This document shows positions 1 to 64,000 of a stretch of DNA of 64,000 nucleotides, piece after piece (the stretch's first letter is position 1; the number at the start of each line of letters is the position of its first letter). The notes beneath the pieces were generated by a model. The model ran no database searches, was not told the DNA's origin, and worked only from the letters and a program-made list of their open reading frames with translations. The stretch lies in the NCBI GenBank assembly GCA_015709495.1, contig CP054189.1:2418001-2482000 (forward strand), written 5' to 3'. The DNA comes from Chthonomonadaceae bacterium. Lineage in GTDB: Bacteria > Armatimonadota > Fimbriimonadia > Fimbriimonadales > Fimbriimonadaceae. Both the position numbers and the translations under genes were made by a program.

Positions 1-736
1 GGCTGCCCGAGACGAAGCCCTGCAGTAAGGAATCGACCGTGCCGCGATTGACGAGCAGCGGCGCGCCGACGACAAACACCACGTTGGCGTCGACCAACTC
101 TTCGTTGAGGTCGAGCAAGGTGCCGCGAAGCGTCAGTCGTCCCGATGTCCCGTTCAACTCCAGCAGGTAGCTCGGCGTCCATTTCACGCCGTCTTGAACG
201 TACGCGATTCCGAGGTCCGCCTTGCCCCCGGGCATTTCGGTTCGAAGCTTGATGCGAACAGGGAAGTCCGAAAGCGCAACTCGCTTGATCTTCGCGTACT
301 CGATAGCGACGTAGTTTTCCTTCTCGTCGCGCACGAGCATCATTTTGTCGAGGAGATTGGTGAGCAGTCCGGTGACCACGCCCGTTTCCGTGGTCACCCT
401 TAGCCTGAGCCCCACCTTGTTCGCCAAGCGCGAGCGCAGTTCTTCCGGCTTTTCGAAGTCGATGCGATGGTCGGTGGTGAGAACGACCGTGTCCACTCGG
501 TCGGCGGGGTCCTTAGGGTACACCCAGAACGTCCCCCCGATGGCCTGCGGAACCAAATTCGTCGTAGCCCATCCGTCTTCGAGCGTCGCGCTGCCCTCTC
601 GAACGTAGAACCCGAACCCCTCTTTGAAAACGACGAGCGTCTTCAACTTCGAAGCGAACGCGGGACCCTCTGGGGGTAGTTGAAGTCCGGCGCCCCACGA
701 TGCGCCTACAGCAAGCGTAGCGATCCAAGTCAACAT
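1..736 (-). CDS. DUF4139-like secreted protein (partial)
   Basis: The reading frame is open on the minus strand from an ATG at 734-736 to the left edge of the window, so about 245 N-terminal residues are visible and the C-terminus is missing. It opens with a signal-peptide-like stretch (MLTWIATLAVGASWG). Near residues 190-205 it has the segment IAYVQDGVKWTPSYLLEL, which resembles the conserved V-x-W-x-P-x-Y core of DUF4139 beta-rich domains. The enzyme role of that family is unknown, so only a secreted or periplasmic structural or binding protein can be proposed. It lies downstream of the M14 peptidase on the same strand with a 64-bp gap. The family call is by motif recall and needs a profile search. 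Confidence 0.7.
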   Translation of the reverse strand, partial: MLTWIATLAVGASWGAGLQLPPEGPAFASKLKTLVVFKEGFGFYVREGSATLEDGWATTNLVPQAIGGTFWVYPKDPADRVDTVVLTTDHRIDFEKPEELRSRLANKVGLRLRVTTETGVVTGLLTNLLDKMMLVRDEKENYVAIEYAKIKRVALSDFPVRIKLRTEMPGGKADLGIAYVQDGVKWTPSYLLELNGTSGRLTLRGTLLDLNEELVDANVVFVVGAPLLVNRGTVDSLLQGFVSGS

Positions 737-800
737 GGCAAGCCCTCCCGGAACGGTCGCCGCCGTCCCATTGGAAAGACGAAGCGAGGCCCCTTGTGCT

Positions 801-2435
801 TCAGTCTTCTACCGAGAACACCCGTGTCGTGGGGGCGTTAAGGACGGGAAGCTTGTAGATCGGATAGGTTTCTCCCGGCAACAGCTTCTCGCCGAGGAAA
901 CCCCAAGCGGCGAGTCCATCGAGGCTTTCCGGTTCGAGTAGCATGAAAATGAGGTTCTGCAGCGGTTGGGCCGTGCGGACGATGTAATCCCCTACTGGAA
1001 CAGCGCAATCGCCGTCAACGAACTCCCCCTCTAACCTGAGCAGCCGCGCGCCTTGGAACGGCTGCGCCGAAGAATTGGCCTCCCGAATGCGAAAATACTC
1101 GCAGCCAAATGCGCGCTTGTTCGTGGGTTCAAGCCGCTCGACGACGACCCCGTGAGCGAGAAGCAGCCGGACAGCGTCTCGGAACGAGGAAGGGATCACA
1201 TAGGCGACCGGCAAGTTCGCCGTTCGCGTCGGACGAAAGCGATCGAACACCTCCATCGGAACGCGCTCGATGACTTCGGGCGCCATACCGGACCGTGGAG
1301 CGCCCGCCTTTTCCATCAGGACCTCTTCGACTCCGCGCGAGGCCATTTCGAACCGCACTCCTAGCCTCTTCGGTTGCCTTGTGATCTCCCTTCCCATCGA
1401 GGATGCGTCCGCTTCACGGATGAGTCGAGCCACCCTCTCGCGCTGGTTGGCGATTTCTTCCAGGACCAGATAGGTGAACCAATACGTCGCTTCGATTCTT
1501 TTCTTGAACGGCAAGTAGCTCATCGCCTCGGAGAGCACGGCGATGCGGTTGCGAAGGCCCGCGTAGTTGGTGACGTAGCGTCCCTCTTCGCCGAAGGTCT
1601 GCCAAACTTGGGAACCCGGCTGACCCGAAGCGTTGCCGTAGTCGAAGGTCTCCAGGTGGGCCTCAGCCCTCATCCGCTCCCGCACCTTGGGAAGGAGTTC
1701 CGACCGGCAGTAATCGAGAACCCACGGATCCGTGTTGGGATGGAGCGGCGGGGAATACGTAAGGTGATATCCGTGCCGGGTGCCGTTCGTGGTGTGCAGG
1801 TCCATGACCACGTCGGGGTCCCATTTGCGGTACACGTGCTCGAGAACCGCGTTCATCTCGGGGGACCTCGCTTTCATGCAGTCTCGGTTGAGGTCGAGAC
1901 CCTCGCCGTTGGCCCTTTGTCCGACTCGCGCCGGTCCGTCCTGCGACGGGCGATTGCGGCGTCCTTCTCCCCAGTTCTCGTTGCCGTCGGCGTTGTAGAC
2001 CGGAACGACCACAAGGACCAGTTCCTTGTGCAGCGGTCGGATCGTACTTAAGCCGAAGGAGCCCTTTTGCGAGAAAAGGTCGCGAAGCAGCATCTGCGCC
2101 GCTTCTTTGCCTTCGACCTCCCCGCCATGAATGTTCGCTTGCACGTACACGACAGGTCGGCCCATCCGCTTCGCTTGCATCCCGTCTGAGACGGGTGGGT
2201 CGGACATCACCACCAGCGGTAGCTGCCTTCCCCCAGCGCTCGATCCAATCCACTCGAACCGGATCGGCGCCCAGGCATCTTGGAGCTCGCGGAGGAAGCT
2301 CACGACGTCTTCGAGCGAGGATGTCTCAGCGTATTCAGTGAGCTCCGGCTTGGATTTGGGGAGGGGGAGGTCTTGGCTCAAGCCGTTGGCCGAAGCACCG
2401 AGACACAAGGCGAGGGGCAGGGTCGTGAAGATCAT
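801..2435 (-). CDS. Secreted M14 zinc carboxypeptidase
   Basis: A 545-residue protein. The ATG at 2435 was chosen because it begins a clear signal peptide (MIFTTLPLALCLGASANG) and sits behind GGAAGGACC; an upstream in-frame extension of 50 residues has no such features. The M14 zinc site is complete: HGGEVE gives His103 and Glu106, and MDLHTT gives His213. Glu303 in LSEAMSY is the likely catalytic glutamate, and DLNRD near 181-185 matches the substrate-carboxylate region. The family hydrolyses C-terminal residues from peptides or cleaves peptidoglycan stem peptides; the substrate here is not known. The protein is probably periplasmic. The C-terminal 200 residues form an additional domain that I do not recognise. 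Confidence 0.88.
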   Translation of the reverse strand: MIFTTLPLALCLGASANGLSQDLPLPKSKPELTEYAETSSLEDVVSFLRELQDAWAPIRFEWIGSSAGGRQLPLVVMSDPPVSDGMQAKRMGRPVVYVQANIHGGEVEGKEAAQMLLRDLFSQKGSFGLSTIRPLHKELVLVVVPVYNADGNENWGEGRRNRPSQDGPARVGQRANGEGLDLNRDCMKARSPEMNAVLEHVYRKWDPDVVMDLHTTNGTRHGYHLTYSPPLHPNTDPWVLDYCRSELLPKVRERMRAEAHLETFDYGNASGQPGSQVWQTFGEEGRYVTNYAGLRNRIAVLSEAMSYLPFKKRIEATYWFTYLVLEEIANQRERVARLIREADASSMGREITRQPKRLGVRFEMASRGVEEVLMEKAGAPRSGMAPEVIERVPMEVFDRFRPTRTANLPVAYVIPSSFRDAVRLLLAHGVVVERLEPTNKRAFGCEYFRIREANSSAQPFQGARLLRLEGEFVDGDCAVPVGDYIVRTAQPLQNLIFMLLEPESLDGLAAWGFLGEKLLPGETYPIYKLPVLNAPTTRVFSVED

Positions 2436-2533
2436 GGAGGGTCCTTCCGAGGGGACTATACCGCCAGGGCTCGCGCGGGTCGCGGGCCCGATCTCCCGCA
2501 AGATCGGTGGGAATCTGGCGAGCGGTCTCCCGC

Positions 2534-2573
2534 GAAAAAGAAACCGGCCCTGGCCCTCGGGGGCCAAGACCGG
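2534..2573 (-). terminator. Intrinsic terminator after PEP-CTERM gene
   Basis: Read on the minus strand, a 13-bp stem (2561-2573 with 2544-2556, containing two G-U wobbles and a 4-nt loop) is followed by TTTCTTTTT. It ends transcription from the PEP-CTERM gene at 2599-3144 before the M14 gene. Confidence 0.85.
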
Positions 2574-2598
2574 ATCGAGACTCACTGCCGGAGTGTGA

Positions 2599-3144
2599 TT
2601 ACTTGCGGCGTCGGCGAGCCATGAGGGCGACTGCGCCCGAACCGAGGGCGATCATCGAAGCGGGCTCGGGGACGACATCGAGCGAAATCGTGCCGCTGTC
2701 CCATTGGCCGTCGATTGCGCCACTCACGTCGTCATAGGACTCGTAGAACTCCATCCTAAGAAAGCCGTCGTGGAGACCGATCACGAACCCAACGGCCGTC
2801 ATGAGGTCGAGCATGCCGCCGCTGCTGAACGCCTGCGTTCCGGGGTTGTTCACACCGGCGCCAGGGCGCAAGAACAGGTCATCGTCCTCGTTCTGAGCCG
2901 AGTCGGAGAACCTCACACCGACTTCACTGAGCCAGCTAGTGCCGTACGCAGAAAGCACGACGTCCCAACCGATCGCAGCGATGTCGACGGGGTTGCCGCC
3001 ACCGAGGTCGAGCATAACGACCACGTTGTTGGGGCTGCCCAGGGCGTCCCAGCTTGGGGTTCCCGTCACGTCGTAGTTGTAGATGTAAGCGTTGGCCGCG
3101 CCGACAATGCCGACCGCCATCGAAAGTGCTAATAGCTTCTTCAT
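2599..3144 (-). CDS. PEP-CTERM sorting-domain protein
   Basis: A 181-residue exported protein. It has a signal peptide (MKKLLALSMAVGIVGAANA) and ends in the PEP-CTERM tripartite tail: VPEPAS, a short hydrophobic span and ARRRRK. That tail is the sorting signal recognised by exosortase/EpsH-type enzymes, which cleave and transfer the protein to the outer surface, often together with exopolysaccharide. The middle part is beta-rich and Gly/Asp-rich with no enzyme motif seen. The ATG has AGGAAAGGAAC just upstream, and a strong terminator follows. It appears to be a single-gene unit. The ligand or structural role is unknown. Confidence 0.9.
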   Translation of the reverse strand: MKKLLALSMAVGIVGAANAYIYNYDVTGTPSWDALGSPNNVVVMLDLGGGNPVDIAAIGWDVVLSAYGTSWLSEVGVRFSDSAQNEDDDLFLRPGAGVNNPGTQAFSSGGMLDLMTAVGFVIGLHDGFLRMEFYESYDDVSGAIDGQWDSGTISLDVVPEPASMIALGSGAVALMARRRRK

Positions 3145-3376
3145 TTTGTTCCTTTCCTCACGGACTTAGCCGCATCCCAAGGGGTACGACGCAGTCGATT
3201 GCGAATCCCATGGTAAGCGATTCTTGGAAAAAAGGGACAGGGACAAATACCAGTTTAGAGGTACTCTGGTAAGAATACGCGAGTAATTTTGCTTGGACTC
3301 TCCGGCACTTTACCTATTATTTGTAACAGGTTCCTTAGTACAAAGAAATCCGCAATATTACTGGGTGCCTATCCGC

Positions 3377-4756
3377 TTACGACCCTTCAGTATCGGTCTC
3401 ATGTTCCCTGAAGGAGACCCTTTCCGCTTCCGCAGAGGCCGGGCGAGAAACTGCGGGCCGGTGAATGGCCTCGCCTGCTTCGGCAAGCTCGCGCACTCGA
3501 AGTCGGGCGGCTCGTTCCTCCGCGCCGGGGGACAGAGGCCAGAGCGTATCCGCAACCCAGAAACTGCTCAAGAACTCGTTCCAAGTCCGGTCATAAACCG
3601 AACGCGTTTGTTCGGCCAACCGCGACCAATCGAAGTCCGTTCGAAGCCTCTCCTTGGCGGACTGGGCCATCGAACGCGCTTCATCTCCGGACTCCAGAGC
3701 CCTGCAAATGGCCCACGCAAGCGACTCAGGGTTGTTCGCATAGCAGAGGGTTCCCGTTTGATCGTGAAGCACGACCTCTCGCAACCCGCCCGCATCGCTG
3801 GCTACCACCGGTACCCCCGCAGCCATTGCCTCAAGAGCTACGATGCCAAATGGCTCATAGAGGGAAGGGAAGACCGCGACATCCGCAATCCGATAGGTTT
3901 GATGCAGTGCCCGGTTCGCCATGAACCCCGTAAACAGCACCTTCTCCTTCAGCCCTATCCAATTGGCAAACCTCTCGAAATGGTCTCGCTTGCCCCCGCC
4001 AACGATGACGAACTTGGCCTTAGGCATTCGAGATAGCACGACGCTCGCGGCATCGAGCAGGAGCTGAATTCCTTTTTCTCTGACGAATCGCCCGACGTAC
4101 ATCACGACGGGTTCATCGGGCAACGCGAACCGGCTGCGCCACTCCGCGTGTTCGCCCGACGTCCATTCGAATTCAAACTTCGTGGCGTCGATCCCGTTGA
4201 AGATCACGTCGATCTTGTCAGTTGGAACGTCGAACGACCGATTTACCTCGCCCCGCATGAATTGCGAGCACACGATGACTCTCCACGCTTCATAAGTGAG
4301 CCAGTACTCCTGCTCATGGATGTACTTTTGGGTTTCGGTCCAGATGCCTCCGTTCCGGCCCTCTTCGGTCGCGTGAATCGTCGCCACCATCGGCAGCTTG
4401 TACTGATACTTGAGCTCGCGCGCAGCGTCGAGGGAAAGCCAATCATGAGCGTGAAAGATCGTGGGTTCGCCCCCTGGCCGCCAATCCTCGAGGAGCCGCC
4501 TGACGCGCTTTTCCGTTGCGACGTTGAGAAGCTGGATCTCATGAATGAAGTCATGGGGCTCGCCCTCCAAATGAACCCTGTGGACGTGGACGCCGCTGGG
4601 TTCGACCTCCTCATCGGGGGCCAGAGGGGTAGCCTTAGTGACGACGTGAACCTCGACGCCCTGATCGGCCAACTGCTGGGAGAGTTCGTGGACGTGCGGG
4701 CTGATGCCTCCGACGATTCGGGGCGGGTATTCCCAGGCGAGCATCATGATCCGCAT
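3377..4756 (-). CDS. GT4/GT5-type glycosyltransferase (glycogen synthase-like)
   Basis: A 459-residue GT-B glycosyltransferase. The ATG at 4756 gives the canonical N-terminus MRIMMLAWEYPPRIVGGISP, with the glycine-rich donor-site loop of GT4/GT5 enzymes; a longer frame upstream has no family features. FHAHDW near residue 100 and the E-x7-E motif in EPFGIVALEAMAAG near 330-345 mark the acceptor and nucleotide-sugar sites. The family transfers a sugar from UDP- or ADP-sugar, as in glycogen or glucan synthesis. It is cytoplasmic. The last roughly 50 residues are a low-complexity Arg/Glu-rich tail. It is divergent from the phosphoribosyltransferase gene with 61 bp between starts. The exact acceptor cannot be read from sequence. 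Confidence 0.85.
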   Translation of the reverse strand: MRIMMLAWEYPPRIVGGISPHVHELSQQLADQGVEVHVVTKATPLAPDEEVEPSGVHVHRVHLEGEPHDFIHEIQLLNVATEKRVRRLLEDWRPGGEPTIFHAHDWLSLDAARELKYQYKLPMVATIHATEEGRNGGIWTETQKYIHEQEYWLTYEAWRVIVCSQFMRGEVNRSFDVPTDKIDVIFNGIDATKFEFEWTSGEHAEWRSRFALPDEPVVMYVGRFVREKGIQLLLDAASVVLSRMPKAKFVIVGGGKRDHFERFANWIGLKEKVLFTGFMANRALHQTYRIADVAVFPSLYEPFGIVALEAMAAGVPVVASDAGGLREVVLHDQTGTLCYANNPESLAWAICRALESGDEARSMAQSAKERLRTDFDWSRLAEQTRSVYDRTWNEFLSSFWVADTLWPLSPGAEERAARLRVRELAEAGEAIHRPAVSRPASAEAERVSFREHETDTEGS

Positions 4757-4817
4757 TGGCGCTTTCGGGTCCTGTCGAGCGAAGAGCGTACCGCAATGCT
4801 GAGGGGGTGAAGCGAAG

Positions 4818-5465
4818 TTGTTTCGGGATAGGACGGACGCAGGCGCCCAACTCGGCGCGAAAGTCGCCGAATTCGGCCTTGAGAACCCGATCGTGGTCGC
4901 CCTGCCTCGCGGCGGAGCCATCGTCGGAGCCGAAGTAGCGCGGGTTTTGAACGCTCCGATCCGGCTTCTCGTCGCTCGTAAGGTAGGCCATCCCCAGAGT
5001 CCGGAGTATGCGATTGGGGCGGTTTGCGGCGATGACCCTCTCGTGTGGAACCCGAACGAAAAGGGCGCGATCGAGGGCCGATGCTTGGCCAAGGCGTTGG
5101 AGAAGGCAAGGGAAGAGTCAAGGCAGCGCGCCAAGGCGTACGGCCCCTGGGCGACTCTTCCTGACCTCGACGAAAGGACGGCGATCGTGGTCGATGATGG
5201 GCTGGCGACCGGCAGCACGGCGCGAGCGGCGCTCGAGCACCTGAGGCTGAAAGGAGCCGAGCCTCTTCTACTCGCCGTCCCGGTCGCAGCAAGCCAAACC
5301 GCCGCGCAGATTCGAAGCGAAGGCGTACTCGTCATCGCGCTTGAAGAGCCTATCTTTGGCTTCGGTTCGGTCGGGCAGCACTATGCTGACTTTCAGCAGG
5401 TGAGCGATAGGGAAGTGCTCGACGCCCTTGAGCGCCGGGATCGAGAGTTGCGCGATGCGCAATAG
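4818..5465 (+). CDS. Phosphoribosyltransferase domain protein
   Basis: A 215-residue type I phosphoribosyltransferase-fold protein. The PRPP-binding motif is VVDDGLATGST near residues 117-127, preceded by the LPRGGAIVGAEVA loop near 28-40. Stand-alone members of this group (often next to hydrolases or dienelactone hydrolase fusions) have unassigned substrates, so a purine salvage role should not be assumed. The start is TTG at 4818, chosen because GGGGGTGA lies 7 nt upstream and no ATG fits. It is transcribed divergently from the glycosyltransferase gene. Confidence 0.85.
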   Translation: MFRDRTDAGAQLGAKVAEFGLENPIVVALPRGGAIVGAEVARVLNAPIRLLVARKVGHPQSPEYAIGAVCGDDPLVWNPNEKGAIEGRCLAKALEKAREESRQRAKAYGPWATLPDLDERTAIVVDDGLATGSTARAALEHLRLKGAEPLLLAVPVAASQTAAQIRSEGVLVIALEEPIFGFGSVGQHYADFQQVSDREVLDALERRDRELRDAQ

Positions 5466-5653
5466 GCTTGAGGGCCTGTCGGGTTCAGTCGGCACTAAGG
5501 CCTGGACTCGCTCAACGAGCGGTGCTTGCCAGGTTCTTGCCTTCGGCGTCACAGTTTTCCCTCGTGGCGCAATACCTATGTGAGGGTCCTTCGGATCGAT
5601 TGAGCGACTTCAATCGGCTGGATCGAATGAACGACCCCTTGGAGTGCATTTCT

Positions 5654-6241
5654 ATGAAGAACAGACTGCTGATTGCCGTTGTCGGCGGCACCCTTGCTGT
5701 GCCTTCCCTGAGCATGGCGATTTTCTACGACAACTTCGACACTGAGAACGGGGGCGTCAGTTCGCTCAACTACGGCTCGTTTGCGAACTGGGACGTCAGC
5801 AGCGGAGCTGTTGACTTGATTGCGAACGGCTTCGCGGGCCTAACGGGTTCCGGAGTATTCGTCGACATGGATGGATCGGCTTCCAGCGCTGGAATCCTGA
5901 CGACCAAGACAGCCTTCGCCTTGTCAGGGGGAACCACTTACACTCTACGTTTCGCGATCTCGGGCAATCAGCGAGGTGGTGCGGACGATACCATGACCGT
6001 CTCGCTTGGGTCCCTTTATAGTGAAGTCTTCACTCGATCGGCCGCCGCGCCTTGGGACACAGTCGAGCGGAACATCTTCGTCGCTTCTGGCACCAATGCC
6101 AAACTTTCCTTCGACCACGCTGGCGGAGACCACCTCGGCATCCTCCTGGATAACGTCGAACTCACGGCAGTACCGGAGCCGACATCCCTCGCTGCGCTTG
6201 GCCTGTTCGCTACCGCCTTGGTGCGTCGCCGCAAGCAATGA
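5654..6241 (+). CDS. PEP-CTERM sorting-domain protein
   Basis: A 195-residue exported protein with signal peptide MKNRLLIAVVGGTLAVPSLSMA and a C-terminal VPEPTS, hydrophobic span, VRRRKQ tail. The body (FYDNFDTENGG..., then a carbohydrate-binding-like beta sandwich ending ILLDNVELTAVPEP) matches the common layout of surface proteins whose final strand L-D-N-V runs straight into the PEP motif. The ATG has GGAGTG 8 nt upstream. A terminator follows at 6268. The 188 bp between the previous gene and this start contain no gene that I can see. Confidence 0.88.
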   Translation: MKNRLLIAVVGGTLAVPSLSMAIFYDNFDTENGGVSSLNYGSFANWDVSSGAVDLIANGFAGLTGSGVFVDMDGSASSAGILTTKTAFALSGGTTYTLRFAISGNQRGGADDTMTVSLGSLYSEVFTRSAAAPWDTVERNIFVASGTNAKLSFDHAGGDHLGILLDNVELTAVPEPTSLAALGLFATALVRRRKQ

Positions 6242-6267
6242 CCGTTTGAGTCTCATCGCTTCTCCAG

Positions 6268-6304
6268 GGCGTCCGTTCGCATCGGGCGCCTTCTCCCGTT
6301 TTCC
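6268..6304 (+). terminator. Intrinsic terminator after PEP-CTERM gene
   Basis: GGCGTCCG (6268-6275) pairs with CGGGCGCC (6283-6290) across a 7-nt loop and is followed by a pyrimidine-rich run containing TTTT. It lies 27 bp after the PEP-CTERM stop codon. Confidence 0.65.
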
Positions 6305-6437
6305 CTCGCTTCTGTCCGGGGACGGGAAGGTCCCGAGTTGCATGGATGGCTTCGTCTGAGAGCTTTTCAGCAACACGGATTCTTAACACTTCCATTAGCT
6401 TGAGCGAGTAGCCTATGGCAAAGTGGAGAAAAGAGCC

Positions 6438-7970
6438 ATGAGTGACCATCGCATTTCCCGACGATCGATTTTGAGTGCCAGCGCAGCGCTAACATCTACA
6501 GGAGCGCTAGGGCTCCCCTTAAAGGGCCTCCCCCGTGAGTTCCAGAAGACGGAGGCGAAGAACATCATCTTCTGCGCCGTCGACGGCATGGCGATGAGCG
6601 TCCTGACCATGGCCCATCACCTCAACCAACTTCGGGGAGGGAAGGGCTCGTATTGGGCTTGGCTCCTCGATCAAGACTTCGTCGTAAACGGACTCCAAGA
6701 CACCCCGTCCCTCAGTTCCCTGGTCACCGATTCGGCTGCCGCGGCTTCGGCTTGGGGCTGCGGAAGGAGAATCTGGAATGCCCAGATCAACGAGTTCCCG
6801 GACGGTACCAAGCTCCGGACCCTCTACGATCTCATGCAAGCGAAGGGGATGCGTACGGGGCTCGTGACCACGACTCGAATCACCCACGCCACTCCTTCGG
6901 GATTCGCGATTCAAATCGACCATCGAGACAAGGAAAACGAGATCGCCGTCCAACACCTCCAGGCCAACGTCGACGTACTGATGGGCGGGGGGTCACGGCA
7001 TTTCGACGCCGCCGCACGTTCGGACAAGAGAAACGTCTTCGGCGAGTTCGCGAATATGGGCTACCGAGTCGTGCGCGACCGCGATGCGCTGCTTCGAGCT
7101 GAGGCGGGGAAGCTCCTCGGACTCTTTTCCAGTTCCCACATTCCCTATACGGTCGACCGGAAGCACGACGCGAAGCTCGATGCCACGGTACCCACGCTCG
7201 CTGAAATGACCTCCAAAGCGATCGAACTCCTCGACGGCGGCCCCAACGGCTTCATCTTGCAGGTCGAGGGAGGTAGGGTGGACCATGCCGCGCACGCCAA
7301 CGATCTTCCGGGGATGCTCTACGATCAGCTGGAGTTCGAAGACGCCGTTCGGATCGCGGTCGAGTTTGCCCTCAAGGACAAGGAAACGCTCGTCGTCATC
7401 ACCGCCGACCATGCGACGGGCGGCCCTTCGCTCAACGGGGCGGGATCCGAATACTTCGATTCGACGCAGGGCCTGAAATCCGTTACCCAGATGAAAGCCT
7501 CGTTCGAGCGGCTCGCGCCGGCCATCGCTTCGAGCAAGTCGACCGACGACATCCGAAGCGTCACCCAGGAGATGTGGGGTGTGGAACTCACCGACGCCGA
7601 GGCCGGCGCCATCAAGGCCAGTTTCAGCAGCGACTCCCCCTTCAAGGTTTCCGATTTCTACAAGTCGAGGGACGCGAGTCTTGCCGCGATCTTGGGGAAC
7701 CACTGCAAGGTCACATGGACCAGCAATAACCACACGTCGGACCTTGTTTTCCTCACGGCCATCGGCCCCGGAAGCGCCCTTTGCTCGGGTCTGACCCTCA
7801 ACACCTCACTGTTCGACATCATGTTGCGGTCCAAGGGCCTGAGTCACGCAAATCCCACGATGTCGTTCGAAGAGGCACGTCGGCACCGCGCGAAGACAGA
7901 AACGCCCGAAACGACGCATGAGGACGCGTTCGAGGAGTTCTTGCGAGAATCCCATGCTGGCGAACTCTGA
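6438..7970 (+). CDS. Alkaline phosphatase, Tat-exported
   Basis: A 510-residue PhoA-superfamily phosphomonoesterase. The start at ATG 6438 gives the twin-arginine leader SRRSILSASAAL, so folded, metal-loaded export is expected; GGAG lies about 10 nt upstream. Metal and catalytic motifs are present in order: Asp49 (VDGM), Ser99 nucleophile in TDSAAAASAWG, THATPSGF (His150), EGGRVDHAAH, TADHATGG, and a late NNHTSD histidine. It releases phosphate from esters in the periplasm and would work together with the phosphate operon at 18-24 kb. A 16-bp inverted repeat (ATTTCT-TATC-AGAAAT, 8048-8063) lies downstream. Confidence 0.92.
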   Translation: MSDHRISRRSILSASAALTSTGALGLPLKGLPREFQKTEAKNIIFCAVDGMAMSVLTMAHHLNQLRGGKGSYWAWLLDQDFVVNGLQDTPSLSSLVTDSAAAASAWGCGRRIWNAQINEFPDGTKLRTLYDLMQAKGMRTGLVTTTRITHATPSGFAIQIDHRDKENEIAVQHLQANVDVLMGGGSRHFDAAARSDKRNVFGEFANMGYRVVRDRDALLRAEAGKLLGLFSSSHIPYTVDRKHDAKLDATVPTLAEMTSKAIELLDGGPNGFILQVEGGRVDHAAHANDLPGMLYDQLEFEDAVRIAVEFALKDKETLVVITADHATGGPSLNGAGSEYFDSTQGLKSVTQMKASFERLAPAIASSKSTDDIRSVTQEMWGVELTDAEAGAIKASFSSDSPFKVSDFYKSRDASLAAILGNHCKVTWTSNNHTSDLVFLTAIGPGSALCSGLTLNTSLFDIMLRSKGLSHANPTMSFEEARRHRAKTETPETTHEDAFEEFLRESHAGEL

Positions 7971-8115
7971 AACCCGGCGTTTGGACGAGGCGGAGCAGGG
8001 AGCCTTCCGCAACCCAGCCCGTTTCAAAGTTACGAGAGAGTCATAATATTTCTTATCAGAAATACACTTCTTCGACCTTTCGCGGCGTTAGGGGGACCTG
8101 TGGGGTGCGATCGAC

Positions 8116-8355
8116 TCAGTGGATCGTAAGCGCGCCATTGGCCGAAATCCTCTGATCGAGGACCGAGGCCGCGCCGTCGCAATACGCAAGGATATCGTCG
8201 AGCGTCTCCCGGTGCGCAGGCTTGGGCTGCATCATCCTTCGCGTTACGACCACGGCTGCGGCCGTAAGACCCAGCGCCGTCAGGACAGGCAGCCAAGGGA
8301 CGCCCCGGCTTCGCTCAGGTCGGGCCGTGTCGGAAACTCCGCTGTTTCGTTCCAT
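8116..8355 (-). CDS. Small single-pass membrane protein
   Basis: A 79-residue reading frame with one hydrophobic segment (VPWLPVLTALGLTAAAVVV, residues 19-37) followed by RRMM and a polar tail. This is the layout of small YtxH- or DUF-type inner-membrane proteins. No family motif is recognised. The upstream sequence offers only a weak ribosome-binding site, and there is no conserved neighbour on the same strand. It may be a real gene because it fills the gap before ffh and has a plausible topology, but it could be spurious. Confidence 0.45.
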   Translation of the reverse strand: MERNSGVSDTARPERSRGVPWLPVLTALGLTAAAVVVTRRMMQPKPAHRETLDDILAYCDGAASVLDQRISANGALTIH

Positions 8356-8487
8356 TTCAATGCGTTCCTATTGGACGTTATTCTTGAGATCGGTGTTTTG
8401 CGGGGTTTTTGGAGGACGGAATCGCGTTTTGCCAAAAGCCCAGCAAACTTCGCTCGCTTGGGGCCAGACCGGTACACTTGAGGGCTC

Positions 8488-9819
8488 ATGTTCGACAACC
8501 TGACCCGCCGCATTTCGGGCATTTTTTCGAACCTCCGGCGCAAGGGCAGACTGTCCGAAGACGACGTCAAGGAGGTCTTGCGGGAGATTCGCGTCGCGCT
8601 TCTCGAAGCTGACGTGAATTTTCAGGTCGCCAAGGACTTTTGCAAAGTGGTTGCGGAACGGGCGGTCGGCGAGGAAGTCTACGGCAGCTTGTCCGCCGAC
8701 CAAACGATCGTTCGCATCGTACGCGATACCCTTGTCGAGTTCCTTCGCTCGGACGATGCGGGCTTCAAGTGGTCACCGAGCCCGCCGACGGTCGTGGTTC
8801 TGTGCGGGCTTCAGGGCTCTGGCAAGACGACGACCGCCGCCAAGCTCGCCGTGTGGCTCCAGAAGCAGGGCAAAAAGCCGATGCTGGCGGCATGCGACAT
8901 CCAGCGCCCCGCGGCCGTACACCAGCTCGAAGTTCTCGGCGAGTCCATCGGCGCGCCCGTGTTCAGCTTGCAGGACGGAACTTCCCCGACACTGATCGCT
9001 CGCCGGGCTCTGGAGCGAGCCAAGTTCCTGATGCAGGATGTGCTGATCGTCGATACCGCAGGCCGACTGCAGATCGACGCTCCGCTCATGGATGAGTTGC
9101 AGGCGATCGTCCGGGAGGTTCAGCCGACGGAGACGTTCTTGGTCGTTGACTCCACCACCGGACAAGAAGCGGTCAACGTAGCCCAAGCCTTTTCCGAGCG
9201 AGTGCAACTGACGGGATCGATTTTCACGAAGCTCGACGGTGACACCCGCGGAGGGGCCGTCGTTTCGGTCAAGGCCGCGACCGGAGTCCCCGTGCGGTTT
9301 GTCGGTCTCGGCGAGAAGACCGACGCGCTCGAAGCGTTCTCAGCCCAACGGATGGCCGAGCGGATCATCGGCATGGGCGATGTTTTGGGGATCATCGAGC
9401 GCGCCGAAGAGGCTATTGACAAAGGCGAAGCGCTCGCCCTCGAAGCCAAGCTGAAGGGAGGCGGTGCGATCGACTTTAACGATCTGCTCGCCCAGTTCCG
9501 CACGATCCGCAAGATGGGACCCATTCAGAACGTGCTGAAGATGATCCCCGGTCTCAGCGCTCAGGTGTCCGAGGAGGATCTCAACAGGGTAGACGAGCGC
9601 CAAATCGACCGTATGCAGGCCGTAATCCTCTCGATGACCCCCATCGAGCGCGCGAATCCGGATATAATCAATGGCTCGCGCAGGAAGCGGATCGCCGCAG
9701 GTTCGGGGACTTCGGTTGAAGACGTGAACATGCTGCTGCGGCAGCTTACGGAAATGCGGCGCAGCTTGAAGCAGTTCAAGAAGCTCGAAAAGCGGTTCAA
9801 GAAGCGCGGAAGGCGGTAG
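8488..9819 (+). CDS. ffh: Signal recognition particle GTPase Ffh
   Basis: A 443-residue protein with the full Ffh layout: an N-domain helical bundle (1-90) containing ALLEADVNFQVAKDF, the G-domain P-loop GLQGSGKTTTAAK (107-119), DTAGR and TKLDGD, and a methionine-bearing M-domain ending in a basic KKLEKRFKKRGRR tail. It binds 4.5S RNA and signal sequences and delivers ribosomes to FtsY at the inner membrane. It heads a cluster with rpsP, khpA and rimM, as in many bacteria. TACACT at 8473-8478 sits 9 nt before the ATG and may be its -10 box. No 4.5S RNA gene was found in the window. Confidence 0.97.
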   Translation: MFDNLTRRISGIFSNLRRKGRLSEDDVKEVLREIRVALLEADVNFQVAKDFCKVVAERAVGEEVYGSLSADQTIVRIVRDTLVEFLRSDDAGFKWSPSPPTVVVLCGLQGSGKTTTAAKLAVWLQKQGKKPMLAACDIQRPAAVHQLEVLGESIGAPVFSLQDGTSPTLIARRALERAKFLMQDVLIVDTAGRLQIDAPLMDELQAIVREVQPTETFLVVDSTTGQEAVNVAQAFSERVQLTGSIFTKLDGDTRGGAVVSVKAATGVPVRFVGLGEKTDALEAFSAQRMAERIIGMGDVLGIIERAEEAIDKGEALALEAKLKGGGAIDFNDLLAQFRTIRKMGPIQNVLKMIPGLSAQVSEEDLNRVDERQIDRMQAVILSMTPIERANPDIINGSRRKRIAAGSGTSVEDVNMLLRQLTEMRRSLKQFKKLEKRFKKRGRR

Positions 9820-9860
9820 CGAGATAGGCAATCAAGCCAAATGGGAGAACGGAACACGAA

Positions 9861-10427
9861 GTGGTAAGGATTAGGTTACGAAGAACAGGCTCGAAGGGCA
9901 ACCCCTTTTATCGGGTCGTCGTTGCAAATTCGACCGACGGAAGAAACGGTCGATTCATCGAAGTGCTCGGCACATACAACCCGATCGTCAAGCCGACCCA
10001 AGTTCAGATCGACGGTGAGAAGGCCCTGAACTGGCTCCTGAAGGGCGCTCAGCCGACCGAGACCACGGCGATCTTGCTCAATAGGGTGGGCGTACTCGAT
10101 AGGTTTTTCGAGCAGCGTCCCAACGCTCGAAGGGATTACTCTTTCCTCGACAAGCGAACATCGGCCATGTCCGTCAAGTCGGTCATCGAGGCTCCCCAAA
10201 CTGCCGCCGCTCCCAAACCTGCCGCAGCTCCCGAGCCGAGCGAGCCAGAACCCGTGGCCGCGGCGGAAGAAGCTCCCGCTGAAGAACTACCCGTGGAGGC
10301 CGCCCCAGAGGCGCCCGCTCCCGAAGAACCCGCCGATGAGGCCCCAACCGCCGAAGCGAACGAAGACGCGAGCGCAGAAGCGAGCGCCGACGCTACCGAG
10401 CCTGAAGCCGAAGAGCCGAAAGAATGA
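9861..10427 (+). CDS. rpsP: Ribosomal protein bS16 with acidic C-terminal tail
   Basis: A 188-residue protein. Residues 1-90 are a normal bS16 (VRIRLRRTGSKGNPFYRVVV, GRFIEVLGTYNP, then the LNRVGVLDRF region). After about residue 105 comes an 80-residue low-complexity tail of Ala, Pro and Glu, so the protein is about twice the usual bS16 length. The start is GTG at 9861, with GGGAGAACGGAA upstream. It overlaps khpA by 4 bp (ATGA). The core is needed for 30S assembly. The acidic tail is likely disordered and its purpose is unknown. Confidence 0.95.
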   Translation: MVRIRLRRTGSKGNPFYRVVVANSTDGRNGRFIEVLGTYNPIVKPTQVQIDGEKALNWLLKGAQPTETTAILLNRVGVLDRFFEQRPNARRDYSFLDKRTSAMSVKSVIEAPQTAAAPKPAAAPEPSEPEPVAAAEEAPAEELPVEAAPEAPAPEEPADEAPTAEANEDASAEASADATEPEAEEPKE

Positions 10428-10663
10428 GTTACTCCACATTGGTCGAGACCTTGGTCAAGGGCGTCGTCGAGGACCCCTCCGCCGTCGAAATCGAAGAGAC
10501 CGTCGAAGGCCACACGAGGACGTTTTTCGTTCGCGTGGCCGACAACGACATCGGCAAGGTGATCGGGAAGAGCGGCCGTGTCGTTTCCGCCATTCGGAGC
10601 GTCGTCAGCGCGGTGGCTAGCCGAGACCGTGAAAGAGCGTTCGTCAAAATCCTCCCCGAGTAG
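10424..10663 (+). CDS. khpA: KH-domain RNA-binding protein KhpA
   Basis: A 79-residue single type II KH-domain protein. The GxxG loop is IGKSGR near residues 47-52, followed by the helix VVSAIRSVVSAV. KhpA (YlqC family) binds RNA, commonly with KhpB/Jag, and is nearly always encoded between rpsP and rimM, exactly as here. The start ATG overlaps the rpsP stop. Confidence 0.93.
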   Translation: MSYSTLVETLVKGVVEDPSAVEIEETVEGHTRTFFVRVADNDIGKVIGKSGRVVSAIRSVVSAVASRDRERAFVKILPE

Positions 10664-11171
10664 CGCTTCTTCCCTGAAGACTTCCCCACCCGATCGGGTG
10701 TTGATCGGCCGGATCGTAGGTTCGTTCGGGATCAAGGGTGAGGTGAAAGTCCAGCCCCTCACGGACTTCGACGAGAGGTTCGACCTCGGGCAGACCGTGT
10801 TCGTCCGTTCGTCCCCTCGGAAGATCGAGTCGTCCCGCTTTCATAAGGGCCAGTGGCTCTTGGGATTGGAAGGCTGTACGTCGCGAAGCGCGGCAGAAGA
10901 GTTGCAGTGGGAGGACGTGTACGCGCCCTCTGAGGGACGGCTTGAATTGCCCCAGGACACCTTCCTGACGAAGGACCTGATCGGCATGGAAGTCTTCGAA
11001 GAGGATGGGACGTCCTTGGGGGTCGTCGAGGACGTACTTCCCTACCCCGCTCACGATCTATTTCAGGTCGGCGCGATATTGATTCCGGTGGTCAAGGAGT
11101 TCGTTCGGGCCGTCGACCCCGCCGCAAGAAGGATCACCGTACGGCTGATCGAGGGCATGAAAGGCGAGTAG
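10629..11171 (+). CDS. rimM: 16S rRNA processing protein RimM
   Basis: A protein of about 180 residues. The N-terminal RimM domain begins RVLIGRIVGSFGIKGEVKV and continues to the barrel; the C-terminal PRC-barrel contains LIGMEVFEEDGTSLGVVEDV and an ILIPVVKEFVRAVD strand. RimM binds uS19 and assists maturation of the 30S head. No ATG is available. GTG at 10629 (overlapping khpA by 35 bp) is my choice; GTG at 10698, which gives VLIGRI as the N-terminus, is an alternative. In most genomes trmD and rplS follow rimM, but here the next gene is obgE. Confidence 0.9.
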   Translation: MKERSSKSSPSSASSLKTSPPDRVLIGRIVGSFGIKGEVKVQPLTDFDERFDLGQTVFVRSSPRKIESSRFHKGQWLLGLEGCTSRSAAEELQWEDVYAPSEGRLELPQDTFLTKDLIGMEVFEEDGTSLGVVEDVLPYPAHDLFQVGAILIPVVKEFVRAVDPAARRITVRLIEGMKGE

Positions 11172-11191
11172 AGCCGGGTTCGGGAAGTCGG

Positions 11192-11197
11192 TACACT
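11192..11197 (+). promoter_or_regulatory. Candidate -10 box for obgE
   Basis: TACACT ends 7 nt before the obgE ATG in the 33-bp gap after rimM. The gap holds no good Shine-Dalgarno sequence. This spacing would place transcription start at or next to the start codon, that is a leaderless mRNA. Confidence 0.4.
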
Positions 11198-11204
11198 GAA
11201 CGCA

Positions 11205-12470
11205 ATGTTTCTTGATGAGACCGAGGTCGAATTCCAATCGGGCAAAGGGGGTTCCGGAGCGGTCAGTTTTCATCGTGAGAAGCACGTTCCGCGAGGGGGC
11301 CCGAACGGGGCCGATGGGGGTCGTGGGGGCGACATCGTACTGCAAGCCGATCGATCCAAACGTACCCTTTATGACTTCCGATTGAAGCGCTCCTATCGGG
11401 CCGACGACGGAGCGCATGGCCGAGGCAACAAGCGGGGATCCGACGGCAAGCCCGTCCTCCTCAAAGTGCCGGTGGGTACGGTCATTCGGAACCTGAAGAC
11501 GGACGAAGTGATCAGCGATCTCAATCGGCACGGCGCTCGCTGCGTGGTCTGCAAAGGGGGCCGTGGCGGTTTCGGCAACCTCCACTACACGAGCAGCGTC
11601 CGGCAGGCTCCCAATTTCGCTGAAAAGGGCGAGCCAGGCGAGCAGGTCGTCGCCCGTCTCGAACTCAAACTGCTCGCCGATGTGGGCATCGTGGGGTTGC
11701 CCAACGCCGGCAAGAGCACGTTCATCAGCGCCATAAGCGCAGCGAGGCCCAAGATCGCCGCGTACCCCTTCACGACTCTCGTGCCGAACCTCGGGGTGGT
11801 GTCGGTGGACGGCGATTCATTCGTCGTCGCCGATCTTCCTGGTCTCGTCGAGGGCGCAAGCCAGGGGGTGGGGCTCGGGCACAGGTTCCTCAAGCACGCC
11901 GAGCGCACGGCGGCGCTGGTCCACATGGTCGAATGTCTTCCGCTCGACGCATCGGACCCGTTTGCCAACTACGACCTTGTGGAGGCGGAGCTGCGAAACT
12001 ACTCGCCCGAGCTGGCTGGAAAGCCGAGGCTCGTGTTCCTTTCAAAGGCCGATCTGATGCCCGCTGAGGAGGTTCGGGCGCTTGCCAAGAAGCTAGAAAA
12101 GCGGTCCGGTTTGCCGGTCTTGGTTTTGAGCGCCGCGACCGGCGAAGGCGTTTCCGAGGCAATTTACGCGATGTATGGCGCAGTCCAGGCCATGCCCGCG
12201 CAGGACGACGCCGAAGTGATCACGCTCTCGCCTGAACGAAGCGACGAGGCTTGGAGCGCCGAAGAGGTCGAAGGGGGATACCGAATCCGCGGCAAGCGCA
12301 TCGAAAGGACGATCGCCATGACCGACCTCGACAACCGCGAGGCGGTGTTTCGGCTTCAACGCAGACTCGAAAGGTGGGGTGTTTTCGACCGGCTGCGCGA
12401 ATTGGGGGCCGCCGAGGGCGACACGGTTTTTGTGGGCGAAGAAGAATTCGCATTTACGGAGGAGAGTTGA
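11205..12470 (+). CDS. obgE: GTPase ObgE/CgtA
   Basis: A 421-residue protein with all three Obg domains: a glycine-rich Obg fold (1-155, starting MFLDETEVEFQSGKGGSG), a G domain with P-loop VGLPNAGKST at about 163-172 plus DLPGLVEGAS and the SKAD specificity motif, and a C-terminal OCT domain (from about 345, EEVEGGYRIRGKRIERTI). Obg binds the 50S subunit, couples ribosome assembly to GTP/ppGpp levels and is generally essential. nadD starts inside its stop codon, as part of a common obg-nadD-rsfS arrangement. Confidence 0.97.
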   Translation: MFLDETEVEFQSGKGGSGAVSFHREKHVPRGGPNGADGGRGGDIVLQADRSKRTLYDFRLKRSYRADDGAHGRGNKRGSDGKPVLLKVPVGTVIRNLKTDEVISDLNRHGARCVVCKGGRGGFGNLHYTSSVRQAPNFAEKGEPGEQVVARLELKLLADVGIVGLPNAGKSTFISAISAARPKIAAYPFTTLVPNLGVVSVDGDSFVVADLPGLVEGASQGVGLGHRFLKHAERTAALVHMVECLPLDASDPFANYDLVEAELRNYSPELAGKPRLVFLSKADLMPAEEVRALAKKLEKRSGLPVLVLSAATGEGVSEAIYAMYGAVQAMPAQDDAEVITLSPERSDEAWSAEEVEGGYRIRGKRIERTIAMTDLDNREAVFRLQRRLERWGVFDRLRELGAAEGDTVFVGEEEFAFTEES

Positions 12471-13057
12471 AGGTAGCGATTCTGGGGGGCACATTCGACC
12501 CGCCCCACATCGGCCACCTCGAACTTGCAAGAGCAGCCCGCAAGCAACTCGAACTCGACGAGGTGATGTTGATGCCGGCGCGAAAGAACCCGCTGAGATC
12601 CAAGATCGCTCAGTCATCGCCCACGCATCGATTCGAAATGGCCAAACGGCTCGCCCGTAGCCACGAATGGCTCTCGGTGAGCGATCTGGAGATTCGACGT
12701 CCGGGCCCAAGCTATGCGGTTGACACCCTGGAACAGCTGCACCAAGTGCGTCCCGCCGAATACTGGTGGCTCCTCGGCGCGGATGCTGTCCGAGACTTTG
12801 GATCGTGGAAGAAGCCAGACCGCATCGTAAGGCTTTGCCGCCTTGCCGTGGCGCTACGAAGGCCTCTCGCATGGGAAGATGTGCTCGCGAAGGTGCCGGA
12901 GGGGTATCACCCCTATCTCGACCGAGTGGAAATGGAACCCATACCAGTATCCTCTACGGAGATTCGCGACCGGCTGGGAACCGGAAGGGCCGTGAGGCAA
13001 TGGTTGGACCCGAATGTGCTTGCATATATCGAACAAAACCATCTATACAGAGGATGA
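12467..13057 (+). CDS. nadD: Nicotinate-nucleotide adenylyltransferase NadD
   Basis: A 196-residue protein. It has the nucleotidyltransferase motif GGTFDPPHIGH at residues 6-16 and the later SSTEIRDRL motif (ISSTxIR type). NadD forms deamido-NAD from nicotinate mononucleotide and ATP. The start is TTG at 12467, chosen because GGAGGAG lies immediately upstream at 12459-12465 and the frame overlaps the obgE stop (TTGA). Longer frames upstream lie inside obgE and are not plausible. Confidence 0.94.
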   Translation: MKVAILGGTFDPPHIGHLELARAARKQLELDEVMLMPARKNPLRSKIAQSSPTHRFEMAKRLARSHEWLSVSDLEIRRPGPSYAVDTLEQLHQVRPAEYWWLLGADAVRDFGSWKKPDRIVRLCRLAVALRRPLAWEDVLAKVPEGYHPYLDRVEMEPIPVSSTEIRDRLGTGRAVRQWLDPNVLAYIEQNHLYRG

Positions 13058-13402
13058 ATGACGTCTGAAAAGAAGAGAGACATTGCCCTGAAGGCGATGG
13101 AGGACACCAAGGTGGAACGGGCCGAGGTGTTGGATGTTCAGTCCAAGACCCCGGTGGCGGACTACTTCATCGTTGGCACGGGCACGAGCGATCGGCACGT
13201 TCGCTCGATCGCGGACGCCGTGGAAGAGGCCTTCAAGTCGCAGGGCGTGGCGCCCTTGGGGCGCGAAGGGGAGCGAACGGGCTGGGTGTTGCTCGACTAT
13301 GGCGACGTGGTCGTCCATGTGATGCGAGAAGAGCAGCGCCAATTCTACGATCTGGAGTCGTTGTGGAAGACGAGAGAGGCAGACCCGAACTTGCTGGCCT
13401 GA
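13058..13402 (+). CDS. rsfS: Ribosomal silencing factor RsfS
   Basis: A 114-residue RsfS/Iojap/DUF143 protein: ALKAMEDTKVERAEVLDV, then TPVADYFIVGTGTSDRHVRSIADAV, and WVLLDYGDVVVHVM, all hallmark segments. It binds uL14 on the 50S subunit and blocks subunit joining in starvation. Its ATG abuts the nadD stop codon, so translation is probably coupled. Confidence 0.95.
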   Translation: MTSEKKRDIALKAMEDTKVERAEVLDVQSKTPVADYFIVGTGTSDRHVRSIADAVEEAFKSQGVAPLGREGERTGWVLLDYGDVVVHVMREEQRQFYDLESLWKTREADPNLLA

Positions 13403-14346
13403 GCGAATCAGAGCTTGCCGCATGGCAAGAGCTTGCGCTCGTGGCAAGGCGGCTCGACGGCGAGCAAGACGCCGAGATTGCGTCCGCTTTGCAGGGCGCG
13501 CTAGCATCGAAGGTTGAAAAGCTGCAAAAGTCCGTCGGCTTCACCCAGATTCCAGTTTCGCTGTCACTACTTCCCCACCTTCGCAAGCACTTCCCCGAGC
13601 TTCCCGTTTACGACGACGCGCCGCCCGCAACTGAAGAAGCGAATGCCGAAGAGATCACGGAGCTTCAAGAACTCACTCCCGAGCAGCGATCGCAGATCGA
13701 CAACATGCTCCGCCAGGCGAACGTTGCCCAACTCCGAGGGAACTATAACGAATCCGAGGAGATCCTTCAGGCAGCCCTAGCCCTTGCGCCGGGTTGTGCG
13801 GACGTGTTGGAGGCGGTCGGCGATCACTATGCCGCCCGTGGCAACCTGCGCAAGGCGCGGGAGGTGTATCAGCGAGCGAAGAGGCTCGACCCCGAAAACA
13901 TCTCGATCGAAAAGAAGTACGCCAACGCGGTTTTCCAAGTCGGAAACGCCGCAATCATGGCCGACACCCTTCGCATCGGCGGGAGCGCCTTCGAGCAGCA
14001 GGCCTCCGCGCGGGCCGCCGTCTACTATTCCCTGTTCATCCCCGGTTCAGGGCAGATCACGCTGGGCGAGGTCGGCAAGGGGATCGTCCTGCTGCTGGGT
14101 TGGTTGGGCAGTTGGATCGGCGTGTTCGTGGTCGGGTTCGACAACATTCTTCGCGCGCTCGGTCTGCTCCGCGACGAGGCGTCTCAGCCTGTGAACATGC
14201 TCGCGTTCTTGTTCTTGGCTTCGGCCGCGCTGTTTCATCTGTCCGCGGTGTTCGACGTTTCGGCGCGGGCAAAGGCCGTACCAAAAGCCAAACGCCGCGA
14301 GTCGATCGAGCATCCCAAGCCCCCGGTCGATCTCCCTTACGACTAG
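13363..14346 (+). CDS. TPR-repeat membrane protein
   Basis: A 327-residue protein. Residues about 100-175 hold at least two TPR-type helix pairs (NVAQLRGNYNESEEILQAAL and NLRKAREVYQRAKRLDPEN), followed by two or three hydrophobic segments from about 222 to 305 and a basic/proline-rich C-terminus. The start is GTG at 13363 with GGAG 5 nt upstream; it overlaps rsfS by 40 bp, so it is the last gene of the ribosome cluster. I do not recognise a specific family. TPR plus C-terminal membrane segments suggests a scaffold at the inner membrane. Confidence 0.8.
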   Translation: MEDERGRPELAGLSESELAAWQELALVARRLDGEQDAEIASALQGALASKVEKLQKSVGFTQIPVSLSLLPHLRKHFPELPVYDDAPPATEEANAEEITELQELTPEQRSQIDNMLRQANVAQLRGNYNESEEILQAALALAPGCADVLEAVGDHYAARGNLRKAREVYQRAKRLDPENISIEKKYANAVFQVGNAAIMADTLRIGGSAFEQQASARAAVYYSLFIPGSGQITLGEVGKGIVLLLGWLGSWIGVFVVGFDNILRALGLLRDEASQPVNMLAFLFLASAALFHLSAVFDVSARAKAVPKAKRRESIEHPKPPVDLPYD

Positions 14347-14350
14347 ACAC

Positions 14351-14374
14351 GGCGCATCCTTCTGGGTATGCGCC
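14351..14374. terminator. Stem-loop between convergent genes
   Basis: GGCGCAT (14351-14357) pairs perfectly with ATGCGCC (14368-14374). It lies in the 43-bp gap between the converging TPR and translin-like genes, so it could terminate either strand. The T-tract is poor, which lowers confidence. Confidence 0.5.
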
Positions 14375-14389
14375 GCCAGGTTCATTCTC

Positions 14390-15022
14390 TTACTTGCCCA
14401 GCGCCTCGCGGGTTCGCTTGAGTTCCTCGACCAATTCGTGCTGGCTAGTCGTCGCCGTGAGGTCGCTCCGAGTTCGCTCGACGACCGCCCGGAGCGCATC
14501 GGTTGTGCGTCTGAGTCCGCCCGTCATGGCGTCGGAGTAGTCGAACGTGATCAACTCCTCATAGACCGCTTCCATCGCGTCGAGGATTCGGGAGGCTTCA
14601 ACTAGGTCGCCCGCCCTCATCCGATCGAGCGCGAACCTCCTGCACTCGCTCGCGGCCTCCCCCATCCCATTGAGGAAGCTCATCGGCATGACGCCGAGTT
14701 CCGAAGGGGTCGGGAAGCCCGAACCCCGCGCGATCGAAAGAACGGACGCGGCCTCGACGACTTCCTTTTCGCCGTCATGCAGAAACCCCGCGTGATAGAT
14801 GTTCGGAAACGGCGCGAGCGATTCTTGGGCGCTACGGATCGCTCCCTTAGCCTCAGCGAGCAGTTCCTCCGCCTTCTCGTACTGGCGTCGGTGTACATGG
14901 CGAATGCTGCGCGCGCTGAATTGGATGGCAGCGCGGCTGGCCTTGAGGCCGATCTCACGAGCTTCGTGCATCGCCTGGGCTTGATCGCGCAACTCCTCGG
15001 CGGTCTTTTCCCACGTGCTCAT
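14390..15022 (-). CDS. Translin-family protein
   Basis: A 210-residue all-helical protein. The pattern RSIRHVHRRQYEKAEELLAEA, then the glycine-turn segment YHAGFLHDGEKEVVEA, and FLNGMGEAASECRRFALDRM matches the translin/TRAX helical-bundle fold (HR-x-x-x-x-A, then D-x-x-E, then G-x-x-D/E-x-x-x-E-x-R). Eukaryotic translin-TRAX is a nucleic-acid-binding octamer with TRAX as RNase; archaeal and some bacterial homologues exist. Whether this one has nuclease residues is not clear. It overlaps radC by 4 bp (ATGA), implying a shared operon and possibly a DNA/RNA repair context. The call is by pattern and needs a profile check. Confidence 0.65.
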   Translation of the reverse strand: MSTWEKTAEELRDQAQAMHEAREIGLKASRAAIQFSARSIRHVHRRQYEKAEELLAEAKGAIRSAQESLAPFPNIYHAGFLHDGEKEVVEAASVLSIARGSGFPTPSELGVMPMSFLNGMGEAASECRRFALDRMRAGDLVEASRILDAMEAVYEELITFDYSDAMTGGLRRTTDALRAVVERTRSDLTATTSQHELVEELKRTREALGK

Positions 15023-15720
15023 CCCATGAGCCCCCGTTCTCGAAGGCTGATGTGGGTGTCGTACCCGATAATGATGTGGTCGTTGACGGGGATGTCGAGC
15101 ATCTCGCCGACTCGAACGAGCCGCTCGGTGATCTCGATGTCTTCTGGGCTGGGGTCCGGGTTGCCGCTGGGGTGGTTGTGCGCGACGATGATGCTCGCCG
15201 CACCCGCCCGAATCGCCTCGCGGAAGACCTCTCGCGGGCCCACAACGGACATGGTAAGCGTCCCAATATGGACGACCGAGTGATGCATCACTTGGCCCTT
15301 CGCGTCGAGTAGCACGACGACGAACTGCTCTTTCTTTTCGAGCCTCAGCTTCGATCGCAGGAACTCAGCGGCGTCGGCGGGTCCGGTGATTACGGGGTCG
15401 CCGCTGCGAGTCGCCCGCTCCATTCTCCGCCCGATCTCGATCCAGGCAAGGGCCCGAACCGCTTCGTACGATTCGACGCCAAACTGCGCGAGCTCGTGTT
15501 CCGAAAGATCGGCGACCCGGTGAAACTGGCTCGTCAAGGTCGCCCGGCGACGAACGGCTTCATACGCCTCCGCTTGGTCTTTCTCCGACTCGGAAGAGGC
15601 AACTCCCAGCGCGACCAAATCGACGAATCCCAAGGCGCCCGGCGTGAGATGCCTGAACCTCACGTAGGGCGTGTCTTCTGCGGTATGCATCGTCGCCAGG
15701 TTCGACGTGAATCGCCTCAT
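15019..15720 (-). CDS. radC: RadC-family JAMM/MPN+ protein
   Basis: A 233-residue protein with the RadC C-terminal domain. The JAMM zinc motif is VAHNHPSGNPDPSPEDIE near residues 181-198, and HIGTLTMSVVGPREVFREAI precedes it. The helical N-terminal part (20-105) replaces the usual UPF0758 helix-hairpin-helix. Zinc-dependent peptidase chemistry is expected from the motif, though a DNA-repair role for RadC is disputed. GGCAGGAG directly abuts the chosen ATG at 15720, so the in-frame ATG at 15690 is an alternative start. It is co-transcribed with the translin-like gene. Confidence 0.9.
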   Translation of the reverse strand: MRRFTSNLATMHTAEDTPYVRFRHLTPGALGFVDLVALGVASSESEKDQAEAYEAVRRRATLTSQFHRVADLSEHELAQFGVESYEAVRALAWIEIGRRMERATRSGDPVITGPADAAEFLRSKLRLEKKEQFVVVLLDAKGQVMHHSVVHIGTLTMSVVGPREVFREAIRAGAASIIVAHNHPSGNPDPSPEDIEITERLVRVGEMLDIPVNDHIIIGYDTHISLRERGLMG

Positions 15721-15731
15721 CTCCTGCCCGA

Positions 15732-16274
15732 CTAAGCTTTCGGTCCCGGCACCCTTCGCTCGACCTGCGCGATGTGCCGTTCGTTGTGCGACACCAGCAA
15801 CTGAAAGCAGTCAGCGAGGTTCATTCGAAAGATGCCGACCAGGGGGTTCGTTAGCTTGGTCCGCACGAGGTCCTTCCCCTTCGCGTCTTGAGCGAGCTTG
15901 AGCAGGTTGTCGGCTTCGGACATCCACGTATCGAGCGCAGCCCGGCCAGGACGCTCCGTTCTAGGCCAGAGCTTTTTGGGCGAAGGCGCGTTGCCCGATG
16001 GCCCTGATGCTTTCTGAAGCACCTTCCCAAACCAACTGAAGGCGACTTCGACTCCTTGTCTCTCCGGGGCGGCATCGACTGCCCTTCGCATAGGCTCGAA
16101 GTAGAATCCGTTCGCAAGGTTCATGTGATCGACGATTTGGGATGCGCTCCACCCTCGCTTTCCCCGCGTGGCGTCCCATTCGTCGTCCGAAAAGGCCGCG
16201 GCGGCCTTTGCTAGCCTTGCCTTCTGTTGTTCGAGCCGGGAGATCACTCCGTCCAAGAAATCGTCCACCCTCAC
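15732..16274 (-). CDS. DinB-like four-helix protein
   Basis: A protein of about 180 residues. The N-terminal helix (DDFLDGVISRLEQQKARLAKA) and WSASQIVDHMNLANGFYFEPM fit the DinB/YfiT fold, with the final helix FQLLVSHNERHIAQVERR supplying the H-x3-H-x2-Q metal-site pattern. These proteins are often thiol-dependent (bacillithiol/mycothiol) transferases, but the substrate here cannot be stated. The start is GTG at 16274, since the longer frame to 16421 runs into the parB promoter region. It ends 11 bp before radC begins. Confidence 0.7.
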   Translation of the reverse strand: MRVDDFLDGVISRLEQQKARLAKAAAAFSDDEWDATRGKRGWSASQIVDHMNLANGFYFEPMRRAVDAAPERQGVEVAFSWFGKVLQKASGPSGNAPSPKKLWPRTERPGRAALDTWMSEADNLLKLAQDAKGKDLVRTKLTNPLVGIFRMNLADCFQLLVSHNERHIAQVERRVPGPKA

Positions 16275-16388
16275 GCTTCGATTGTACTGCGCCGGCGGCC
16301 GATCGTACGGCGCTACAAACGGCCAGGCCCGCATCGTCCATAATCGAACCTGCGACCTGTTGGGGCTTCGCTGCGGGAAGGCGATTCG

Positions 16389-17219
16389 ATGAGACGAAGT
16401 ATTGGAAGGGGACTTAGTCAACTGCTTTCAGAGCGTGAGGAAGTTCAGCTCATGCAGGTTCCGCTCGACCAGATACGCGCCAATCCCCGTCAACCGCGAA
16501 GCATTTTCGATGACGAGTCGCTGGCCGAACTCACCGAGTCGGTGCGGCGCGTGGGGGTATTGCAGCCGATCGTCCTACGCAAGATAGCGGAGGACCGATT
16601 CGAAATCGTGGCGGGCGAGAGGCGGTTTCGAGCGGCCCAACGGGCAGAACTGGCGGCGATTCCGGCCGTCGTGCGGTCCGCGAGTTCGCAGGCCGCTTTT
16701 GAGATGGCGCTCGTCGAGAACATCCAGCGGGAAGACATCTCCCCGATCGACAAGGCGCACGCCTACAGGCGGCTCATGGACGAGTTCGGATTGAGCCAGG
16801 AGGAGGTTGCGATCCGCGTGGGCAAGACCCGCTCCGCGGTCGCCAATACGATTCGGCTTCTGAAATTGCCGCAGCGCATTCAAGACGCTCTGATCCTTGG
16901 GACGCTCACGGAGGCTCATGGAAGAGCGTTGCTGTCCTTCGGTGAGCCTGCGGTTCAACTCGCGCTGTTCGAGAGGATCCTCAAGACGGGTATGACTGTG
17001 GCCGCGCTGGAAGCCTTGGCGAAGGAGGCGGCTCCGAAAGGCCGAAAGAAGCGAGAATTGGACGACCCCCACTGGGAGCGGATCGAATCGGGCCTGCGCG
17101 AGACGCTCGGTGCGCCCGTTTCGTTGAGCCGCAAGGGTAAGGGCGGAAGGATCACCATCGAATTCTTTTCCGACGACGAACTGACCCGGATTCTCGACGC
17201 CGTGGGGGTGCAGATATGA
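16389..17219 (+). CDS. parB: ParB-family chromosome partition protein
   Basis: A 276-residue ParB/Spo0J: N-terminal RRSIGRGLSQLL, the CTP-binding box GERRFRAAQ at 76-84, ALVENIQREDISPIDKA, a helix-turn-helix (SQEEVAIRVGKTRSAVANTIRLLKLP), and a C-terminal dimerisation segment ending in RITIEFFSDDELTRIL. ParB loads at parS as a CTP-gated clamp and recruits SMC. No parA gene is adjacent and no parS-like palindrome was noticed. It overlaps the next gene by 4 bp. Confidence 0.93.
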   Translation: MRRSIGRGLSQLLSEREEVQLMQVPLDQIRANPRQPRSIFDDESLAELTESVRRVGVLQPIVLRKIAEDRFEIVAGERRFRAAQRAELAAIPAVVRSASSQAAFEMALVENIQREDISPIDKAHAYRRLMDEFGLSQEEVAIRVGKTRSAVANTIRLLKLPQRIQDALILGTLTEAHGRALLSFGEPAVQLALFERILKTGMTVAALEALAKEAAPKGRKKRELDDPHWERIESGLRETLGAPVSLSRKGKGGRITIEFFSDDELTRILDAVGVQI

Positions 17220-18103
17220 CAGTCGGCGCCGTCAGTTGGAAGGTGCGAAGAATCCAAGACGCCGAGGAGTTCTTCGCCCACTTCGAGCAACTTGCGCGGG
17301 ACGCCAAGGGGCGCGGCTGCGAACTGCTCGTGTTTCCCGAACTCATTGCTTTGGAGTTGCTCGCCCTCGACGAGACGGTCGCTGAGCGGGATGTCCCGCA
17401 GAACCTTGCACCCCATTCGGAGGCCTGGGAGGACCTCGCCATCCACCTTGCCGACGAACTCGATATGCTGATCGTCGCCGGAAGTTGGTTGGTCGAAGAG
17501 GAGTCTGGATTTTCGAACACGGCCTTCATCGCGTACCCTTCGCGAACGGAGTTTCAGGGAGCCGACGGTACGCTCGTGGCGGGCGACTATCAGACTAAAG
17601 TACAGGGGACCGCCTACGAGAAGGAGGTATGGTCTCTCGTTCCGGGCAAGGGCCTGCAACGCCTTTTGGACGGGCGGATCGGGGTGACGATCTGCTACGA
17701 CGCCGAGTTTCCCGAAGCCGCCAGAGCGCTTGCGGGGTCGGGCGCTGAAGTGATTTGCGTTCCTTCTTACACCGAAAAGCCGCACGGATTCGAGCGGGTG
17801 AGAAACTGCTGCCTGGCCCGCGCAACGGAGAACCAGGTCTTCGTCCTTCATTCGGCTCTCGTGGGCGGTCTGGGGCGTGAGCCGGTGGTCTCGGCGGCCG
17901 GAACGAGCGCGATCATTGCGCCGAGCTTCGAGCCTTTCCCTTGCCCGGCGATTCTCGACGAAACCCGCCCCGGCGAAGAGGGGATCGCGGTCGCCACGCT
18001 CGACTTCCATGCTTTACGCGAGTGTCGAGAACGCGGCGCAGTCCGGCCCTGGCAAGACTCCCGAGGGGCGACCTGGCAGCTTCTTGAATCGCCGTGGCGA
18101 TAG
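17216..18103 (+). CDS. Nitrilase-superfamily carbon-nitrogen hydrolase
   Basis: A 295-residue protein with the nitrilase catalytic triad in the right order: Glu42 (VFPEL), Lys128 (YQTKVQ) and Cys160 (TICYDAEFPE). It probably hydrolyses an amide such as an omega-amide, carbamoyl compound or acyl-amide in the cytoplasm; the exact substrate is not readable. Its ATG overlaps the parB stop (ATGA), so the two are co-translated. It converges with pstB, with only 7 bp between stop codons. Confidence 0.9.
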   Translation: MTVGAVSWKVRRIQDAEEFFAHFEQLARDAKGRGCELLVFPELIALELLALDETVAERDVPQNLAPHSEAWEDLAIHLADELDMLIVAGSWLVEEESGFSNTAFIAYPSRTEFQGADGTLVAGDYQTKVQGTAYEKEVWSLVPGKGLQRLLDGRIGVTICYDAEFPEAARALAGSGAEVICVPSYTEKPHGFERVRNCCLARATENQVFVLHSALVGGLGREPVVSAAGTSAIIAPSFEPFPCPAILDETRPGEEGIAVATLDFHALRECRERGAVRPWQDSRGATWQLLESPWR

Positions 18104-18110
18104 TCGGCGT

Positions 18111-18911
18111 TTATCCGAAGATTCCAGCCACGTAGTCCCGCATCTCTGCTGTCCCAGGGTTTCCGAAGACCTCGCCTGCGGCGCCCCTTTCGACGAGCCT
18201 CCCGTCGAGGAACATGACCACTTCGTCGCTTACTCGTCGAGCTTGTTGAAGGTTATGCGTAACCATCACGATCGTATGGGAATGGACAAGCCTCTGAATC
18301 AACTGCTCGACCACGGCAGAGCTGGCTGGGTCGAGGGCGCTGCAGGGTTCGTCCATGAGCAGAATCTTGGGCCGCACCGCAAGCGAGCGCGCGATGCACA
18401 ACCGCTGTTGTTGCCCCCCAGAAAGTTCAAGGGCGCTCTTTCTCCGCCAAACGTCTTTGACCTCGTGCCACAGTCCGGCTTCTTCGAGCGCGGCCTGGGC
18501 GAACTCTTCCAACTTCGCGCGCTTCATTCCGTAGTGGAGCCGAAGGGCCATCGCCACGTTCTCGAAAATCGTCATCGGGAAAGGGTTGGGACGCTGAAAC
18601 ACCATGCCAACCCTCCGCCTCAGCTTCATTAGGTCGACTCCGCGGGCGTAGGCGTCGATTCCGTCCACGATTACCGATCCTTGAACCCTTGCAGTGGGAA
18701 TCAGGTCGTTCATTCGGTTAAGGCAACGAAGGAAGCTACTCTTTCCGCAGCCGCTCGGGCCGATAAGGGAGGTCACCCTGTAACCTGGAACCTTCAAGGA
18801 GATGTCCCGCAAAGCTTGGTGATCGCGATAGAAAAGGTTCAATCCTTCTACGGAGATCGCGCCAGTGCTCTCCTGGTCTTCTGAGGCCACAACGGCGGGC
18901 GAGGCTACCAT
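18111..18911 (-). CDS. pstB: Phosphate ABC transporter ATPase PstB
   Basis: A 266-residue ABC ATPase. Walker A is GPSGCGKSS (51-59), the Q-loop lies in VGMVFQRPNPFPMTI, the signature is LSGGQQQR, Walker B is ILLMDEP, and the switch histidine is in MVTHNLQQA. FQRPNPFPM and CLNRMNDLI are typical of PstB. It powers high-affinity phosphate import through PstA/PstC. The ATG at 18911 was chosen because it overlaps the pstA stop by 7 bp; the longer frame lies inside pstA. No phoU follows it in this window. Confidence 0.95.
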   Translation of the reverse strand: MVASPAVVASEDQESTGAISVEGLNLFYRDHQALRDISLKVPGYRVTSLIGPSGCGKSSFLRCLNRMNDLIPTARVQGSVIVDGIDAYARGVDLMKLRRRVGMVFQRPNPFPMTIFENVAMALRLHYGMKRAKLEEFAQAALEEAGLWHEVKDVWRRKSALELSGGQQQRLCIARSLAVRPKILLMDEPCSALDPASSAVVEQLIQRLVHSHTIVMVTHNLQQARRVSDEVVMFLDGRLVERGAAGEVFGNPGTAEMRDYVAGIFG

Positions 18912-19813
18912 TGCCGTTTGCCCCGCGTGCGGGACCGCGCGATGATTGCCATCAGATTGACGAGCAACACCAGTGCCATAAGTACGAAGCATGTTCCCCA
19001 TATGATCTTCTCCGGAATCACGCCGCCTTGCCGATAGCCTTCCGCGAGGTGATACGGCAAATTGGCGACAGGTCTCTTGAGAGTCTCCCAAGAGAGCGTC
19101 AGTTTCTCAGTCGAGTAATACAGGCCGGCCGTGAGCAGGATGGGCGGAGCCTCGCCCGCAGCACGACCCGCAGCCAGCACAAGGCCAGTTAGAATGCCCG
19201 GCAGGGCGCCGGGTAGCAGTATTTTTCGTATCACTTGCCAACGAGAGAGCCCTAAGCCGACCCCAGCCTCAGCAAATGAGTGGGGGACGGTCCGAATCGC
19301 CTGTTCCGTGGTGAGCGCCACTACGGGAACCGACATGATCGCGAGCGTCAGCCACCCCGCGATTAAGCTGAATCCAATTCCCATCTTCAGGACAAAGATC
19401 GCGAGGCCGAACAGCCCGAATACAATCGAAGGCGTCCCAGCAAGGGTCATCACGAGAACCCGGACGGCCTGGCCAACGCGGTTCTCTTTGAGGTATTCCG
19501 CCATCCAAATACCGGAAGCGATGCCTAAGACGGGTGCAAGAACGAGGGTGCCGAGAAGCAAGAGGATCGACCCGCGAATCATAGGCCAAATGCCACCAGC
19601 AGACATTCCGTCTACGGGAGGTTCACTGAGAAAGGCCCAATCGATGGCAGGAAGCCCTTTGGCCACGACGATCCCGATGACGCCCGAAGCCACTGCAACG
19701 GCAAGCCCGATCGCCCCGTACGCCAAGATCCCAAGGAGCAGGCCCCTCGACTTTCGAGTCGGAGTGCGTCGTTGCGCGAGCCTTTCGAGCTGAGAGGCGG
19801 TTAGCTCCGCCAT
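18905..19813 (-). CDS. pstA: Phosphate permease PstA
   Basis: A 302-residue inner-membrane permease with six hydrophobic spans and the EAA-type coupling loop in HSFAEAGVGLGLSRWQVIRKILLPGALPGI. The segment GRAAGEAPPILLTAG is diagnostic for PstA. The start is ATG 19813, which overlaps the pstC stop by 13 bp and begins MAELTASQLERL. It pairs with PstC to form the phosphate channel. Confidence 0.95.
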   Translation of the reverse strand: MAELTASQLERLAQRRTPTRKSRGLLLGILAYGAIGLAVAVASGVIGIVVAKGLPAIDWAFLSEPPVDGMSAGGIWPMIRGSILLLLGTLVLAPVLGIASGIWMAEYLKENRVGQAVRVLVMTLAGTPSIVFGLFGLAIFVLKMGIGFSLIAGWLTLAIMSVPVVALTTEQAIRTVPHSFAEAGVGLGLSRWQVIRKILLPGALPGILTGLVLAAGRAAGEAPPILLTAGLYYSTEKLTLSWETLKRPVANLPYHLAEGYRQGGVIPEKIIWGTCFVLMALVLLVNLMAIIARSRTRGKRQW

Positions 19814-21273
19814 GCCTTCCTCCGAATCAGCGAATATCCGACAACGTTCAAGAGCATGGTGAGGGCGAACAGGAGCACCCCTATCAGGAACAGATATCCG
19901 TACTGGACGCCTTCGAAATCCACGTTCGCCATCTCGATCGCGATAGTGTCCGGGATGCCCCTTGCGGGCCCTACCAGGGAACTGGCAGCGCTCGAAACGT
20001 TGTCCAGCCGGGGCCAAGTGGCAGTTCCTCCGCTGAGGATCCAGAGGATCATGGTCTCTCCCACGGCTCGCGAGAACCCAAGAAGGACCGCTGCCACGAT
20101 TCCCACCTTCGCCGCAGGCAGCAGCACCTTTCGGATCACTTCTGAGCGTTCCAGGCCCAACGCAAACCCGCCTTCCTTGAGCGAGCGTGGCACGGCACCC
20201 AGAGCATCCTCCGCCACAGTAACAACCGTCGGGAGAATCAAGACCCCGAGAACGAGCCCACAGGTCAAAAGGTTGCGGCCTGACTCCATGCGCAGTGCCG
20301 ATCCAACGAGCGACATGAGCCAGGGCGCGAGCATCATGAGTCCCAAATATGCGAGCACGACGGTGGGCACGCTCAACAACAGTTCCACGGTGGACTTGAG
20401 CAAATGCCGAAGTCGCTTCGAGGCAAATTCGCTCACGAATACGGCGCAAAGCACCCCAAATGGCACGGCCACCCCCAGTGCGATGAGAGTCATTGTCGCA
20501 GTTCCGAACAGGAGAGGAAGGATTCCGAACCTAGCGTACGCGCCTGTCGGAGACCAATGCGTCGAGGTGAGCTGACCCAATACAGCGCTAACCTGAGATG
20601 TTCCTTTTGGCCTCAGCGCCTGCACCTCCAAGACATAGCCGTCCACCCTCTCAGAGTCCGAATGGGCAATCCATGTGGGAATCCTAATGCTCCCCGACGG
20701 CTGCTTCTTCAGGTCCACTTCGAACGGTTCGAGTTCGATGCCAGTAGGCACTCGCGCCAACCGTAGGCGGAGGTCGTACGGACAATCGTTCGGGAGGAAG
20801 CCTGCGTCGGGTTCCCACCGAACGCGCATCTCCTTTCCAGCGTGTTCCGGAGTTGCAAAGACATAGAGTCGAATGGAATGGCCCGATCCGATTTCGGAAG
20901 GGCGTCTCCAATCGTCGCGCCGGGCTTCGTTAGCCTGGAGATTGCTTTCAGGAAGCGTGCAGGTGGCTGCCGTTGCAACCCCTGAAAGCTCCTCCAAGGT
21001 TGGCGCGAAGACGTCGAGCTCCATTTCATCCAGGCCCTCGCCTCCGTCGGGGTGCGCTCCCACGAAGCTTGCATAGGGGCTGAATGCTACGCTTTCGCCA
21101 GCGTAGGCACCCGGCGATTCAGCTACGATGCGATAGCCAAACGGAAACTCCGCGTTGAACGCATAACGTGATTCCAGAGCCAAAAAGAGGAAGACAAGGC
21201 AAACTGTACAAGCTACGATCAGGCCACAAACAATGACCGTGCGCTCGATCAGCCACTCCTTAAACTTCCTCAT
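19801..21273 (-). CDS. pstC: Phosphate permease PstC with large extracytoplasmic insert
   Basis: A 490-residue protein. The C-terminal half (from about 248) is an ordinary PstC with the coupling loop SLKEGGFALGLERSEVIRKVLLPAA and GFSRAVGETMI. Before it is a first membrane span (12-32) and then about 210 residues (35-245) with no hydrophobic span, which must lie outside the membrane. Standard PstC proteins are about 290-340 residues and lack this domain. It has Cys pairs and beta-rich stretches (RLYVFATPEHAGKEMRVRWEP). It might dock PstS or sense phosphate, but that is inference. Confidence 0.93.
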   Translation of the reverse strand: MRKFKEWLIERTVIVCGLIVACTVCLVFLFLALESRYAFNAEFPFGYRIVAESPGAYAGESVAFSPYASFVGAHPDGGEGLDEMELDVFAPTLEELSGVATAATCTLPESNLQANEARRDDWRRPSEIGSGHSIRLYVFATPEHAGKEMRVRWEPDAGFLPNDCPYDLRLRLARVPTGIELEPFEVDLKKQPSGSIRIPTWIAHSDSERVDGYVLEVQALRPKGTSQVSAVLGQLTSTHWSPTGAYARFGILPLLFGTATMTLIALGVAVPFGVLCAVFVSEFASKRLRHLLKSTVELLLSVPTVVLAYLGLMMLAPWLMSLVGSALRMESGRNLLTCGLVLGVLILPTVVTVAEDALGAVPRSLKEGGFALGLERSEVIRKVLLPAAKVGIVAAVLLGFSRAVGETMILWILSGGTATWPRLDNVSSAASSLVGPARGIPDTIAIEMANVDFEGVQYGYLFLIGVLLFALTMLLNVVGYSLIRRKAWRS

Positions 21274-21322
21274 GGCAGGGGAAAGGGGGATCGTCCTGCC
21301 GAGATTCCCCCTTGATCCGTTC

Positions 21323-22156
21323 TTACTTCAGCGAGTAGTATCCGACCAGCTCAACGACCTGCTGTCCCTGTGGCGACAAGGCGTAGTCGATGAAGGTCTT
21401 CGTATCGCCCCCTGGTTTGCCGTTCGTGTAGTAGTAAAGATAACGCCAGATCGGGTACTTCTTTCCCCGGACGTTTTCCTCGGTGGGTTCGATCGGGGCG
21501 ACGCCATCTTTCGGGGCTACCGGGATGATTTTGATTCCAGGGCGGTTCTTGAAATACGCCACTCCGCCATAGGCGATCCCGCCGGTGGTCCGGCCCACTT
21601 CTCGAGCCTCTTCGCTCGTCGAAGGCAAGAACCTTACGTTGGGCCCCCAGTTCTGATTCTTGAGAACGTTTTGCTGGAAGAACCCATACGTTCCGGAGTT
21701 GCTGTCGCGGCTGAACACAGTGATCGGAGAGTTCGATCCTCCGACCTGGCTCCAGTTAGTGATCTGGCCGATGTAGATTCGGCGCAACTGGTCCATCGTG
21801 AGGGATTTGACGCTGTTGCTTGCGTTCACGCATATCGCTAGCCCGTCGAGCGCGACCGGGATTTCGTTCACGATTGAGCCGCGGCTTCGGGCGCTCCGCT
21901 TTTCGCTTTCCTTCATGGGCCGAGACGCGGCGCAGATGTTCGTCACGCCATTGATGAACGCCTTGATGCCGATGCTCGAGCCGCCTCCCGTGACCGCGAT
22001 GGCAATGCTGGGGTGCGTCTTGCCGAATTCCTCGGCCCATCGCTGGTTCAGGATGAGGAGCGTGTCCGATCCCTTGATACTTACGGTGCCCAAAGCAGGG
22101 GACGCAATCCCTCCGCCTCCGATCGCCAAGACGCAACTAAGTGTGCTAATGATCAT
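21323..22156 (-). CDS. pstS: Phosphate-binding protein PstS
   Basis: A 277-residue substrate-binding protein with a signal peptide. Phosphate-site segments are visible: VSIKGSDTLL, TGGGSSIGIKAFINGVTNICAASRPM, and SRDSNSGTYGFF. No lipobox cysteine is obvious, so it is probably a free periplasmic protein. AAGGAG is placed well before the ATG. It follows the porin by 42 bp and precedes pstC by 49 bp in the same operon. Confidence 0.95.
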   Translation of the reverse strand: MIISTLSCVLAIGGGGIASPALGTVSIKGSDTLLILNQRWAEEFGKTHPSIAIAVTGGGSSIGIKAFINGVTNICAASRPMKESEKRSARSRGSIVNEIPVALDGLAICVNASNSVKSLTMDQLRRIYIGQITNWSQVGGSNSPITVFSRDSNSGTYGFFQQNVLKNQNWGPNVRFLPSTSEEAREVGRTTGGIAYGGVAYFKNRPGIKIIPVAPKDGVAPIEPTEENVRGKKYPIWRYLYYYTNGKPGGDTKTFIDYALSPQGQQVVELVGYYSLK

Positions 22157-22198
22157 TTGTCCAAGTTCTCCTTATTGAGATGCTGTCATGCCCTTGAG

Positions 22199-23713
22199 CT
22201 ACAGCTTGAGCTGCACTCTCAGAGTCGTCACGTTGTTCTTCCTATCGAAACCTTGCTCTTTCGAAACCTCGTGGGCGAACACCAGTTTCGCTCCCGGATT
22301 CAGATAGTGGATGTACGACAGACCGTATCCTGTTACGTTGTCGTTGACCTTGTATCCAGGGTCGAAGAACTCATAGCGAAACGCCAGAGTGTTTCGATAG
22401 TTCAAGTTGTAAGAAGCGATGATGTGGTAGCCCTTGACGTTCGACTGGGCAAGGGAGACGGGAACGCTGGATGAGATCGTCGGCACCCGGTCCTTGCCAA
22501 ACATCGCCTCGGCACGAAGGGTCAGCTTGGGATCAAGGAAACCAACTACGACACCGTCGATGAAGATGTATTGACGATCCGCCTTGCTCGTTGCCGGCAC
22601 GATCGTGTTCTTAACTTCACCTGGATCGACGATCTTGTCTCCGTTGAGGTCGGTCCATGAGGTGATCGTGCTGGCAGGAGTGCCCGGACGCTCCCCAGCG
22701 AACCCGCTAATGCCAACTTCGTAGGTTTCCGATGAGTGGCGCAAGCCCGCGGACATCGCCATGGTAGTTCCGATGGGGTTCCGATAGCTTGCAAGCGCAG
22801 TTTGCTGAGGGTCGGCCACTGTGAGCGCGTTCCACACGCCGAGTGTGGCCCACGTGCCCCCCCCGAGTCCGTGAGTCAAGTACGCGCCCCTTCCCCGCTC
22901 GCCTGCGAACATCGTTCGGTTATAGAGCGCCCTTTCCGGAAACTCCCGCTCGCTGGAAGACCTCTCAAGCTCGTAACCCAGCGGCAAGGCGATCTGACCG
23001 GCCTGCACGCTCGTTCCAACTTCGACATCCGACTTGATGATGTCGTACTTCAGGATCGCGTCCTTCAACTCCGCTGAGGTTCGGGTCGAACCTGACGACA
23101 CGTCGAACGACAGTTTCATGGAAGTCTTGCTGTCGATCTTGTTGGTGGTCCCCATACGGAATCGGCGCATAGCGAACCCATCTGGGTTCGTGCGATTGCT
23201 TCCCCCTAAGGAGTTCGGCCCCTCCTGCGTGTCGGTGAATTGAAATTGGACGTAATTGCTCCACTTTCCGCGCTTGAGATCTTCAATGTCGTAAGCCATG
23301 ATTGGCAGCGCCTCGTTCTGGCCCTCGATCCACCCCAAGATTCCTTCGATTTCTCGCTGAATCTGCTGCATCATGTCGCGGATCTCCTGCAACTGCTGCA
23401 CCATCTCCTTCATCAGCGCCAGAGCTTCTTCGCTTGCGGTGAGCTTCCCGCTCGACGCCAATTCGCCGATCGCCTTGGTGGCCTCCGCGGCCCTCTTCTC
23501 CAGTGCTTCCAAGAACTTCGTTCGTTCTTGCAGTTGCTGGCTGGCCCATTGCACTTGCCCGGGATCGCGCTCCTTTTGCTGCTTCTTTGCGGGCGGCAAC
23601 AGAATGATCGTGCCCTTCTCCTTCTGACCGGAGTCTTGGGCGTGGGCTCCTACGATTAGGAGACCTGCGGCTGCTACTGCCGCAATCTCCCTAAGGGTTC
23701 GACTTCTATTCAA
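22199..23713 (-). CDS. Phosphate-selective porin (OprO/OprP-like) with coiled coil
   Basis: A 504-residue outer-membrane protein. It has a signal peptide (LREIAAVAAAGLLIVGAHAQ), then a long Glu/Gln/Lys-rich coiled coil (about 45-125), then a beta-barrel with repeated amphipathic strands and FRYEFFDPGYKV and VFAHEVSKEQGF near the C-terminus. A D-x-N-x-D calcium-like loop (DLNGDKIVDPGE) lies in the barrel. It is first in the pst operon, which argues for phosphate uptake across the outer membrane. The coiled coil may tether the barrel to peptidoglycan, as in Omp-alpha/SLH-type porins, but there is no SLH domain. Confidence 0.85.
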   Translation of the reverse strand: MNRSRTLREIAAVAAAGLLIVGAHAQDSGQKEKGTIILLPPAKKQQKERDPGQVQWASQQLQERTKFLEALEKRAAEATKAIGELASSGKLTASEEALALMKEMVQQLQEIRDMMQQIQREIEGILGWIEGQNEALPIMAYDIEDLKRGKWSNYVQFQFTDTQEGPNSLGGSNRTNPDGFAMRRFRMGTTNKIDSKTSMKLSFDVSSGSTRTSAELKDAILKYDIIKSDVEVGTSVQAGQIALPLGYELERSSSEREFPERALYNRTMFAGERGRGAYLTHGLGGGTWATLGVWNALTVADPQQTALASYRNPIGTTMAMSAGLRHSSETYEVGISGFAGERPGTPASTITSWTDLNGDKIVDPGEVKNTIVPATSKADRQYIFIDGVVVGFLDPKLTLRAEAMFGKDRVPTISSSVPVSLAQSNVKGYHIIASYNLNYRNTLAFRYEFFDPGYKVNDNVTGYGLSYIHYLNPGAKLVFAHEVSKEQGFDRKNNVTTLRVQLKL

Positions 23714-23771
23714 CCTTCCTCCCTATTGCCGACATTCCGGCAATGCCCAACCAGGTGGGTCAGGACGGATG

Positions 23772-23824
23772 GTGATAGAGACTTGCTAAAGGGCGATTAA
23801 CTTCCCATTAACTCGTCATTAAGA
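23772..23824 (-). promoter_or_regulatory. Pho-box-like operator and -10 box of porin-pst operon
   Basis: Three copies of a TTAAT-type unit (on the plus strand ATTAACT at 23796 and 23807, and ATTAAGA at 23818) repeat with an exact 11-bp period, the hallmark of PhoB/PhoP binding sites. On the minus strand the array is followed after 18 bp by TATCAC (23777-23772), a fair -10 box. This is the layout of PhoB-activated promoters, where the last repeat replaces the -35 element. The porin start codon is 59 bp further downstream. Confidence 0.7.
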
Positions 23825-23843
23825 ATTGCGTGGCGAACTCGTG

Positions 23844-24251
23844 CTAAGGAACAGCACCCGACCCCACAATGGCTTCGGCCTCGATCTCGAGCCGCCATTG
23901 CTCTTCGAGCAACTTCGCAACCACGATCAGCGTCGAGGCGGGCTGGATGGCGCCGAACGCTTCGGCATGAGCCTGGCAAACTGCCGGGTAATCGAGCCGA
24001 TCCACGATGTAAATGCGCGTTCTCACCACGTCTTCAAGCCGCGCTCCCAGGCCTTCGAGGGCTTGGCGAATGATCTCGATGCACCTGAGGGCTTGGCCGT
24101 AAGGGTCTCCGGGGCAAGCGACGCGGCCATCCTCCCCGATCGGGGCGCTGCCGCTCACGTACACCATGTCGTTCACGCGAACGGCCCTCGCAAAGCCGAC
24201 GACCGCCTCATAAGGAGACGGGCCGTGATACAACCTGCGCTCGTAGCCCAT
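23844..24251 (-). CDS. RidA-family enamine/imine deaminase
   Basis: A 135-residue Rid-superfamily protein: YGPSPYEAVVGFARAVRV-type N-terminus, VYVSGSAPIGEDG, QALRCIEIIRQALEGLG, and the VVRTRIYIVDRLDYPAV segment containing the Arg that binds the imino-acid carboxylate in RidA. Trimeric family members hydrolyse reactive 2-aminoacrylate-type intermediates. It is the gene after the WD40-like gene on the same strand, with 43 bp between. Confidence 0.88.
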   Translation of the reverse strand: MGYERRLYHGPSPYEAVVGFARAVRVNDMVYVSGSAPIGEDGRVACPGDPYGQALRCIEIIRQALEGLGARLEDVVRTRIYIVDRLDYPAVCQAHAEAFGAIQPASTLIVVAKLLEEQWRLEIEAEAIVGSGAVP

Positions 24252-24294
24252 ACGGAAGAATTCTGCGACGGCGGCGTGCCTTCCTTCGTGGTTT

Positions 24295-25221
24295 CTAAGG
24301 CTCCGCCCGGCGCGCCAAGTCCCAATGCCGGACCACCCCGTCGTCGGAGCCCGTCACGACCGCGCCGGTCCAAGGCTCGAACTGAGCCGACAGAATCCTC
24401 GCTCCGGGAACGAACAGAAGCGCTTCGATTTCACCGTTCACCGACCGGACTGTGACCCCTTTCGACTCCCCAGTAACCACGCGACCGCCGTCTGCCGACA
24501 CAGCAAGGATCGGGAGCGAAGGGCCAACAGGAAACGCGGCGATCGGCGAAAGATCGGCGAGACTCCACGCCGATACCGATCGCAACGTGCGAATGAATGC
24601 AGTGTTGGACGCTGGCGAGACCGCAAGGGCAGTGACCACGTCGTCGGGTTCGAAGCCCGCGATCCGAACCCGCAAGTCGATGTCCCACACGCCAACCTTT
24701 CGGCCGTCCGTCCCCAAAAACTGCCTGCCACCCGGCAACATGACGAACCGAAGCGGGGCGTCGTTTTCGTAAGCCAGCGACCTCACTTTGCCTTCTGGGT
24801 CGATCCATTGCAAGTGCCCCGAGTCGTAGGAGGCGAGGAGACTGCCTTCCGAGGTAAGGCCGAGCGCGAACGGACTGGAACGGATAAACCCCCATACACG
24901 CGGACCGCTCGCTCGCCAAACGACCGAGAGGCTCGAAAGATCGACGCAGCAAACGTGCCGCCCCACGGCGCAGAACGCATGGGTCCCCTCGGGGTGGAGC
25001 ACGATGCTCCGCACCCGTCCGTTGAGCGAGGGAAGGTCATACCATCGTAACAGATCGACCTTGCCTTCCGGTTGCGACTCGCCGAACACCCTCACCCGGA
25101 GGGCGAGGTCCCCGGCGATCCACCGCTTTCGAGGCGCGTCTGGCTCCAGCAGCCGGACCCCTGCGCCGTTCCGGCTCGATAGAACGGTCGGGTGAAGCTG
25201 GTCACGGGTTGATCGGGACAT
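24295..25221 (-). CDS. WD40-like beta-propeller protein
   Basis: A 308-residue soluble protein made of repeated four-strand units ending in W-D or equivalent (VGVWDIDLRVRIAGF, VSAWSLADLSPIAAF, and the C-terminal GSDDGVVRHWDLA). About five to six blades can be traced. No signal peptide or enzyme motif is seen. WD40 propellers are interaction scaffolds. The ribosome-binding site is weak. The antisense frame over this gene is a shadow. Confidence 0.75.
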   Translation of the reverse strand: MSRSTRDQLHPTVLSSRNGAGVRLLEPDAPRKRWIAGDLALRVRVFGESQPEGKVDLLRWYDLPSLNGRVRSIVLHPEGTHAFCAVGRHVCCVDLSSLSVVWRASGPRVWGFIRSSPFALGLTSEGSLLASYDSGHLQWIDPEGKVRSLAYENDAPLRFVMLPGGRQFLGTDGRKVGVWDIDLRVRIAGFEPDDVVTALAVSPASNTAFIRTLRSVSAWSLADLSPIAAFPVGPSLPILAVSADGGRVVTGESKGVTVRSVNGEIEALLFVPGARILSAQFEPWTGAVVTGSDDGVVRHWDLARRAEP

Positions 25222-25335
25222 CGTGCTTGCCTTCCAGACGCGATGCTCTACGCCGCGCCTACAACATCCTACGTCGCAAGGGCGCTCGACGATACATCAA
25301 AAGCGGAGGGTTAGCTCGCGCGGTCTTTGAAACGC

Positions 25336-25668
25336 CTAGGAAGCGGGCGTCGAGGACACGTCCTTGCTGATGTGAGCCTCGCGGGTGGCGATGACGCCCT
25401 GCAACTCCCGGCGTCGCCTTCGGGTCAACAGCGCCTCGCGGGCCGCTTCCAGATGATAAAGCGCGGTCGCGTTCTCCTCACACGCCAAATCACGGCCTTG
25501 AAAATCCAGAAGGCGCTGGACGAGTACCTCGATCACGTCCTCGATCCGACACCCATTGAGGCCGACCTGCGCAGGAGGGCCGTGCTGAAAGACAATCTTG
25601 ATAAAGGGCTGGTCGACCAGCGCATCGCTGCCGTCCATGCTCCTGAACTTTTCCATATTCTCACTCAT
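25336..25668 (-). CDS. Phage-type small protein, Acb2/Tad1-hairpin-like
   Basis: A 110-residue protein with a strongly patterned middle: GPPAQVGLNGCRIEDVIEVL (30-49), RLLDFQ (52-57), then CEENATALYHLEAAREAL (63-80), R-x4-R, GV, T and H. This order (G-P, G-x-N-G-x-x-x-E-D-V, R-L-x-x-F-Q, C-x-E-N-A-x-A-x-x-H-L-E-x-A, R, G-V-x-x-T) recalls a widespread family of small phage proteins that I associate with the Acb2/Tad1 helical-hairpin group, which sequesters cyclic-nucleotide signals of CBASS and Thoeris defence. The assignment is from memory of the pattern. No phage genes surround it: a WD40 gene and DUF1800 flank it. Confidence 0.55.
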   Translation of the reverse strand: MSENMEKFRSMDGSDALVDQPFIKIVFQHGPPAQVGLNGCRIEDVIEVLVQRLLDFQGRDLACEENATALYHLEAAREALLTRRRRRELQGVIATREAHISKDVSSTPAS

Positions 25669-25745
25669 AATTAGGTACCCCCTACGTGTCGGTGTGCTGG
25701 CCCTCGACCTTGCTCAGTGTACCTGCTCACCCTGGAATCCCCGGC

Positions 25746-27206
25746 TCAGCACAACTGAAACTCAGGCGAGGCAAACAGCACACGGCAAACCGTCGCGAAG
25801 AGACCTGCCGCCCGGTCTTTTTCGTCCAAAGCGCTCGGGCCTCCTGCTCGGGCGCACGCTTCCAACAGCGTGTCGCGGGAAAGCGCCGACACCTCGGCGT
25901 CGAACACCTCAGCCAGCGCATCGACAATCTCACCGGCCGACTTCGGCGCAAACTCCGCCTTGAGTCTTTGCGCCAAATACACCGCAATAGGTCGGTTCGG
26001 ATCGTCGCCCCAGAACAGAATGTCCGCATGCTGAATGCGCAGCTTCATATTGTTAGACGTCAGCCAGTTCTCTCCCCATTCCCATCCGCCCACGTCCGGC
26101 GGAAAATGAGGAAGGAACCCTTGGCCGTTCATCAGGAACGAGAGGCCGTCCGCCGCCCCTCGGACCTCCTTGCGCAACGACTGGAAGGGGTCCGTCGGCT
26201 GGCCCCGCAGCGCGAGCAACACTTCGGAAAGCGCAAGCGAGCGGAACAGCCCCAACGTGAAGTCGATCGGGCTCTTGGGGCGGCCATGAACGCACTTTTC
26301 GCTCCAAAACTCGTCGGACGAGAGGATCGCACGCAGGACGGGGCGGACCTGCATCGCTGACCGGGTGAAAACGCCCGCGAGCCGCTCGACGACGCTGGGC
26401 TCGGGGTCCGGATAAGCGAACCACTCCCACAGCTTGCGGACGATCGTTCGCGCCGTTTCCGGCCTTTGGGCCACGAGATCGAGGACCTCTTCCCCGCCGA
26501 ACGGTCCCGTCTTCCCTAAAATCGTCTTCGGTCCCTCATCATGAAATGCAGGCACGACGCAAAAGTTGAAGACCGAACGGCCCTTCCGCGCGGCCGCCTC
26601 CTGTTGCTTATAGAACTCCGACTCGTCGCCCAGCCCACCAAAGTGAACCGACCACCCTGTGAACGCCCGCGCGACCTCGAAGATGTCCTTTTCGGTGTAT
26701 CCGCCGCCCATCGTGAAGAGTTCGAGCAGTTCCCGCGCGAAGTTCTCGTTCGGGTGATCTTTCACGCTTTGGGCGTTGTCGAGCCAGAACATCATCGCCG
26801 GCTCGCGGCAAACCCCTTTCAGCAAGTCGCGGAAGTTCCCGGCTGCGTGCCTTCGCAGGGTCTCTTGATAGAAGACCATCGCGGGCCCGTCGAACACCTT
26901 CGCTCCGCTGACGGCAAAGTGATCGTGCCAGAAAAGCGTAAGCCGTTCTTGGAGCGGCCTTTGCGATAACAAGAGCCGGAGGCCCCACCATGAAGCGAAC
27001 CTGAACGGGTCGAACCCGAGCGCGCCTTCACTGTCTCGGGCAAACTCCCACGGGCTAACTGGGAACTTCTCGTCGACCTTCTCGTACTCGATCAGCCTCT
27101 CGATCGCCCCGTCCAACCCGAGTGGAAGATACGATTCGACCTCCCACTTCCCCGCTCCGAACCCGAATCGGCGGAGCAGATGCTTGATCTTCGCGCGTTC
27201 ATCCAT
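25746..27206 (-). CDS. DUF1800 domain protein
   Basis: A 486-residue DUF1800 protein. Recognisable are the N-terminal HLLRRFGFGAG, the FWHDHFAVS segment, the LDNAQSVKDHPNENFARELLELFTMGGGYTE core with its NENFARELLELF motif, and the late GWEWGENW. The family is often encoded next to DUF1501 and is found in Planctomycetes, Armatimonadota and Proteobacteria with no assigned activity. No DUF1501 gene is adjacent here and no clear signal peptide is present. The start at 27206 has GGAGCGAGG upstream. Confidence 0.9.
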   Translation of the reverse strand: MDERAKIKHLLRRFGFGAGKWEVESYLPLGLDGAIERLIEYEKVDEKFPVSPWEFARDSEGALGFDPFRFASWWGLRLLLSQRPLQERLTLFWHDHFAVSGAKVFDGPAMVFYQETLRRHAAGNFRDLLKGVCREPAMMFWLDNAQSVKDHPNENFARELLELFTMGGGYTEKDIFEVARAFTGWSVHFGGLGDESEFYKQQEAAARKGRSVFNFCVVPAFHDEGPKTILGKTGPFGGEEVLDLVAQRPETARTIVRKLWEWFAYPDPEPSVVERLAGVFTRSAMQVRPVLRAILSSDEFWSEKCVHGRPKSPIDFTLGLFRSLALSEVLLALRGQPTDPFQSLRKEVRGAADGLSFLMNGQGFLPHFPPDVGGWEWGENWLTSNNMKLRIQHADILFWGDDPNRPIAVYLAQRLKAEFAPKSAGEIVDALAEVFDAEVSALSRDTLLEACARAGGPSALDEKDRAAGLFATVCRVLFASPEFQLC

Positions 27207-27284
27207 ACCGAAAGCCTCGCTCCTATTGTAAGCGATCCTTCAGCAATTGGACGAAAGCAGGACCGATGGCCCTTCTCGCCGGCT

Positions 27285-27854
27285 CTACATCACGCGGACC
27301 GTGCTCGTGGGGACCTCCAGTTCAAAGAGCACGGTTTCCGGGTCGGAGATCAACTCCACGCCCTCAGGAAGACTCAGTTGTGAGGCGACGACGCGCTCGC
27401 TAAGACCGAGCTTGGAGACGTCGACGGCGATCGAGTCGGGAACGCGGCTGACTCTGGCGCGGATTCGAACGTGCGACACGGGCTGCGCCAAGATGGCCGT
27501 ACCCGCTCCGCTGGCCTTGGGCGTACCGCTTGAAACGATCGGAACGTGAACGCGAATGGACTCTGCGTCGGCGACCTCGCGGAGGGTCAGCGCCTGGATG
27601 CCCTCCCCGCTCGGATTGCGGCGAACTTGCTGCACGATCACGTTCCGCACCTTCGGATCGTCTTTGATGTGGAGCTCAAAAAGCGCCACGCCACGGTTCT
27701 CGGAGAGAGCCCGTTTGAACTCGCTGAGGGGCGTTTGAATCTTGCTCTCGACTTTCCCCTTTTCCACCAATTCCATCAACAGAACGGAGTCCCGATTCGA
27801 AAATCCCGGCAAGGTAGGCGACTTCCCTGCGTATTCCGCGTGTAAAACTGTCAT
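27285..27854 (-). CDS. rplY: Ribosomal protein bL25 (TL5/Ctc form)
   Basis: A 189-residue long-form bL25. The N-terminal 5S-rRNA-binding domain is followed by the C-terminal TL5 domain containing VHVPIVSSGTPKASGAGTAIL. The start at ATG 27854 is fixed by GGAGG 7 nt upstream; a longer frame is not needed. The C-terminal domain is the CTC type known from general-stress proteins. It is monocistronic. Confidence 0.88.
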   Translation of the reverse strand: MTVLHAEYAGKSPTLPGFSNRDSVLLMELVEKGKVESKIQTPLSEFKRALSENRGVALFELHIKDDPKVRNVIVQQVRRNPSGEGIQALTLREVADAESIRVHVPIVSSGTPKASGAGTAILAQPVSHVRIRARVSRVPDSIAVDVSKLGLSERVVASQLSLPEGVELISDPETVLFELEVPTSTVRVM

Positions 27855-28212
27855 AAAGATACCTCCGTTTGTGTAGTATTGACGGGAACCACTCCCCGCA
27901 GATTCCATTATACCAAACTTCTCCGGAGATTGCAAGCGAGTTTCTTTCGATTGGCTGCGAACCAAGGAGCGCGCTCGAATTGAAAACAACGGCTCCACGC
28001 CTTCGTTCGACGCCTTAGAACTTGAGTGGGTACGGTCACTACTTGGCGCTCCTCACGGCGATATCTAATGACCTACTTAGTTTCTCTTGATTGGGACAAG
28101 GAAGCGTTTACCGTCGGAGAAGGGGGTCTCTCGTCGAATCCGGAGATTCAGAGCGAAGTCACCGCGCCGAACGGGTGAGGAACTCCCCGCTCCGAGTATC
28201 CTTGGGGCTCCC

Positions 28213-29634
28213 TTGACCTCACCGCATCTCCAAGGAGACTCGATTTCCCCCAGGCTCACGCACCGTGAGACGTTGCGGTTTTTCTCACCCTTGGCGTTTT
28301 CGTGGCTCTTCATGGCCATCGAGAGCCCCATCGCCCTTTCCGCGATCTCGCGTCTTCCCGATCCGCTGGTCAGCACCGCGGCGTTCTTCATGATGATGGG
28401 CATCGCGATCTGGATCGAGAGCCCTGTGATCGACTTGCTCTCGACCTCGGTGACCCTTGCCACAGATTCGAAGCGGTATGCGACGATCAGCAGGTTCGTT
28501 TGGGTGCTGATGGGGTTGGTAACGCTGACTCACCTTACGGTCGTCGCGACCCCGCTGTACGGGTTCGTCAGCGGGAGCATCTTGAACCTCAGCCCAGAGG
28601 TTTCTGAGGCGACGCGATTGGGCCTACTGATCATGACGCCTTGGAGCGCCGTGATCGGCTGGCGAAGGTACTTGCAGGGCGTTCTCATTCGCTTCGGGCA
28701 TACAAAGGCCGTCGGCCTGGGGACCGCATCCCGATTAGTCACGATGACCACGGTCACCTACGGGCTGTTCTTTACCGTCGAGTTGCCGAGCATCGCGATC
28801 GTCGCGATCGGTCTCATCGCCAGCGTCGCCGCGGACGCTGCTTTCGCGCACTGGAGCAGCAGGCGCATCGTTCGGACGATGTTTGGGAAGGAGCGAAGGC
28901 CGAAGCGGTGGTTCAAGTTGGGATCGCGAAGGTCTGAGATCGTGCCCAGCGCGTTGGGCGTCGAGCCCGTCCCAGAAGACGCGCCTTTGAGCTTTCGCGA
29001 GTTGGCCGCTTTCCACACTCCGTTGACCCTGACGACGATGGTCATGTTGGTCGGCAGCCCGTTGATCGGCGCGTTCCTCTTTCGGACGGCGAGCCCGGTG
29101 TTGGCGACGGCGGGATGGCAGGTGGCGACGACGCTGTTGTTCTTGCTCCGGACGGTGCTGTTTGCCTTGCCCGAGGTCGTGATCGCCCTCTACGATCGGC
29201 CCGACGGGCCGCGCGTGTTGCGGTCGTTTTGCATGTGCGCGGGGGCGATCGCATCGGCCGTGCTGCTTCTGTTTTCGTTCACGGGTCTCGATTCGGTCTT
29301 CTTTGAGAGGGTGTTGGGCGCGGACCCAGCCAGTTCGCGCTTCGCACATCTCTGCGTGCTGCTTTGCGCTTTGACGCCCCTCATCAACGCAGCGCAGTCG
29401 TACTTTCGTGGCGAACTTACGAAGTGGAGACAAACCCGCGTTCGGCTCTGGGCCGTACTGATCGGGATGTCGGTTCTGGTGGCCTCGCTCCTAACCTGCC
29501 TTTCCCTCGGAGTCCGCGCAGAGTGGATGATCGCCACGAGCCTTACGCTGTCGATGGCCGCTGAAGCTGTGTTCCTGAGGCTCCGCGCCGCTGCCGTAGC
29601 TGCCTTGACCCCGCCGCCGGCTCCGGCCGCATGA
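28213..29634 (+). CDS. MOP/ANKH-like multi-pass membrane protein
   Basis: An inner-membrane protein of about 470 residues with roughly 10-12 hydrophobic spans. LRFFSPLAFSWLFMAIESPIA at its start, then IWIESPVIDLLSTSVTLATDSKRY-type spacing, recalls bacterial homologues of the ANKH/MATE (MOP) superfamily of flippases and exporters. The substrate is unknown. The start is uncertain: the open frame reaches TTG 28087, but TTG 28213 fits the fold better, and AAGGAG at 28232 precedes only an ATT (28243). No ATG is available before the first span. Confidence 0.65.
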   Translation: MTSPHLQGDSISPRLTHRETLRFFSPLAFSWLFMAIESPIALSAISRLPDPLVSTAAFFMMMGIAIWIESPVIDLLSTSVTLATDSKRYATISRFVWVLMGLVTLTHLTVVATPLYGFVSGSILNLSPEVSEATRLGLLIMTPWSAVIGWRRYLQGVLIRFGHTKAVGLGTASRLVTMTTVTYGLFFTVELPSIAIVAIGLIASVAADAAFAHWSSRRIVRTMFGKERRPKRWFKLGSRRSEIVPSALGVEPVPEDAPLSFRELAAFHTPLTLTTMVMLVGSPLIGAFLFRTASPVLATAGWQVATTLLFLLRTVLFALPEVVIALYDRPDGPRVLRSFCMCAGAIASAVLLLFSFTGLDSVFFERVLGADPASSRFAHLCVLLCALTPLINAAQSYFRGELTKWRQTRVRLWAVLIGMSVLVASLLTCLSLGVRAEWMIATSLTLSMAAEAVFLRLRAAAVAALTPPPAPAA

Positions 29635-29673
29635 GAGGAGTCTGAGGCCTTGGAATCGAGTGGCTGCGATAAC

Positions 29674-29710
29674 GGAAAAGGCGCCGGGTCGATGGACCCG
29701 ACGCCTTTCC
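29674..29710. terminator. Bidirectional intrinsic terminator
   Basis: A long imperfect palindrome: CGGGTC/GACCCG around a GATG loop, extended by AAAGGCG/CGCCTTT and GG/CC. The stem is flanked by A-rich and T-rich bases on both strands, so it can end both the converging membrane-protein gene and the barrel gene. Confidence 0.85.
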
Positions 29711-29730
29711 CTTCGATCCGCCGACACGGA

Positions 29731-30294
29731 CTACTTGCTGTTGAACGGAATGCCCACCGAGACCTGGAAACCGACGTTGTCGGCTCCCGAAACCTTCGGA
29801 TACATGTAGTAGCCGAGTTCGATCTGGTAGTTCTGTCCGCTGTTGCTCTGGGGTTTCCAGACCAAGCCGACCATTCCGCCGAGAGCCCACTTGTCCTCGG
29901 TCGCGACTGCTGCCGAAGGAGACTTGATCTCGGTGTTGTAGTAACCACCCTGAAGCTTCAAGGCGAAGTTCGAGGAGTTGCCACCGTTATTCAACGGGAA
30001 CATCCAACCGTAGTGGACGCCCCAGGTGCGGCTATCGGTGTCGCTGTCTCCGCTCCCGAAGAGGGCGGCGACGCCAATGTACGAGGTAGCGTTCGACCCA
30101 TTTCCGACCATGCCGAGGTTGTAGTCCACCCCGACGCCGAACATGTTGTCGAATCCTGCGTCCTTGTGATCGCCCGACGGGAACGCAATCCCGAGATTGA
30201 GCGTCCAGCTACCCTGCCCAGATCCCTGGGCGGCAGTGGCGAACACAGAAGACACGGCCATCGTGGCCAGCGCAAGCGTAGCGATTGCTTTCAT
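29731..30294 (-). CDS. Outer-membrane beta-barrel-like protein
   Basis: A 187-residue exported protein with signal peptide (MKAIATLALATMAVSSVFATAAQ) and alternating-residue strands separated by short polar loops, ending VGFQVSVGIPFNSK with hydrophobic-aromatic alternation typical of small OmpA/OmpW-like barrels. No family is named with certainty. AGGAGG lies about 14 nt before the ATG. The 233 bp upstream hold its promoter and that of the divergent peptidase gene; no other gene is seen there. Confidence 0.7.
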   Translation of the reverse strand: MKAIATLALATMAVSSVFATAAQGSGQGSWTLNLGIAFPSGDHKDAGFDNMFGVGVDYNLGMVGNGSNATSYIGVAALFGSGDSDTDSRTWGVHYGWMFPLNNGGNSSNFALKLQGGYYNTEIKSPSAAVATEDKWALGGMVGLVWKPQSNSGQNYQIELGYYMYPKVSGADNVGFQVSVGIPFNSK

Positions 30295-30527
30295 GTTTGC
30301 TAGAAGAACCTCCTGTTCTTATCGTTTGCAGTCGGTTTTGCCTGGCGCTTTCCAAAGTTTCGCGCCCAAGACATACACCGCCTTGCAGTATACAGACGAA
30401 TCGCGTTGTTTGCAAGATTCACCCTTTGTGACTTGATTCGAAAGTCCCGGCTCCCCACTTGATCCCCTGTCACGTTGCCGGGCCATCCGAGAAGGACCCT
30501 CGAGGACCCATGACGAATGTGTAAGTC

Positions 30528-33383
30528 ATGCTCGCTCTCTATCTGGCCGCGTTCCTCGCTTCGTCTCGCGAACCTCTTCTGCCCCGCGCGCAGACGCAGG
30601 CGGGAGTCGAGATCGACGCCGGCTACACGGCGAAGATTCGGGAGTACACGACCGAACCGTTCTTCCTGACAGAACTCGTGGACTACCTGCCCGCGAGCAA
30701 GTCCGTACCGACACCTGAAAAGGTCCTCGGATACGTGATCGGAACTCCCAAGGTCTTGACGTATTCGGCGGACTGCGCCCGGTATCTGCGGGCGCTCGAA
30801 GCTGCCTCACCGCGGGTACGCGTCGTGTCGATGGGGCGCAGCGAAGAGGGGCGCGAGATGGTCGTGGCGTTGATTTCAGACGAAGCCAACCTCCGGCGCC
30901 TAACACGATTGCGGGAGATCAACGCGACCTTGGGCGACCCGAGGAAGGTCACGTCCGACGCCCAAGCCGAAACTCTCATCGCCGAAGGAGTGCCCTTCTA
31001 TTGGGCGACCGGAGGGATGCACTCACCGGAAACGGGCCCTCCCGAAATGATCCTCGAGCTCGCCTACCGCCTGGCGGTCGATGAGTCGTCGTTCATCCGC
31101 GAAATCCGAAAAAACTCCGTAGTCATGCTGACTCCCGTGCTCGAAGTCGATGGCAGGGACCGCGTCGTCGATTTGAATCGCTGGAGAAACGACAATCCGG
31201 GCCAGCAGCCTCCCCCTCTGGTCTACTGGGGCAAGTACGTGGCGCATGACAACAATCGAGACGCTGTCGTGCTCAGCTTGGAACTAAGCAAGGCCATCAT
31301 GCGCGGGTGGTTCCAGTTCATGCCGCTGGTGTTCCACGACCTCCACGAGAGCGTGCCATATCTTTACATCTCCACCGGAACGGGGCCCTACAACGCCTGG
31401 CTCGATCCCATCACGGTCAACGAGTGGCAGATGCTCGCCTACAACGAAATCAACGAGCTTACGAAGCGGGGCGTGCCGGGGGTCTGGACCCACGACTTTT
31501 TTGACGGATGGGCGCCCCACTACGGCTTCTATGCCGCCAACGGACACAACGGAATCGGCCGGTTCTACGAGACGTTCGGGGGTGGATGGGCGGATACTGG
31601 AATTCGCTCGGTCGGGTCGCAAACGCAGCGGGCCTGGTTCCGGCCGAATCCGCCCTTTCCCCAAGTGAGGTGGTCGCTCCGCAACAACACCAATCTGATG
31701 CAGAGCGGCCTGCTTCTCGGGCTCCACAAAGTGGCGACGGAAAAGAACCTCTTTTTGAGGAACTACTATCTAAAGGCGAAGCGGTCGGTCGCGAAGGCGA
31801 GAACGGAGGGCCCGGCAGCCTACGTCCTTCGTCACGACCCTTCTAAGCCGGGGAGCTCTCAAATGATGCTTTCTCTGCTCCGGCGGCAGGGTATCGAGAT
31901 CCACCGCCTCGCGGAGGCAGGCAAAACTTCCGACGGCGAGTTCGCGGCGGGAGACTTTGTGATTCGGATGGACCAGCCCTACAGCCGCATGGCGGACATG
32001 CTCCTCGACACCCAATACTACAATCCCAACGACCCTCGGTCCTATGACGACACGGGTTGGACGCTGGGGCCGCAATTCAATCTCGAGGTGGTTCGCTGCA
32101 AAGACCTCGAAGTGCTCGATTGGAAAATGGCTCTTCTCCAAGAATCTGAAGGGCCGACGCATGTCGAGGGCGATGGAGTCTTTGCGATACGCCCGACGGC
32201 AGACTTTTCGCTCGCGCAGCTCGTTTATTCGAACCCCAGGACGGAGTTCCGGATGCTCGACCGCCCGCTGAGTGGGGGCGAATCGACCTTCCCGGCAGGC
32301 TCGGTCTTTTTCTCCCCGCGAGGCGGACGGGTTGTGATTCCGGGACTTTCCGCGGAGGCTCTACCCACGGGGTCGGCGATGCCCGAGGGCACTCCCTTGC
32401 ATGCCCCCCGAATCGCCTTAGTCCACACGTGGTCGAGCACGCAAGATGAAGGCTGGGCGAGGCTTGCCTTCGATCAAATGGGCATCCCCTACAGCTACAT
32501 CTCAGTTCACGAAATCCGCGACCGGCCCAACCTCCGCGAAGACTTCGACGTGGTGATCTTCCCGCAGACTCGCGGCACCGCGCAGTCGATCGTCAACGGG
32601 ATTCGGAGCGAGAGCCCCATACCTTGGCGCTCGACCGAACTCTATCCCAACCTGGGAGGACCCGACGAGTCTGACGACATCCGAGGGGGAATCGAACTGG
32701 AGGGCGTTTTGCACCTCAAGCGCTTCGTCGAGGAGGGCGGCCTCCTGATTACGATCGGCTCGACGTGCAGAATCCCGATCGACTACGGGTTAGTTACGGG
32801 CGTCACGGTGCAGGATCGCGGCGCTCTCAATGCGCCCGGCGGCGTTTACCTCGCTGAGAACGTCGCGCCGAACAGCCCCGCTTTGACCGGACTCGGAACC
32901 ACGATGGGCGCATACTTCAACGCCAACAGTTGCGTGATTTTGAGTTTGGGCGGGGGCGGAGGAGGTCCGCGAAGTGGAGGCGGGCCGCAAGGACGGGCCA
33001 GCGGCCGAGGCTCCCTCACAGACCCCGACGTGATCCAAGGAAGACCCCCTTATCGGCCTCAAACGGATCCGGGGGATGCGCAAGAAGGGCGCGCTTCACG
33101 GGCGTCCGGCCCGGCTCCCAAGGTCCTGCTCCGCTTTGCAGATGCGCAGCGTCTCTTGATCAGCGGGATGATCGACGACGCAACTCAGCTCGAACGCCGC
33201 GCGTTAGTGGTGCAAAGCCCCTTGGGCCGAGGCAACATCTTGATGTTCGGCGGGAATCCGTTTTGGCGTTGCCAGACCGTCGGGAGTTATGGCGTCGTTT
33301 TGAACGCCGCGCTTAACTACTCCCGACTGCGCCGCGACTTTGAGACAGCCCCGAGCCCACCCCAGCCCGCCGACGGAGGATAG
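30528..33383 (+). CDS. Large M14-type metallopeptidase with C-terminal amidotransferase-like domain
   Basis: A 951-residue exported protein. The N-terminus is hydrophobic (MLALYLAAFLASS). A zinc site is formed by GGMHSPETGPPE (His and Glu near 165-168) and FHDLHES (near 268-274), with HDNNRD between them, as in M14 relatives. Residues about 640-760 (IALVHTWSSTQDEGW...FDVVIFPQTRG) form a class I glutamine-amidotransferase-like/DUF4159-type flavodoxin fold without an obvious nucleophile. A Gly/Arg-rich linker (about 805-830) precedes the last domain. Peptide hydrolysis outside the cytoplasm is likely. The start ATG lacks a strong Shine-Dalgarno sequence. Confidence 0.85.
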   Translation: MLALYLAAFLASSREPLLPRAQTQAGVEIDAGYTAKIREYTTEPFFLTELVDYLPASKSVPTPEKVLGYVIGTPKVLTYSADCARYLRALEAASPRVRVVSMGRSEEGREMVVALISDEANLRRLTRLREINATLGDPRKVTSDAQAETLIAEGVPFYWATGGMHSPETGPPEMILELAYRLAVDESSFIREIRKNSVVMLTPVLEVDGRDRVVDLNRWRNDNPGQQPPPLVYWGKYVAHDNNRDAVVLSLELSKAIMRGWFQFMPLVFHDLHESVPYLYISTGTGPYNAWLDPITVNEWQMLAYNEINELTKRGVPGVWTHDFFDGWAPHYGFYAANGHNGIGRFYETFGGGWADTGIRSVGSQTQRAWFRPNPPFPQVRWSLRNNTNLMQSGLLLGLHKVATEKNLFLRNYYLKAKRSVAKARTEGPAAYVLRHDPSKPGSSQMMLSLLRRQGIEIHRLAEAGKTSDGEFAAGDFVIRMDQPYSRMADMLLDTQYYNPNDPRSYDDTGWTLGPQFNLEVVRCKDLEVLDWKMALLQESEGPTHVEGDGVFAIRPTADFSLAQLVYSNPRTEFRMLDRPLSGGESTFPAGSVFFSPRGGRVVIPGLSAEALPTGSAMPEGTPLHAPRIALVHTWSSTQDEGWARLAFDQMGIPYSYISVHEIRDRPNLREDFDVVIFPQTRGTAQSIVNGIRSESPIPWRSTELYPNLGGPDESDDIRGGIELEGVLHLKRFVEEGGLLITIGSTCRIPIDYGLVTGVTVQDRGALNAPGGVYLAENVAPNSPALTGLGTTMGAYFNANSCVILSLGGGGGGPRSGGGPQGRASGRGSLTDPDVIQGRPPYRPQTDPGDAQEGRASRASGPAPKVLLRFADAQRLLISGMIDDATQLERRALVVQSPLGRGNILMFGGNPFWRCQTVGSYGVVLNAALNYSRLRRDFETAPSPPQPADGG

Positions 33384-33399
33384 AACAGGAAGGGGGGGA

Positions 33400-34107
33400 A
33401 TGAGCGAAGAACCTGAGACGCTACCTGGAGAATCTGCCCCCGAACCGAAACGGGGCATGAGCCTTGGAAAGAAGGTCTTGGTGCTGCTCGTCACCCTGGG
33501 CTCGATCGCCGCTGGAATCAACGCGGGAATCCAGGTCTACGAGTACCTCAAGCCGAAGTCCGACGTGCCTGAAGGCTGGACCCGGGTCGAGGCCATCGGA
33601 GCGGTTCAGATCGATCTTCCCCCTAACTGGGAGCTCAAGGACAAGACCGCGCTCCAAGCGATGACCGCCGACACGCCGTTCGGTGTCGACTTTGAACGAA
33701 TCTTCGACGAGAACTTTCAGACTCAATTTTTTGGGAAGGTGAGCTCGTCCAGCTACGATCCGACAGTGATCGGCCTTGTGGCGAAGGCGCCTGCATCGGA
33801 CAGCCTCACGTTAGAGTCTCTGGAAGAGGCGGCCCAAAGGCACCCCGGCACGCTGGCAACCGAGGTCATCAAGCTCCCCGCGGGCCGGGCGCTGAGGAAC
33901 GTGACTTCACGTTACGAAGACATGTCCGAGTACGGGCCCGATGCTCCGCCCATCGAAGTCGTCGCGGACCAAGTGTTCTTTGTCGAGCGCGGAACCATCT
34001 GGATGCTGGTGCTCTATACCGAGCGGCCCGACTACATGGACTTTGCCGACACGTTCCTCAAGATCGCGAAGTCCTTGCGCTTCACAAACGAGCCCGGAAA
34101 CGGCTGA
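33400..34107 (+). CDS. Membrane-anchored PsbP/DcrB-like protein
   Basis: A 235-residue protein with one N-terminal transmembrane helix (VLVLLVTLGSIAAGINAGI, about residues 27-45) and a periplasmic domain starting GWTRVEAIGAVQIDLPPNWELKD, a strand-turn pattern typical of PsbP/DcrB-fold lipoproteins. The function is unknown. The ATG at 33400 has an excellent AGGGGGGGA upstream and lies 16 bp after the peptidase gene, so they form one operon. Confidence 0.75.
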   Translation: MSEEPETLPGESAPEPKRGMSLGKKVLVLLVTLGSIAAGINAGIQVYEYLKPKSDVPEGWTRVEAIGAVQIDLPPNWELKDKTALQAMTADTPFGVDFERIFDENFQTQFFGKVSSSSYDPTVIGLVAKAPASDSLTLESLEEAAQRHPGTLATEVIKLPAGRALRNVTSRYEDMSEYGPDAPPIEVVADQVFFVERGTIWMLVLYTERPDYMDFADTFLKIAKSLRFTNEPGNG

Positions 34108-34167
34108 GACCGAAGGGTTCGGACTTTAGTACTTTCGTGACTTGACGAAGTTGTGTGGGCTGCGGGG

Positions 34168-34173
34168 TAGCAT
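34168..34173 (+). promoter_or_regulatory. Candidate -10 box for amidohydrolase gene
   Basis: TAGCAT ends 7 nt before ATG 34181, and no Shine-Dalgarno sequence intervenes. TTGACG occurs upstream at 34142 but with a long 20-bp spacer. A leaderless start is possible. Confidence 0.35.
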
Positions 34174-34180
34174 CGGCCTA

Positions 34181-37100
34181 ATGTTCAACGCGATTCGATT
34201 GGCAGCCTGGACTTTGGCGCTCCTGCCCGCTCTCACCTGGGCGCAGGACCAAGACCCGCCGAAGCAAGACGCGCCCCCACCAACGACCAGTTGGCTCCTG
34301 AAGGGGGCGACGGTGGTGGTGAAACCGGGCCAAACGCTTGCGGCCACGGATATTCTCGTTCGCGAAGGCAAGATCGTAGCGATCGGTAAGGGCCTTCGCG
34401 CGCCTGCGGGAGTCGAAACCGTCGACTGTACGGGTCTGACCGCCTATGCTGGGTTCATCCACCCGCTCTACCGCGTGAACATCGAGGGCGTAGTGCCCTC
34501 TACGACGGGCTTGTCGGCGGCTGAAATCGCCCGCAAAAGGGATGAGGACCCGCTCTCGAAGAAGTCCCAAAACCTCGCAGGTATAGATACAGCGACTCTC
34601 GAAGCCAAGGACCTCTCGGCGCTTCGCAACTTGGCGCTAGGTGGCTTTACGGCTGCGAACGTCTCGGCTTCCGGGGGTATTTTCGGGCCCCGATCCGCCG
34701 TCGTCGACACGTTCTATCGCTCTGTTGAGAAAGACTCGGTGATGCCCTCCACGTCCACCGTCCCCATTGGGCTTCGCCGCGGAGGTGGATTCGGTTCCTA
34801 TCCAGGCTCGACGATGGGAGTGATCGCCTTTATTCGTCAGGCGTTTTATGACGCCCAGTACCACTCGCGCGTCCTGAAGGCAGTCGCCTCGAAGAAGGCC
34901 GGAGTCGAGGCGCCCGAAGCCGATCCCGCGCTCGAGGCTCTGGCAGGGGTTCTGAGCGGCGCTTCCGTCCCGGTCTTTGAAGACCTCAACGAGGTCAGCG
35001 CATACATGGCCGCCGAGCTCGCCAAGGAGTTCGGCATTCGCCCGGTATTCGTGATGTCTTCCGACTCGGGGAGCCTTCGAAATGTCTTCTCAACCGCTCG
35101 GGCAGTAGTCTTGAGGGGAACGATCCCCAGCCGGCCGCGGATCGACGACTTGGAGAACGCTTCGCTGGGAGCAGTTCGCGCGTACTTCGGCGAAGTGCAA
35201 GCTGGGGCCGAACTGCAAAGGTCCGGCGTTGCGTTTTGCTTTGGACCCAGCAGCGTCGCGAACCCACTTGCGGGGCTTCGCACCTATGTTCGCGGCGGAC
35301 TCGATCGCAACTCCGCGCTCGCTTCTCTCACCACCCGGCCCGCCGAGCTTCTGGGGCTGGCGAACGAGATGGGAACGCTCGAGCAAGGCAAACGCGCCAG
35401 CATTGTGCTCACGCAAGGCGACCTCTTCGATTCCTCCTCCCAGATCATGGCCGTGTTTTCGTCGGGCAAGCGGATCGACTTCGACATGCCCGATCGAAAG
35501 AAGGGCGACGAACTGAAGCCCGACGCGCCTCTCAAGCTCGTTCCCCCGAAATACGGACGCTTCCCCGCCCCTGCCGAGACCGCTCCGGCCTTCCGACTCT
35601 ACCGAAATGCGACGATTTGGACGATGGGACCGCAGGGAGTTCTGAGCAACGCTGACCTGCTAATTCGCGACGGCAAGATTCAGGCGGTGGGCCGAGGCTT
35701 GCAGGTCCCTCAAGGGTGCGAGGTGATCGACGCGAGCGGGATGCACCTCTCGCCCGGCATTTGGGACTGCCATAGCCACACGGGGATCTCGGGAGGGGTG
35801 AACGAAGGCGCGAACATGGTCACGATCGAGTGCCGCATTCAAGACGTCACGGACCACACGCAAATTGGAATCTATCGACAGCTCTCGGGTGGGACGGTCG
35901 GCGCGAACCAGCTTCATGGGTCGGCCAACGCGATCGGCGGGCAATCCTTCACGGTCAAGTGGCGATGGGGCGAGCCTCCAACGCGGTTTGGCGTCGAGGG
36001 CGCCCCTCCCGGCGTCAAGTTCGCCTTGGGCGAGAACCCGATCCGCGAACCTGCGGGAAGGGGCGGCGGCGCCCAAGCGACTCCGGACGGAACCACACTC
36101 CTCACCTGGCGTCCTCAAACGAGGATGGGCGTCGAGGAAGCCATTCGAAGGGCGCTCCAACTCGGAAAGGAATACGCCGAGCAATGGCAGGCCTACCGAG
36201 CGGGCAAGCTCCCTATCGAGCCTCGGCGCGACATTCAACTCGAGGGCCTGGCGGAAATCGTCACTCAGAAGCGATGGGTCCACAGCCACGGCTATCGTCA
36301 GGACGAACTTCTGATGCTGTTGCGCGTCGTCTCGGAGTTCGGCGGAAAACTCGCCACCCTCCAGCACGTCCTTGAAGGCTACAAAATCGCGGACGAGATG
36401 GCGGCCTCAGGGGTTGGGGGCTCTACGTTTGCCGACTGGTGGGGCTACAAGCTCGAAGCCTACGACGCGATCCCGCACAACGCGGCTCTGATGGCGATGC
36501 GGGGCGTCTCGGTGAGCATCAACAGCGACAGCGACAACCACGCCCGAAGGCTCAACCATGAGGCAGCCAAGGCCATACGCTATGGCGGGGTTCCTGCAGA
36601 GAAAGCCCTGAGCTTCGTCACCATCGAGCCGGCAAGGCAACTCGGCATCGACTCGCGTACCGGTTCGCTCGAGCCCGGAAAGGACGCCGACATCGCCGTC
36701 TGGACCGCTGATCCGACGAGCGTTTTCGCGGTGTGCATGCAAACCTACGTCGATGGGGTCCTTAAGTTCGACCGAGATGCCGACGCAAGACAGCGCTCCG
36801 AGAGAATCGAAGAGCTTCAGGCCGCGAAGGAGGCCCTGAGCACCCCTGAGCCTGAGACCGACCCCGACAACCCGTTCGCATCGACGGCATCGGCCGGCAA
36901 CGCCGAAGCTGACGCCGACGAGGGTAAAGCCGAAGTCAAGCCCGCCTCCGAAGGCGGCGCATCCGTCGCCACCGGGCTTGGACCCATTACTGGCTTTCCG
37001 GGAACGGTCCGTTATCCCCGAAAGTCTTTCCTGATCCGGGGCGCGACGCTTCACCCGATGGTTGCCGAGCCTTTCGTCGGTGACCTCTTAGTGGGCGCAG

Positions 37101-38299
37101 ACGGCCGGATCGCCCAAATGGGCGCGAACCTGAGTCCAGAAGGGGTTGAAGTCATCGACGGCAGCGGCAAACACGTCTACCCCGGACTTATCGACTCTTC
37201 CACGACCCTCGGGCTTATGGAGATCGGACAAGTTCCGCAAAGCGACGACTCCGTCGAAAAGGGCGACTTCCACCCCGACTACAGGGTTGAGCGGACGATC
37301 AACGCAGAACATCAGACCCTTGCGGTCGCTCGCGCCCAGGGCGTCCTGACGGCGCTCGTGCGGCAATCGGTGGGTTCAGGCATAGCCGGACAAGCGGCCG
37401 TCATCAACACCGAAGGCTACACGTATGAGGACATAGCCATCCAAGGCGGTGTTGCGATGGTTGCCTCTGCGGGCGGCGGCGGCTTCGCCAGGTTCGAAGA
37501 GGAAGAGAGCCACGTTCATATCGACGAGATGTACGAGGCCGGGGCCCAGGGTCGCGGAGGCCAGGCGGGCCGTCAAGGACCCTCCTACGAACGCCTGAAT
37601 CGGGCCCTCAAGGAGACCCGCGAGTATCTGGAGCAGCGCGCCAAGGCCACCCCTGGGGGTCCGGTTCCCTTCGATGCTCGGTACGAGGCGATGGTTCCCG
37701 TGCTCGAAGGCAAGATGCCCGTGATGATCGCCGCGAACAGCGCGCAGGACATGAAGGCGGCAGTGGCTTGGGCCGAGGAGCAGAAGGTTCGGGTCCAGCT
37801 CTATGGTTGCTCGGGTGCGGGCGAGATCGCCGATTGGCTCGCCGAAAAGAAGGTCCCGATCATACTGAGCGCAGTTTTCAGCATGCCGGGCGCCGACCTT
37901 CCAACCGAGAGCTTTTACGCTCTCCCCGCTAAACTCGCCAAAGCCGGAGTGAGGTTCTGCCTCTCCACCAACGACTCCCACGACGTTCGGCAACTTCGTG
38001 AGCACGCGGGTTTCGCCGCGGCATTCGGACTGAAGCGCGAAGACGCGCTGCGCTCCGTCACGCTCTGGGCAGCCGAGATCCTTGGAATGGCCGACCGCAT
38101 CGGCTCTCTCCGTCCGGGACTCGAGGCAACGTTCGTGCTCGTGAGCGGCGACCTTCTCGAAACCCGAACCGTCGTCGAGAAGGCATGGATCTCTGGCCGA
38201 GAGGTCGGGTTGCAAAGCAAGCAGTCTTTACTTTATGATAAATATCGATTCCGCCCCCTCCCCACATTAGGCGGGACTACGGGTGGTTCAAAGGAGTAA
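34181..38299 (+). CDS. Exported three-module amidohydrolase
   Basis: A 1372-residue protein with signal peptide (MFNAIRLAAWTLALLPALTWAQ) and three successive amidohydrolase modules. Each opens with the beta-sandwich I-R-x-G-K-I-x-A-x-G type strand: about 38-450, 470-885 and 949-1360. Only module 2 keeps metal ligands (CHSH at about 530-533, the VHSHGY histidines near 700, and SINSDSDNH later). In module 1 the equivalent site reads AGFIHPLY and in module 3 PGLIDSST, so both look catalytically dead. Each module ends in the G-x-L-x-x-G-K/L-x-A-D/T-F/I-V strand. The substrate is unknown. It is followed directly by a DinB gene. Confidence 0.88.
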   Translation: MFNAIRLAAWTLALLPALTWAQDQDPPKQDAPPPTTSWLLKGATVVVKPGQTLAATDILVREGKIVAIGKGLRAPAGVETVDCTGLTAYAGFIHPLYRVNIEGVVPSTTGLSAAEIARKRDEDPLSKKSQNLAGIDTATLEAKDLSALRNLALGGFTAANVSASGGIFGPRSAVVDTFYRSVEKDSVMPSTSTVPIGLRRGGGFGSYPGSTMGVIAFIRQAFYDAQYHSRVLKAVASKKAGVEAPEADPALEALAGVLSGASVPVFEDLNEVSAYMAAELAKEFGIRPVFVMSSDSGSLRNVFSTARAVVLRGTIPSRPRIDDLENASLGAVRAYFGEVQAGAELQRSGVAFCFGPSSVANPLAGLRTYVRGGLDRNSALASLTTRPAELLGLANEMGTLEQGKRASIVLTQGDLFDSSSQIMAVFSSGKRIDFDMPDRKKGDELKPDAPLKLVPPKYGRFPAPAETAPAFRLYRNATIWTMGPQGVLSNADLLIRDGKIQAVGRGLQVPQGCEVIDASGMHLSPGIWDCHSHTGISGGVNEGANMVTIECRIQDVTDHTQIGIYRQLSGGTVGANQLHGSANAIGGQSFTVKWRWGEPPTRFGVEGAPPGVKFALGENPIREPAGRGGGAQATPDGTTLLTWRPQTRMGVEEAIRRALQLGKEYAEQWQAYRAGKLPIEPRRDIQLEGLAEIVTQKRWVHSHGYRQDELLMLLRVVSEFGGKLATLQHVLEGYKIADEMAASGVGGSTFADWWGYKLEAYDAIPHNAALMAMRGVSVSINSDSDNHARRLNHEAAKAIRYGGVPAEKALSFVTIEPARQLGIDSRTGSLEPGKDADIAVWTADPTSVFAVCMQTYVDGVLKFDRDADARQRSERIEELQAAKEALSTPEPETDPDNPFASTASAGNAEADADEGKAEVKPASEGGASVATGLGPITGFPGTVRYPRKSFLIRGATLHPMVAEPFVGDLLVGADGRIAQMGANLSPEGVEVIDGSGKHVYPGLIDSSTTLGLMEIGQVPQSDDSVEKGDFHPDYRVERTINAEHQTLAVARAQGVLTALVRQSVGSGIAGQAAVINTEGYTYEDIAIQGGVAMVASAGGGGFARFEEEESHVHIDEMYEAGAQGRGGQAGRQGPSYERLNRALKETREYLEQRAKATPGGPVPFDARYEAMVPVLEGKMPVMIAANSAQDMKAAVAWAEEQKVRVQLYGCSGAGEIADWLAEKKVPIILSAVFSMPGADLPTESFYALPAKLAKAGVRFCLSTNDSHDVRQLREHAGFAAAFGLKREDALRSVTLWAAEILGMADRIGSLRPGLEATFVLVSGDLLETRTVVEKAWISGREVGLQSKQSLLYDKYRFRPLPTLGGTTGGSKE

Positions 38300-38303
38300 C
38301 CTC

Positions 38304-38816
38304 ATGTCTGCAACTGCTACCGACGTATCTCATCAGCAACTGATTGACCTTTGTGTGTCCGATCTCAGGTCGTCTCAGGCCCGCGTCCTGGAGACGTTCA
38401 AGTTCATCCCCGACGACAAACTCACCTGGTCGCCCGCCCCGCAGGCAAAGAGCGGTCTCAGGCTTATGGCTCACCTCGCGGTCTCGAACTCCGGGATTTC
38501 GCAGCTACTGGAGGGCGGTTCGCTTCCCATTTCGAACTTTGAAGAGCTCGAACGCTTCGTGGAAGAGCAAGAGAGGCAGATCAATACTCGGGAGCAAGCG
38601 GTCGAGGCGTTCAACCAATCGTGCGACGCCTATGAGCGAGCGATTCGTCAGGTCCCTGAGGGCGACCGCGATAAGCTTCTCGGTGTGGGCGAATTGCAGG
38701 CGCCCGCCTCGTTCTATATGCGTCTGGCAGGAATCCACCACCACTCCCATGCCTCCCAGATCGACTACTTGCAGACCTGCTGGGGCGATCTGATTCCCCA
38801 CTTCCCTCATTCGTAG
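38304..38816 (+). CDS. DinB-family protein
   Basis: A 170-residue DinB-fold protein: four helices with LMAHLAVSNSGISQLLEG near the first metal histidine and IHHHSHASQIDYLQTCW supplying the C-terminal H-x3-H-x2-Q pattern. Such proteins use a nickel or zinc site, often for thiol transfer. The start is ATG 38304 with AAGGAG 6 nt upstream; it lies 4 bp after the amidohydrolase stop, so the two are co-transcribed. Confidence 0.85.
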   Translation: MSATATDVSHQQLIDLCVSDLRSSQARVLETFKFIPDDKLTWSPAPQAKSGLRLMAHLAVSNSGISQLLEGGSLPISNFEELERFVEEQERQINTREQAVEAFNQSCDAYERAIRQVPEGDRDKLLGVGELQAPASFYMRLAGIHHHSHASQIDYLQTCWGDLIPHFPHS

Positions 38817-38901
38817 GCTGCGCTCCCCTCTCGGGCGCCCGGTTCTCCGAACGGTGCGTCCTCGCCACGAGCTTCCGCCAAATCGGAACCCAAAGAAACG
38901 G

Positions 38902-38933
38902 AAAAGCGCAGACAAGGTTTCCCTTGCCTGCGC
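38902..38933 (-). terminator. Intrinsic terminator of PEP-CTERM gene
   Basis: GCGCAG-A-CAAGG (38906-38917) pairs with CCTTG-C-CTGCGC (38922-38933), with one mismatch and a tight loop. On the minus strand it is followed by TTTTCCGTTTCTTT. It lies 46 bp after the PEP-CTERM stop codon. Confidence 0.8.
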
Positions 38934-38978
38934 ACTCTCCCTTATCGAAGGACGATTGGCTGCCCGGGTCGCAGAAGC

Positions 38979-39764
38979 TCAGGCCTTCTTGCGGCGGCGG
39001 ACGAGCATCGCGACGCCGAGGCTAAGAGCCGCCAGCGACGCAGGCTCCGGCACGGCGGTTCCCCAACCGGTCTCGCCCGAGTATGCGGCGCGGATGTTGT
39101 AGTCGACGTCGTCAGCCACTGGATCGTACGTCGGGGGAATCCAACCCGCAGGCCGATCCACGAAATCCAGATGCCCGCGCACGACGCCTTGCTCGCCGAC
39201 CAGATTGAACTGCTGAGCAATGTATCCGCCGACGATAAAGCCCTCAGCTTCGACGACGTAGGAGTTCCAGTCGGAAACGCCGTAAAGCGACGCGTTGCGA
39301 ATCTCGAGCGCCCACAGCAAGGTGTAGGGGATGCCCAATCCCGGGATCGCTCCGAAGATCGCCAAGTCAGGCGCTGCGGCGAGTCCGCCGGTACCCACCA
39401 GGCTCACATCGATCGTCCCACCGGGGCCGACGTAAGGCGCATCCTGACCCGTGAACATCAGGCACATCGTAATGTCGCCACCAAACGAGCCGCCCGCGTT
39501 GAACACCGGATACACCGGGGGCGTGGGCCAAAACGGCCAGTAGCCGGTGACCTCAGTGTCGAACTCCGACGCCGAATAGAAAAGCGTATCGGGGGCTAAC
39601 CCGTTCGTCGAGTATTCGACCGCGCCGTCTCCGTTGAACGCTCCGAAGTTGAAGTCATGCCCCATGATGTTGGGGAACAGGGGAAACGCGAACGCAAGGG
39701 CCCCGGCAAAGGCCAGGCCGGCGGTCGCGCCAAGGCGACGAAATGCTCCGCTCTCTCGATACAT
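38979..39764 (-). CDS. PEP-CTERM sorting-domain protein
   Basis: A 261-residue exported protein with a hydrophobic leader (LGATAGLAFAGALAFAF) and C-terminal VPEPAS, hydrophobic span, VRRRKKA. The body is rich in Gly, Pro and aromatic residues (TGYWPFWPTPPVYPVF), with no enzyme motif. AAGGAGG lies well placed before the ATG. It is a single gene with its own terminator. Confidence 0.88.
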   Translation of the reverse strand: MYRESGAFRRLGATAGLAFAGALAFAFPLFPNIMGHDFNFGAFNGDGAVEYSTNGLAPDTLFYSASEFDTEVTGYWPFWPTPPVYPVFNAGGSFGGDITMCLMFTGQDAPYVGPGGTIDVSLVGTGGLAAAPDLAIFGAIPGLGIPYTLLWALEIRNASLYGVSDWNSYVVEAEGFIVGGYIAQQFNLVGEQGVVRGHLDFVDRPAGWIPPTYDPVADDVDYNIRAAYSGETGWGTAVPEPASLAALSLGVAMLVRRRKKA

Positions 39765-39978
39765 ATCAATCCTCCTTCGTCAATCCACGCGATTGAACGA
39801 TCTCATTATACGACGTCCCAATGCAGGCTTCTTTGACAAAACTGAACAGATTGAGTTGTGAGAGTAATTCAGGCAATTCTTACAGGTATTGACCGGAGGC
39901 AGGACCTTAGGGTTGATTCCAGGCGATCTGCAAGCCCCTCGACTTGCAAGAAGCGCGCGGCTAGGCGATACTAACGTC

Positions 39979-40323
39979 ATGAGTGGCATGACGGTGCAAC
40001 TGGGCGACCTGGACTTCTCCGGAGTCGCTCCCATCGAGGAGTGGGCGGCACCAGGCGGGGAGTGCCTGTTCGCAGCGATGGTCCGACCCGACCCTGAGAA
40101 GCGGCCCGCAGACTTCAAGGTCGTGTACTTCGGTGAATCTGCCAACCTCTCCAGCGCCGACCAATTGCGCGAGAACCCCAAATTCCGGTGCTGGGTCAGC
40201 GAGGCAGGGAGCCTTAGCAACTTGTTCATCGGGACGATCGCAGTACCCGGAGTCGACGAGGACACGCGCAAGCGATGGGTTCGCGGCCTTTGCGACCAGT
40301 ACCATCCGATCTGCAATTGGTAA
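39979..40323 (+). CDS. Conserved hypothetical protein, FGES...NW family
   Basis: A 114-residue protein: PADFKVVYFGESANLSS, then CWVSEAGSLSNLFIG and a C-terminal RKRWVRGLCDQYHPICNW. It resembles a widespread uncharacterised family with a GIY-YIG-like opening (Y-x-G-E-S) and a final Y-x-P-x-C-N; a relation to GIY-YIG nucleases is only a guess. The start ATG 39979 is preceded 6 nt upstream by GATACT (39967-39972). Its last 112 bp recur as a separate truncated copy at 41776. The 288 bp that follow contain no gene that I can support. Confidence 0.65.
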   Translation: MSGMTVQLGDLDFSGVAPIEEWAAPGGECLFAAMVRPDPEKRPADFKVVYFGESANLSSADQLRENPKFRCWVSEAGSLSNLFIGTIAVPGVDEDTRKRWVRGLCDQYHPICNW

Positions 40324-40611
40324 TGATTCGCGTGAAGCAAGGCGAACGCTGGCAGGACTGCATAGCGTCCCTCGGCCCTCAAAAGGTCGAGAGATGTCTT
40401 GGGCCAGGGCTCTCACGTTGTCCTGGATCCGTCCCGTACTTAAATCCTGCTCCCAGTGTCAATATCGACATTCTCAATGGTTCTGCCCATGAGTCGGGCC
40501 TCCAGGGTTCGTCTGGCGCAGCGCCGAACGAACGACCGCGGGTGGCCGTCCATTCAGTATCAAGAGAACATCCTTCGTCAATAAGCAAAGCGAGAATCTG
40601 GAGGATTCAGA

Positions 40612-41070
40612 ATGCAACCGAGAACCATCGCGGACGGCCGACATCCGCGCCTACGCAGGCTTGATCGATTTGTTTGGGCTGCCCTCAGCCTTCTTGTTGC
40701 TGGTGTCGCGGCCATGTTCATTATCGTTCAGGTAACTCGCCTCTTTGGGTTGCTCCAGCCCCTCAGCGACTTCGGCATGCTGAAGCTCGACCTTCTCCAG
40801 GCCGTTGTTTGGGGCTGCCTTGTCGCCCTGATCGGGACCCCATTTCTTTTGCGGGGAACACGTGCCGCAATCGTGCTCATGGTCGTTTGTCTTTTGGCAA
40901 CACAGGGCTTGCTCGTGATGACTGTTCTCTATTTCCTAGGTGCCTTGAACAGCACGGTGGCAAGTGATGCACACCTTGAGCTCTATCCGACTGCGGCCTT
41001 GGTGCCCCTGACGGTTGGACTAGCCATGGCTTTCAAGCGGGTATCGCTCTCACAATGGGCAGGTGAGTGA
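40612..41070 (+). CDS. Four-span membrane protein
   Basis: A 152-residue protein with a basic N-terminus and four hydrophobic spans (about 22-47, 62-80, 85-107 and 128-143). No family is recognised. It overlaps the pseudopilin reading frame region by a few bases and is likely co-transcribed with it. Both genes lie in the segment between the full-length gene at 39979 and its duplicated 3' fragment, which suggests they came in together. Confidence 0.6.
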   Translation: MQPRTIADGRHPRLRRLDRFVWAALSLLVAGVAAMFIIVQVTRLFGLLQPLSDFGMLKLDLLQAVVWGCLVALIGTPFLLRGTRAAIVLMVVCLLATQGLLVMTVLYFLGALNSTVASDAHLELYPTAALVPLTVGLAMAFKRVSLSQWAGE

Positions 41071-41074
41071 GCTA

Positions 41075-41710
41075 ATGAAGAGACGAGCGTTCACTCTTGT
41101 AGAGATTCTCGCTGTGATCGGGATCATTGCTTTGCTAGCTGCAGTTGTGTTTCCAGTGTTCGCAAGGGCTCGCAAGAGAGCGCTTGAAGTTCCCGATATT
41201 TCAAATATGCGACAGATCTATCTGGCCGTCACCATGTACGAGGCCGACAACGCGGAGGACTCGCCCCTGACTCTGGTCGAGGTTGAACCTTATGTTGGCT
41301 CGCGGGACCTCTTTGCTTCTAACAACGACAGGTGGCGGACGCCGATGGGAAATGGCCTGTGGTCAGCAACACCTTTGATCCCCTGTATCTTTTGGTACTC
41401 TCCGTTCAAAATAAGCTTTGCGTATCTTCGAACCTTTCCCCCTTACAACGAAGATGTTTCCACCTGGAAACCAAAACGCGCAGACGCCAAAGTTGGGATG
41501 CTGGCGAGCCCCTACTCGGGAGACGTTGGGAGCCATGGTGCCCGAGACGCCTATCTTTGTGGAGACCTAGGCAAGGAGCCCAGTGGTTCCATTGGTCCCG
41601 TTATGGAGGGTCCGATTCTGCGGATCAACATGGATGGGTCCTTCTTTAGGCTCCCAAAGAACCGCAATCCAATGATCGGAAACCCTGACGACCTGTTCTT
41701 CAATCGGTAG
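41075..41710 (+). CDS. Type IV pseudopilin-like protein
   Basis: A 211-residue protein with a class III prepilin leader and helix: MKRRAFTLVEILAVIGIIAL. Cleavage after Ala-5 would leave Phe-1 methylated by PilD, and Glu of FTLVE is the conserved +5 residue. The segment PVFARARKRA matches the Armatimonadota/Planctomycetes family of secreted pseudopilin-like proteins with a beta-rich C-terminal domain. It could belong to a type II secretion or pilus system; no other pilus genes are near. The GTG at 41063 is an alternative start. Confidence 0.8.
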   Translation: MKRRAFTLVEILAVIGIIALLAAVVFPVFARARKRALEVPDISNMRQIYLAVTMYEADNAEDSPLTLVEVEPYVGSRDLFASNNDRWRTPMGNGLWSATPLIPCIFWYSPFKISFAYLRTFPPYNEDVSTWKPKRADAKVGMLASPYSGDVGSHGARDAYLCGDLGKEPSGSIGPVMEGPILRINMDGSFFRLPKNRNPMIGNPDDLFFNR

Positions 41711-41775
41711 GCGTAGGAGGATAGGCCGTAGATACCAGTCGGAATTGATTTTTTTGAGAAGTTGGGGGGCATTCA

Positions 41776-41888
41776 GCCTTAGCAACTTGTTCATCGGCAC
41801 GATCGCAGTACCCGGTGTCGACGAGGACACGCGCAAGCGATGGGTTCGCGGCCTTTGCGACCAGTACCATCCGATTTGCAATTGGTAG
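41776..41888 (+). pseudogene. Truncated 3' copy of the gene at 39979
   Basis: 112 bp match 40211-40322 with only three substitutions, encoding the final 36-37 residues (SLSNLFIGTIAVPG... to ICNW) and ending in a stop. There is no start codon or 5' part. It is a duplicated gene end left beside the pseudopilin gene. Confidence 0.85.
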
Positions 41889-41908
41889 GGTGCCGATCCC
41901 CCACCCTC

Positions 41909-42520
41909 TCACTCGCCAGCCGAGCCCTGATTCCAGAAGTACCAGTTCGGCATTCCCAAAAGGTCGCGTTCAGCAATCAGTTCGAATCCCAGCTTCAAGT
42001 ACTTCGGAACGTTCGCCTCATCGTGGGTATCCAGCGCCACGCCCCTAACCCCTGGCAACGACGCCGATAGCTCATGCACACGACTCAGCAGCGACTTGCC
42101 GACGCCACGACCTTGGGCATCAGCCGATACACCGATCGCGGCGACGTAAAGATGAGGCTCTTTGGGCCGGGTCTCGTCTTGCACCTGATCGTAGGCCTCG
42201 AATAGATTCCTGCCGTTCGCCGACATCTTCGCCTCCATCGCTTTCCATCGCTGCTCGAACTCAGGGGGAAACCCCTCGGCTTCCGGGAGGACAACCGTCG
42301 CCGCGCCGATCACGACGCCTTGCTCGATCGCCGCGAAGCCCGGCTGCCCACAAGCAACGCGGAACCCGACAGAGACGCCGAAGAGTTCGTGGAGCATCTC
42401 ATGCCGAGGAAGCTCCGCGTCTGCGAACACCCTCGAAAGAAACGGATACTCGTGAAACGAGGCGGCAAGGACACGAATCGCGCCTTCTTCTGTGGACTTG
42501 GACAGGGGCTCGATGAGCAC
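41909..42520 (-). CDS. GNAT-family N-acetyltransferase
   Basis: A 203-residue acetyltransferase. The acetyl-CoA-binding motif A is LYVAAIGVSADAQGRGVGKSLL (Q/R-x-x-G-x-G/A at QGRGVGKS), and the motif B end is NVPKYLKLGFELI. The acceptor is unknown. It converges on the duplicated gene fragment. The 278 bp upstream to the next gene show only weak unconvincing frames. Confidence 0.88.
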   Translation of the reverse strand: MLIEPLSKSTEEGAIRVLAASFHEYPFLSRVFADAELPRHEMLHELFGVSVGFRVACGQPGFAAIEQGVVIGAATVVLPEAEGFPPEFEQRWKAMEAKMSANGRNLFEAYDQVQDETRPKEPHLYVAAIGVSADAQGRGVGKSLLSRVHELSASLPGVRGVALDTHDEANVPKYLKLGFELIAERDLLGMPNWYFWNQGSAGE

Positions 42521-42798
42521 TCGATCATGCTATCGCCACAAGGCGGTGGACCACAAGGGGGCGGCCGCTTTGAGTCGGATGAAGCGGGACTTCCGGCCCC
42601 CGAACGGCATCGATGCCCTCCGGAAGGATTTGCCGAGCGCGCGGCTGAGTCGGCCAAAGGGGCTTCCGGAGGAAGCCTACGCCCAACTCACCCGTGTGCA
42701 AAGTTGACAAGTCAGTATTTGCGTCACAATCTCCGGGCCAAGCGACAACTTCACTATGCCGCTCTTTGCGGACTGACTGAGTTGAAAGGAGATAAGAG

Positions 42799-43509
42799 AT
42801 GAATCGAAAATGCATGGCGCTGGCGGCAGCTTGCGCCCTCTTGGCGGGCGCGGCCCTTGCCGCGGACAAGAAGGTAGTCGTGAACCCCATTCTGGTGGCC
42901 AAGTCCGACGGGTCTGCTCGGGCAGCCTTTGCCGCCTACGAGGTCTATGCCGACAAGATTTGGGACCAAGCCAACATCATGATCGACTTCTTGGCGCCGA
43001 CGTATCTCGACGATACGGCTTATTGGGCGTTTGATTACAGCAACGCCTGGAGCCTGGTCACTGATCCCGGCCACGGCCAATCCGGCGATGCCCTGACCAT
43101 CAACGCCTTTTTTGTGGACCACATTTACAACGCCAGCGTCTACGGCTTCGCCTACTACGACCAGCCGTACATGGTGTTGGACGTGCAGAACATTCTCGGG
43201 TATTCGGCCCTGGGCCGCGTCGACACGTTCTCGCATGAACTGGGCCACAACCTGTACCTGCCCCACTACGACGTCGCCAACCCCGGAGACCCCAACGCGG
43301 CGGACCACTTGATGGCATCCGGAGGCATTCGGAATATCCCTCAGGACCTCGGCGACGTTGCACCCGACGGCAACGGATGGGACCTTCTTGGCGCAGACGA
43401 GATCGATACCGCTCGGGCGAGCCGCTTTGCCCAGGCGGTTCCCGAACCGGCAACCCTGGCCGTGCTGGGCGCGGGGCTTGCGATCCTTAGCCGACGGCGA
43501 AGGAAGTGA
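42799..43509 (+). CDS. PEP-CTERM zincin metalloprotease
   Basis: A 236-residue exported protein with signal peptide (CMALAAACALLAGAALA), a metzincin-like zinc motif HELGHNLYLPH near residues 150-160 with catalytic Glu, and a C-terminal VPEPAT, hydrophobic span, SRRRRK. It therefore combines protease catalysis with the exosortase sorting signal. An SD AAAGGAG lies 8 nt before ATG 42799. HLMASGG after the zinc site resembles a Met-turn. It overlaps the following gene by 4 bp. Confidence 0.85.
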   Translation: MNRKCMALAAACALLAGAALAADKKVVVNPILVAKSDGSARAAFAAYEVYADKIWDQANIMIDFLAPTYLDDTAYWAFDYSNAWSLVTDPGHGQSGDALTINAFFVDHIYNASVYGFAYYDQPYMVLDVQNILGYSALGRVDTFSHELGHNLYLPHYDVANPGDPNAADHLMASGGIRNIPQDLGDVAPDGNGWDLLGADEIDTARASRFAQAVPEPATLAVLGAGLAILSRRRRK

Positions 43510-44048
43510 TCGTAGGACTCCTCGGACTGGCCATGGCTATGTGCCAGCCGCAGGGAACGCTCGACCGAAGGGACCTTCCTCCGGTCGAGCGAAACTTCGC
43601 TTGTCCGTCGGGCACTTTCGTACTTCGGGTCTTCTCGGACCAAGATTGGAAGACAAGGGAGGCCATCGCCGAATTGCGCACGGGCAAGAAGCAGGTTTGG
43701 CGGCGAACTCTTCCCCACTCTTTCGGGCCTCGTGACGCGGTCGTCCTGTCCGACGGCAAGGTTGTGCTCTTCGACGAGTGGATCAACGTCGCTTCCAAGG
43801 TAGCAATCTCGCTCCTCGACGAAAGGGGCCAGACTGTGGCGACTTTCAGCTATGCGGAGGTGAAGAGGATCTCGGAACAGACCTCAAAGGACCTCACCCG
43901 AGGGGCGGCGCTCGGCCCGTATCACAAGGGAGCTTGGCTCTCGTCGAAACCCACGGTTTCGGGAAACCTCGTCGTCGTATCGGCAGGTAATGCTCTGCTC
44001 TCCCTTGATTGCCAGAAAGGTACGTTGAAGCGTTCCCACGAGCGGTAG
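43506..44048 (+). CDS. Putative lipoprotein of unknown function
   Basis: A 180-residue protein starting at GTG 43506, which overlaps the protease stop. Its N-terminus VGLLGLAMAMCQPQG has a lipobox-like Ala-Met-Cys. The remainder is a beta-rich domain (VVLSDGKVVLFDEWINVASKV, then LDERGQTVATF) resembling one face of a propeller or a KTN80-type repeat, but no family is named. Translational overlap with the PEP-CTERM protease suggests a joint role, for example an inhibitor or chaperone; that is inference. Confidence 0.6.
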   Translation: MIVGLLGLAMAMCQPQGTLDRRDLPPVERNFACPSGTFVLRVFSDQDWKTREAIAELRTGKKQVWRRTLPHSFGPRDAVVLSDGKVVLFDEWINVASKVAISLLDERGQTVATFSYAEVKRISEQTSKDLTRGAALGPYHKGAWLSSKPTVSGNLVVVSAGNALLSLDCQKGTLKRSHER

Positions 44049-44156
44049 GCTCGCGTTGGCTTCGGGCCCCCCGACGCCGCGTAGGGGCGAGGTGTGGGTC
44101 GGCCTTTCCAGGGGCACTTGGGAAGCTGCTGGCTCCCTGATTGAGTTCGGCTGCGC

Positions 44157-44162
44157 TACAAT
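44157..44162 (+). promoter_or_regulatory. -10 box of mntA-hepT
   Basis: TACAAT ends 6 nt before the mntA ATG at 44169 and no Shine-Dalgarno sequence lies between. This is the spacing expected of a leaderless transcript. Confidence 0.5.
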
Positions 44163-44168
44163 AGCCTC

Positions 44169-44483
44169 ATGCGAGCCGAACAGCTTCTGAGATCGAACCG
44201 AGAGTCTATCGAAGCCCTTTGCCGCAAGTACGCGGTCAAGCGGCTACGCCTGTTCGGATCGGCCCTCCGGGATGATTGGGACCCGGCTACGAGCGACCTC
44301 GACTTCCTTGCCGAATTCGGTCCCCCGGTTGGGATGAACGCCTTCGATCGCTACATGGGGCTCGTGCTCGACTTGGAAGCGCTTCTCGGGCGAAAGGCGG
44401 ACGTGGTGGACTGGAACGCCGCGAGCAACCCCTTCTTCAGGCGCCATGCAGAGCGCTCTGCCAAGGAGTTCTATGCGGCCTGA
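44169..44483 (+). CDS. mntA: MntA-type minimal nucleotidyltransferase antitoxin
   Basis: A 104-residue minimal nucleotidyltransferase. The catalytic motif is FGSALRDDWDPATSDLDFL: Gly30-Ser31 and Asp43, Asp45; the third acid may be in ADVVDW (Asp near 79). MntA antitoxins AMPylate the tyrosine of the HepT HEPN toxin and neutralise it. It is followed at once by hepT, which carries a premature stop. The gene itself looks intact. Confidence 0.88.
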   Translation: MRAEQLLRSNRESIEALCRKYAVKRLRLFGSALRDDWDPATSDLDFLAEFGPPVGMNAFDRYMGLVLDLEALLGRKADVVDWNAASNPFFRRHAERSAKEFYAA

Positions 44484-44829
44484 GACCGCCGCCGCACTCT
44501 TTGACATGAGCCGTGCGGCCGAGAGGATCGCCGAAGTTATGTATGGCGTCACGTTGGAGGGCTTTCGCTCGCAGTGGATCATTCAGTCCGCCGTGGAGCG
44601 GCAATTCGAGATTCTTGGCGAGGCGCTGGTCCGAGCGCGCGAATTCGAGCGGCCGATCTACGAGTGAATTCCGGATGCGGCTAAGATCATCGGTCTTCGC
44701 AATATCATCATCCATGGATACGATTCAGTCGATCCCGCGATTCTGTGGGCTATCGTTGAGGACCGGCTTGGCGAACTGCGCGCCCTGCTTGAAGCGCTTT
44801 TGGAGGAAGCGCGAAAACAAGGGCTCTAG
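44473..44829 (+). pseudogene. hepT: HepT-like HEPN toxin gene with in-frame stop
   Basis: The frame opens at ATG 44473 with AAGGAG upstream and overlaps mntA. It reads as a DUF86/HepT protein (AAERIAEVMYGVTLEGF, QSAVERQFEILGEALVRA) until TGA at 44665-44667, then continues in the same frame with IPDAAKIIGLRNIIIHGYDSVD to a natural stop at 44829. The RNase motif R-x4-H-x-Y (RNIIIHGY) lies after the TGA. The truncated 64-residue product would lack it. Readthrough or a sequencing error are alternatives. Confidence 0.85.
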
Positions 44830-44872
44830 ATTGGGCAGAGGAGCAGTTGAACCAATCGGCGGAGGAACTTGC

Positions 44873-44946
44873 GGCGGGTGGCCCGGATAGAGGATTGTGG
44901 CGGGTGCCCGAGGGGGGAAGGCGGGTGCCACGGATAGATGATTGTG
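44873..44946 (+). repeat. Imperfect 27-bp tandem pair
   Basis: Two 27-bp copies (44873-44899 and 44920-44946), both starting GGCGGGTG and ending ATTGTG, differ at three positions. They lie between hepT and the REP element in a gene-free stretch. Confidence 0.6.
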
Positions 44947-45022
44947 CTAACCGTGCCCACCAGGCTCCATAGGAACCGGAACTACGAGCACTTCCGAAAG
45001 CCGGTGAGCCGCGGGTGGTCAA

Positions 45023-45216
45023 CCCATGGGTCGCATTCACTTCCCGCGGGTGCCAGCCCAAACTCGTTTTGGGGTGCTCCGAGCGGGAGCCAACTCGCCG
45101 CTCTTCGCTGCGAACCTTTATTCGGCCGAGAGGCCGCCTGGACCGCCGGACCACGCAAGGAGGCGGTGAGCACCGCCCCATAGCAAGTTTGGGGTGGCAC
45201 CCGGATTGGGTCGCAC
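45023..45216 (-). mobile_element. RAYT-less REP/BIME-like element
   Basis: This 194-bp stretch is, in reverse orientation, a compact version of the ends of the RAYT unit at 60.5-61.6 kb. It contains the same modules in order: GTGCGACCC..GGGTGCCACCC (45192-45216), a CCCCA..TTTGGGG palindrome near 45174-45197, a spacer, the GGAGCACCCC..TTTGGG palindrome (45054-45080) and CACCCGCGGGAAGTGAAT (45023-45052). It has no open frame of its own. It looks like a non-autonomous deletion derivative mobilised or left by the same RAYT. Confidence 0.7.
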
Positions 45217-45614
45217 GCAGCCTCGCCATCGAACAGGTCGCAAAAAAGTGCACGGACAAACATCCGACGCTGGAACGACGGCTTCGTTCAGGAAATTGAG
45301 CGGCGGAGCAATGGCCAGATCGAGCATCGCCTGCTGTTCCACGACCCAACGATCCCCGGCGGGATCGCGATTGGCATTGTCTGCACCAACTTGCAGATTC
45401 GCCGCGCTGAACGAAGGAGCCGGAGACTACCTCCCTTCCAAAGGCGGTTTCTGCTGGAAACAAGACTGCTTGGTGGACATAGGGATTCGAAAACCCGTTT
45501 TGCGCGGCGCGTTCTGGACCTGGAACGAATCGAGAAGTGGCGCGAAGCCCGGAAACCTGATAGAATGGGCACGAGTCTCGTCTCCTGCGCTATCGGCCTT
45601 GGGGAGAGGAAGTC
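45217..45614. other. 398-bp intergenic stretch with no supported gene
   Basis: Several overlapping frames are open on both strands, but none has a ribosome-binding site, a family motif or coding-like composition that would separate it from the rest. It separates the REP element from the DUF5671-like gene; TAGAAT at 45562-45567 may be that gene's -10 box. Confidence 0.5.
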
Positions 45615-46262
45615 GTGAGCCAAGAACTGACACATTTCGTTCGCGCGGCGCTCGAAAAGGGCGCGGGCCGCGAGCAGATTCGGGCCGCCTTGATGCAATC
45701 GGGTTGGCCCACCGACGAGATCGACGACGCGCTCGCAAAATACGCCGACGTCGACTTCCCCGTTCCGGTTCCGGTTCGGCGGACTTCGGGATCAGCCGGA
45801 GAGGCCTTTCTCTACCTCGTGACGTTCTTCCTGCTTTATACGTGGGTGATCTCTCTCGGCAACCTTCTGGCCGGACTGATCGACCGCCTGATTCCGGATC
45901 TGAACAAAGAATTCAATATGTACGCGAGCGGCGATGATTCGATGCGTTGGCTGGTCGCCTCCATCGTGGTGTCGTTCCCCGCGTGGTGTCTCCTGACTTC
46001 ATCCCACCTGAGAAGCTACGCCCACGACCCGGAGCGTCGCGCGTCGCCCGTGCGAAGGTGGCTAACCTATCTCACGCTATTCGTGGCGGCGACCGTGTTG
46101 GTCGTCACGTTGATCGTTCTCGTCGCCGAGTCCCTCGGTGGTGACTCCTTCCTGAGAACGGCGCTCAAATCGGCCATTGTGCTCGCCCTTGCGGGAGGGG
46201 TGTTCTTCTTCTACCGATGGGAGCTGCGGATCGGGGACAAGCAACAAGGCGGCGGGAGATGA
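45615..46262 (+). CDS. DUF5671-like membrane protein
   Basis: A 215-residue protein. Residues 1-45 form a UBA-like three-helix region common ahead of DUF5671 (FVRAALEKGAGREQIRAALMQSGW). Then come four hydrophobic spans with FLYLVTFFLLYTWVISLGNLL and LIDRLIPD, typical of DUF5671. The function is unknown. The start is GTG 45615 after GAGGAAG. It overlaps the next gene by 4 bp (ATGA). Confidence 0.85.
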   Translation: MSQELTHFVRAALEKGAGREQIRAALMQSGWPTDEIDDALAKYADVDFPVPVPVRRTSGSAGEAFLYLVTFFLLYTWVISLGNLLAGLIDRLIPDLNKEFNMYASGDDSMRWLVASIVVSFPAWCLLTSSHLRSYAHDPERRASPVRRWLTYLTLFVAATVLVVTLIVLVAESLGGDSFLRTALKSAIVLALAGGVFFFYRWELRIGDKQQGGGR

Positions 46263-46711
46263 AACCCGCAACCCCCGGCGCGATCAGGCTGCTCGGGTGG
46301 CTCGCAATCCTCGCGGTTGTTTCTGCGATCGTACTGGCGTTCCTCGAGATTGGGAGTCCGGCCGACGCTCGAAGGGACCGTTCCGACGCGATTCGAGTTG
46401 AACGACTCTGGAGCATAGCGTCCGCGGTTCGCTCCTACTACTCGGAGCAAAAGAAGCTCCCTGCGAACTTGGCCGAACTCGCAAGAAAGGACTATTGGAG
46501 CCGTTCCAACGAAGAAGACCCCATCACGAAGAAGCCCTTTGAGTACCGCATCGTCGATGAAACGCAGTTCGAACTCTGCGCCACATTTGAAATGGACTGG
46601 ACCCTCGATCGGGCGCGCAAGAAGGGGCTGTTGTACTGGGAACCACTGCCGTTCGCCGAACACAAGAAGGGACGACAGTGCTTCACGCTGAGCGCAAAGA
46701 AAGCGGATTGA
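46259..46711 (+). CDS. Single-span protein with pseudopilin-like C-domain
   Basis: A 150-residue protein with one N-terminal transmembrane helix (LLGWLAILAVVSAIVLAFLE) and a soluble domain, YYSEQKKLPANLAELARKDYW...DPITKKPFEYRI, which resembles the C-terminal part of GspG-type pseudopilins (spaced Y-x-x-x-x-x-L-P-x-x-L and DP-x-T-x-x-P-x-x-Y). No prepilin cleavage site precedes the helix. It is co-translated with the DUF5671-like gene. Confidence 0.65.
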   Translation: MKPATPGAIRLLGWLAILAVVSAIVLAFLEIGSPADARRDRSDAIRVERLWSIASAVRSYYSEQKKLPANLAELARKDYWSRSNEEDPITKKPFEYRIVDETQFELCATFEMDWTLDRARKKGLLYWEPLPFAEHKKGRQCFTLSAKKAD

Positions 46712-46729
46712 AGTCGGGTTGAGAGTGGC

Positions 46730-47992
46730 TTATTCCCCGAAGCGCGATTCCCGTTCGAGCGATGCCCGGTGATCGGGGTGCGCGATGTCGATCAAGGCCC
46801 GGGCTCTCTGGCGGAGGTTCTTCCCATAAAGGTTGGCCGCGCCATACTCCGTCACGACCCAATGGACGTTCGCGCGAGTCGTCACCACCCCTGCGCCCGG
46901 CTTCAGCCTCGCCACGATCCTTGACTCGCCTCGGCGCGTGATCGAGGGCAGGGCGATGATCGGCTTGCCGCCCTCCGAAACCGAGGCGCCCCGGATGAAG
47001 TCCATCTGGCCCCCGACTCCTGAATAAATCCGGTCGCCAATCGAGTCGGCGCAGACCTGCCCGGTTAGGTCCACTTCGATCGCGCTGTTGATCGCGGTCA
47101 CCTTGGGGTTACGGCGAATCACGCTCACGTCGTTGACATACCCCACATCGAGCAGCGCCACCTGTGGGTTGTCGTCGACGAAATCGTACAGCCGCCGCGA
47201 ACCCAGCACGAACGAAGCGGTCAGCTTCCCCGGATGGACGCGCTTCATTCGACCTGTGACTACGCCGCGTTCCACCAAGTCCACAACTCCATCCGAGAAC
47301 ATCTCCGAATGAACTCCGAGGTCCTTGTGCGACGTGAGCGAAGCCAACACCGCATCGGGGATGTCGCCGATTCCCATCTGGAGCGTGGCGCCGTCTTCGA
47401 TGAGTTCGGCGCAGTGGCGGCCGATGGCTTCGGCAACCTGGCCCGGGGTTCCGGGATTGTGCTCAGGCAGGGGTTCGTCGGATTCTACGACGGCGTTGAG
47501 GTTGGAAAGGTGAATGAGTCCGTCCCCATGAGTCCGCGGCATGAAGCGGTTGACCTGGGCGATTACGAACTTGGCCGCCAGAACCGCCGCGCGGCAAGCT
47601 TCCACCGACACGCCGAGCGAGCAGAAGCCGTGTTTGTCCGGTGGAGAAACCTGAATGAGGGCCGCGTCGAGCGGCAGAATCCCGTTGCGAAACAGCGCCG
47701 GAACCTCGCTCAAGAACACGGGCACGAAGTCGGCTCGTCCCTCGTTGACGGCATCGCGCACGTTGGGCGCGACGAAGAGGGCATTGACCCGAAACCTTCC
47801 TTGCATATTGGGTCCCGCATAGGGTGCGGGCCCTTCGGTGTGCAGGTGGACGACTTCAACGTCTCGAAGATCCGTTCGCTGGGAGAGCGCGCGAACGAGA
47901 GCCTGAGGGGTCGCCGCCATCCCGTGTACATAGACTCGGCTCCCGGAAGTGATTGAGCTGACGGCTTGCTCGGCGGATAAGTGGGAGGACAC
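46730..47992 (-). CDS. Acetyl-CoA hydrolase/transferase (CoA-transferase)
   Basis: A 420-residue class I CoA-transferase of the ACH1/4-hydroxybutyrate CoA-transferase family. It has the N-terminal RVYVHGMAATPQALVRAL, QVSPPDKHGFCSLGVSV, LQMGIGDIPDAVL and the catalytic glutamate in LGVHSEMFSDG; GGQMDFIRGA and TEYGAANLYGKNLRQRA complete the C-terminal domain. It moves CoA between acetate and another short acyl group in the cytoplasm. It starts at GTG 47992. No metabolic neighbour reveals its partner acid. Confidence 0.92.
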   Translation of the reverse strand: MSSHLSAEQAVSSITSGSRVYVHGMAATPQALVRALSQRTDLRDVEVVHLHTEGPAPYAGPNMQGRFRVNALFVAPNVRDAVNEGRADFVPVFLSEVPALFRNGILPLDAALIQVSPPDKHGFCSLGVSVEACRAAVLAAKFVIAQVNRFMPRTHGDGLIHLSNLNAVVESDEPLPEHNPGTPGQVAEAIGRHCAELIEDGATLQMGIGDIPDAVLASLTSHKDLGVHSEMFSDGVVDLVERGVVTGRMKRVHPGKLTASFVLGSRRLYDFVDDNPQVALLDVGYVNDVSVIRRNPKVTAINSAIEVDLTGQVCADSIGDRIYSGVGGQMDFIRGASVSEGGKPIIALPSITRRGESRIVARLKPGAGVVTTRANVHWVVTEYGAANLYGKNLRQRARALIDIAHPDHRASLERESRFGE

Positions 47993-48104
47993 TCCTGGAT
48001 TGTATCTGGTGGGCGCCCAGTTTCAGTCGAGAATGCGCGCGGATCAAGCCTCTTGCGTCGTCGAGGACCGACCCGTCCGCTTACTTCTTTGGCCTGTGTC
48101 CCGG

Positions 48105-48722
48105 CTATTTCTTGCGAAACCGAAGGGCGAGCGCTCCCCATGCGAGACCAATCAGCGATGTCGGTTCCGGCACCGCGCTGAGTTCGACGTTGTCCAGATT
48201 GTAACTGACGTCGGTGTTTCCGGCCCCGCCGTTCGTGCGATTATCGAGTTCACCGGCGAAGATGACTGTATGGCTGGTCGATGTGGCGGTGAAGGAAACG
48301 CTCGACCGCACATACGTTGCGACCAAGCGCTCGCCAAAGAAGAGAGCGCCCGCATAGGTTTGATCGTCGAGAAATACACCGAAGGAGCGTCCAGTTCCCG
48401 ACCCGGAGTAGTTGACACGAAGCTTCCAGTCCCAGGCTATTGTGTATGTTTCGCCGATTTGAAGGCCCGAGACGGTCTGGGAAGCGGTGGGATCGAAAGA
48501 AGTGCTTCCGTTGCTTTCGAGTCGGCTGCTCTTACCAGGGTTGCCGTTGGTCTCAACCCCACAGTAGTTCTCAAAGATCCACCCTCCCTCAACCTTGGGA
48601 GTGCCCGGAACCGAATTGCCGATGCTCAGGGCTTCAAAGTCCCCGTTCAAGACGAGGTTCTGGGCGGATACCGAGGCGAAGAGCACCCCGATTGCTGCGA
48701 GAACAAAGGAACGACTGACCAT
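48105..48722 (-). CDS. PEP-CTERM sorting-domain protein
   Basis: A 205-residue exported protein. The start ATG at 48722 was chosen because GGAGG lies just upstream and the signal peptide begins there (VSRSFVLAAIGVLFASVSA). The body begins NLVLNGDFEAL, the start of a galactose-binding-like beta sandwich (DUF642-like choice-of-anchor type), and ends YNLDNVELSAVPEPTS, a hydrophobic span and FRKK. It may bind surface glycans. Confidence 0.88.
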   Translation of the reverse strand: MVSRSFVLAAIGVLFASVSAQNLVLNGDFEALSIGNSVPGTPKVEGGWIFENYCGVETNGNPGKSSRLESNGSTSFDPTASQTVSGLQIGETYTIAWDWKLRVNYSGSGTGRSFGVFLDDQTYAGALFFGERLVATYVRSSVSFTATSTSHTVIFAGELDNRTNGGAGNTDVSYNLDNVELSAVPEPTSLIGLAWGALALRFRKK

Positions 48723-49090
48723 CACGAATCCTCCGAAACGGCGCGATGCGCGCACGTATGTCTTTATTGACTCTGAAGGGCAAGATTGTGACCAAAAGCG
48801 TTCGATGGGATCTCAATCCCCGCAAAGATAGTTGAGTGCCCTTAGGGCGAGGACCTGCCGATAACCATGTGAAAGGCCAAATTGGGGCATCCGTCTCCGC
48901 GTCGCTGACCGGATCGACATTCAAGCGAGTGCAACGTATCCCAGGTACCGGGAAGGGGGCATGCGCCCGACTCGGACCTCCCATAACTTCGTCACTCTTA
49001 GCCCTGCGTCGCCAATCGCGGGCCCAAATCGTTGGGGCGTCGTCCCATTAGGGATGACGCCCCAGAAACGCACCGCTCTTGGGACTCGGA
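48723..49090. other. 368-bp intergenic stretch
   Basis: It holds the 5' leader and promoter of the PEP-CTERM gene at 48105-48722 and, near its right end, the stem-loop 49034-49063. No supported gene was found on either strand. Confidence 0.55.
49034..49063 (-). terminator. Strong stem-loop after PEP-CTERM gene
   Basis: A 13-bp arm, GGGGCGTC-GTCCC, pairs almost perfectly with GGGAT-GACGCCCC across ATTA. It lies 28 bp beyond the stop of the minus-strand PEP-CTERM gene. The T-tract is weak (CAACGATTTG), so termination is probable, not certain. Confidence 0.6.
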
Positions 49091-49693
49091 CTACGCCTTG
49101 CGTCGGCGAATCAGAGCGGCCAAGCCCAGGCCGAGAGTGGCGAGGGTCGCCGGTTCAGGAACGGCCGACGTGAAGCCGCCGTAGCTGAAAATCTGGTCGT
49201 CGCCGTTGTAGCCTAGATTGTACGGTCCCCAATCGCCTTCACGGTCCGCGACGAAGCGCTTGGCCGAGGTGTCGAGCGAGGTCGACGTGTAAGAGAATCC
49301 TCCGACGGTCTCGCCCATGCCGACGCCGTTCGGCGTCGAACCCGGCCACGGGTCGCTCGAAGACCACGAGATGGCAACGTAGAGTTGACCCTCAGGAGCG
49401 TCGATGTCGCCAGCAGGCGTCCCTTCATAGTAGTCCCAGCCGACATGGCCGCCATCGCCAAACGGGGTTCCCGCAGCGGCCCCTGGAGCGACGTTCATAT
49501 ACACCACGACCCACCAAATCGGCAGAGGCTCCGCAGAATTGGTGAGGGAGTAGTTGTACGTGTACGTTCCGTTGCCGTTGTCGACGATGGTCTCCATCAG
49601 GTTCAGAACGCCCGAAGCGCTCGAGACCCATGCAACCTGTGCCGACGAGATCGCTGCCATCGCCATCAGAGGCAGCACAATGAACTTCTTCAT
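49091..49693 (-). CDS. PEP-CTERM sorting-domain protein
   Basis: A 200-residue exported protein with signal peptide (KFIVLPLMAMAAISSAQ), a Trp/Gly/Asp-rich beta body, and C-terminal VPEPAT, hydrophobic span, IRRRKA. AAAGGAGC lies 9 nt before the ATG. It is a single-gene unit ending in the stem-loop at 49034. The binding target is unknown. Confidence 0.88.
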   Translation of the reverse strand: MKKFIVLPLMAMAAISSAQVAWVSSASGVLNLMETIVDNGNGTYTYNYSLTNSAEPLPIWWVVVYMNVAPGAAAGTPFGDGGHVGWDYYEGTPAGDIDAPEGQLYVAISWSSSDPWPGSTPNGVGMGETVGGFSYTSTSLDTSAKRFVADREGDWGPYNLGYNGDDQIFSYGGFTSAVPEPATLATLGLGLAALIRRRKA

Positions 49694-50647
49694 ATTCTAA
49701 TTGCTCCTTTTGCTTTCGAGTGACACAAGTCACGCAGCAGAAATACGAAACTATACTACTTTACAGGAACTTCCATTCCAACGGGAATTTTGGGGAGGGA
49801 AACCAGTATTTTTGTCAGTGGAAAGAGAGTGCGAGCGCCTGCACCGTGACATCCAGCCGCAAGAGGCTCGAAGGTCAGTCCCCGGCCCTGCGACTCCTGT
49901 CGAGCCCATCCGCCACCTTAGAATCGGCTACTTGCCCTTCGCTGCAGATTGAGCTTCCACGAACGGCTTGATGTAGGCCTGCGCCTTCTCCCGACTGAGG
50001 ATATCGGGGGCGGCGAACTCGGGCAGTCCCTTCTTGGTGCGAAGAACCGCCATTTTTCGGCGGGACTCGCTCGCGTACCTATGGGCCTTCGCGAGCACCC
50101 GGGCACACTCCTGAGGCGCATGGAAGCCCATTCCGTTGTTGGCGGCCACGTAGTCCCAATACATCTGCCCCAGGCTCACCAGCTTCCTCACCTCTTCAAG
50201 TTCTCCGTCCGCGATTCCGCTGCGCCAGCCGTCGCCGATCTCCAGGTGAGCCAGCGTGATCTCGCTCTCCGCCGCTTCGAGGAGTTCCTTGTTCTTGTCC
50301 TGGATCGAGATCACGCGGGTCTTGATCTCGTTCTCGGACCATTTGTGGCACACCTGGCACGAGTTCTGGAGGTTTTCGAGCGGGCTCCGAATCTGGTGAT
50401 CGGTGTACTTGATGCCGCCTTCTGAGACATAGGGCATGTGGCAATCCGCGCAGCTCACTCCTCGGAACGCATGGATGCCCTGCATATACACCTCGTAGTC
50501 GGGGTGCTGCATCTTGATCATTTTCGCGCCCGAGATCGCATGAGTCCAATCGACGTGGCCGGTTCGTTCGTAGTACTCTTCCATGCCCTCGATGGTTATT
50601 CCGTCGTCCCAAGGGAAGGTCAAATACTTCTCCTTCTCGCCTTTGAA

Positions 50648-50679
50648 GTAATACTGGCTCCTCGCTGTTTGGTGTGGGT
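50648..50679. repeat. Left target duplication and IS inverted repeat
   Basis: GTAATACT (50648-50655) is the target duplication. The left inverted repeat begins GGCTCCTCGCTG and runs 24 bp (50656-50679), identical to the right end. Confidence 0.95.
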
Positions 50680-51899
50680 TGGCGTAATCTGATGGGATGC
50701 AACCGACCGAGTTATTTGCTCTTGGCCTTGGGCTAACGCCCCCTTGGAAGATCGTGGACATCGAGTTCATTGACGGTGAGGTTCACATCAAGGTGGACTT
50801 TGAACGCGGGGCCAGGTTTGGCGGGCTTGAGGTTCACGACACTTCCGAGCGGAAGTGGCGGCACCTAAACTTCTTCAAGTATCCGTGCTTCATTCATGCC
50901 AGGGTGCCTCGGGTCATCGGCAAGGACGGGAAGGTGGCCACGGTTCAGGTTCCCTGGGCCCATGCGGGCAGCGGCTTCACGATGGACTTTGAAGCGCATG
51001 CGATCGAGCTCGTTTCCCAGATGCCTGTGGCGCCGGCGGCCAGGCTCCTGAGACTGTCTGACACCCGGCTCTGGCGGCTCATCCATCAATACGTGAAGCG
51101 AACCCGAGACGCCCTGGGCATCGGCCAGCCGACAAGGATCGGGGTGGACGAGACGGCGGCAAGGCGCGGCCACGACTACATCACGGTCTTCGTGGACTTG
51201 GATGCCCGGCGCGTTCTGTATGCCTGCCAGGGGAGAAGCGGTTCTGCCCTTTTCGAGTTCAAAGCGTTCCTCAAGGCCAAAGGCGCGGACCCCGCCAAGG
51301 TGCAGGCCTTCACCTGCGACATGGGACCGGCGTTCCTTGGCGGCATCGCGCAGGCCTTCCCCCAAGCAAGCGTGACGCTCGACCGCTACCACCTTGTGGC
51401 CCTTCTGACAAGGGCGGTCGATGAAACGAGAAAAGCCGAAACCAAGAAGGCGACGAAGTTCAAACGAACCCGCTGGCTCTGGCTCAAGAACCCAACCAAC
51501 CTCTCAGAGAAAGAGAAGCTGAGCCTCCAAGAGCTTCTGGAAGAGAACGCCTTTCCCCTCACCGGAAAAGCCTACGGTCTCAGACTGGCTTTCCAGGAAC
51601 TCTTCAAAGTCCCCAGATGCCAGGCGCAGACCGCATTCTACGAGTGGATCGGCATGGCCCTCGCCTCAGATATCCACGCCGTCGTCGAGGTCGCCGTCAC
51701 CTTCTTCAATGCGGCGGACAAGATCTTGAGGTGGTTCGAAACCCGAATCTCCAACGGATTCCTGGAAGGCCTCCACAGCGTTCTGCAGGCAGCCAAAAAC
51801 AAAGCGCGAGGCTACAGCAACCCTCAAAACCTCATCGCCATGAGCTACCTGCTGCACGGAAAGCTACGACCCGCTACCCACACCAAACAGCGAGGAGCC
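50656..51899 (+). mobile_element. ISL3-family insertion sequence, 1244 bp
   Basis: The element is bounded by 24-bp perfect inverted repeats starting GGCTCCTCGCTG and flanked by 8-bp direct repeats GTAATACT, the duplication length typical of ISL3. It carries one transposase gene and sits inside nrfA in the opposite orientation. Identical ends and an unmutated duplication indicate a recent insertion. Confidence 0.95.
50685..50690 (+). promoter_or_regulatory. Candidate -10 box of the transposase gene
   Basis: TAATCT ends 6 nt before the transposase ATG, inside the left IS end. There is no Shine-Dalgarno sequence between it and the start codon. Confidence 0.4.
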
Positions 51900-52019
51900 G
51901 TAATACTCCACGTGGCACTGGGCGCATACGAGCGAGCGCATTTCCTGGTGGCTGACCTTTGTGATGTCTTTCCCCTGACGCTCAAAAGCCTCCTTCAAGG
52001 CCGGGCGGCTGATCCTTAG
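50697..52019 (+). CDS. ISL3-family transposase, reading past the IS end
   Basis: A 440-codon frame with the ISL3 DDE transposase signatures: IGVDETAARRGHDYITVFVDL (first Asp), FTCDMGPAFLGGIAQAFPQA (second Asp), YHLVALL, and NGFLEGLHSVLQAAKNKARGYSN (Glu). The IS supplies exactly 401 codons with no stop; the frame then enters the nrfA antisense strand and adds 39 residues before a stop at 52019. The catalytic core is intact, so it could be active. The tail is foreign and depends on this insertion site. Confidence 0.93.
   Translation: MQPTELFALGLGLTPPWKIVDIEFIDGEVHIKVDFERGARFGGLEVHDTSERKWRHLNFFKYPCFIHARVPRVIGKDGKVATVQVPWAHAGSGFTMDFEAHAIELVSQMPVAPAARLLRLSDTRLWRLIHQYVKRTRDALGIGQPTRIGVDETAARRGHDYITVFVDLDARRVLYACQGRSGSALFEFKAFLKAKGADPAKVQAFTCDMGPAFLGGIAQAFPQASVTLDRYHLVALLTRAVDETRKAETKKATKFKRTRWLWLKNPTNLSEKEKLSLQELLEENAFPLTGKAYGLRLAFQELFKVPRCQAQTAFYEWIGMALASDIHAVVEVAVTFFNAADKILRWFETRISNGFLEGLHSVLQAAKNKARGYSNPQNLIAMSYLLHGKLRPATHTKQRGAVILHVALGAYERAHFLVADLCDVFPLTLKSLLQGRAADP
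51876..51907. repeat. Right IS inverted repeat and target duplication
   Basis: The right inverted repeat (51876-51899) ends GCGAGGAGCC, followed by the second GTAATACT copy (51900-51907). Confidence 0.95.
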
Positions 52020-52597
52020 CTGCATGGTCTTGTTGTCGTGGCAATCGGCGCACCCGATCGGGTTCTTGACTTCATCCTTGAAGTCGTGGAAGTTCAAGGC
52101 GTAAAACTCTCCGATCCCCACCTTGTCCATCAGCCGCGGCACGTCCGGGCTCTTGCAGGTCCAACAAGTGGCGGGCGTCTTTTCGTTCACGCGCTTGGTC
52201 ATCGTGACGTCCTCGACCGCGTAGTAGTGGCCTCGCGCTTGGTTGTACTCCTTGGCAAACGCGTAGCCAGCCCACATAATCACAAGCCGAGGGGTCGATT
52301 CGAGATAGTCCCGAAAGCCCGAACCTCCGTACTTCGTCTTGGAGTTCATTTGCTTGGTGGCCTCCCACGACTGGTACTCGCGCGGAAAGCTCGCGCCCCA
52401 CACCGAGTTGTCGGCCTCCCAGTCAGGGATGTCCTTCATAAACTGGAGCCGTGCGGGAATCGACTCCATGCGGCGTTCGCCGATCGAGGCTGCGAGAAGC
52501 CCGAGCGCGACCACGCCCAGCGCGGAGCCTCCAAATACAAGCCAGCCCCAAGCGGATGATCGCCGGGTGGGAGCGTCGTGTGAGGTCGGTTTGTCGT

Positions 52598-53167
52598 TCA
52601 TTTGTTGTCTCTCAAGAAGGAGGGCGAAACGGGCGGCAACGGAGGGACTGCTGCGTTCGGAGTCGAGTTCAGGCTGCTGATTCGGCCGTGCGGCACCTCG
52701 CGGTGGCACTCGATGCAGGGCCGAGTGGAGCCGCTATGCACGTCGGCCGCGATGGTTTGGATCGTCGTCGTGTGGCATCGAATGCAGTTCTCTTGAATCA
52801 CTGTCTTCGAGGCCTCGCGCGCCCGGATGACTTGGGGTTCGAGCCGAAACGTGAACATGAAGGAATGGCGCCCCCCATCCATCGCTTTGAACCAGTACTT
52901 CCGGACCACGTTGTCATGGGGCACATGGCAGTCATTGCAGGTGGCAACCCGGCCGTGGCTGGAGTGCTGCCAAGTCGCGTATTGGGGCGTCATGATGTGG
53001 CAGTTGATGCACGCCTTGGGGTCGTCAGAAAGGTAGCTCAGTCCGTTGGAGGTGTAGCCGACCCAGCCGGCCGCCGCCGTGAAAGCTCCCAAGCTCGCCA
53101 TCCCGGCTAAGCGCAGCTTGGGCGGCATGAAACCAAGGCCCAAGATCGAGCGCAAACGCATCATCAC
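52598..53167 (-). CDS. nrfH: NrfH, tetrahaem quinol dehydrogenase
   Basis: A 189-residue membrane-anchored cytochrome c of the NapC/NrfH family. It has one N-terminal span (AGMASLGAFTAAAGWVGYTS) and four C-x-x-C-H haem motifs: CINCH, CNDCH, CIRCH and CIECH. NrfH oxidises menaquinol and passes electrons to NrfA. Its TGA overlaps the nrfA ATG, confirming the pair. The protein is intact although its partner is disrupted, so it may be without function at present or serve another reductase. The C-terminal Pro-rich tail is longer than usual. Confidence 0.95.
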   Translation of the reverse strand: MMMRLRSILGLGFMPPKLRLAGMASLGAFTAAAGWVGYTSNGLSYLSDDPKACINCHIMTPQYATWQHSSHGRVATCNDCHVPHDNVVRKYWFKAMDGGRHSFMFTFRLEPQVIRAREASKTVIQENCIRCHTTTIQTIAADVHSGSTRPCIECHREVPHGRISSLNSTPNAAVPPLPPVSPSFLRDNK

Positions 53168-53306
53168 CTCTAGGGTGAGAATGTACCTCCCCGGACGCCA
53201 TGACAGGAGTCATATCGCCCCCCTTTTCGGCTCGCGGCAAATCGATTCCGGCTTGGCCGCGCAACCGACTTGGGCGTACGCAAATCTCAGGCCCCCGGCG
53301 CCGACA

Positions 53307-54437
53307 TCACTCATTGCTCGGACGAATCGGACCCTCCAGCGTGACCTCCGCGCTCTGTCCTGGAGCGAGCGTGACGGGCTGAATCGAGGGGTTGACTGGC
53401 GTTACCTCCACCCGGCCCTCGGTCACTCGAACGGTCGCAACCCCAGTCTGCTTGTGAAAGCGCACCGTGAACTTGGTTCCCCTTACGCCACAAGTAGCGG
53501 TAGGGGTCTTGACTTCGAAGCTCGAGGGGCGTTCCGCCGAGCGATTCACCGAAGCGGAAATCTCACCGCCTCGGATCCAAAGGCGCGTCTGGACAGCCGC
53601 GCCGGCATCGATGAAGCAGAGGACCTTCATGTCCGTCAGTTCGGATACGTCAACGACGGTACCGTCTTCAAAGCGGAGTTTCACGCTTGAATCCATGCCG
53701 GTCACGATCCGATCCCACCGATTGATGCGGTCGCCGGGCTTCAACTCATAGGCCCGCGAATCGTCACCCCCAGGCGAAAGCTCGACCTCTCCGACAACGG
53801 CCAGCACCTCCACCCTGCCGGGTCGCGCTTCTGCCTTGACCTCGGATTTCGTTTCCTCGTAGATGTAAGTCAGGCTGAACCCGGAAAGGGTCTGTACGAC
53901 GCCCGTATGGCCGCTTATCGAGAAGCTACGGTAGTTCTTGCCCCCCTCTGACCACTTTCGAACGAGGTTGTTCGCCGCGAACGAAGTCTCAATGGCGACT
54001 TCGACGCTCAATGAATGGCTGCCCGCCGTGGGCCAGGGGCCGGGATCGCCCTTCCCCACCGTCTTGGGGCTGCCGATGAGATTGACGCCCACGTTGAGGT
54101 TGTACACCGTCGACTTCAGGTTCCATGAGGCGTCGAGTCGCGCGCTGGCCGAAAACGTCTGCTGATCGTTCTCCACTCGGTCGGGGATCGAAATCGACAG
54201 CTTCCCAGTCGAAGTGAACGAAGGCTGGCTCGTGTTGATGTCCATCGACTTCAGCCCGCCTTCGACCCTCGAGGTTTCAGGCTGTCCGCCCGCGACATGT
54301 TTGGTGACCTCCGTACGGACTAGCTTGTAGTGCGTTTGGGCACTCGCTAAGGGCGACAGCGCCACAATTAGAAGCGCGGCGACCCATAGGAAGCTCATCC
54401 GCAGGATCGAACCGCAGGAAACGTTGAGGTTGGCCAT
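53307..54437 (-). CDS. FecR-domain exported protein
   Basis: A protein of about 376 residues. After the signal peptide (LWVAALLIVALSPLASA) comes a 180-residue beta-rich domain, then a FecR domain (about 215-350): PGDRINRWDRIVTGMDSSVKLRF, then TPTATCGVRGTKFTV. Stand-alone FecR-domain proteins of this sort act in signalling or as periplasmic scaffolds; no sigma factor or TonB receptor is adjacent. The start at 54437 was chosen as the ATG nearest to a G-rich site ahead of the leader; ATG 54398 is an alternative. Confidence 0.85.
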   Translation of the reverse strand: MANLNVSCGSILRMSFLWVAALLIVALSPLASAQTHYKLVRTEVTKHVAGGQPETSRVEGGLKSMDINTSQPSFTSTGKLSISIPDRVENDQQTFSASARLDASWNLKSTVYNLNVGVNLIGSPKTVGKGDPGPWPTAGSHSLSVEVAIETSFAANNLVRKWSEGGKNYRSFSISGHTGVVQTLSGFSLTYIYEETKSEVKAEARPGRVEVLAVVGEVELSPGGDDSRAYELKPGDRINRWDRIVTGMDSSVKLRFEDGTVVDVSELTDMKVLCFIDAGAAVQTRLWIRGGEISASVNRSAERPSSFEVKTPTATCGVRGTKFTVRFHKQTGVATVRVTEGRVEVTPVNPSIQPVTLAPGQSAEVTLEGPIRPSNE

Positions 54438-54552
54438 GATTTCACCACTCAGGGTCGATGCACGCATCCTGTCGCCACGACATTAGCGCCGATCGGACAC
54501 GCCGCACCGTTGGAGAAACCTTATCATATTTCCGCCAAAAAGCAAAGAGGGG

Positions 54553-55119
54553 CTACTCGTCGTCGGCCGTGTCCGGGACCGGTCCGCAGAGGCTCTTGCT
54601 GTACATCCCCGATCTGTCGAAACAGCAAGGACGGCGCTTCCCGCCCGCGAGCATGTCGCAGGCGCTCTCGGCCCGTTTTCGACGCGTCTCCTCCCTTTTG
54701 GCCGATTCGACCCAATGAGCCCAATCTCTTCGGGCGAGCGCAGTCAGGCTATGCCAGGCCTTCTGAACCTCGGGCGTCGATCCCGCCAGAGCCCTCTCAA
54801 GGTCCTCAGGCACCTCTGGCTCCGGCTCTCGCAGCGAGGGCGCCAGTTCGACCGACACAGCCTGCCCGATCTCGATTCCTGCCTCCGCTCGCAAGTCTGG
54901 CAGTACCTTGAGCCAGTGGCCCCCGTTTCCGTTCGGTCGGAGCGTCGCCTGAAACTCGTGCCCATCGAGCGCGCCGTCCACCGACACCAGCCCCCGCGAC
55001 GGCAGCTTCTGACTGGCTTCGTCGGGAAGGTTGAGAAAGGTCCATGTGGCCCCATGATCCTTGCCACCCGGACGGAACAGGGTCGCTTGGAATCGGATGC
55101 GAACGCTCGAATCAGCCAT
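54553..55119 (-). CDS. DUF1905/YdeI-like protein
   Basis: A protein of about 188 residues. The N-terminal half is a DUF1905-type barrel (VRIRFQATLFRPGGKDHGATWTFLNLP). The C-terminal half has helices (EDLERALAGSTPEVQKAWHSLTALARRDWAHWVESAKREETRRKR) typical of the YdeI/OmpD-associated domain that follows DUF1905. The molecular function is unknown. The start is uncertain: ATG 55119 gives the cleanest domain start, and an upstream ATG is available at 55188. Confidence 0.78.
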   Translation of the reverse strand: MADSSVRIRFQATLFRPGGKDHGATWTFLNLPDEASQKLPSRGLVSVDGALDGHEFQATLRPNGNGGHWLKVLPDLRAEAGIEIGQAVSVELAPSLREPEPEVPEDLERALAGSTPEVQKAWHSLTALARRDWAHWVESAKREETRRKRAESACDMLAGGKRRPCCFDRSGMYSKSLCGPVPDTADDE

Positions 55120-55254
55120 TTCGAGTTCATTGTGCCATAAGCCCACCGGCGACGAGGGCCACTTGTGGCGCAGCATCGGGGCAAGCATTTCCGCTTAGTC
55201 TCCCAAGCAAGCCGCAGGAACTTGCTCCTATATCAAGCGCCAACATGTGGGAAA

Positions 55255-56070
55255 ATGACTGCTATGAGGAATTCTGCCTGGGCTCGTTCGTCTGTCCGGC
55301 CCGTTGTGTTCGTTTGTTTCGCAGGTGCGGCAGCCTTGGGGATCGCTGCGGCGCTTTCGGGGGGTGAACCCGAAGAAAGGCAACGGGAGCGGAGCGGCGG
55401 CGCAGGGCAATTGGGGCAGCTCAGTCTCCACCTAGCGCCCTCTGTATATTGGCCGCTGGCTATGGGGAACAAGTGGACCTACGGCACTTCGTATCCTGAG
55501 ACCGACAGTACGACCGAACTTGTGGTCAAGCGGTTCGCTTTGGGTCGGGCGGGCGGCGGCGCTACGGCGACTTTGGACACCGAGAGTTTCCGGTCGAAGA
55601 TCGTTAATCAACGGGGCGGCGGCTTCAAGGTAGAAAAGTCGCCTAGCTGGGACCCGTGGACCGAGCCCATCGTGGTAAAGGTCGACGATACAGGGATCTA
55701 TTGGATATCAGACCAGCACGGAACCTTCAATCCCCCATTGCCGATTTTCAAATCCGGCACGAAGCACGGCGACGAGTGGAAGTGGACCGGGACGGTCCAG
55801 GGCCAAGGTTACTCGCACGCCGCCAGTGCGACCGTTTTAGCTTCGTCGGTGAAGGTGAAGACCCCTATGCTCGAAGTCAAGGAGCATGACGCTCTCAAGG
55901 TCATGATGATTCTGGAGATAGTGATTAACGGAGAAAAGTCGATCGACGCTCAGACTTGCTCGTTCGTTCCTCGAATCGGGCCCGTGACTTTTGGCTATTC
56001 GAGGCAAGAAAAGGGTTCTTACAACACGACTTTGGGTGGCGGAACGCTGATCGAGTACAGCGTTCGCTAG
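55255..56070 (+). CDS. Exported protein of unknown function
   Basis: A 271-residue protein with an N-terminal hydrophobic segment (PVVFVCFAGAAALGIAAALSGG) acting as leader or anchor, then a beta-rich domain with YWPLAMGNKWTYGTSYPE. The phrase P-L-x-x-G-N-x-W-x-Y is typical of a lipoprotein-like domain often seen in Armatimonadota and Planctomycetes, but there is no lipobox Cys. No enzyme motif is seen. GGGAAA precedes ATG 55255. Confidence 0.7.
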   Translation: MTAMRNSAWARSSVRPVVFVCFAGAAALGIAAALSGGEPEERQRERSGGAGQLGQLSLHLAPSVYWPLAMGNKWTYGTSYPETDSTTELVVKRFALGRAGGGATATLDTESFRSKIVNQRGGGFKVEKSPSWDPWTEPIVVKVDDTGIYWISDQHGTFNPPLPIFKSGTKHGDEWKWTGTVQGQGYSHAASATVLASSVKVKTPMLEVKEHDALKVMMILEIVINGEKSIDAQTCSFVPRIGPVTFGYSRQEKGSYNTTLGGGTLIEYSVR

Positions 56071-56139
56071 CTGAGGGGTGAGGGAAACCACGAGCTGGGT
56101 TCACTTCTCGATAAGGGCCAGCACGGCTTCTTGCAGGTC

Positions 56140-57546
56140 CTATTCGTGCATCCACAACGAATGAGTGGAGACTTTGCCAGTCTCCGCATCGATGACCACT
56201 AGGATGGGCTCCGACACTTTGTCGGGGACTTGCGGTCTGCGCCCGATGAGGGCAGGCAGTTTGGGATCGGGCAGGATGTCCTGCACCTCGCCGATGCCAG
56301 TGTCTGTTTCCCAAACTACCTGCCCCTCAGATCCCAATCGAGCCGCAACGATCGAACTCTTCCGGTAGGGCTTTGTACAATGCAGTTCGAGCCAACCCTT
56401 GCCGACTAACTCCAGCAATTCTGCATCGCGTCCCGAGCGCACTAAGCCGCCGCCGAAGAACCCCTCTGAACCCTTGGAATCGAGTTTTCGAAAGGTTGGG
56501 CCTGAGGGTCCTTTGGACAACGACCAGACGTAGATGCGCCTCGGTTGGTTTGAGAGCGAGTAGTTCCCAGCGGCAGGCGCCCGGTCCCCCTGACGGCATT
56601 CGCTCTCCACTTGATCTTGGGTGAGGATGCCCAGCCAGCGGCTGCCACCTACAACGCCGCCCGAGGCCATGTAACGAATAGTGGCATCCTCATCGGTCGC
56701 GAAGTCGGCCAACGTCCTTTGCTTTTTGGGCGGGACGAGGGACGGATCGCCTTGGAGCACATCGGGACCGATGACTTCACCGGAAACGAGGTTGACCCTC
56801 ATGGTCTCGGGTGTATCGACCCACACAAAGTCTCCCTCGATGGCGGCCAACTTGCACATCCCGAGTGCGGACTGCGACCGTCCTTCTGCAAGTTCGATGT
56901 AACGGCTATCGCCGCTTTCCGCGTCGTGAAGCAATATCCCCAGGGAAAACAGGTCGTTCGCGTGATCGCGGTTGAGCGACGGAATGTAAGGCTCGAGGCG
57001 AGTCATCATCGTGACGATCGTCGTGCCCGATCTAAGAGAGGCACCTGACGGTCCACCCGTTGTCCTTATCTGAAGAACATGCTTCTGAAGCAACGCAAAG
57101 GCGATGAGGCCCAAGGCTCCCATTACGACGATCCCAAGGACAACGAAGCTCATAGTGCGAATCCTTCGATAGAAACTCAGCCGGGGATCCCCGGGTAAGC
57201 CGCGGTTTGGGGGCTGCCGCAACTGGGGGGGTGGCGGTGGAGCGGCGGGCCAACTGGCTCCCTGGTGAATCGTCACCCAACCATTTTCATCGAGCGTTCC
57301 TGCGCAGTTGGGCGCCTGCTGCCGGATCGTTTCCTCTACAATGCGTTGGATGATTTCCTCTTTTCTCGGCGCGGCCCAAGGGAAGCGCTCCTCCCACTCC
57401 GCCGAGGTACCGACCGAAATGAGAGCGACGACTCTCCCGGTACCAAGCTCCCACCAGAAACAAAGCTCACCCTCGGAGTCACTGTAGGTCACCGATCCGG
57501 ACCTCCCATTCTGCTCGAACCGAACCTCCCAGTCGCGGTGTGTCAT
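56140..57546 (-). CDS. PA2928-like membrane-anchored protein
   Basis: A 468-residue protein. The N-terminal 110 residues are soluble, then a Pro-rich linker, one transmembrane helix (SFVVLGIVVMGALGLIAFALL, about 131-151) and a 310-residue extracytoplasmic propeller-like domain with SIVAARLGSEGQVVWETDTGIGEVQDI near the end, the pattern I associate with PA2928-family proteins. The function is not known. Promoter elements must lie in the 290 bp to 57837, which hold no other gene that I can see. Confidence 0.7.
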   Translation of the reverse strand: MTHRDWEVRFEQNGRSGSVTYSDSEGELCFWWELGTGRVVALISVGTSAEWEERFPWAAPRKEEIIQRIVEETIRQQAPNCAGTLDENGWVTIHQGASWPAAPPPPPQLRQPPNRGLPGDPRLSFYRRIRTMSFVVLGIVVMGALGLIAFALLQKHVLQIRTTGGPSGASLRSGTTIVTMMTRLEPYIPSLNRDHANDLFSLGILLHDAESGDSRYIELAEGRSQSALGMCKLAAIEGDFVWVDTPETMRVNLVSGEVIGPDVLQGDPSLVPPKKQRTLADFATDEDATIRYMASGGVVGGSRWLGILTQDQVESECRQGDRAPAAGNYSLSNQPRRIYVWSLSKGPSGPTFRKLDSKGSEGFFGGGLVRSGRDAELLELVGKGWLELHCTKPYRKSSIVAARLGSEGQVVWETDTGIGEVQDILPDPKLPALIGRRPQVPDKVSEPILVVIDAETGKVSTHSLWMHE

Positions 57547-57836
57547 GGTCTCTACCTTCGAAATGCCAGCACCAAGTCCCGTGTTACTCTTGATTCCCCA
57601 ACGTCCCAGAACGTCTCGCCGGCGACAAACTCCATGCTAACGCTGACCCGGCGCCGAATACAAGCTTCTCCTGAGAAAGCCATCAACGCAGACTTTTTTC
57701 CCTGTTTGTTCCGCGCTTACATCGTCCGTCCCGTTCCGGAAGTGTCCCAAAGTCGAACCGGGCGACTCCGAAAAGGCTCAATTGGGTTGTTCGAGAATCC
57801 AGACAACGAAACGCCCCTCACTTCGTCCCCACCTCA

Positions 57837-58409
57837 ATGAACGATGCGTCGCACCGGTTAAGAAGCGACTGCACCCGTCCCGGGACCCAGTTCCCTCGCT
57901 CCGGCCATAATCCTGAAGTGGCTAAGCTCGCGATCCAATCGATCGAAGCGCGGAAGTCGCTCCTTTCCGACCTTGACTCCGTCCGCAAGCTGTTTCGCGA
58001 ATACGAAGCTGAGCTTGGGGTCGATCTCTGCTTCCAGGGCTTTGAGGAAGAGCTAAGTTCCCTGCCCGGTAAGTACGCGGAGCCCCGCGGCGCGATTCTG
58101 CTTGCGCTGGAAGGCGAAGAGCCTGCGGGGGTCGTGGCGCTCCGGCCCTTGGGCGAGACGCAGTGCGAGATGAAGAGGCTCTATGTCCGCCCCTCGTTTC
58201 GGGGATCAGGCGCGGGACGCCTGCTCACGGAGGCTATCGTCGAGGCGGCGAAGGCAAGGAGCTACGACGCGATGGTACTCGATACGCTGGAGAGACTCCA
58301 GCCGGCGATTCGGCTGTACGAGAGCCTAGGATTTCGGCGGTGCGAGCCGTACTACTCCAACCCCGAACCGGACGTGGTATTCATGCGGCTCGAACTTCGC
58401 TCTACTTGA
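57837..58409 (+). CDS. GNAT-family N-acetyltransferase
   Basis: A protein of up to 190 residues. The acetyltransferase domain starts about residue 45 (LDSVRKLFREYEAELGV). Motif A is MKRLYVRPSFRGSGAGRLL, and the distal part AIRLYESLGFRRCEPY matches the GNAT end. Start codon uncertain: ATG 57837 gives a 30-residue unstructured lead; GTG 57918 is a good alternative. Its 3' end overlaps the E2 gene on the other strand by 8 bp. Confidence 0.82.
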   Translation: MNDASHRLRSDCTRPGTQFPRSGHNPEVAKLAIQSIEARKSLLSDLDSVRKLFREYEAELGVDLCFQGFEEELSSLPGKYAEPRGAILLALEGEEPAGVVALRPLGETQCEMKRLYVRPSFRGSGAGRLLTEAIVEAAKARSYDAMVLDTLERLQPAIRLYESLGFRRCEPYYSNPEPDVVFMRLELRST

Positions 58410-59676
58410 AGAAGCTGAATTCTTCGAGAGTCCTCTTGACGCGCTGCAGGAACCGCCCCGCCAAGAGTCCGTCGATGATTCGGTGGTCGTAGGTCAAGAC
58501 CAGGTACATCATCGACCGGATCGCGATCATGTCGTCCACGATCACGGGGACCTTCTGAATGCCGTAGGTCCCGGCGATTGCGGCCTGCGGCGCGTTGATC
58601 ATCGGCGTACCGAACAATGCCCCGTAGCTGCCGGGATTGGTCAGGGTGAACGTGCCGCCCTGGACATCTTCCACCTGGAGTTGGTTGTTGCGAGCCTTTT
58701 CGGCGATCTCGTCGAGGGACTGGGCGATTTCCACCAAAGAAAGCGCGTGGCAATCGCGAATGACCGGCACAATGAGCCCCTCGTCGCCCTTGCTCCCCAA
58801 AGCCACCGCGACACCCATGTGCACGGCGGAGTTCTTCACAAGTTGGTCGCCTTGAAGGCTCGCGTTGAGCATCGGGAACTCGGTTATCGCGTCGCAGAGC
58901 GCCCTAAGAAAGAACGGCGTGTAGGTGAGTTTGACACCGTATTGAGTCTGGAACGAGTCTTTGTTGGCCGTGCGGAAGTTCACGAGGGGAGTCACGTCGA
59001 CTTGGATCACCGTGCTGACCGTGGGCACCGCGGTGGCTCGCATCATGGCTTCGGCGATCATCTTCCTCATGCCGACGAGCGGCACGATCTCTTGGCCCGG
59101 ACCCGCCTTGAGGTCGGCGGGCGCCTTGTCCAGCCCAACCGGAGCAGCCGGTCGAACTGCCGCCTTCCGCCCCGACGCGAGATAGTCTTCCAGGTCCTTC
59201 TTGGTGACGCGGCCGCTTGCGCCACGGCCCCGAATGCCCTCGAGTTCCGATTCGGTGACCCCTTCCGCCTTGGCGATCGAGCGCACCACCGGCGAGTACC
59301 ACTTGCGCTGCCCTTCCCTTTCCGAGGTGGGCTCAGGTTGCTGGAGCTGCGGCGGCGTAACCTCGGGCGCTGCGGCCGGTTGGGGCGCTGCCTGCTCTGG
59401 CTCGGCTTTCGGTTCGGCCTTGGCCGACGCCTGTCCGTTGCCCTCCTCGATGATCCCCATCGGAGCGAACACTTGCACCGACCCGCCTTCGGGGACGATG
59501 ATCTTCGCAAGAACGCCGGATGCGGGCGCGGGGAGTTCGGTGTTGACCTTGTCGGTCATGATCTCGACGACCGGCTCGTCCTCCTTCACCTGGTCGCCCT
59601 CTTTCTTGAGCCATCGGGTGACGGTTGCTTCATGCACGGACTCGCCCAGTTCGGGCATGAGGATCTCGACAGGCAT
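58402..59676 (-). CDS. 2-oxo-acid dehydrogenase E2 (dihydrolipoamide acyltransferase)
   Basis: A 424-residue E2 with one lipoyl domain (Lys43 in EIMTDKVNTE), an Ala/Pro/Glu-rich linker, a peripheral-subunit-binding domain (WYSPVVRSIAKAEGVTESELEGIRGRGASGRVTKKDLEDYL, about 126-166) and a C-terminal catalytic domain ending DHRIIDG. It belongs to the 2-oxoglutarate or branched-chain dehydrogenase type. No E1 or E3 gene is adjacent in the window, so the complex cannot be named. A plus-strand frame of 495 codons covering it is an antisense shadow. Confidence 0.92.
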   Translation of the reverse strand: MPVEILMPELGESVHEATVTRWLKKEGDQVKEDEPVVEIMTDKVNTELPAPASGVLAKIIVPEGGSVQVFAPMGIIEEGNGQASAKAEPKAEPEQAAPQPAAAPEVTPPQLQQPEPTSEREGQRKWYSPVVRSIAKAEGVTESELEGIRGRGASGRVTKKDLEDYLASGRKAAVRPAAPVGLDKAPADLKAGPGQEIVPLVGMRKMIAEAMMRATAVPTVSTVIQVDVTPLVNFRTANKDSFQTQYGVKLTYTPFFLRALCDAITEFPMLNASLQGDQLVKNSAVHMGVAVALGSKGDEGLIVPVIRDCHALSLVEIAQSLDEIAEKARNNQLQVEDVQGGTFTLTNPGSYGALFGTPMINAPQAAIAGTYGIQKVPVIVDDMIAIRSMMYLVLTYDHRIIDGLLAGRFLQRVKRTLEEFSFFK

Positions 59677-60028
59677 AGGGCTATTCTAGCCTGTCGCAGA
59701 TTTGCGTTGCAGCCGCCTGAAGCGCTCTGCCCGGTGAGGTGGGAGGATTCTCTCGGAAGCGATCCCCGGCAACCTCGAACAGAGCGCAGACGCATGAGAG
59801 GCGTTGAAACCGAGGAAGCCTATTGGGGGACCAGCCTTGTTTGCGACCGGTGGCCGAGTGGAAGGCAGAACTCGGGTCACCCGCCAACCCCCAACTCCGC
59901 GAGTGGAGAAGAACGATGCAAGGGTGACCCCACAAACGGGACACCCTTGCCACCCAGACCTACGGACTAGCGGAGAAGCAACGGGGAGTCGCAGGGGCTA
60001 TACTCGGCAGGGGCTTCGAACCGGGAGA
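59677..60028. other. 352-bp divergent intergenic region with hairpin
   Basis: It separates the divergent E2 and ankyrin genes, so it contains both promoters; TATACT at 59999-60004 is a fair -10 for the ankyrin gene. It also holds a perfect 9-bp stem, GCAAGGGTG/CACCCTTGC (59918-59926 with 59942-59950), with inner CCC/GGG pairing. No T-tract follows, so it is not a terminator; it could be a structured leader or operator. No gene supported. Confidence 0.5.
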
Positions 60029-60433
60029 ATGACAGGACGATCCGGGGATGGTCAGAACCGAAGAGCATGGCCTTGGGTGGCCGGGGCGCTCGTGCTCCTC
60101 TGCTGTTGTTGCTGTCCGGTCTCGTCCCAATTGAGTTACATGGCCGGGGAGAATCTGGTCACTTGTGCTGGAAGAGGCGACGCCAAAGGGGTCGCGTTTT
60201 GGGTTGGATTTGGAGTCGACGTAAACTCCAAGACCGACGAGGGTACGACCGCTGTCCAAGCCGCGGCCGGAAGTGGGCAATACCACATCGTCGAGTACCT
60301 TCTCTCTCACGGAGCTGATCCGTGGATTCGGGATAGCAACGGGCAGAACGCGTTCGACGTCGCTCGGGACTTCAAGTCCAAGGAGATTCTAAGTAAGTGG
60401 CTTCACGAGCACGAGTTTGCGGCGGCCCCCTGA
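60029..60433 (+). CDS. Ankyrin-repeat protein with N-terminal anchor
   Basis: A 134-residue protein. A hydrophobic, Cys-rich N-terminal segment (VAGALVLLCCCCCPVSS) anchors or exports it. Two ankyrin repeats follow: DEGTTAVQAAAGSGQYHIVEYLLSHGADP and a partial DSNGQNAFDVARDFKSKEIL. Ankyrin repeats bind protein partners. ATG 60029 has GGGAG 4-8 nt upstream; the longer frame upstream is low-complexity and unlikely. Confidence 0.8.
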   Translation: MTGRSGDGQNRRAWPWVAGALVLLCCCCCPVSSQLSYMAGENLVTCAGRGDAKGVAFWVGFGVDVNSKTDEGTTAVQAAAGSGQYHIVEYLLSHGADPWIRDSNGQNAFDVARDFKSKEILSKWLHEHEFAAAP

Positions 60434-60523
60434 GGGCTCCCCACGGTTTCGGACGAGTGGGGCTTACATTCCTCAAGCCCTCGCAGGGTTGAGGGTCTCC
60501 TGCGGGACGGCGGGTGGGGTTCC

Positions 60524-60721
60524 GTGCGACCCGATCTGGGTGCCACCCCAAACTTGCTTTGGGGTGAGGCTCACCCCCTCCTTAAGTGATCCGGCGGTGC
60601 AGGCGACCTCTCGACCGGATAGAGGTCCGCGGCGGGTTGGCTCCTGCCGGAGCACCCCAAAACGAGTTTGGGGTGAGGCTCACCCCCTCCTTAAGTGATC
60701 CGGCGGTGCAGGCGACCTCTC
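60524..60721 (+). repeat. Left REP cluster with 55-bp direct duplication
   Basis: It contains GTGCGACCC..GGGTGCCACCC (60524-60548), the near-perfect palindrome CACCCCAAAC..TTTGGGGTG (60544-60566) and the GGAGCACCCC..TTTGGGGTG palindrome (60649-60675). A 55-bp segment is repeated exactly at 60558-60612 and 60667-60721. The RAYT stop codon and about the last 13 codons lie inside the second copy. Confidence 0.8.
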
Positions 60722-61273
60722 AACCGGACAAGGGTCCACAGCGAACGGCAGGCCGTCCAGATCGGCATAGAACCGCGCGCTCGACCAGGGCCAGTCGCAG
60801 GGGGACTGCGCGAGCCCTCTCGCAACGGGGTTCCAATGCATGTATTCGATGCTGTTCCAGATCGAATTTGGGCTAAAGAGGTTACGATCATAACCGGGCC
60901 CGTCTTGCCAGAAGCGATGACGGAGCCTCCCTCGTTCGGATCGAACGGCGAGTTGGCTCGCCGTCTCTGGCTCGTGCTCCCGCAGCCAGTTAAGACATCG
61001 GGTGGCGGCTCGCTTCTTGATGCCGGTCAAGATGAGGTCCATCCGGTAAGGCGCGTCCAATGGCAGCACGAGCAGGTGCGCATGCTCCGGCATCAGGACA
61101 TAGGCCCAGACGTGGAAGCGCCACTGGGACCGAGCATCGCTTAGGGCCGCGAGAACGATCTGCCGAAGAGGATCGCGATCGAGAAGAGGCCACCGGTGGT
61201 AGCACGAGAACGTGAGCTCGTGGGCATGTCCCGGCTCGTTAAACGTGACACGGCTCTTGCGGTGAGAAGGCAC
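60680..61273 (-). CDS. REP-associated tyrosine transposase (RAYT, IS200-like)
   Basis: A 197-residue Y1/HUH transposase of the RAYT group. The HUH motif is PEHAHLLVLP (about 62-71) and the catalytic Tyr is in NSIEYMHWNPVARGL (about 142-156), followed by WPWSSARFY, all diagnostic of RAYTs. RAYTs nick and join REP sequences as single strands and are usually single-copy domesticated genes beside REPs, as here. Its C-terminus is encoded by the REP repeat. It appears intact and may be active on the REPs in this window. Confidence 0.93.
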   Translation of the reverse strand: MPSHRKSRVTFNEPGHAHELTFSCYHRWPLLDRDPLRQIVLAALSDARSQWRFHVWAYVLMPEHAHLLVLPLDAPYRMDLILTGIKKRAATRCLNWLREHEPETASQLAVRSERGRLRHRFWQDGPGYDRNLFSPNSIWNSIEYMHWNPVARGLAQSPCDWPWSSARFYADLDGLPFAVDPCPVERSPAPPDHLRRG

Positions 61274-61333
61274 CGATTCAGATTACACGGCCTGACGTTG
61301 GTCCCCGCTACGGTCGCCCTTGGGCCGAGTGCC

Positions 61334-61508
61334 GGAGCACCCCAAAACGAGTTTGGGGTGGCACCCATGGGAAGCAGACTCGTTCAATCGGATTGCCACC
61401 AGCCCGTGGAGTTCTCTAACTTCCCTACTAAATGGACGGGCAGGTGGGGCTTCGTGCGACCCAATCTGGGTGGCACCCGTGGGAAGTGAATTCGGCCCAC
61501 GGGAAGGC
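61334..61508 (+). repeat. Right REP cluster
   Basis: It includes the 27-bp module starting GGAGCACCCC (61334-61360, identical to 60649-60675), a GTGCGACCC..GGGTGGCACCC module (61454-61478) and CACCCGTGGG..GGCCCACGGG (61474-61503), a CCCGTGGG/CCCACGGG hairpin. The intergenic span 61274-61620 has no gene. Confidence 0.75.
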
Positions 61509-61620
61509 CAACTGCCGCGGCTTAGTTCCAGGTTCGTCGCAGGTAGGCGGACATCCTTCGAGCGGCTCGAACGAGACCCTCAACCCTGCGAGGGTCGAGG
61601 GATGCAAATGCAAGCGAGAG

Positions 61621-61830
61621 CTAGGCCGCGGACTCGCCGTCTTCGAACTGCACCCGACTCACGGGTTCGGCGCTCGCGAAATCCCAATTGTCGCAGTCCA
61701 ACCTGCGGCAGTAGATCATCCGTTGCTGCGTGCCGTCCGCCGCTTCGACGTCCGCCATTTTCGCGAACCTGCAATCGAGACACAGTTCGGGCTCCAGTAA
61801 GCGAACGATTTTGAGTTGTCGGCGTGCCAT
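61621..61830 (-). CDS. Small zinc-ribbon-like protein
   Basis: A 69-residue protein with two Cys pairs, CLDC (17-20) and a C-x4-C (41-46, CRRLDC), which probably bind a metal. ATG 61830 was chosen because GGGAG lies 6 nt upstream. No family is recognised. It is the distal gene after aat on the same strand, with 142 bp between them. It could be a nucleic-acid-binding or regulatory peptide. Confidence 0.65.
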   Translation of the reverse strand: MARRQLKIVRLLEPELCLDCRFAKMADVEAADGTQQRMIYCRRLDCDNWDFASAEPVSRVQFEDGESAA

Positions 61831-61972
61831 CCGTTGCTCCCGTCGCCCCATCCGGCCTTGCCGCGCCCCTTCCTTGGAGCGCTCGCCATCGATCGGGCTC
61901 ACTACAGTTGTGGGTTGCCGGAGCCTCGACCCGCTCGGCACAAATACGGGATTGGAGCGGGAAGTCGGGCCG

Positions 61973-62569
61973 CTACAGGTCGAAGGGGCAGCGATCCCAG
62001 GGGGTTCGTACCCTTCCCCACCGCGCGAGCAGCGACTCGTACTCCGCTTGCGAGATGTCGAACGAGCCCATCGACTCCAGATGCGGGTTGGGGATCTGGG
62101 CGTCGAACACCTGGAACCCCTGGGAGCGGCAGAGGTGAACGGCCTCGACCAATGCGACCTTGGAAGCATTGGATTCCGCGTGAAACATCGATTCCGCCGA
62201 GAAAACAGAGCCGATGGCGAGGCCGAAGAGGCCCCCGACGAGCCGCTCCCCCTGGTAGACCTCGACCGAGTGCGCCCAGCCTTCGACATGCGCTTGCATG
62301 TAGGCCCGGATCAATTCCTCCGTGATCCAGTTGTCGGCCTCCCTCAGACACCCTCGCACCACGTCTTCGAACCTACGGTCGGCCGTAACCTCGAACGCCC
62401 CGCGACGGAGCACCGCCTTGAGAGTCCTCGAGACCCGCGCGCCTTCGATTGGAAAAAGAGCCCTGCGGTCGGGTTTGTACCAGTTCAACTCACCCGCCGC
62501 ATCGCCCATGACGAACGCTCCGCAGAGATAGCCGTACCGCAATTCCCAGGTCGTGAGTTCGGATCGCAT
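61973..62569 (-). CDS. aat: Leucyl/phenylalanyl-tRNA-protein transferase
   Basis: A 198-residue Aat. Diagnostic segments are ELNWYKPDRRALFPIEG, the SVEVYQGERLVGGLFGLAIG strand, FSAESMFHAESNASKVALV and the NPHLESMG ending. It transfers Leu or Phe to the N-terminus of proteins with Arg/Lys ends, making them ClpS/ClpAP substrates (N-degron pathway). It starts 6 bp after the methyltransferase stop, so the two are co-transcribed. No clpS lies nearby in the window. Confidence 0.93.
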   Translation of the reverse strand: MRSELTTWELRYGYLCGAFVMGDAAGELNWYKPDRRALFPIEGARVSRTLKAVLRRGAFEVTADRRFEDVVRGCLREADNWITEELIRAYMQAHVEGWAHSVEVYQGERLVGGLFGLAIGSVFSAESMFHAESNASKVALVEAVHLCRSQGFQVFDAQIPNPHLESMGSFDISQAEYESLLARWGRVRTPWDRCPFDL

Positions 62570-62575
62570 CTTGAC

Positions 62576-63292
62576 TTAGAACGAACCGCGCTCCCAAAGC
62601 ATCGCATGGAACAGCGGCGCGATCGAGAGGTCCGCCATACCGGGGTCGGCCTCAAGCGCTGCGGGGGTGGGGACCGGTTCGACGTATTCCCTCAACAGAA
62701 ACCCGCTCCGAAGGAACGCGCCGAAGAACCGCTCCAGCGTCCGATGGTGCTGCATCACGGTGATTCCGCGCCACGACTGGATCCCGCCGGGATACGCGAA
62801 GTAGCGGTGAACGGGCCAATGGAGTTTCCTCCCCTCGGAGTCCTTCACCCAACCCGAAGAACAGGTGGAGATCGGAGTCACGTTGCTCACGACGCATCGT
62901 CCTCCCGGACGCAACACCCTCGCAATCTCGGCAACCGCTACCTCGAAGCCTTCGATGTCGACGAACGTGACGTAAGAAACGACTTGGTCGAACGCGCCGT
63001 TGGAAAACGGAAGGCGCTCGCCGCGAGACCGGGCTAGGCGGCTGAGGCCCTTTTCTTTCGCTGAGGCAAGCAAGGCCCGGACGGGGTCGATACCCACAAC
63101 GCTTGCCCCGAGTTCGGCGAGCATCTTACCGAATCGCCCCTCACCGCAGCCGACATCGAGGATCACTGCCCTGTTCACGTCGCCACAAAGCCTCAGCATG
63201 ACCTCGTCGAGCAGGTGCGTTCGGTTTGTGTCGCCCTCTTCGACGAACTTCTGCCAGGCGTCCGCGGACTCGATCCAACCTCCCTCTTTCAT
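62576..63292 (-). CDS. SAM-dependent class I methyltransferase
   Basis: A 238-residue methyltransferase. Motif I is VILDVGCGEGRFGKML (near 43-58), with SVVGIDP for the acidic SAM-ribose contact, RLPFSNGAFDQVVSY and IARVLRPGGRCVVS. It belongs to the Methyltransf_11/UbiE-like group; the acceptor is unknown. It heads the aat operon. The end of its gene is 6 bp from aat. Confidence 0.88.
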   Translation of the reverse strand: MKEGGWIESADAWQKFVEEGDTNRTHLLDEVMLRLCGDVNRAVILDVGCGEGRFGKMLAELGASVVGIDPVRALLASAKEKGLSRLARSRGERLPFSNGAFDQVVSYVTFVDIEGFEVAVAEIARVLRPGGRCVVSNVTPISTCSSGWVKDSEGRKLHWPVHRYFAYPGGIQSWRGITVMQHHRTLERFFGAFLRSGFLLREYVEPVPTPAALEADPGMADLSIAPLFHAMLWERGSF

Positions 63293-63340
63293 GAAGAAGA
63301 TTTAACCGGATACCGGCTCCAGATCGCTCATAATCTGGGC

Positions 63341-63766
63341 ATGACCGACGCAACTTTCCGAGCCACGATGGAGAGCCCCGGACACAAGCTCCGAGCCGCT
63401 TTCGAGGGTTTTCCCGACGCCGGACTCGACGCTCAACTATCGCCCCAATCGATGACGCCCCGCCAGATCGCGGAGCACCTGTGCGACTGCTACCTCGCCT
63501 TTGAGGACGCTCTCCAGGGGAAGAAACACGACTGGGGAGCCTACACGGCCAAGGGCAGCACTTCCGAGGAGCTTCTCCAAGAGATGATGTCGCTCCGTGG
63601 GGCGGCCGTCGAGAAGGCCCTCGCCGCGACCGAGGTGAAGCACAAGCTCGAAGCGCTCGAGTACATCTCCCTGCATGACGAGTACCACATCGGCCAGCTC
63701 TGCCTGCTTCGCCTGGAAGCCGATCCGGAGTGGAAGTTCGACAGCATCTATGCCCATCTGATGTAG
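63341..63766 (+). CDS. DinB-family protein
   Basis: A 141-residue DinB-fold protein with the N-terminal metal histidine in QIAEHLCDCYLAFEDAL and the C-terminal SLHDEYHIGQLCLLRL. It is divergent from the methyltransferase by 48 bp. ATG 63341 was chosen because the longer frame overlaps the methyltransferase start. This is the third DinB-fold gene in the window. Confidence 0.82.
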   Translation: MTDATFRATMESPGHKLRAAFEGFPDAGLDAQLSPQSMTPRQIAEHLCDCYLAFEDALQGKKHDWGAYTAKGSTSEELLQEMMSLRGAAVEKALAATEVKHKLEALEYISLHDEYHIGQLCLLRLEADPEWKFDSIYAHLM

Positions 63767-63886
63767 ATTCAAACGGCACCGAGGTATACTCGGCGCTCAA
63801 ATCACACGGTCGTCGCTCCGCCGCAGGTGGCCCCATGGGCTAAGGCGAGGCTCAAGCGCGACCGGCGGAACAACCTGGAGGAAAAC

Positions 63887-64000
63887 TTGGCGCAACTCAG
63901 CATGAAAGAACTGCTGGAGTCGGGTGTGCATTTCGGCCACCAGACCCGGCGGTGGAACCCCAAGATGAAGCGATACATCTATGGGGCTCGCAACGGAATC
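63887..64000 (+). CDS. rpsB: Ribosomal protein uS2 (partial)
   Basis: The first 38 residues of uS2: [20 protein letters not shown], then [17 protein letters not shown]. The start is TTG 63887 with GGAGG 7 nt upstream. The rest lies beyond the right edge. TATACT at 63784-63789 is a plausible -10 box, leaving a leader of about 90 nt. Confidence 0.95.

Follow-up and report, generated by a model that had tools for sequence, protein, structure and literature searches.

The short element at 45011-45229 of the window (the whole 64,000-nt stretch analyzed, positions 2418001-2482000 of the 2,897,187-base, single-contig genome G000) is probably a REPIN-like mini-element derived from a RAYT (REP-associated tyrosine transposase) unit and itself non-autonomous; it would have been made by internal deletion and mobilized in trans. 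It was composed of both inverted REPs found at the flanks of a RAYT gene in the same window (REPa from the 3′ side, and REPb from the 5′ side together with roughly 29 nt of its inner flank), and its linker carried the decayed 3′ end of a RAYT gene (Table 1). It therefore held both ends of an autonomous element plus part of the transposase gene, the mark of a MITE formed by internal deletion. In a genome-wide BLAST search, it matched the RAYT locus at E 1.1e-40.

Table 1. Features of the mini-element, the repeat adjoining it, and the RAYT locus (window coordinates)
Feature	Coordinates	Strand	Remarks
Whole element	45011..45229	-	REPa, linker with RAYT 3′ end, and REPb on - strand; non-autonomous, REPIN/MITE-like
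REPb outer arm of element	45011..45055	+	Starts GCGGGTGG, ends CGGGTGCCA
REPb palindrome of element	45056..45074	+	One mismatch versus CCCCAAACTYGYTTTGGGG
REPb inner flank of element (TGCTCCGAGCGGGAGCCAACTCGCCGCTC)	45075..45103	+	Akin to inner flanks at G000 1232013 and 2213909 and in left copy at RAYT locus
Decayed RAYT 3′ end in element	45104..45169	+	FAANLYSAERPPGPPDHARRR-stop, related to RAYT FAVDPCPVERSPAPPDHLRRG-stop
REPa palindrome of element	45176..45194	-	One mismatch
REPa outer arm of element	45195..45229	-	CGACCCAATCCGGGTGCCA side
110-nt dispersed repeat	44901..45010	+	Ends at element start; 3′ REP of second family of internally deleted RAYT elements
RAYT	60680..61273	-	197 aa, frame open and intact
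REPb upstream of RAYT start	61340..61403	-	Palindrome 61340-61358 plus outer arm
Left copy at RAYT locus	60508..60675	+	REPa, linker, and REPb palindrome without outer head
Hybrid palindrome	60655..60673	.	REPb inner flank on left, REPa inner flank on right; outer head on neither side

Read on the - strand (45231-45008), the element displayed the structure REPa outer arm–palindrome–linker of about 100 nt–reversed REPb palindrome–REPb outer arm, in agreement with the kinds and order of modules described in an earlier note on this DNA. That note had placed the element at 45023-45216 and given it a single palindrome; the start was instead found at 45011 and the end near 45229, and the element contained two mutually inverted palindromes (45056-45074 and 45176-45194). 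The two REPs faced each other, each with the palindrome CCCCAAACTYGYTTTGGGG and, outside it, a head that ended in GGGTGCCA, while their outer arms differed: (i) the GCGGGTGGCCATCCCATGG... type in REPb and (ii) the GGCGGGTGGGGCTTCGTGCGACCC... type in REPa. In the predicted single-stranded fold, both REPs paired into one long hairpin of -57.1 kcal/mol, versus -48.2 +/- 3.7 kcal/mol for shuffled sequences (z -2.43; an energy as low in 3 of 200 shuffles). The Rfam search of the element and RAYT sites gave 0 matches in 17,201 bases, ruling out a known structured RNA at either site.

The linker was aligned to the 3′ end of the RAYT gene without gaps, with 55 of 68 columns identical and a score of 71 (best of 300 shuffles: 27). 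The remnant corresponded to the last 21 RAYT codons, from codon 177 to the stop, with REPa directly after, and it spanned FAVDPCPVER, the C-terminal extension, and the stop codon; tblastn paired the linker with RAYT residues 177-196 at 55%, in a small database whose E-value is not genome-wide. When the inner flanks of 12 REPa copies were compared with the RAYT gene, four scored above all shuffles (left copy at the RAYT locus, 110; element, 71; 257838, 42; and 765057, 31, which is weak) and eight did not. Within this first repeat family, the conserved RAYT coding part was present only in the element and the left copy, and the REP clusters around 2212-2219.5 kb and 2232-2242 kb contained no convincing match to RAYT remnants.

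The RAYT gene at 60680-61273 matched the profile NF047646 at 80.8 bits (curated cut-off 80), had TnpA-REP 4er8 as its closest solved structure (E 0.066, weak), and matched no Pfam family at E 0.001. It is likely to represent the source family of the element, and its product is possibly the enzyme mobilizing the element. The gene was flanked by converging inverted repeats (REPa palindrome 60546-60564 and REPb palindrome 61340-61358), and the locus displayed on the - strand the order REPa, linker, headless palindrome, RAYT 3′ end, RAYT, REPb. The RAYT 3′ end was present a second time in the linker of the left copy, in a version that was ten bases shorter than the element's. Since the palindrome of the left copy was a hybrid between the REPb and REPa inner flanks and had no outer head, the left copy has the appearance of this mini-element joined to the RAYT unit at the palindrome.

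The palindrome pattern had five matches in the window (0 in 100 shuffles) and 34 genome-wide at up to three mismatches (24 exact, six with one mismatch, one with two, and three with three), versus three for the reversed-pattern control. Converging palindrome pairs within 300 nt were found only at 45056/45176, at G000 257838/258091, and at the RAYT locus. The junction structure that the earlier note expected in copies throughout the genome was lacking in most of them; the other forms were solo REPs, arrays, a one-palindrome form of joined REPa/REPb arms at G000 2239901, and palindrome-less forms at 61440-61517 (outer arms of REPa and REPb joined to each other) and, similarly, at G000 2239314. 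High copy number as doublets, a criterion for REPINs and BIMEs, was not found. In the element, by the predicted fold, a single hairpin could be formed by inverted REPs on either side of a short spacer, which is also such a criterion. The 5′ GTAG tag, another of these criteria, was absent from the REP heads among the copies listed, whose sequences directly 5′ of the palindrome were CGGGTGCCA, TGGGTGCCA, or close variants; the element was therefore classed with REPIN-like elements rather than with the classic GTAG REPINs.

Two further families of internally deleted RAYT elements were recognized in the same genome. The 110-nt repeat adjoining the element had copies at 1636302 (85%) and 1097641 (84%), belonging to the second family at G000 1635899-1636429 and 1097640-1097998, which shared 82% identity over 360 nt. 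These joined RAYT codons 1-14 (RKKRKSFDIEGHAH) to about 37 C-terminal codons (PVRRKLVAEAAEWPWSSVRLYRNLEPVVFQADRWEV), with a shift of reading frame between the N- and C-terminal parts, as determined by tblastn with the G001 and G032 RAYTs against databases of few loci (E-values not genome-wide). The joint was identical in both copies and their surroundings differed. At the element, this repeat halted at 45010 and its continuation was absent from the other side, so that the element was not a clean insertion there. The third family, at G000 861143, had 35-nt inverted ends 219 nt apart, and contained between them only a C-terminal RAYT part (NF047646 positions 112-146, E 1.1e-7), with 57% identity to the RAYT at 470529.

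The comparison set covered 41 genomes, one other of which was of the same genus, and the RAYT units of G038, G001, and G034 were searched by DNA, each in its own genome. Coding remnants were seen in one of these three relatives (G034). At G034:C1:16377-16841, a 5′ REP plus RAYT codons 1-28 was joined to codons 127-180 plus a 3′ REP, the two parts overlapping by 8 nt where they met, making it the clearest case of a MITE formed by internal deletion; three short loci of this genome (C6, C4, and C17) had the 5′ and 3′ REPs joined at the palindromes with a 13-nt overlap. A short element in G001 (C8:340184-340406) carried both REPs and no RAYT match at E 0.1, and the G038 unit had no clear coding-remnant derivative among the hits from its own genome. 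Two C-terminal RAYT fragments of G038 (C47 and C97) were set aside because they were located at contig ends and are thus probably assembly cuts. G001 also harbored two RAYT units that were 87% identical over 795 nt, with similarity ending at the REPs, which suggests from sequence comparison that units were moved or copied as a whole.

According to the earlier note, the element matched the two ends of the RAYT unit joined together, in the order expected if recombination between identical 27-bp modules (60649 and 61334) had deleted the gene. The linker coding sequence and the hairpin fold bore out a RAYT-less, MITE-like derivative of a RAYT unit, while this recombination was not supported as its source. 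The direct repeat was real, measuring 31 nt rather than 27 (60645-60675 and 61330-61360), and the predicted deletion product (60508-60675 joined to 61361-61406) aligned to the element at 146 identical of 178 columns. In the right arm, the likeness was strong only for about 14 nt past the palindrome and was 72% over 45 nt, and five of 12 other REPb arms were closer to that of the element than the RAYT's arm was (158358 and 228824, both 80%; 2235937, 78%; 2213909, 76%; and 2239901, 73%). Moreover, the element had GCAGCGAAGA at the ten-base gap of the left copy, where the RAYT gene reads ACAGCGAACG (7 of 10 bases matching, in pairwise and three-way alignments alike); because these ten bases were present in the element and absent from the left copy, the element is not a product of the present RAYT locus. 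Together, the ten-base and arm comparisons ruled out recombination at this locus as the origin and indicated an element older than, or parallel to, it. Rather than at the palindrome, the deletion joint lay at about RAYT codon 177 beside the REPb inner flank, and this coding joint must pre-exist any such recombination; in an older RAYT locus still having the ten bases, recombination would only release a mini-element already made. An origin by recombination between the identical modules is thus quite improbable.

Still less probable, and by a good measure, is the reverse direction, in which the BIME linker came first and the RAYT gene took its 3′ end from it by reading into it. Published RAYTs can overlap flanking repeats at their 3′ ends (PMC3733652), and the last 11 codons (SPAPPDHLRRG) were not conserved in relatives and could belong to either history, as gene or as linker DNA. 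The linker, however, also contained FAVDPCPVER, and RAYTs of other genomes ended in EVDRCPVE, QVDRCPVE, EVDPCPVV, ECDPVPV, and similar sequences; the first half of the remnant is hence a conserved RAYT end elsewhere and derives from the gene, and other elements carried longer RAYT pieces from both ends. The reverse direction is therefore mostly excluded, standing only for the last 11 codons. Alternatively, a full RAYT unit may have inserted at the site and later lost its middle, without ever moving as a short unit. The few copies of the element and the presence of more than one RAYT unit per genome in relatives, as in G001, would fit such decay in place, but the same joint region also occurred at the RAYT locus, and the second family had one joint at two differently surrounded sites, pointing to shortened units being copied after the deletion; decay in place is thus rather unlikely. 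The joint region common to the element and the left copy likewise argues for copying after deletion, although gene conversion or recombination could also have spread it.

In the preferred reading, internal deletion followed by mobilization in trans, the interior of a RAYT unit (REPb–RAYT–REPa) would have been deleted, so that the 5′ flank came to adjoin codon 177. The 8-nt overlap at the G034 joint suggests that such deletions were caused by replication slippage or by microhomology end-joining. The shortened unit would have kept both hairpin ends, and the RAYT, presumably an IS200/IS605-type Y1 single-strand nuclease recognizing hairpin ends, could cut in trans at the REP heads on single-stranded DNA and move the unit. 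We infer that the element transposed; its low copy number argues against this, and no target-site duplication was visible at the element.

REPINs were named by Bertels and Rainey in 2011, who left their origin open, named as "one possibility" that they descend from REPs at the flanks of an IS200-like ancestor, and described RAYTs as single-copy and seemingly unable to move themselves (PMC3116915). The element resembled REPINs in having two inverted REPs with a spacer, a hairpin, and a RAYT in the same genome, by which REPINs are thought to be moved in trans (PMC3116915), but it differed in that its REPs were longer and had CGGGTGCCA or TGGGTGCCA as heads, its copy number was low, and its spacer contained RAYT coding sequence. 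RAYT-like genes with long inverted repeats lacking GTAG, some forming dispersed families, were reported by Di Nocera et al. in 2013 as TIRtrons/TIRYT repeats, with the motif GGGGWSAS (PMC3733652). The present RAYT was similarly located between long non-GTAG inverted repeats; the TIRtron motif was present at the inner side of its REPa (GGGGTGAG) and absent at REPb (GGGGTGCT). In E. coli, TnpA-REP cuts single-stranded REPs and requires the tetranucleotide (PMC8266576). Enterobacterial BIMEs are likewise mosaics of inverted REPs with variable linkers, but the linker origin could be named in the element, and no GTAG was found in the REP heads listed. MITEs arise from IS elements by internal deletion, retaining the ends of the autonomous element while the interior is missing. 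The element likewise kept the ends of an autonomous unit without its interior, but its parent was a RAYT unit, of the Y1 single-strand type and ending in hairpins, and no target-site duplication was visible. The literature searched, which included few subscription papers, yielded no account of REPIN spacers with RAYT coding remnants, and the consulted parts of PMC3733652 contained no mention of coding remnants in TIR families.

Elements with a recognizable RAYT piece in the spacer provide direct evidence for one answer on REPIN origin, and those described here look like fossils of the origin by internal deletion that was put forward as a possibility in 2011. A single such element would be weak evidence; here, the pattern was present in three families of one genome and at one locus of a relative, suggesting that such mini-elements are produced by loss of the middle part from complete transposase units. 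REPIN origin thereby becomes testable, with parent, joint, and offspring comparable within one genome. More tentatively, the RAYTs of this lineage may be still-mobile, REP-ended transposons, not single-copy domesticated genes, from which REPIN-like elements arise repeatedly by internal deletion; if so, they would represent the transitional stage required by the 2011 proposal, with readable joints preserved.

Several further observations were made around these loci. The flank of the element at 45231-45615 had no match in 24 relatives, and an empty site was not found in relatives because the flanks were not conserved. In G040, RAYT fragments belonged to a broken assembly, while G001:C13:122438-123986 contained two tandem RAYT genes about 1 kb apart, the first with a TGA inside its frame. 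The RAYT of G038:C150 lay between identical 107-nt direct repeats (1239-1345 and 2087-2193), a layout from which recombination would delete the RAYT gene. In G000, the RAYT at 470529 had its own REP family (CGGGTGCCCCGGTCTGACTCGCAGAGCAGACCGGG), copies of which occurred within first-family linkers, e.g., at 2217005. The RAYT locus of the window was framed by inverted copies of the end repeat of the 861143 element (60464-60509 and 61563-61608). Beside the element, at 44169-44667, lay a gene for an MntA-like nucleotidyltransferase and, after it, a short HepT-like frame that matched only positions 1-43 of 120 of PF01934; the two are possibly a broken toxin-antitoxin pair.

Follow-up and report, generated by a model that had tools for sequence, protein, structure and literature searches.

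The closest described counterpart of the locus analysed here is the NrfHA cytochrome c nitrite reductase of Wolinella succinogenes (NrfA structures 1fs7 and 1fs9), with which it has in common a CX2CK motif and four CXXCH motifs, the EYY and KxQH segments, and nrfH placed directly upstream of nrfA. The mobile element found inside it has the hallmarks of the ISL3 family of insertion sequences, namely the DDE_Tnp_ISL3, helix-turn-helix and zinc-ribbon domains, inverted ends starting with GG, and an 8-bp target duplication. In the window, i.e., the whole 64,000-nucleotide stretch of DNA that was analysed, nrfA is interrupted by this element, whereas the gene is intact in a genome labelled as the same species (G062, a single contig of 2,809,316 bp, about 2.6% divergent in the nrfA region) and in other members of the bacterial family. 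It is very probable that an active ISL3 element inserted into an intact nrfA and thereby abolished NrfA in this lineage, while another lineage of the species keeps the gene. The locus is organised as follows.

52598 to 53167, minus strand: intact nrfH, encoding the tetrahaem quinol dehydrogenase of the Nrf complex, with four CXXCH motifs (TIGR03153, 167.7 bits against a cut-off of 134.2) and no amino acid difference from G062.
51900 to 52601, minus strand: 5′ part of nrfA, codons 1-234, with the membrane anchor and haems 1-3, ending in ...CAQCHVEYY (PF02335, 1.7e-70).
49928 to 50655, minus strand: 3′ part of nrfA, carrying haems 4-5 and the KMQH segment of the active site; codons 235-473 and the stop occupy 49928-50647 (PF02335, 4.2e-82).
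50656 to 51899, plus strand: ISL3-family insertion sequence of 1244 bp, with inverted repeats.
50656 to 50679, plus strand: left terminal inverted repeat, 24 nt.
51876 to 51899, minus strand: right terminal inverted repeat, reading CAG where fossil copies carry the transposase stop.
50697 to 52019, plus strand: transposase ORF, with 401 codons in the element before it continues through the right end into nrfA.
50648 to 50655, no strand assigned: left copy of the target duplication, GTAATACT.
51900 to 51907, no strand assigned: right copy of the target duplication, GTAATACT.

Joining the flanks in silico yields a NrfA of 473 codons with CWTCK at residue 146 and CXXCH at residues 184, 226, 300 and 331, in agreement with the original prediction that the element lies at codon 234/235 and that its removal restores the five-haem frame. 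That nrfH-nrfA is otherwise intact was also claimed, and it holds for nrfH, which passes its TIGR03153 cut-off, and for nrfA, which is free of old decay. In the alignment to Wolinella succinogenes NrfA (1fs7), both CAQCHVEYYF and KMQHPDYE find their counterparts, and the insertion falls directly 3′ of CAQCHVEYY. Structure 3bng, which we take to be the Y218F active-site mutant of NrfA, has a phenylalanine at the first EYY tyrosine, aligned to Tyr233, one codon ahead of the insertion; residue 233 would thus be the active-site tyrosine. As the cut directly follows the Glu-Tyr motif of the active site, that site ends up split between two fragments. Past the junction the 5′ ORF gains 11 residues from the element before it stops, and the 3′ ORF lacks both a start codon of its own and an export signal. 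Both products should be inactive, since the former lacks haems 4-5 and half of the active site and the latter would not be exported. No haem-lyase gene was found among the ten neighbouring ORFs scanned.

The element itself is well preserved. Its inverted-repeat arms (24 of 24 bp, 100% complementary) enclose a single transposase gene, whose product matches PF01610 (E=8e-59), PF13542 and PF14690 and scores 277.8 bits with NF033550 against a cut-off of 180. The ISL3 assignment, the 24-bp identical repeats and the unmutated 8-bp duplication that had been read from the sequence are therefore all borne out. The transposase ORF has no stop codon within the element. Fossil copies, i.e., a partial one at 2806706 of the same genome and a remnant at 1620331 of G062, have a right end that reads GGTTCCTCGTCATTTGGTGTGGGT in the left-end sense, with one additional change in the G062 remnant, and that carries the transposase stop TGA. 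Relative to these fossils, four bases of the amplified copies (1233-1235 and 1242) are changed, which makes the right end identical to the left one and removes the stop; as a consequence the ORF runs on into the flanks, and its length is set by the neighbouring DNA (440 aa at nrfA, 410 at 220659 and 408 at 337726). Elements of another genus (G010) likewise lack the stop, and others (G021 and G056) have one at that position. Identical ends are thus most simply read as a derived state and not merely as a sign of youth. It is possible, if doubtful, that a recent conversion of the right end to a copy of the left end, by erasing the stop and making the transposase tail site-dependent, raised mobility and drove the small burst that hit nrfA; the link from the end change to higher mobility is a guess.

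Three full copies of the element, at nrfA, 220659 and 337726, are identical over 1244 bp in this genome, and, because they occupy different sites, they imply recent transposition. A fourth (2263307-2264547) measures 1241 bp, with three 1-base deletions that represent either fresh decay or residual assembly error, and zero substitutions; it lies within an ankyrin-repeat gene, in the part that codes for the signal peptide. The 8-bp duplications match at nrfA, 220659 and 2263307, while the flanks are unmatched at 337726 (ACAATTTT/ACAATGCG), which suggests that this last copy has probably been rearranged by deletion or by recombination between copies. At the same copy (337726-338969) a transposase-like start is connected with an ORF for a VirD4-like ATPase, and the flanks of this copy are mostly missing from G062. 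The target is GTAATACT in two of the three copies with matching duplications, those at nrfA and 2263307, and AAAACACT in the third. Within the window, GTAATACT is confined to the two copies flanking the nrfA insertion (shuffle expectation 0.16). The element thus seems to prefer certain target sequences, and nrfA has such a preferred site where its EYY motif is encoded. Selection for loss of the gene need not be assumed.

In G062, nrfA is uninterrupted (473 codons, 98% amino acid identity, CX2CK plus four CXXCH), and the DNA crosses the site with a single GTAATACT, 117 of 118 bases matching the joined flanks. The species is therefore polymorphic for the insertion, and the uninterrupted allele that the original prediction had proposed to look for in relatives is present, in the form of the predicted empty site. 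Since G062 holds the element only as broken remnants, its site is most simply one that was never occupied.

Comparison of the two alleles also bears on the age of the event. Between the two strains nrfA differs by 36 synonymous and 9 nonsynonymous changes (dN/dS 0.063), and at 125 positions that do not vary among 14 other orthologues of the family the interrupted gene shows zero private changes; of three departures at invariant positions, those at 379 and 394 are common to both strains and that at 441 is G062's own. Old decay of nrfA is ruled out by this low ratio together with the lack of private change at invariant sites. The suggested recent loss of the pathway is thus supported by the empty site, by purifying selection on nrfA and by the identical element copies. 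Only the divergence from G062 and the fact that the copies are identical set bounds on the time of insertion.

The comparison with G062 adds one more feature to the locus.

49750 to 50620, no strand assigned: stretch over the 3′ half of nrfA and the flank downstream of it, in which divergence from G062 is elevated (recombination mosaic).

Identity to G062 is 99.4% in the 5′ half of nrfA and 94.3% in the 3′ half, and dS rises from 0.02 to 0.26, with the change no more than about 170 bp away from the element. A recombination event thus lies near the insertion, which is counted against the preferred explanation. The interrupted allele might have been imported from another strain by homologous recombination after the insertion had happened elsewhere. 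Such an import appears unlikely. The nearest differences lie 30-130 bp to the left of the insertion (50618, 50597 and 50522), and none is found between the insertion and 52096; moreover, comparable swings in divergence recur across the 17-kb comparison with G062, which makes ordinary recombination the likely cause of the jump and its nearness to the element perhaps a matter of chance.

A reversible switch, in which the element would move into the GTAATACT site and excise from it precisely, giving a mixture of Nrf+ and Nrf- cells, would account for an intact target duplication, as precise excision needs, for the repeated use of one preferred 8-mer, and for the existence of an element-free allele within the species. 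However, that allele belongs to a genome about 2.6% divergent in this region and not to a sister cell, and the broken remnants in G062 favour a site that never received the element; what is observed is a polymorphism between strains and not a switch within a population, and we regard the switch as very improbable. It could nevertheless be that not all of the sampled population carries the insertion. A search of the literature for nrfA genes interrupted by an IS, or for ISL3 elements that insert reversibly, found nothing decisive. An assembly in which identical copies of a multi-copy element were misjoined, so that nrfA only seems interrupted, is hardly credible: the three 1-base deletions of the 2263307 copy do resemble those of an unpolished long-read assembly, but a misjoin would leave unmatched duplications, whereas both nrfA flanks carry the same 8 bp and remain collinear with G062 for 7-9 kb. 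An assembly chimera is rejected on these two grounds.

Altogether, these findings favour a model in which an active ISL3-family element transposed into a preferred target (GTAATACT, plus strand) within an intact nrfA, duplicating 8 bp and splitting the protein just past the catalytic Glu-Tyr motif. NrfA function would thereby have been abolished in the lineage, and the strain would no longer reduce nitrite to ammonium. The gene is single-copy in this genome, and the NirK, NirS and NirB/SIR families (TIGR02376, PF02239 and PF01077) gave no match there; across the NrfA, NirK, NirS and NirB/SIR families, no nitrite reductase other than this nrfA was thus found. Both strains retain an NXR-like protein that scores 1706 bits, end to end, against the A chain of nitrite oxidoreductase 7b04, with a matching beta subunit. 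Should this enzyme act as a nitrate reductase, reduction in the interrupted strain would go no further than nitrite, which would be released in place of ammonium. The NXR-type cluster (1694294-1701431) comprises alpha and beta subunits and, as judged by eye, a NarJ-like protein and a probable haem subunit; it adjoins an operon resembling alternative complex III, and its alpha subunit is found in only 6 of 85 family genomes. Speth et al. 2016 (PMC4821891) reported a related gene cluster in a MAG of the Armatimonadetes from an anammox plant. The distribution of nrfA is patchy in the family too (19 of 85 genomes).

The locus offers a clean case of an environmental species in which one strain loses respiratory nitrite ammonification and another keeps it, so that the species' role in nitrogen cycling would be misjudged from one genome per species. 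Since the two halves are both still there, surveys based on marker genes or reads would go on counting nrfA in this strain.

The knock-out is real, but it is fairly ordinary in kind. Like other cases of IS-mediated gene inactivation that are polymorphic within a bacterial species, it consists of an occupied and an empty site in two conspecific genomes, and nothing essential differs; what sets it apart from known IS knock-outs is a host lineage known mostly from Armatimonadota MAGs, its relatives being MAGs of the Fimbriimonadaceae/Armatimonadota. Among plasmid records, the transposase is nearest to ISAtc1/ISTfe1 of Acidithiobacillus (about 45% amino acid identity). Compared with the ISL3 family at large, the element differs in that its transposase stop was lost with the homogenisation of the right end, so that the transposase ends in flanking DNA.
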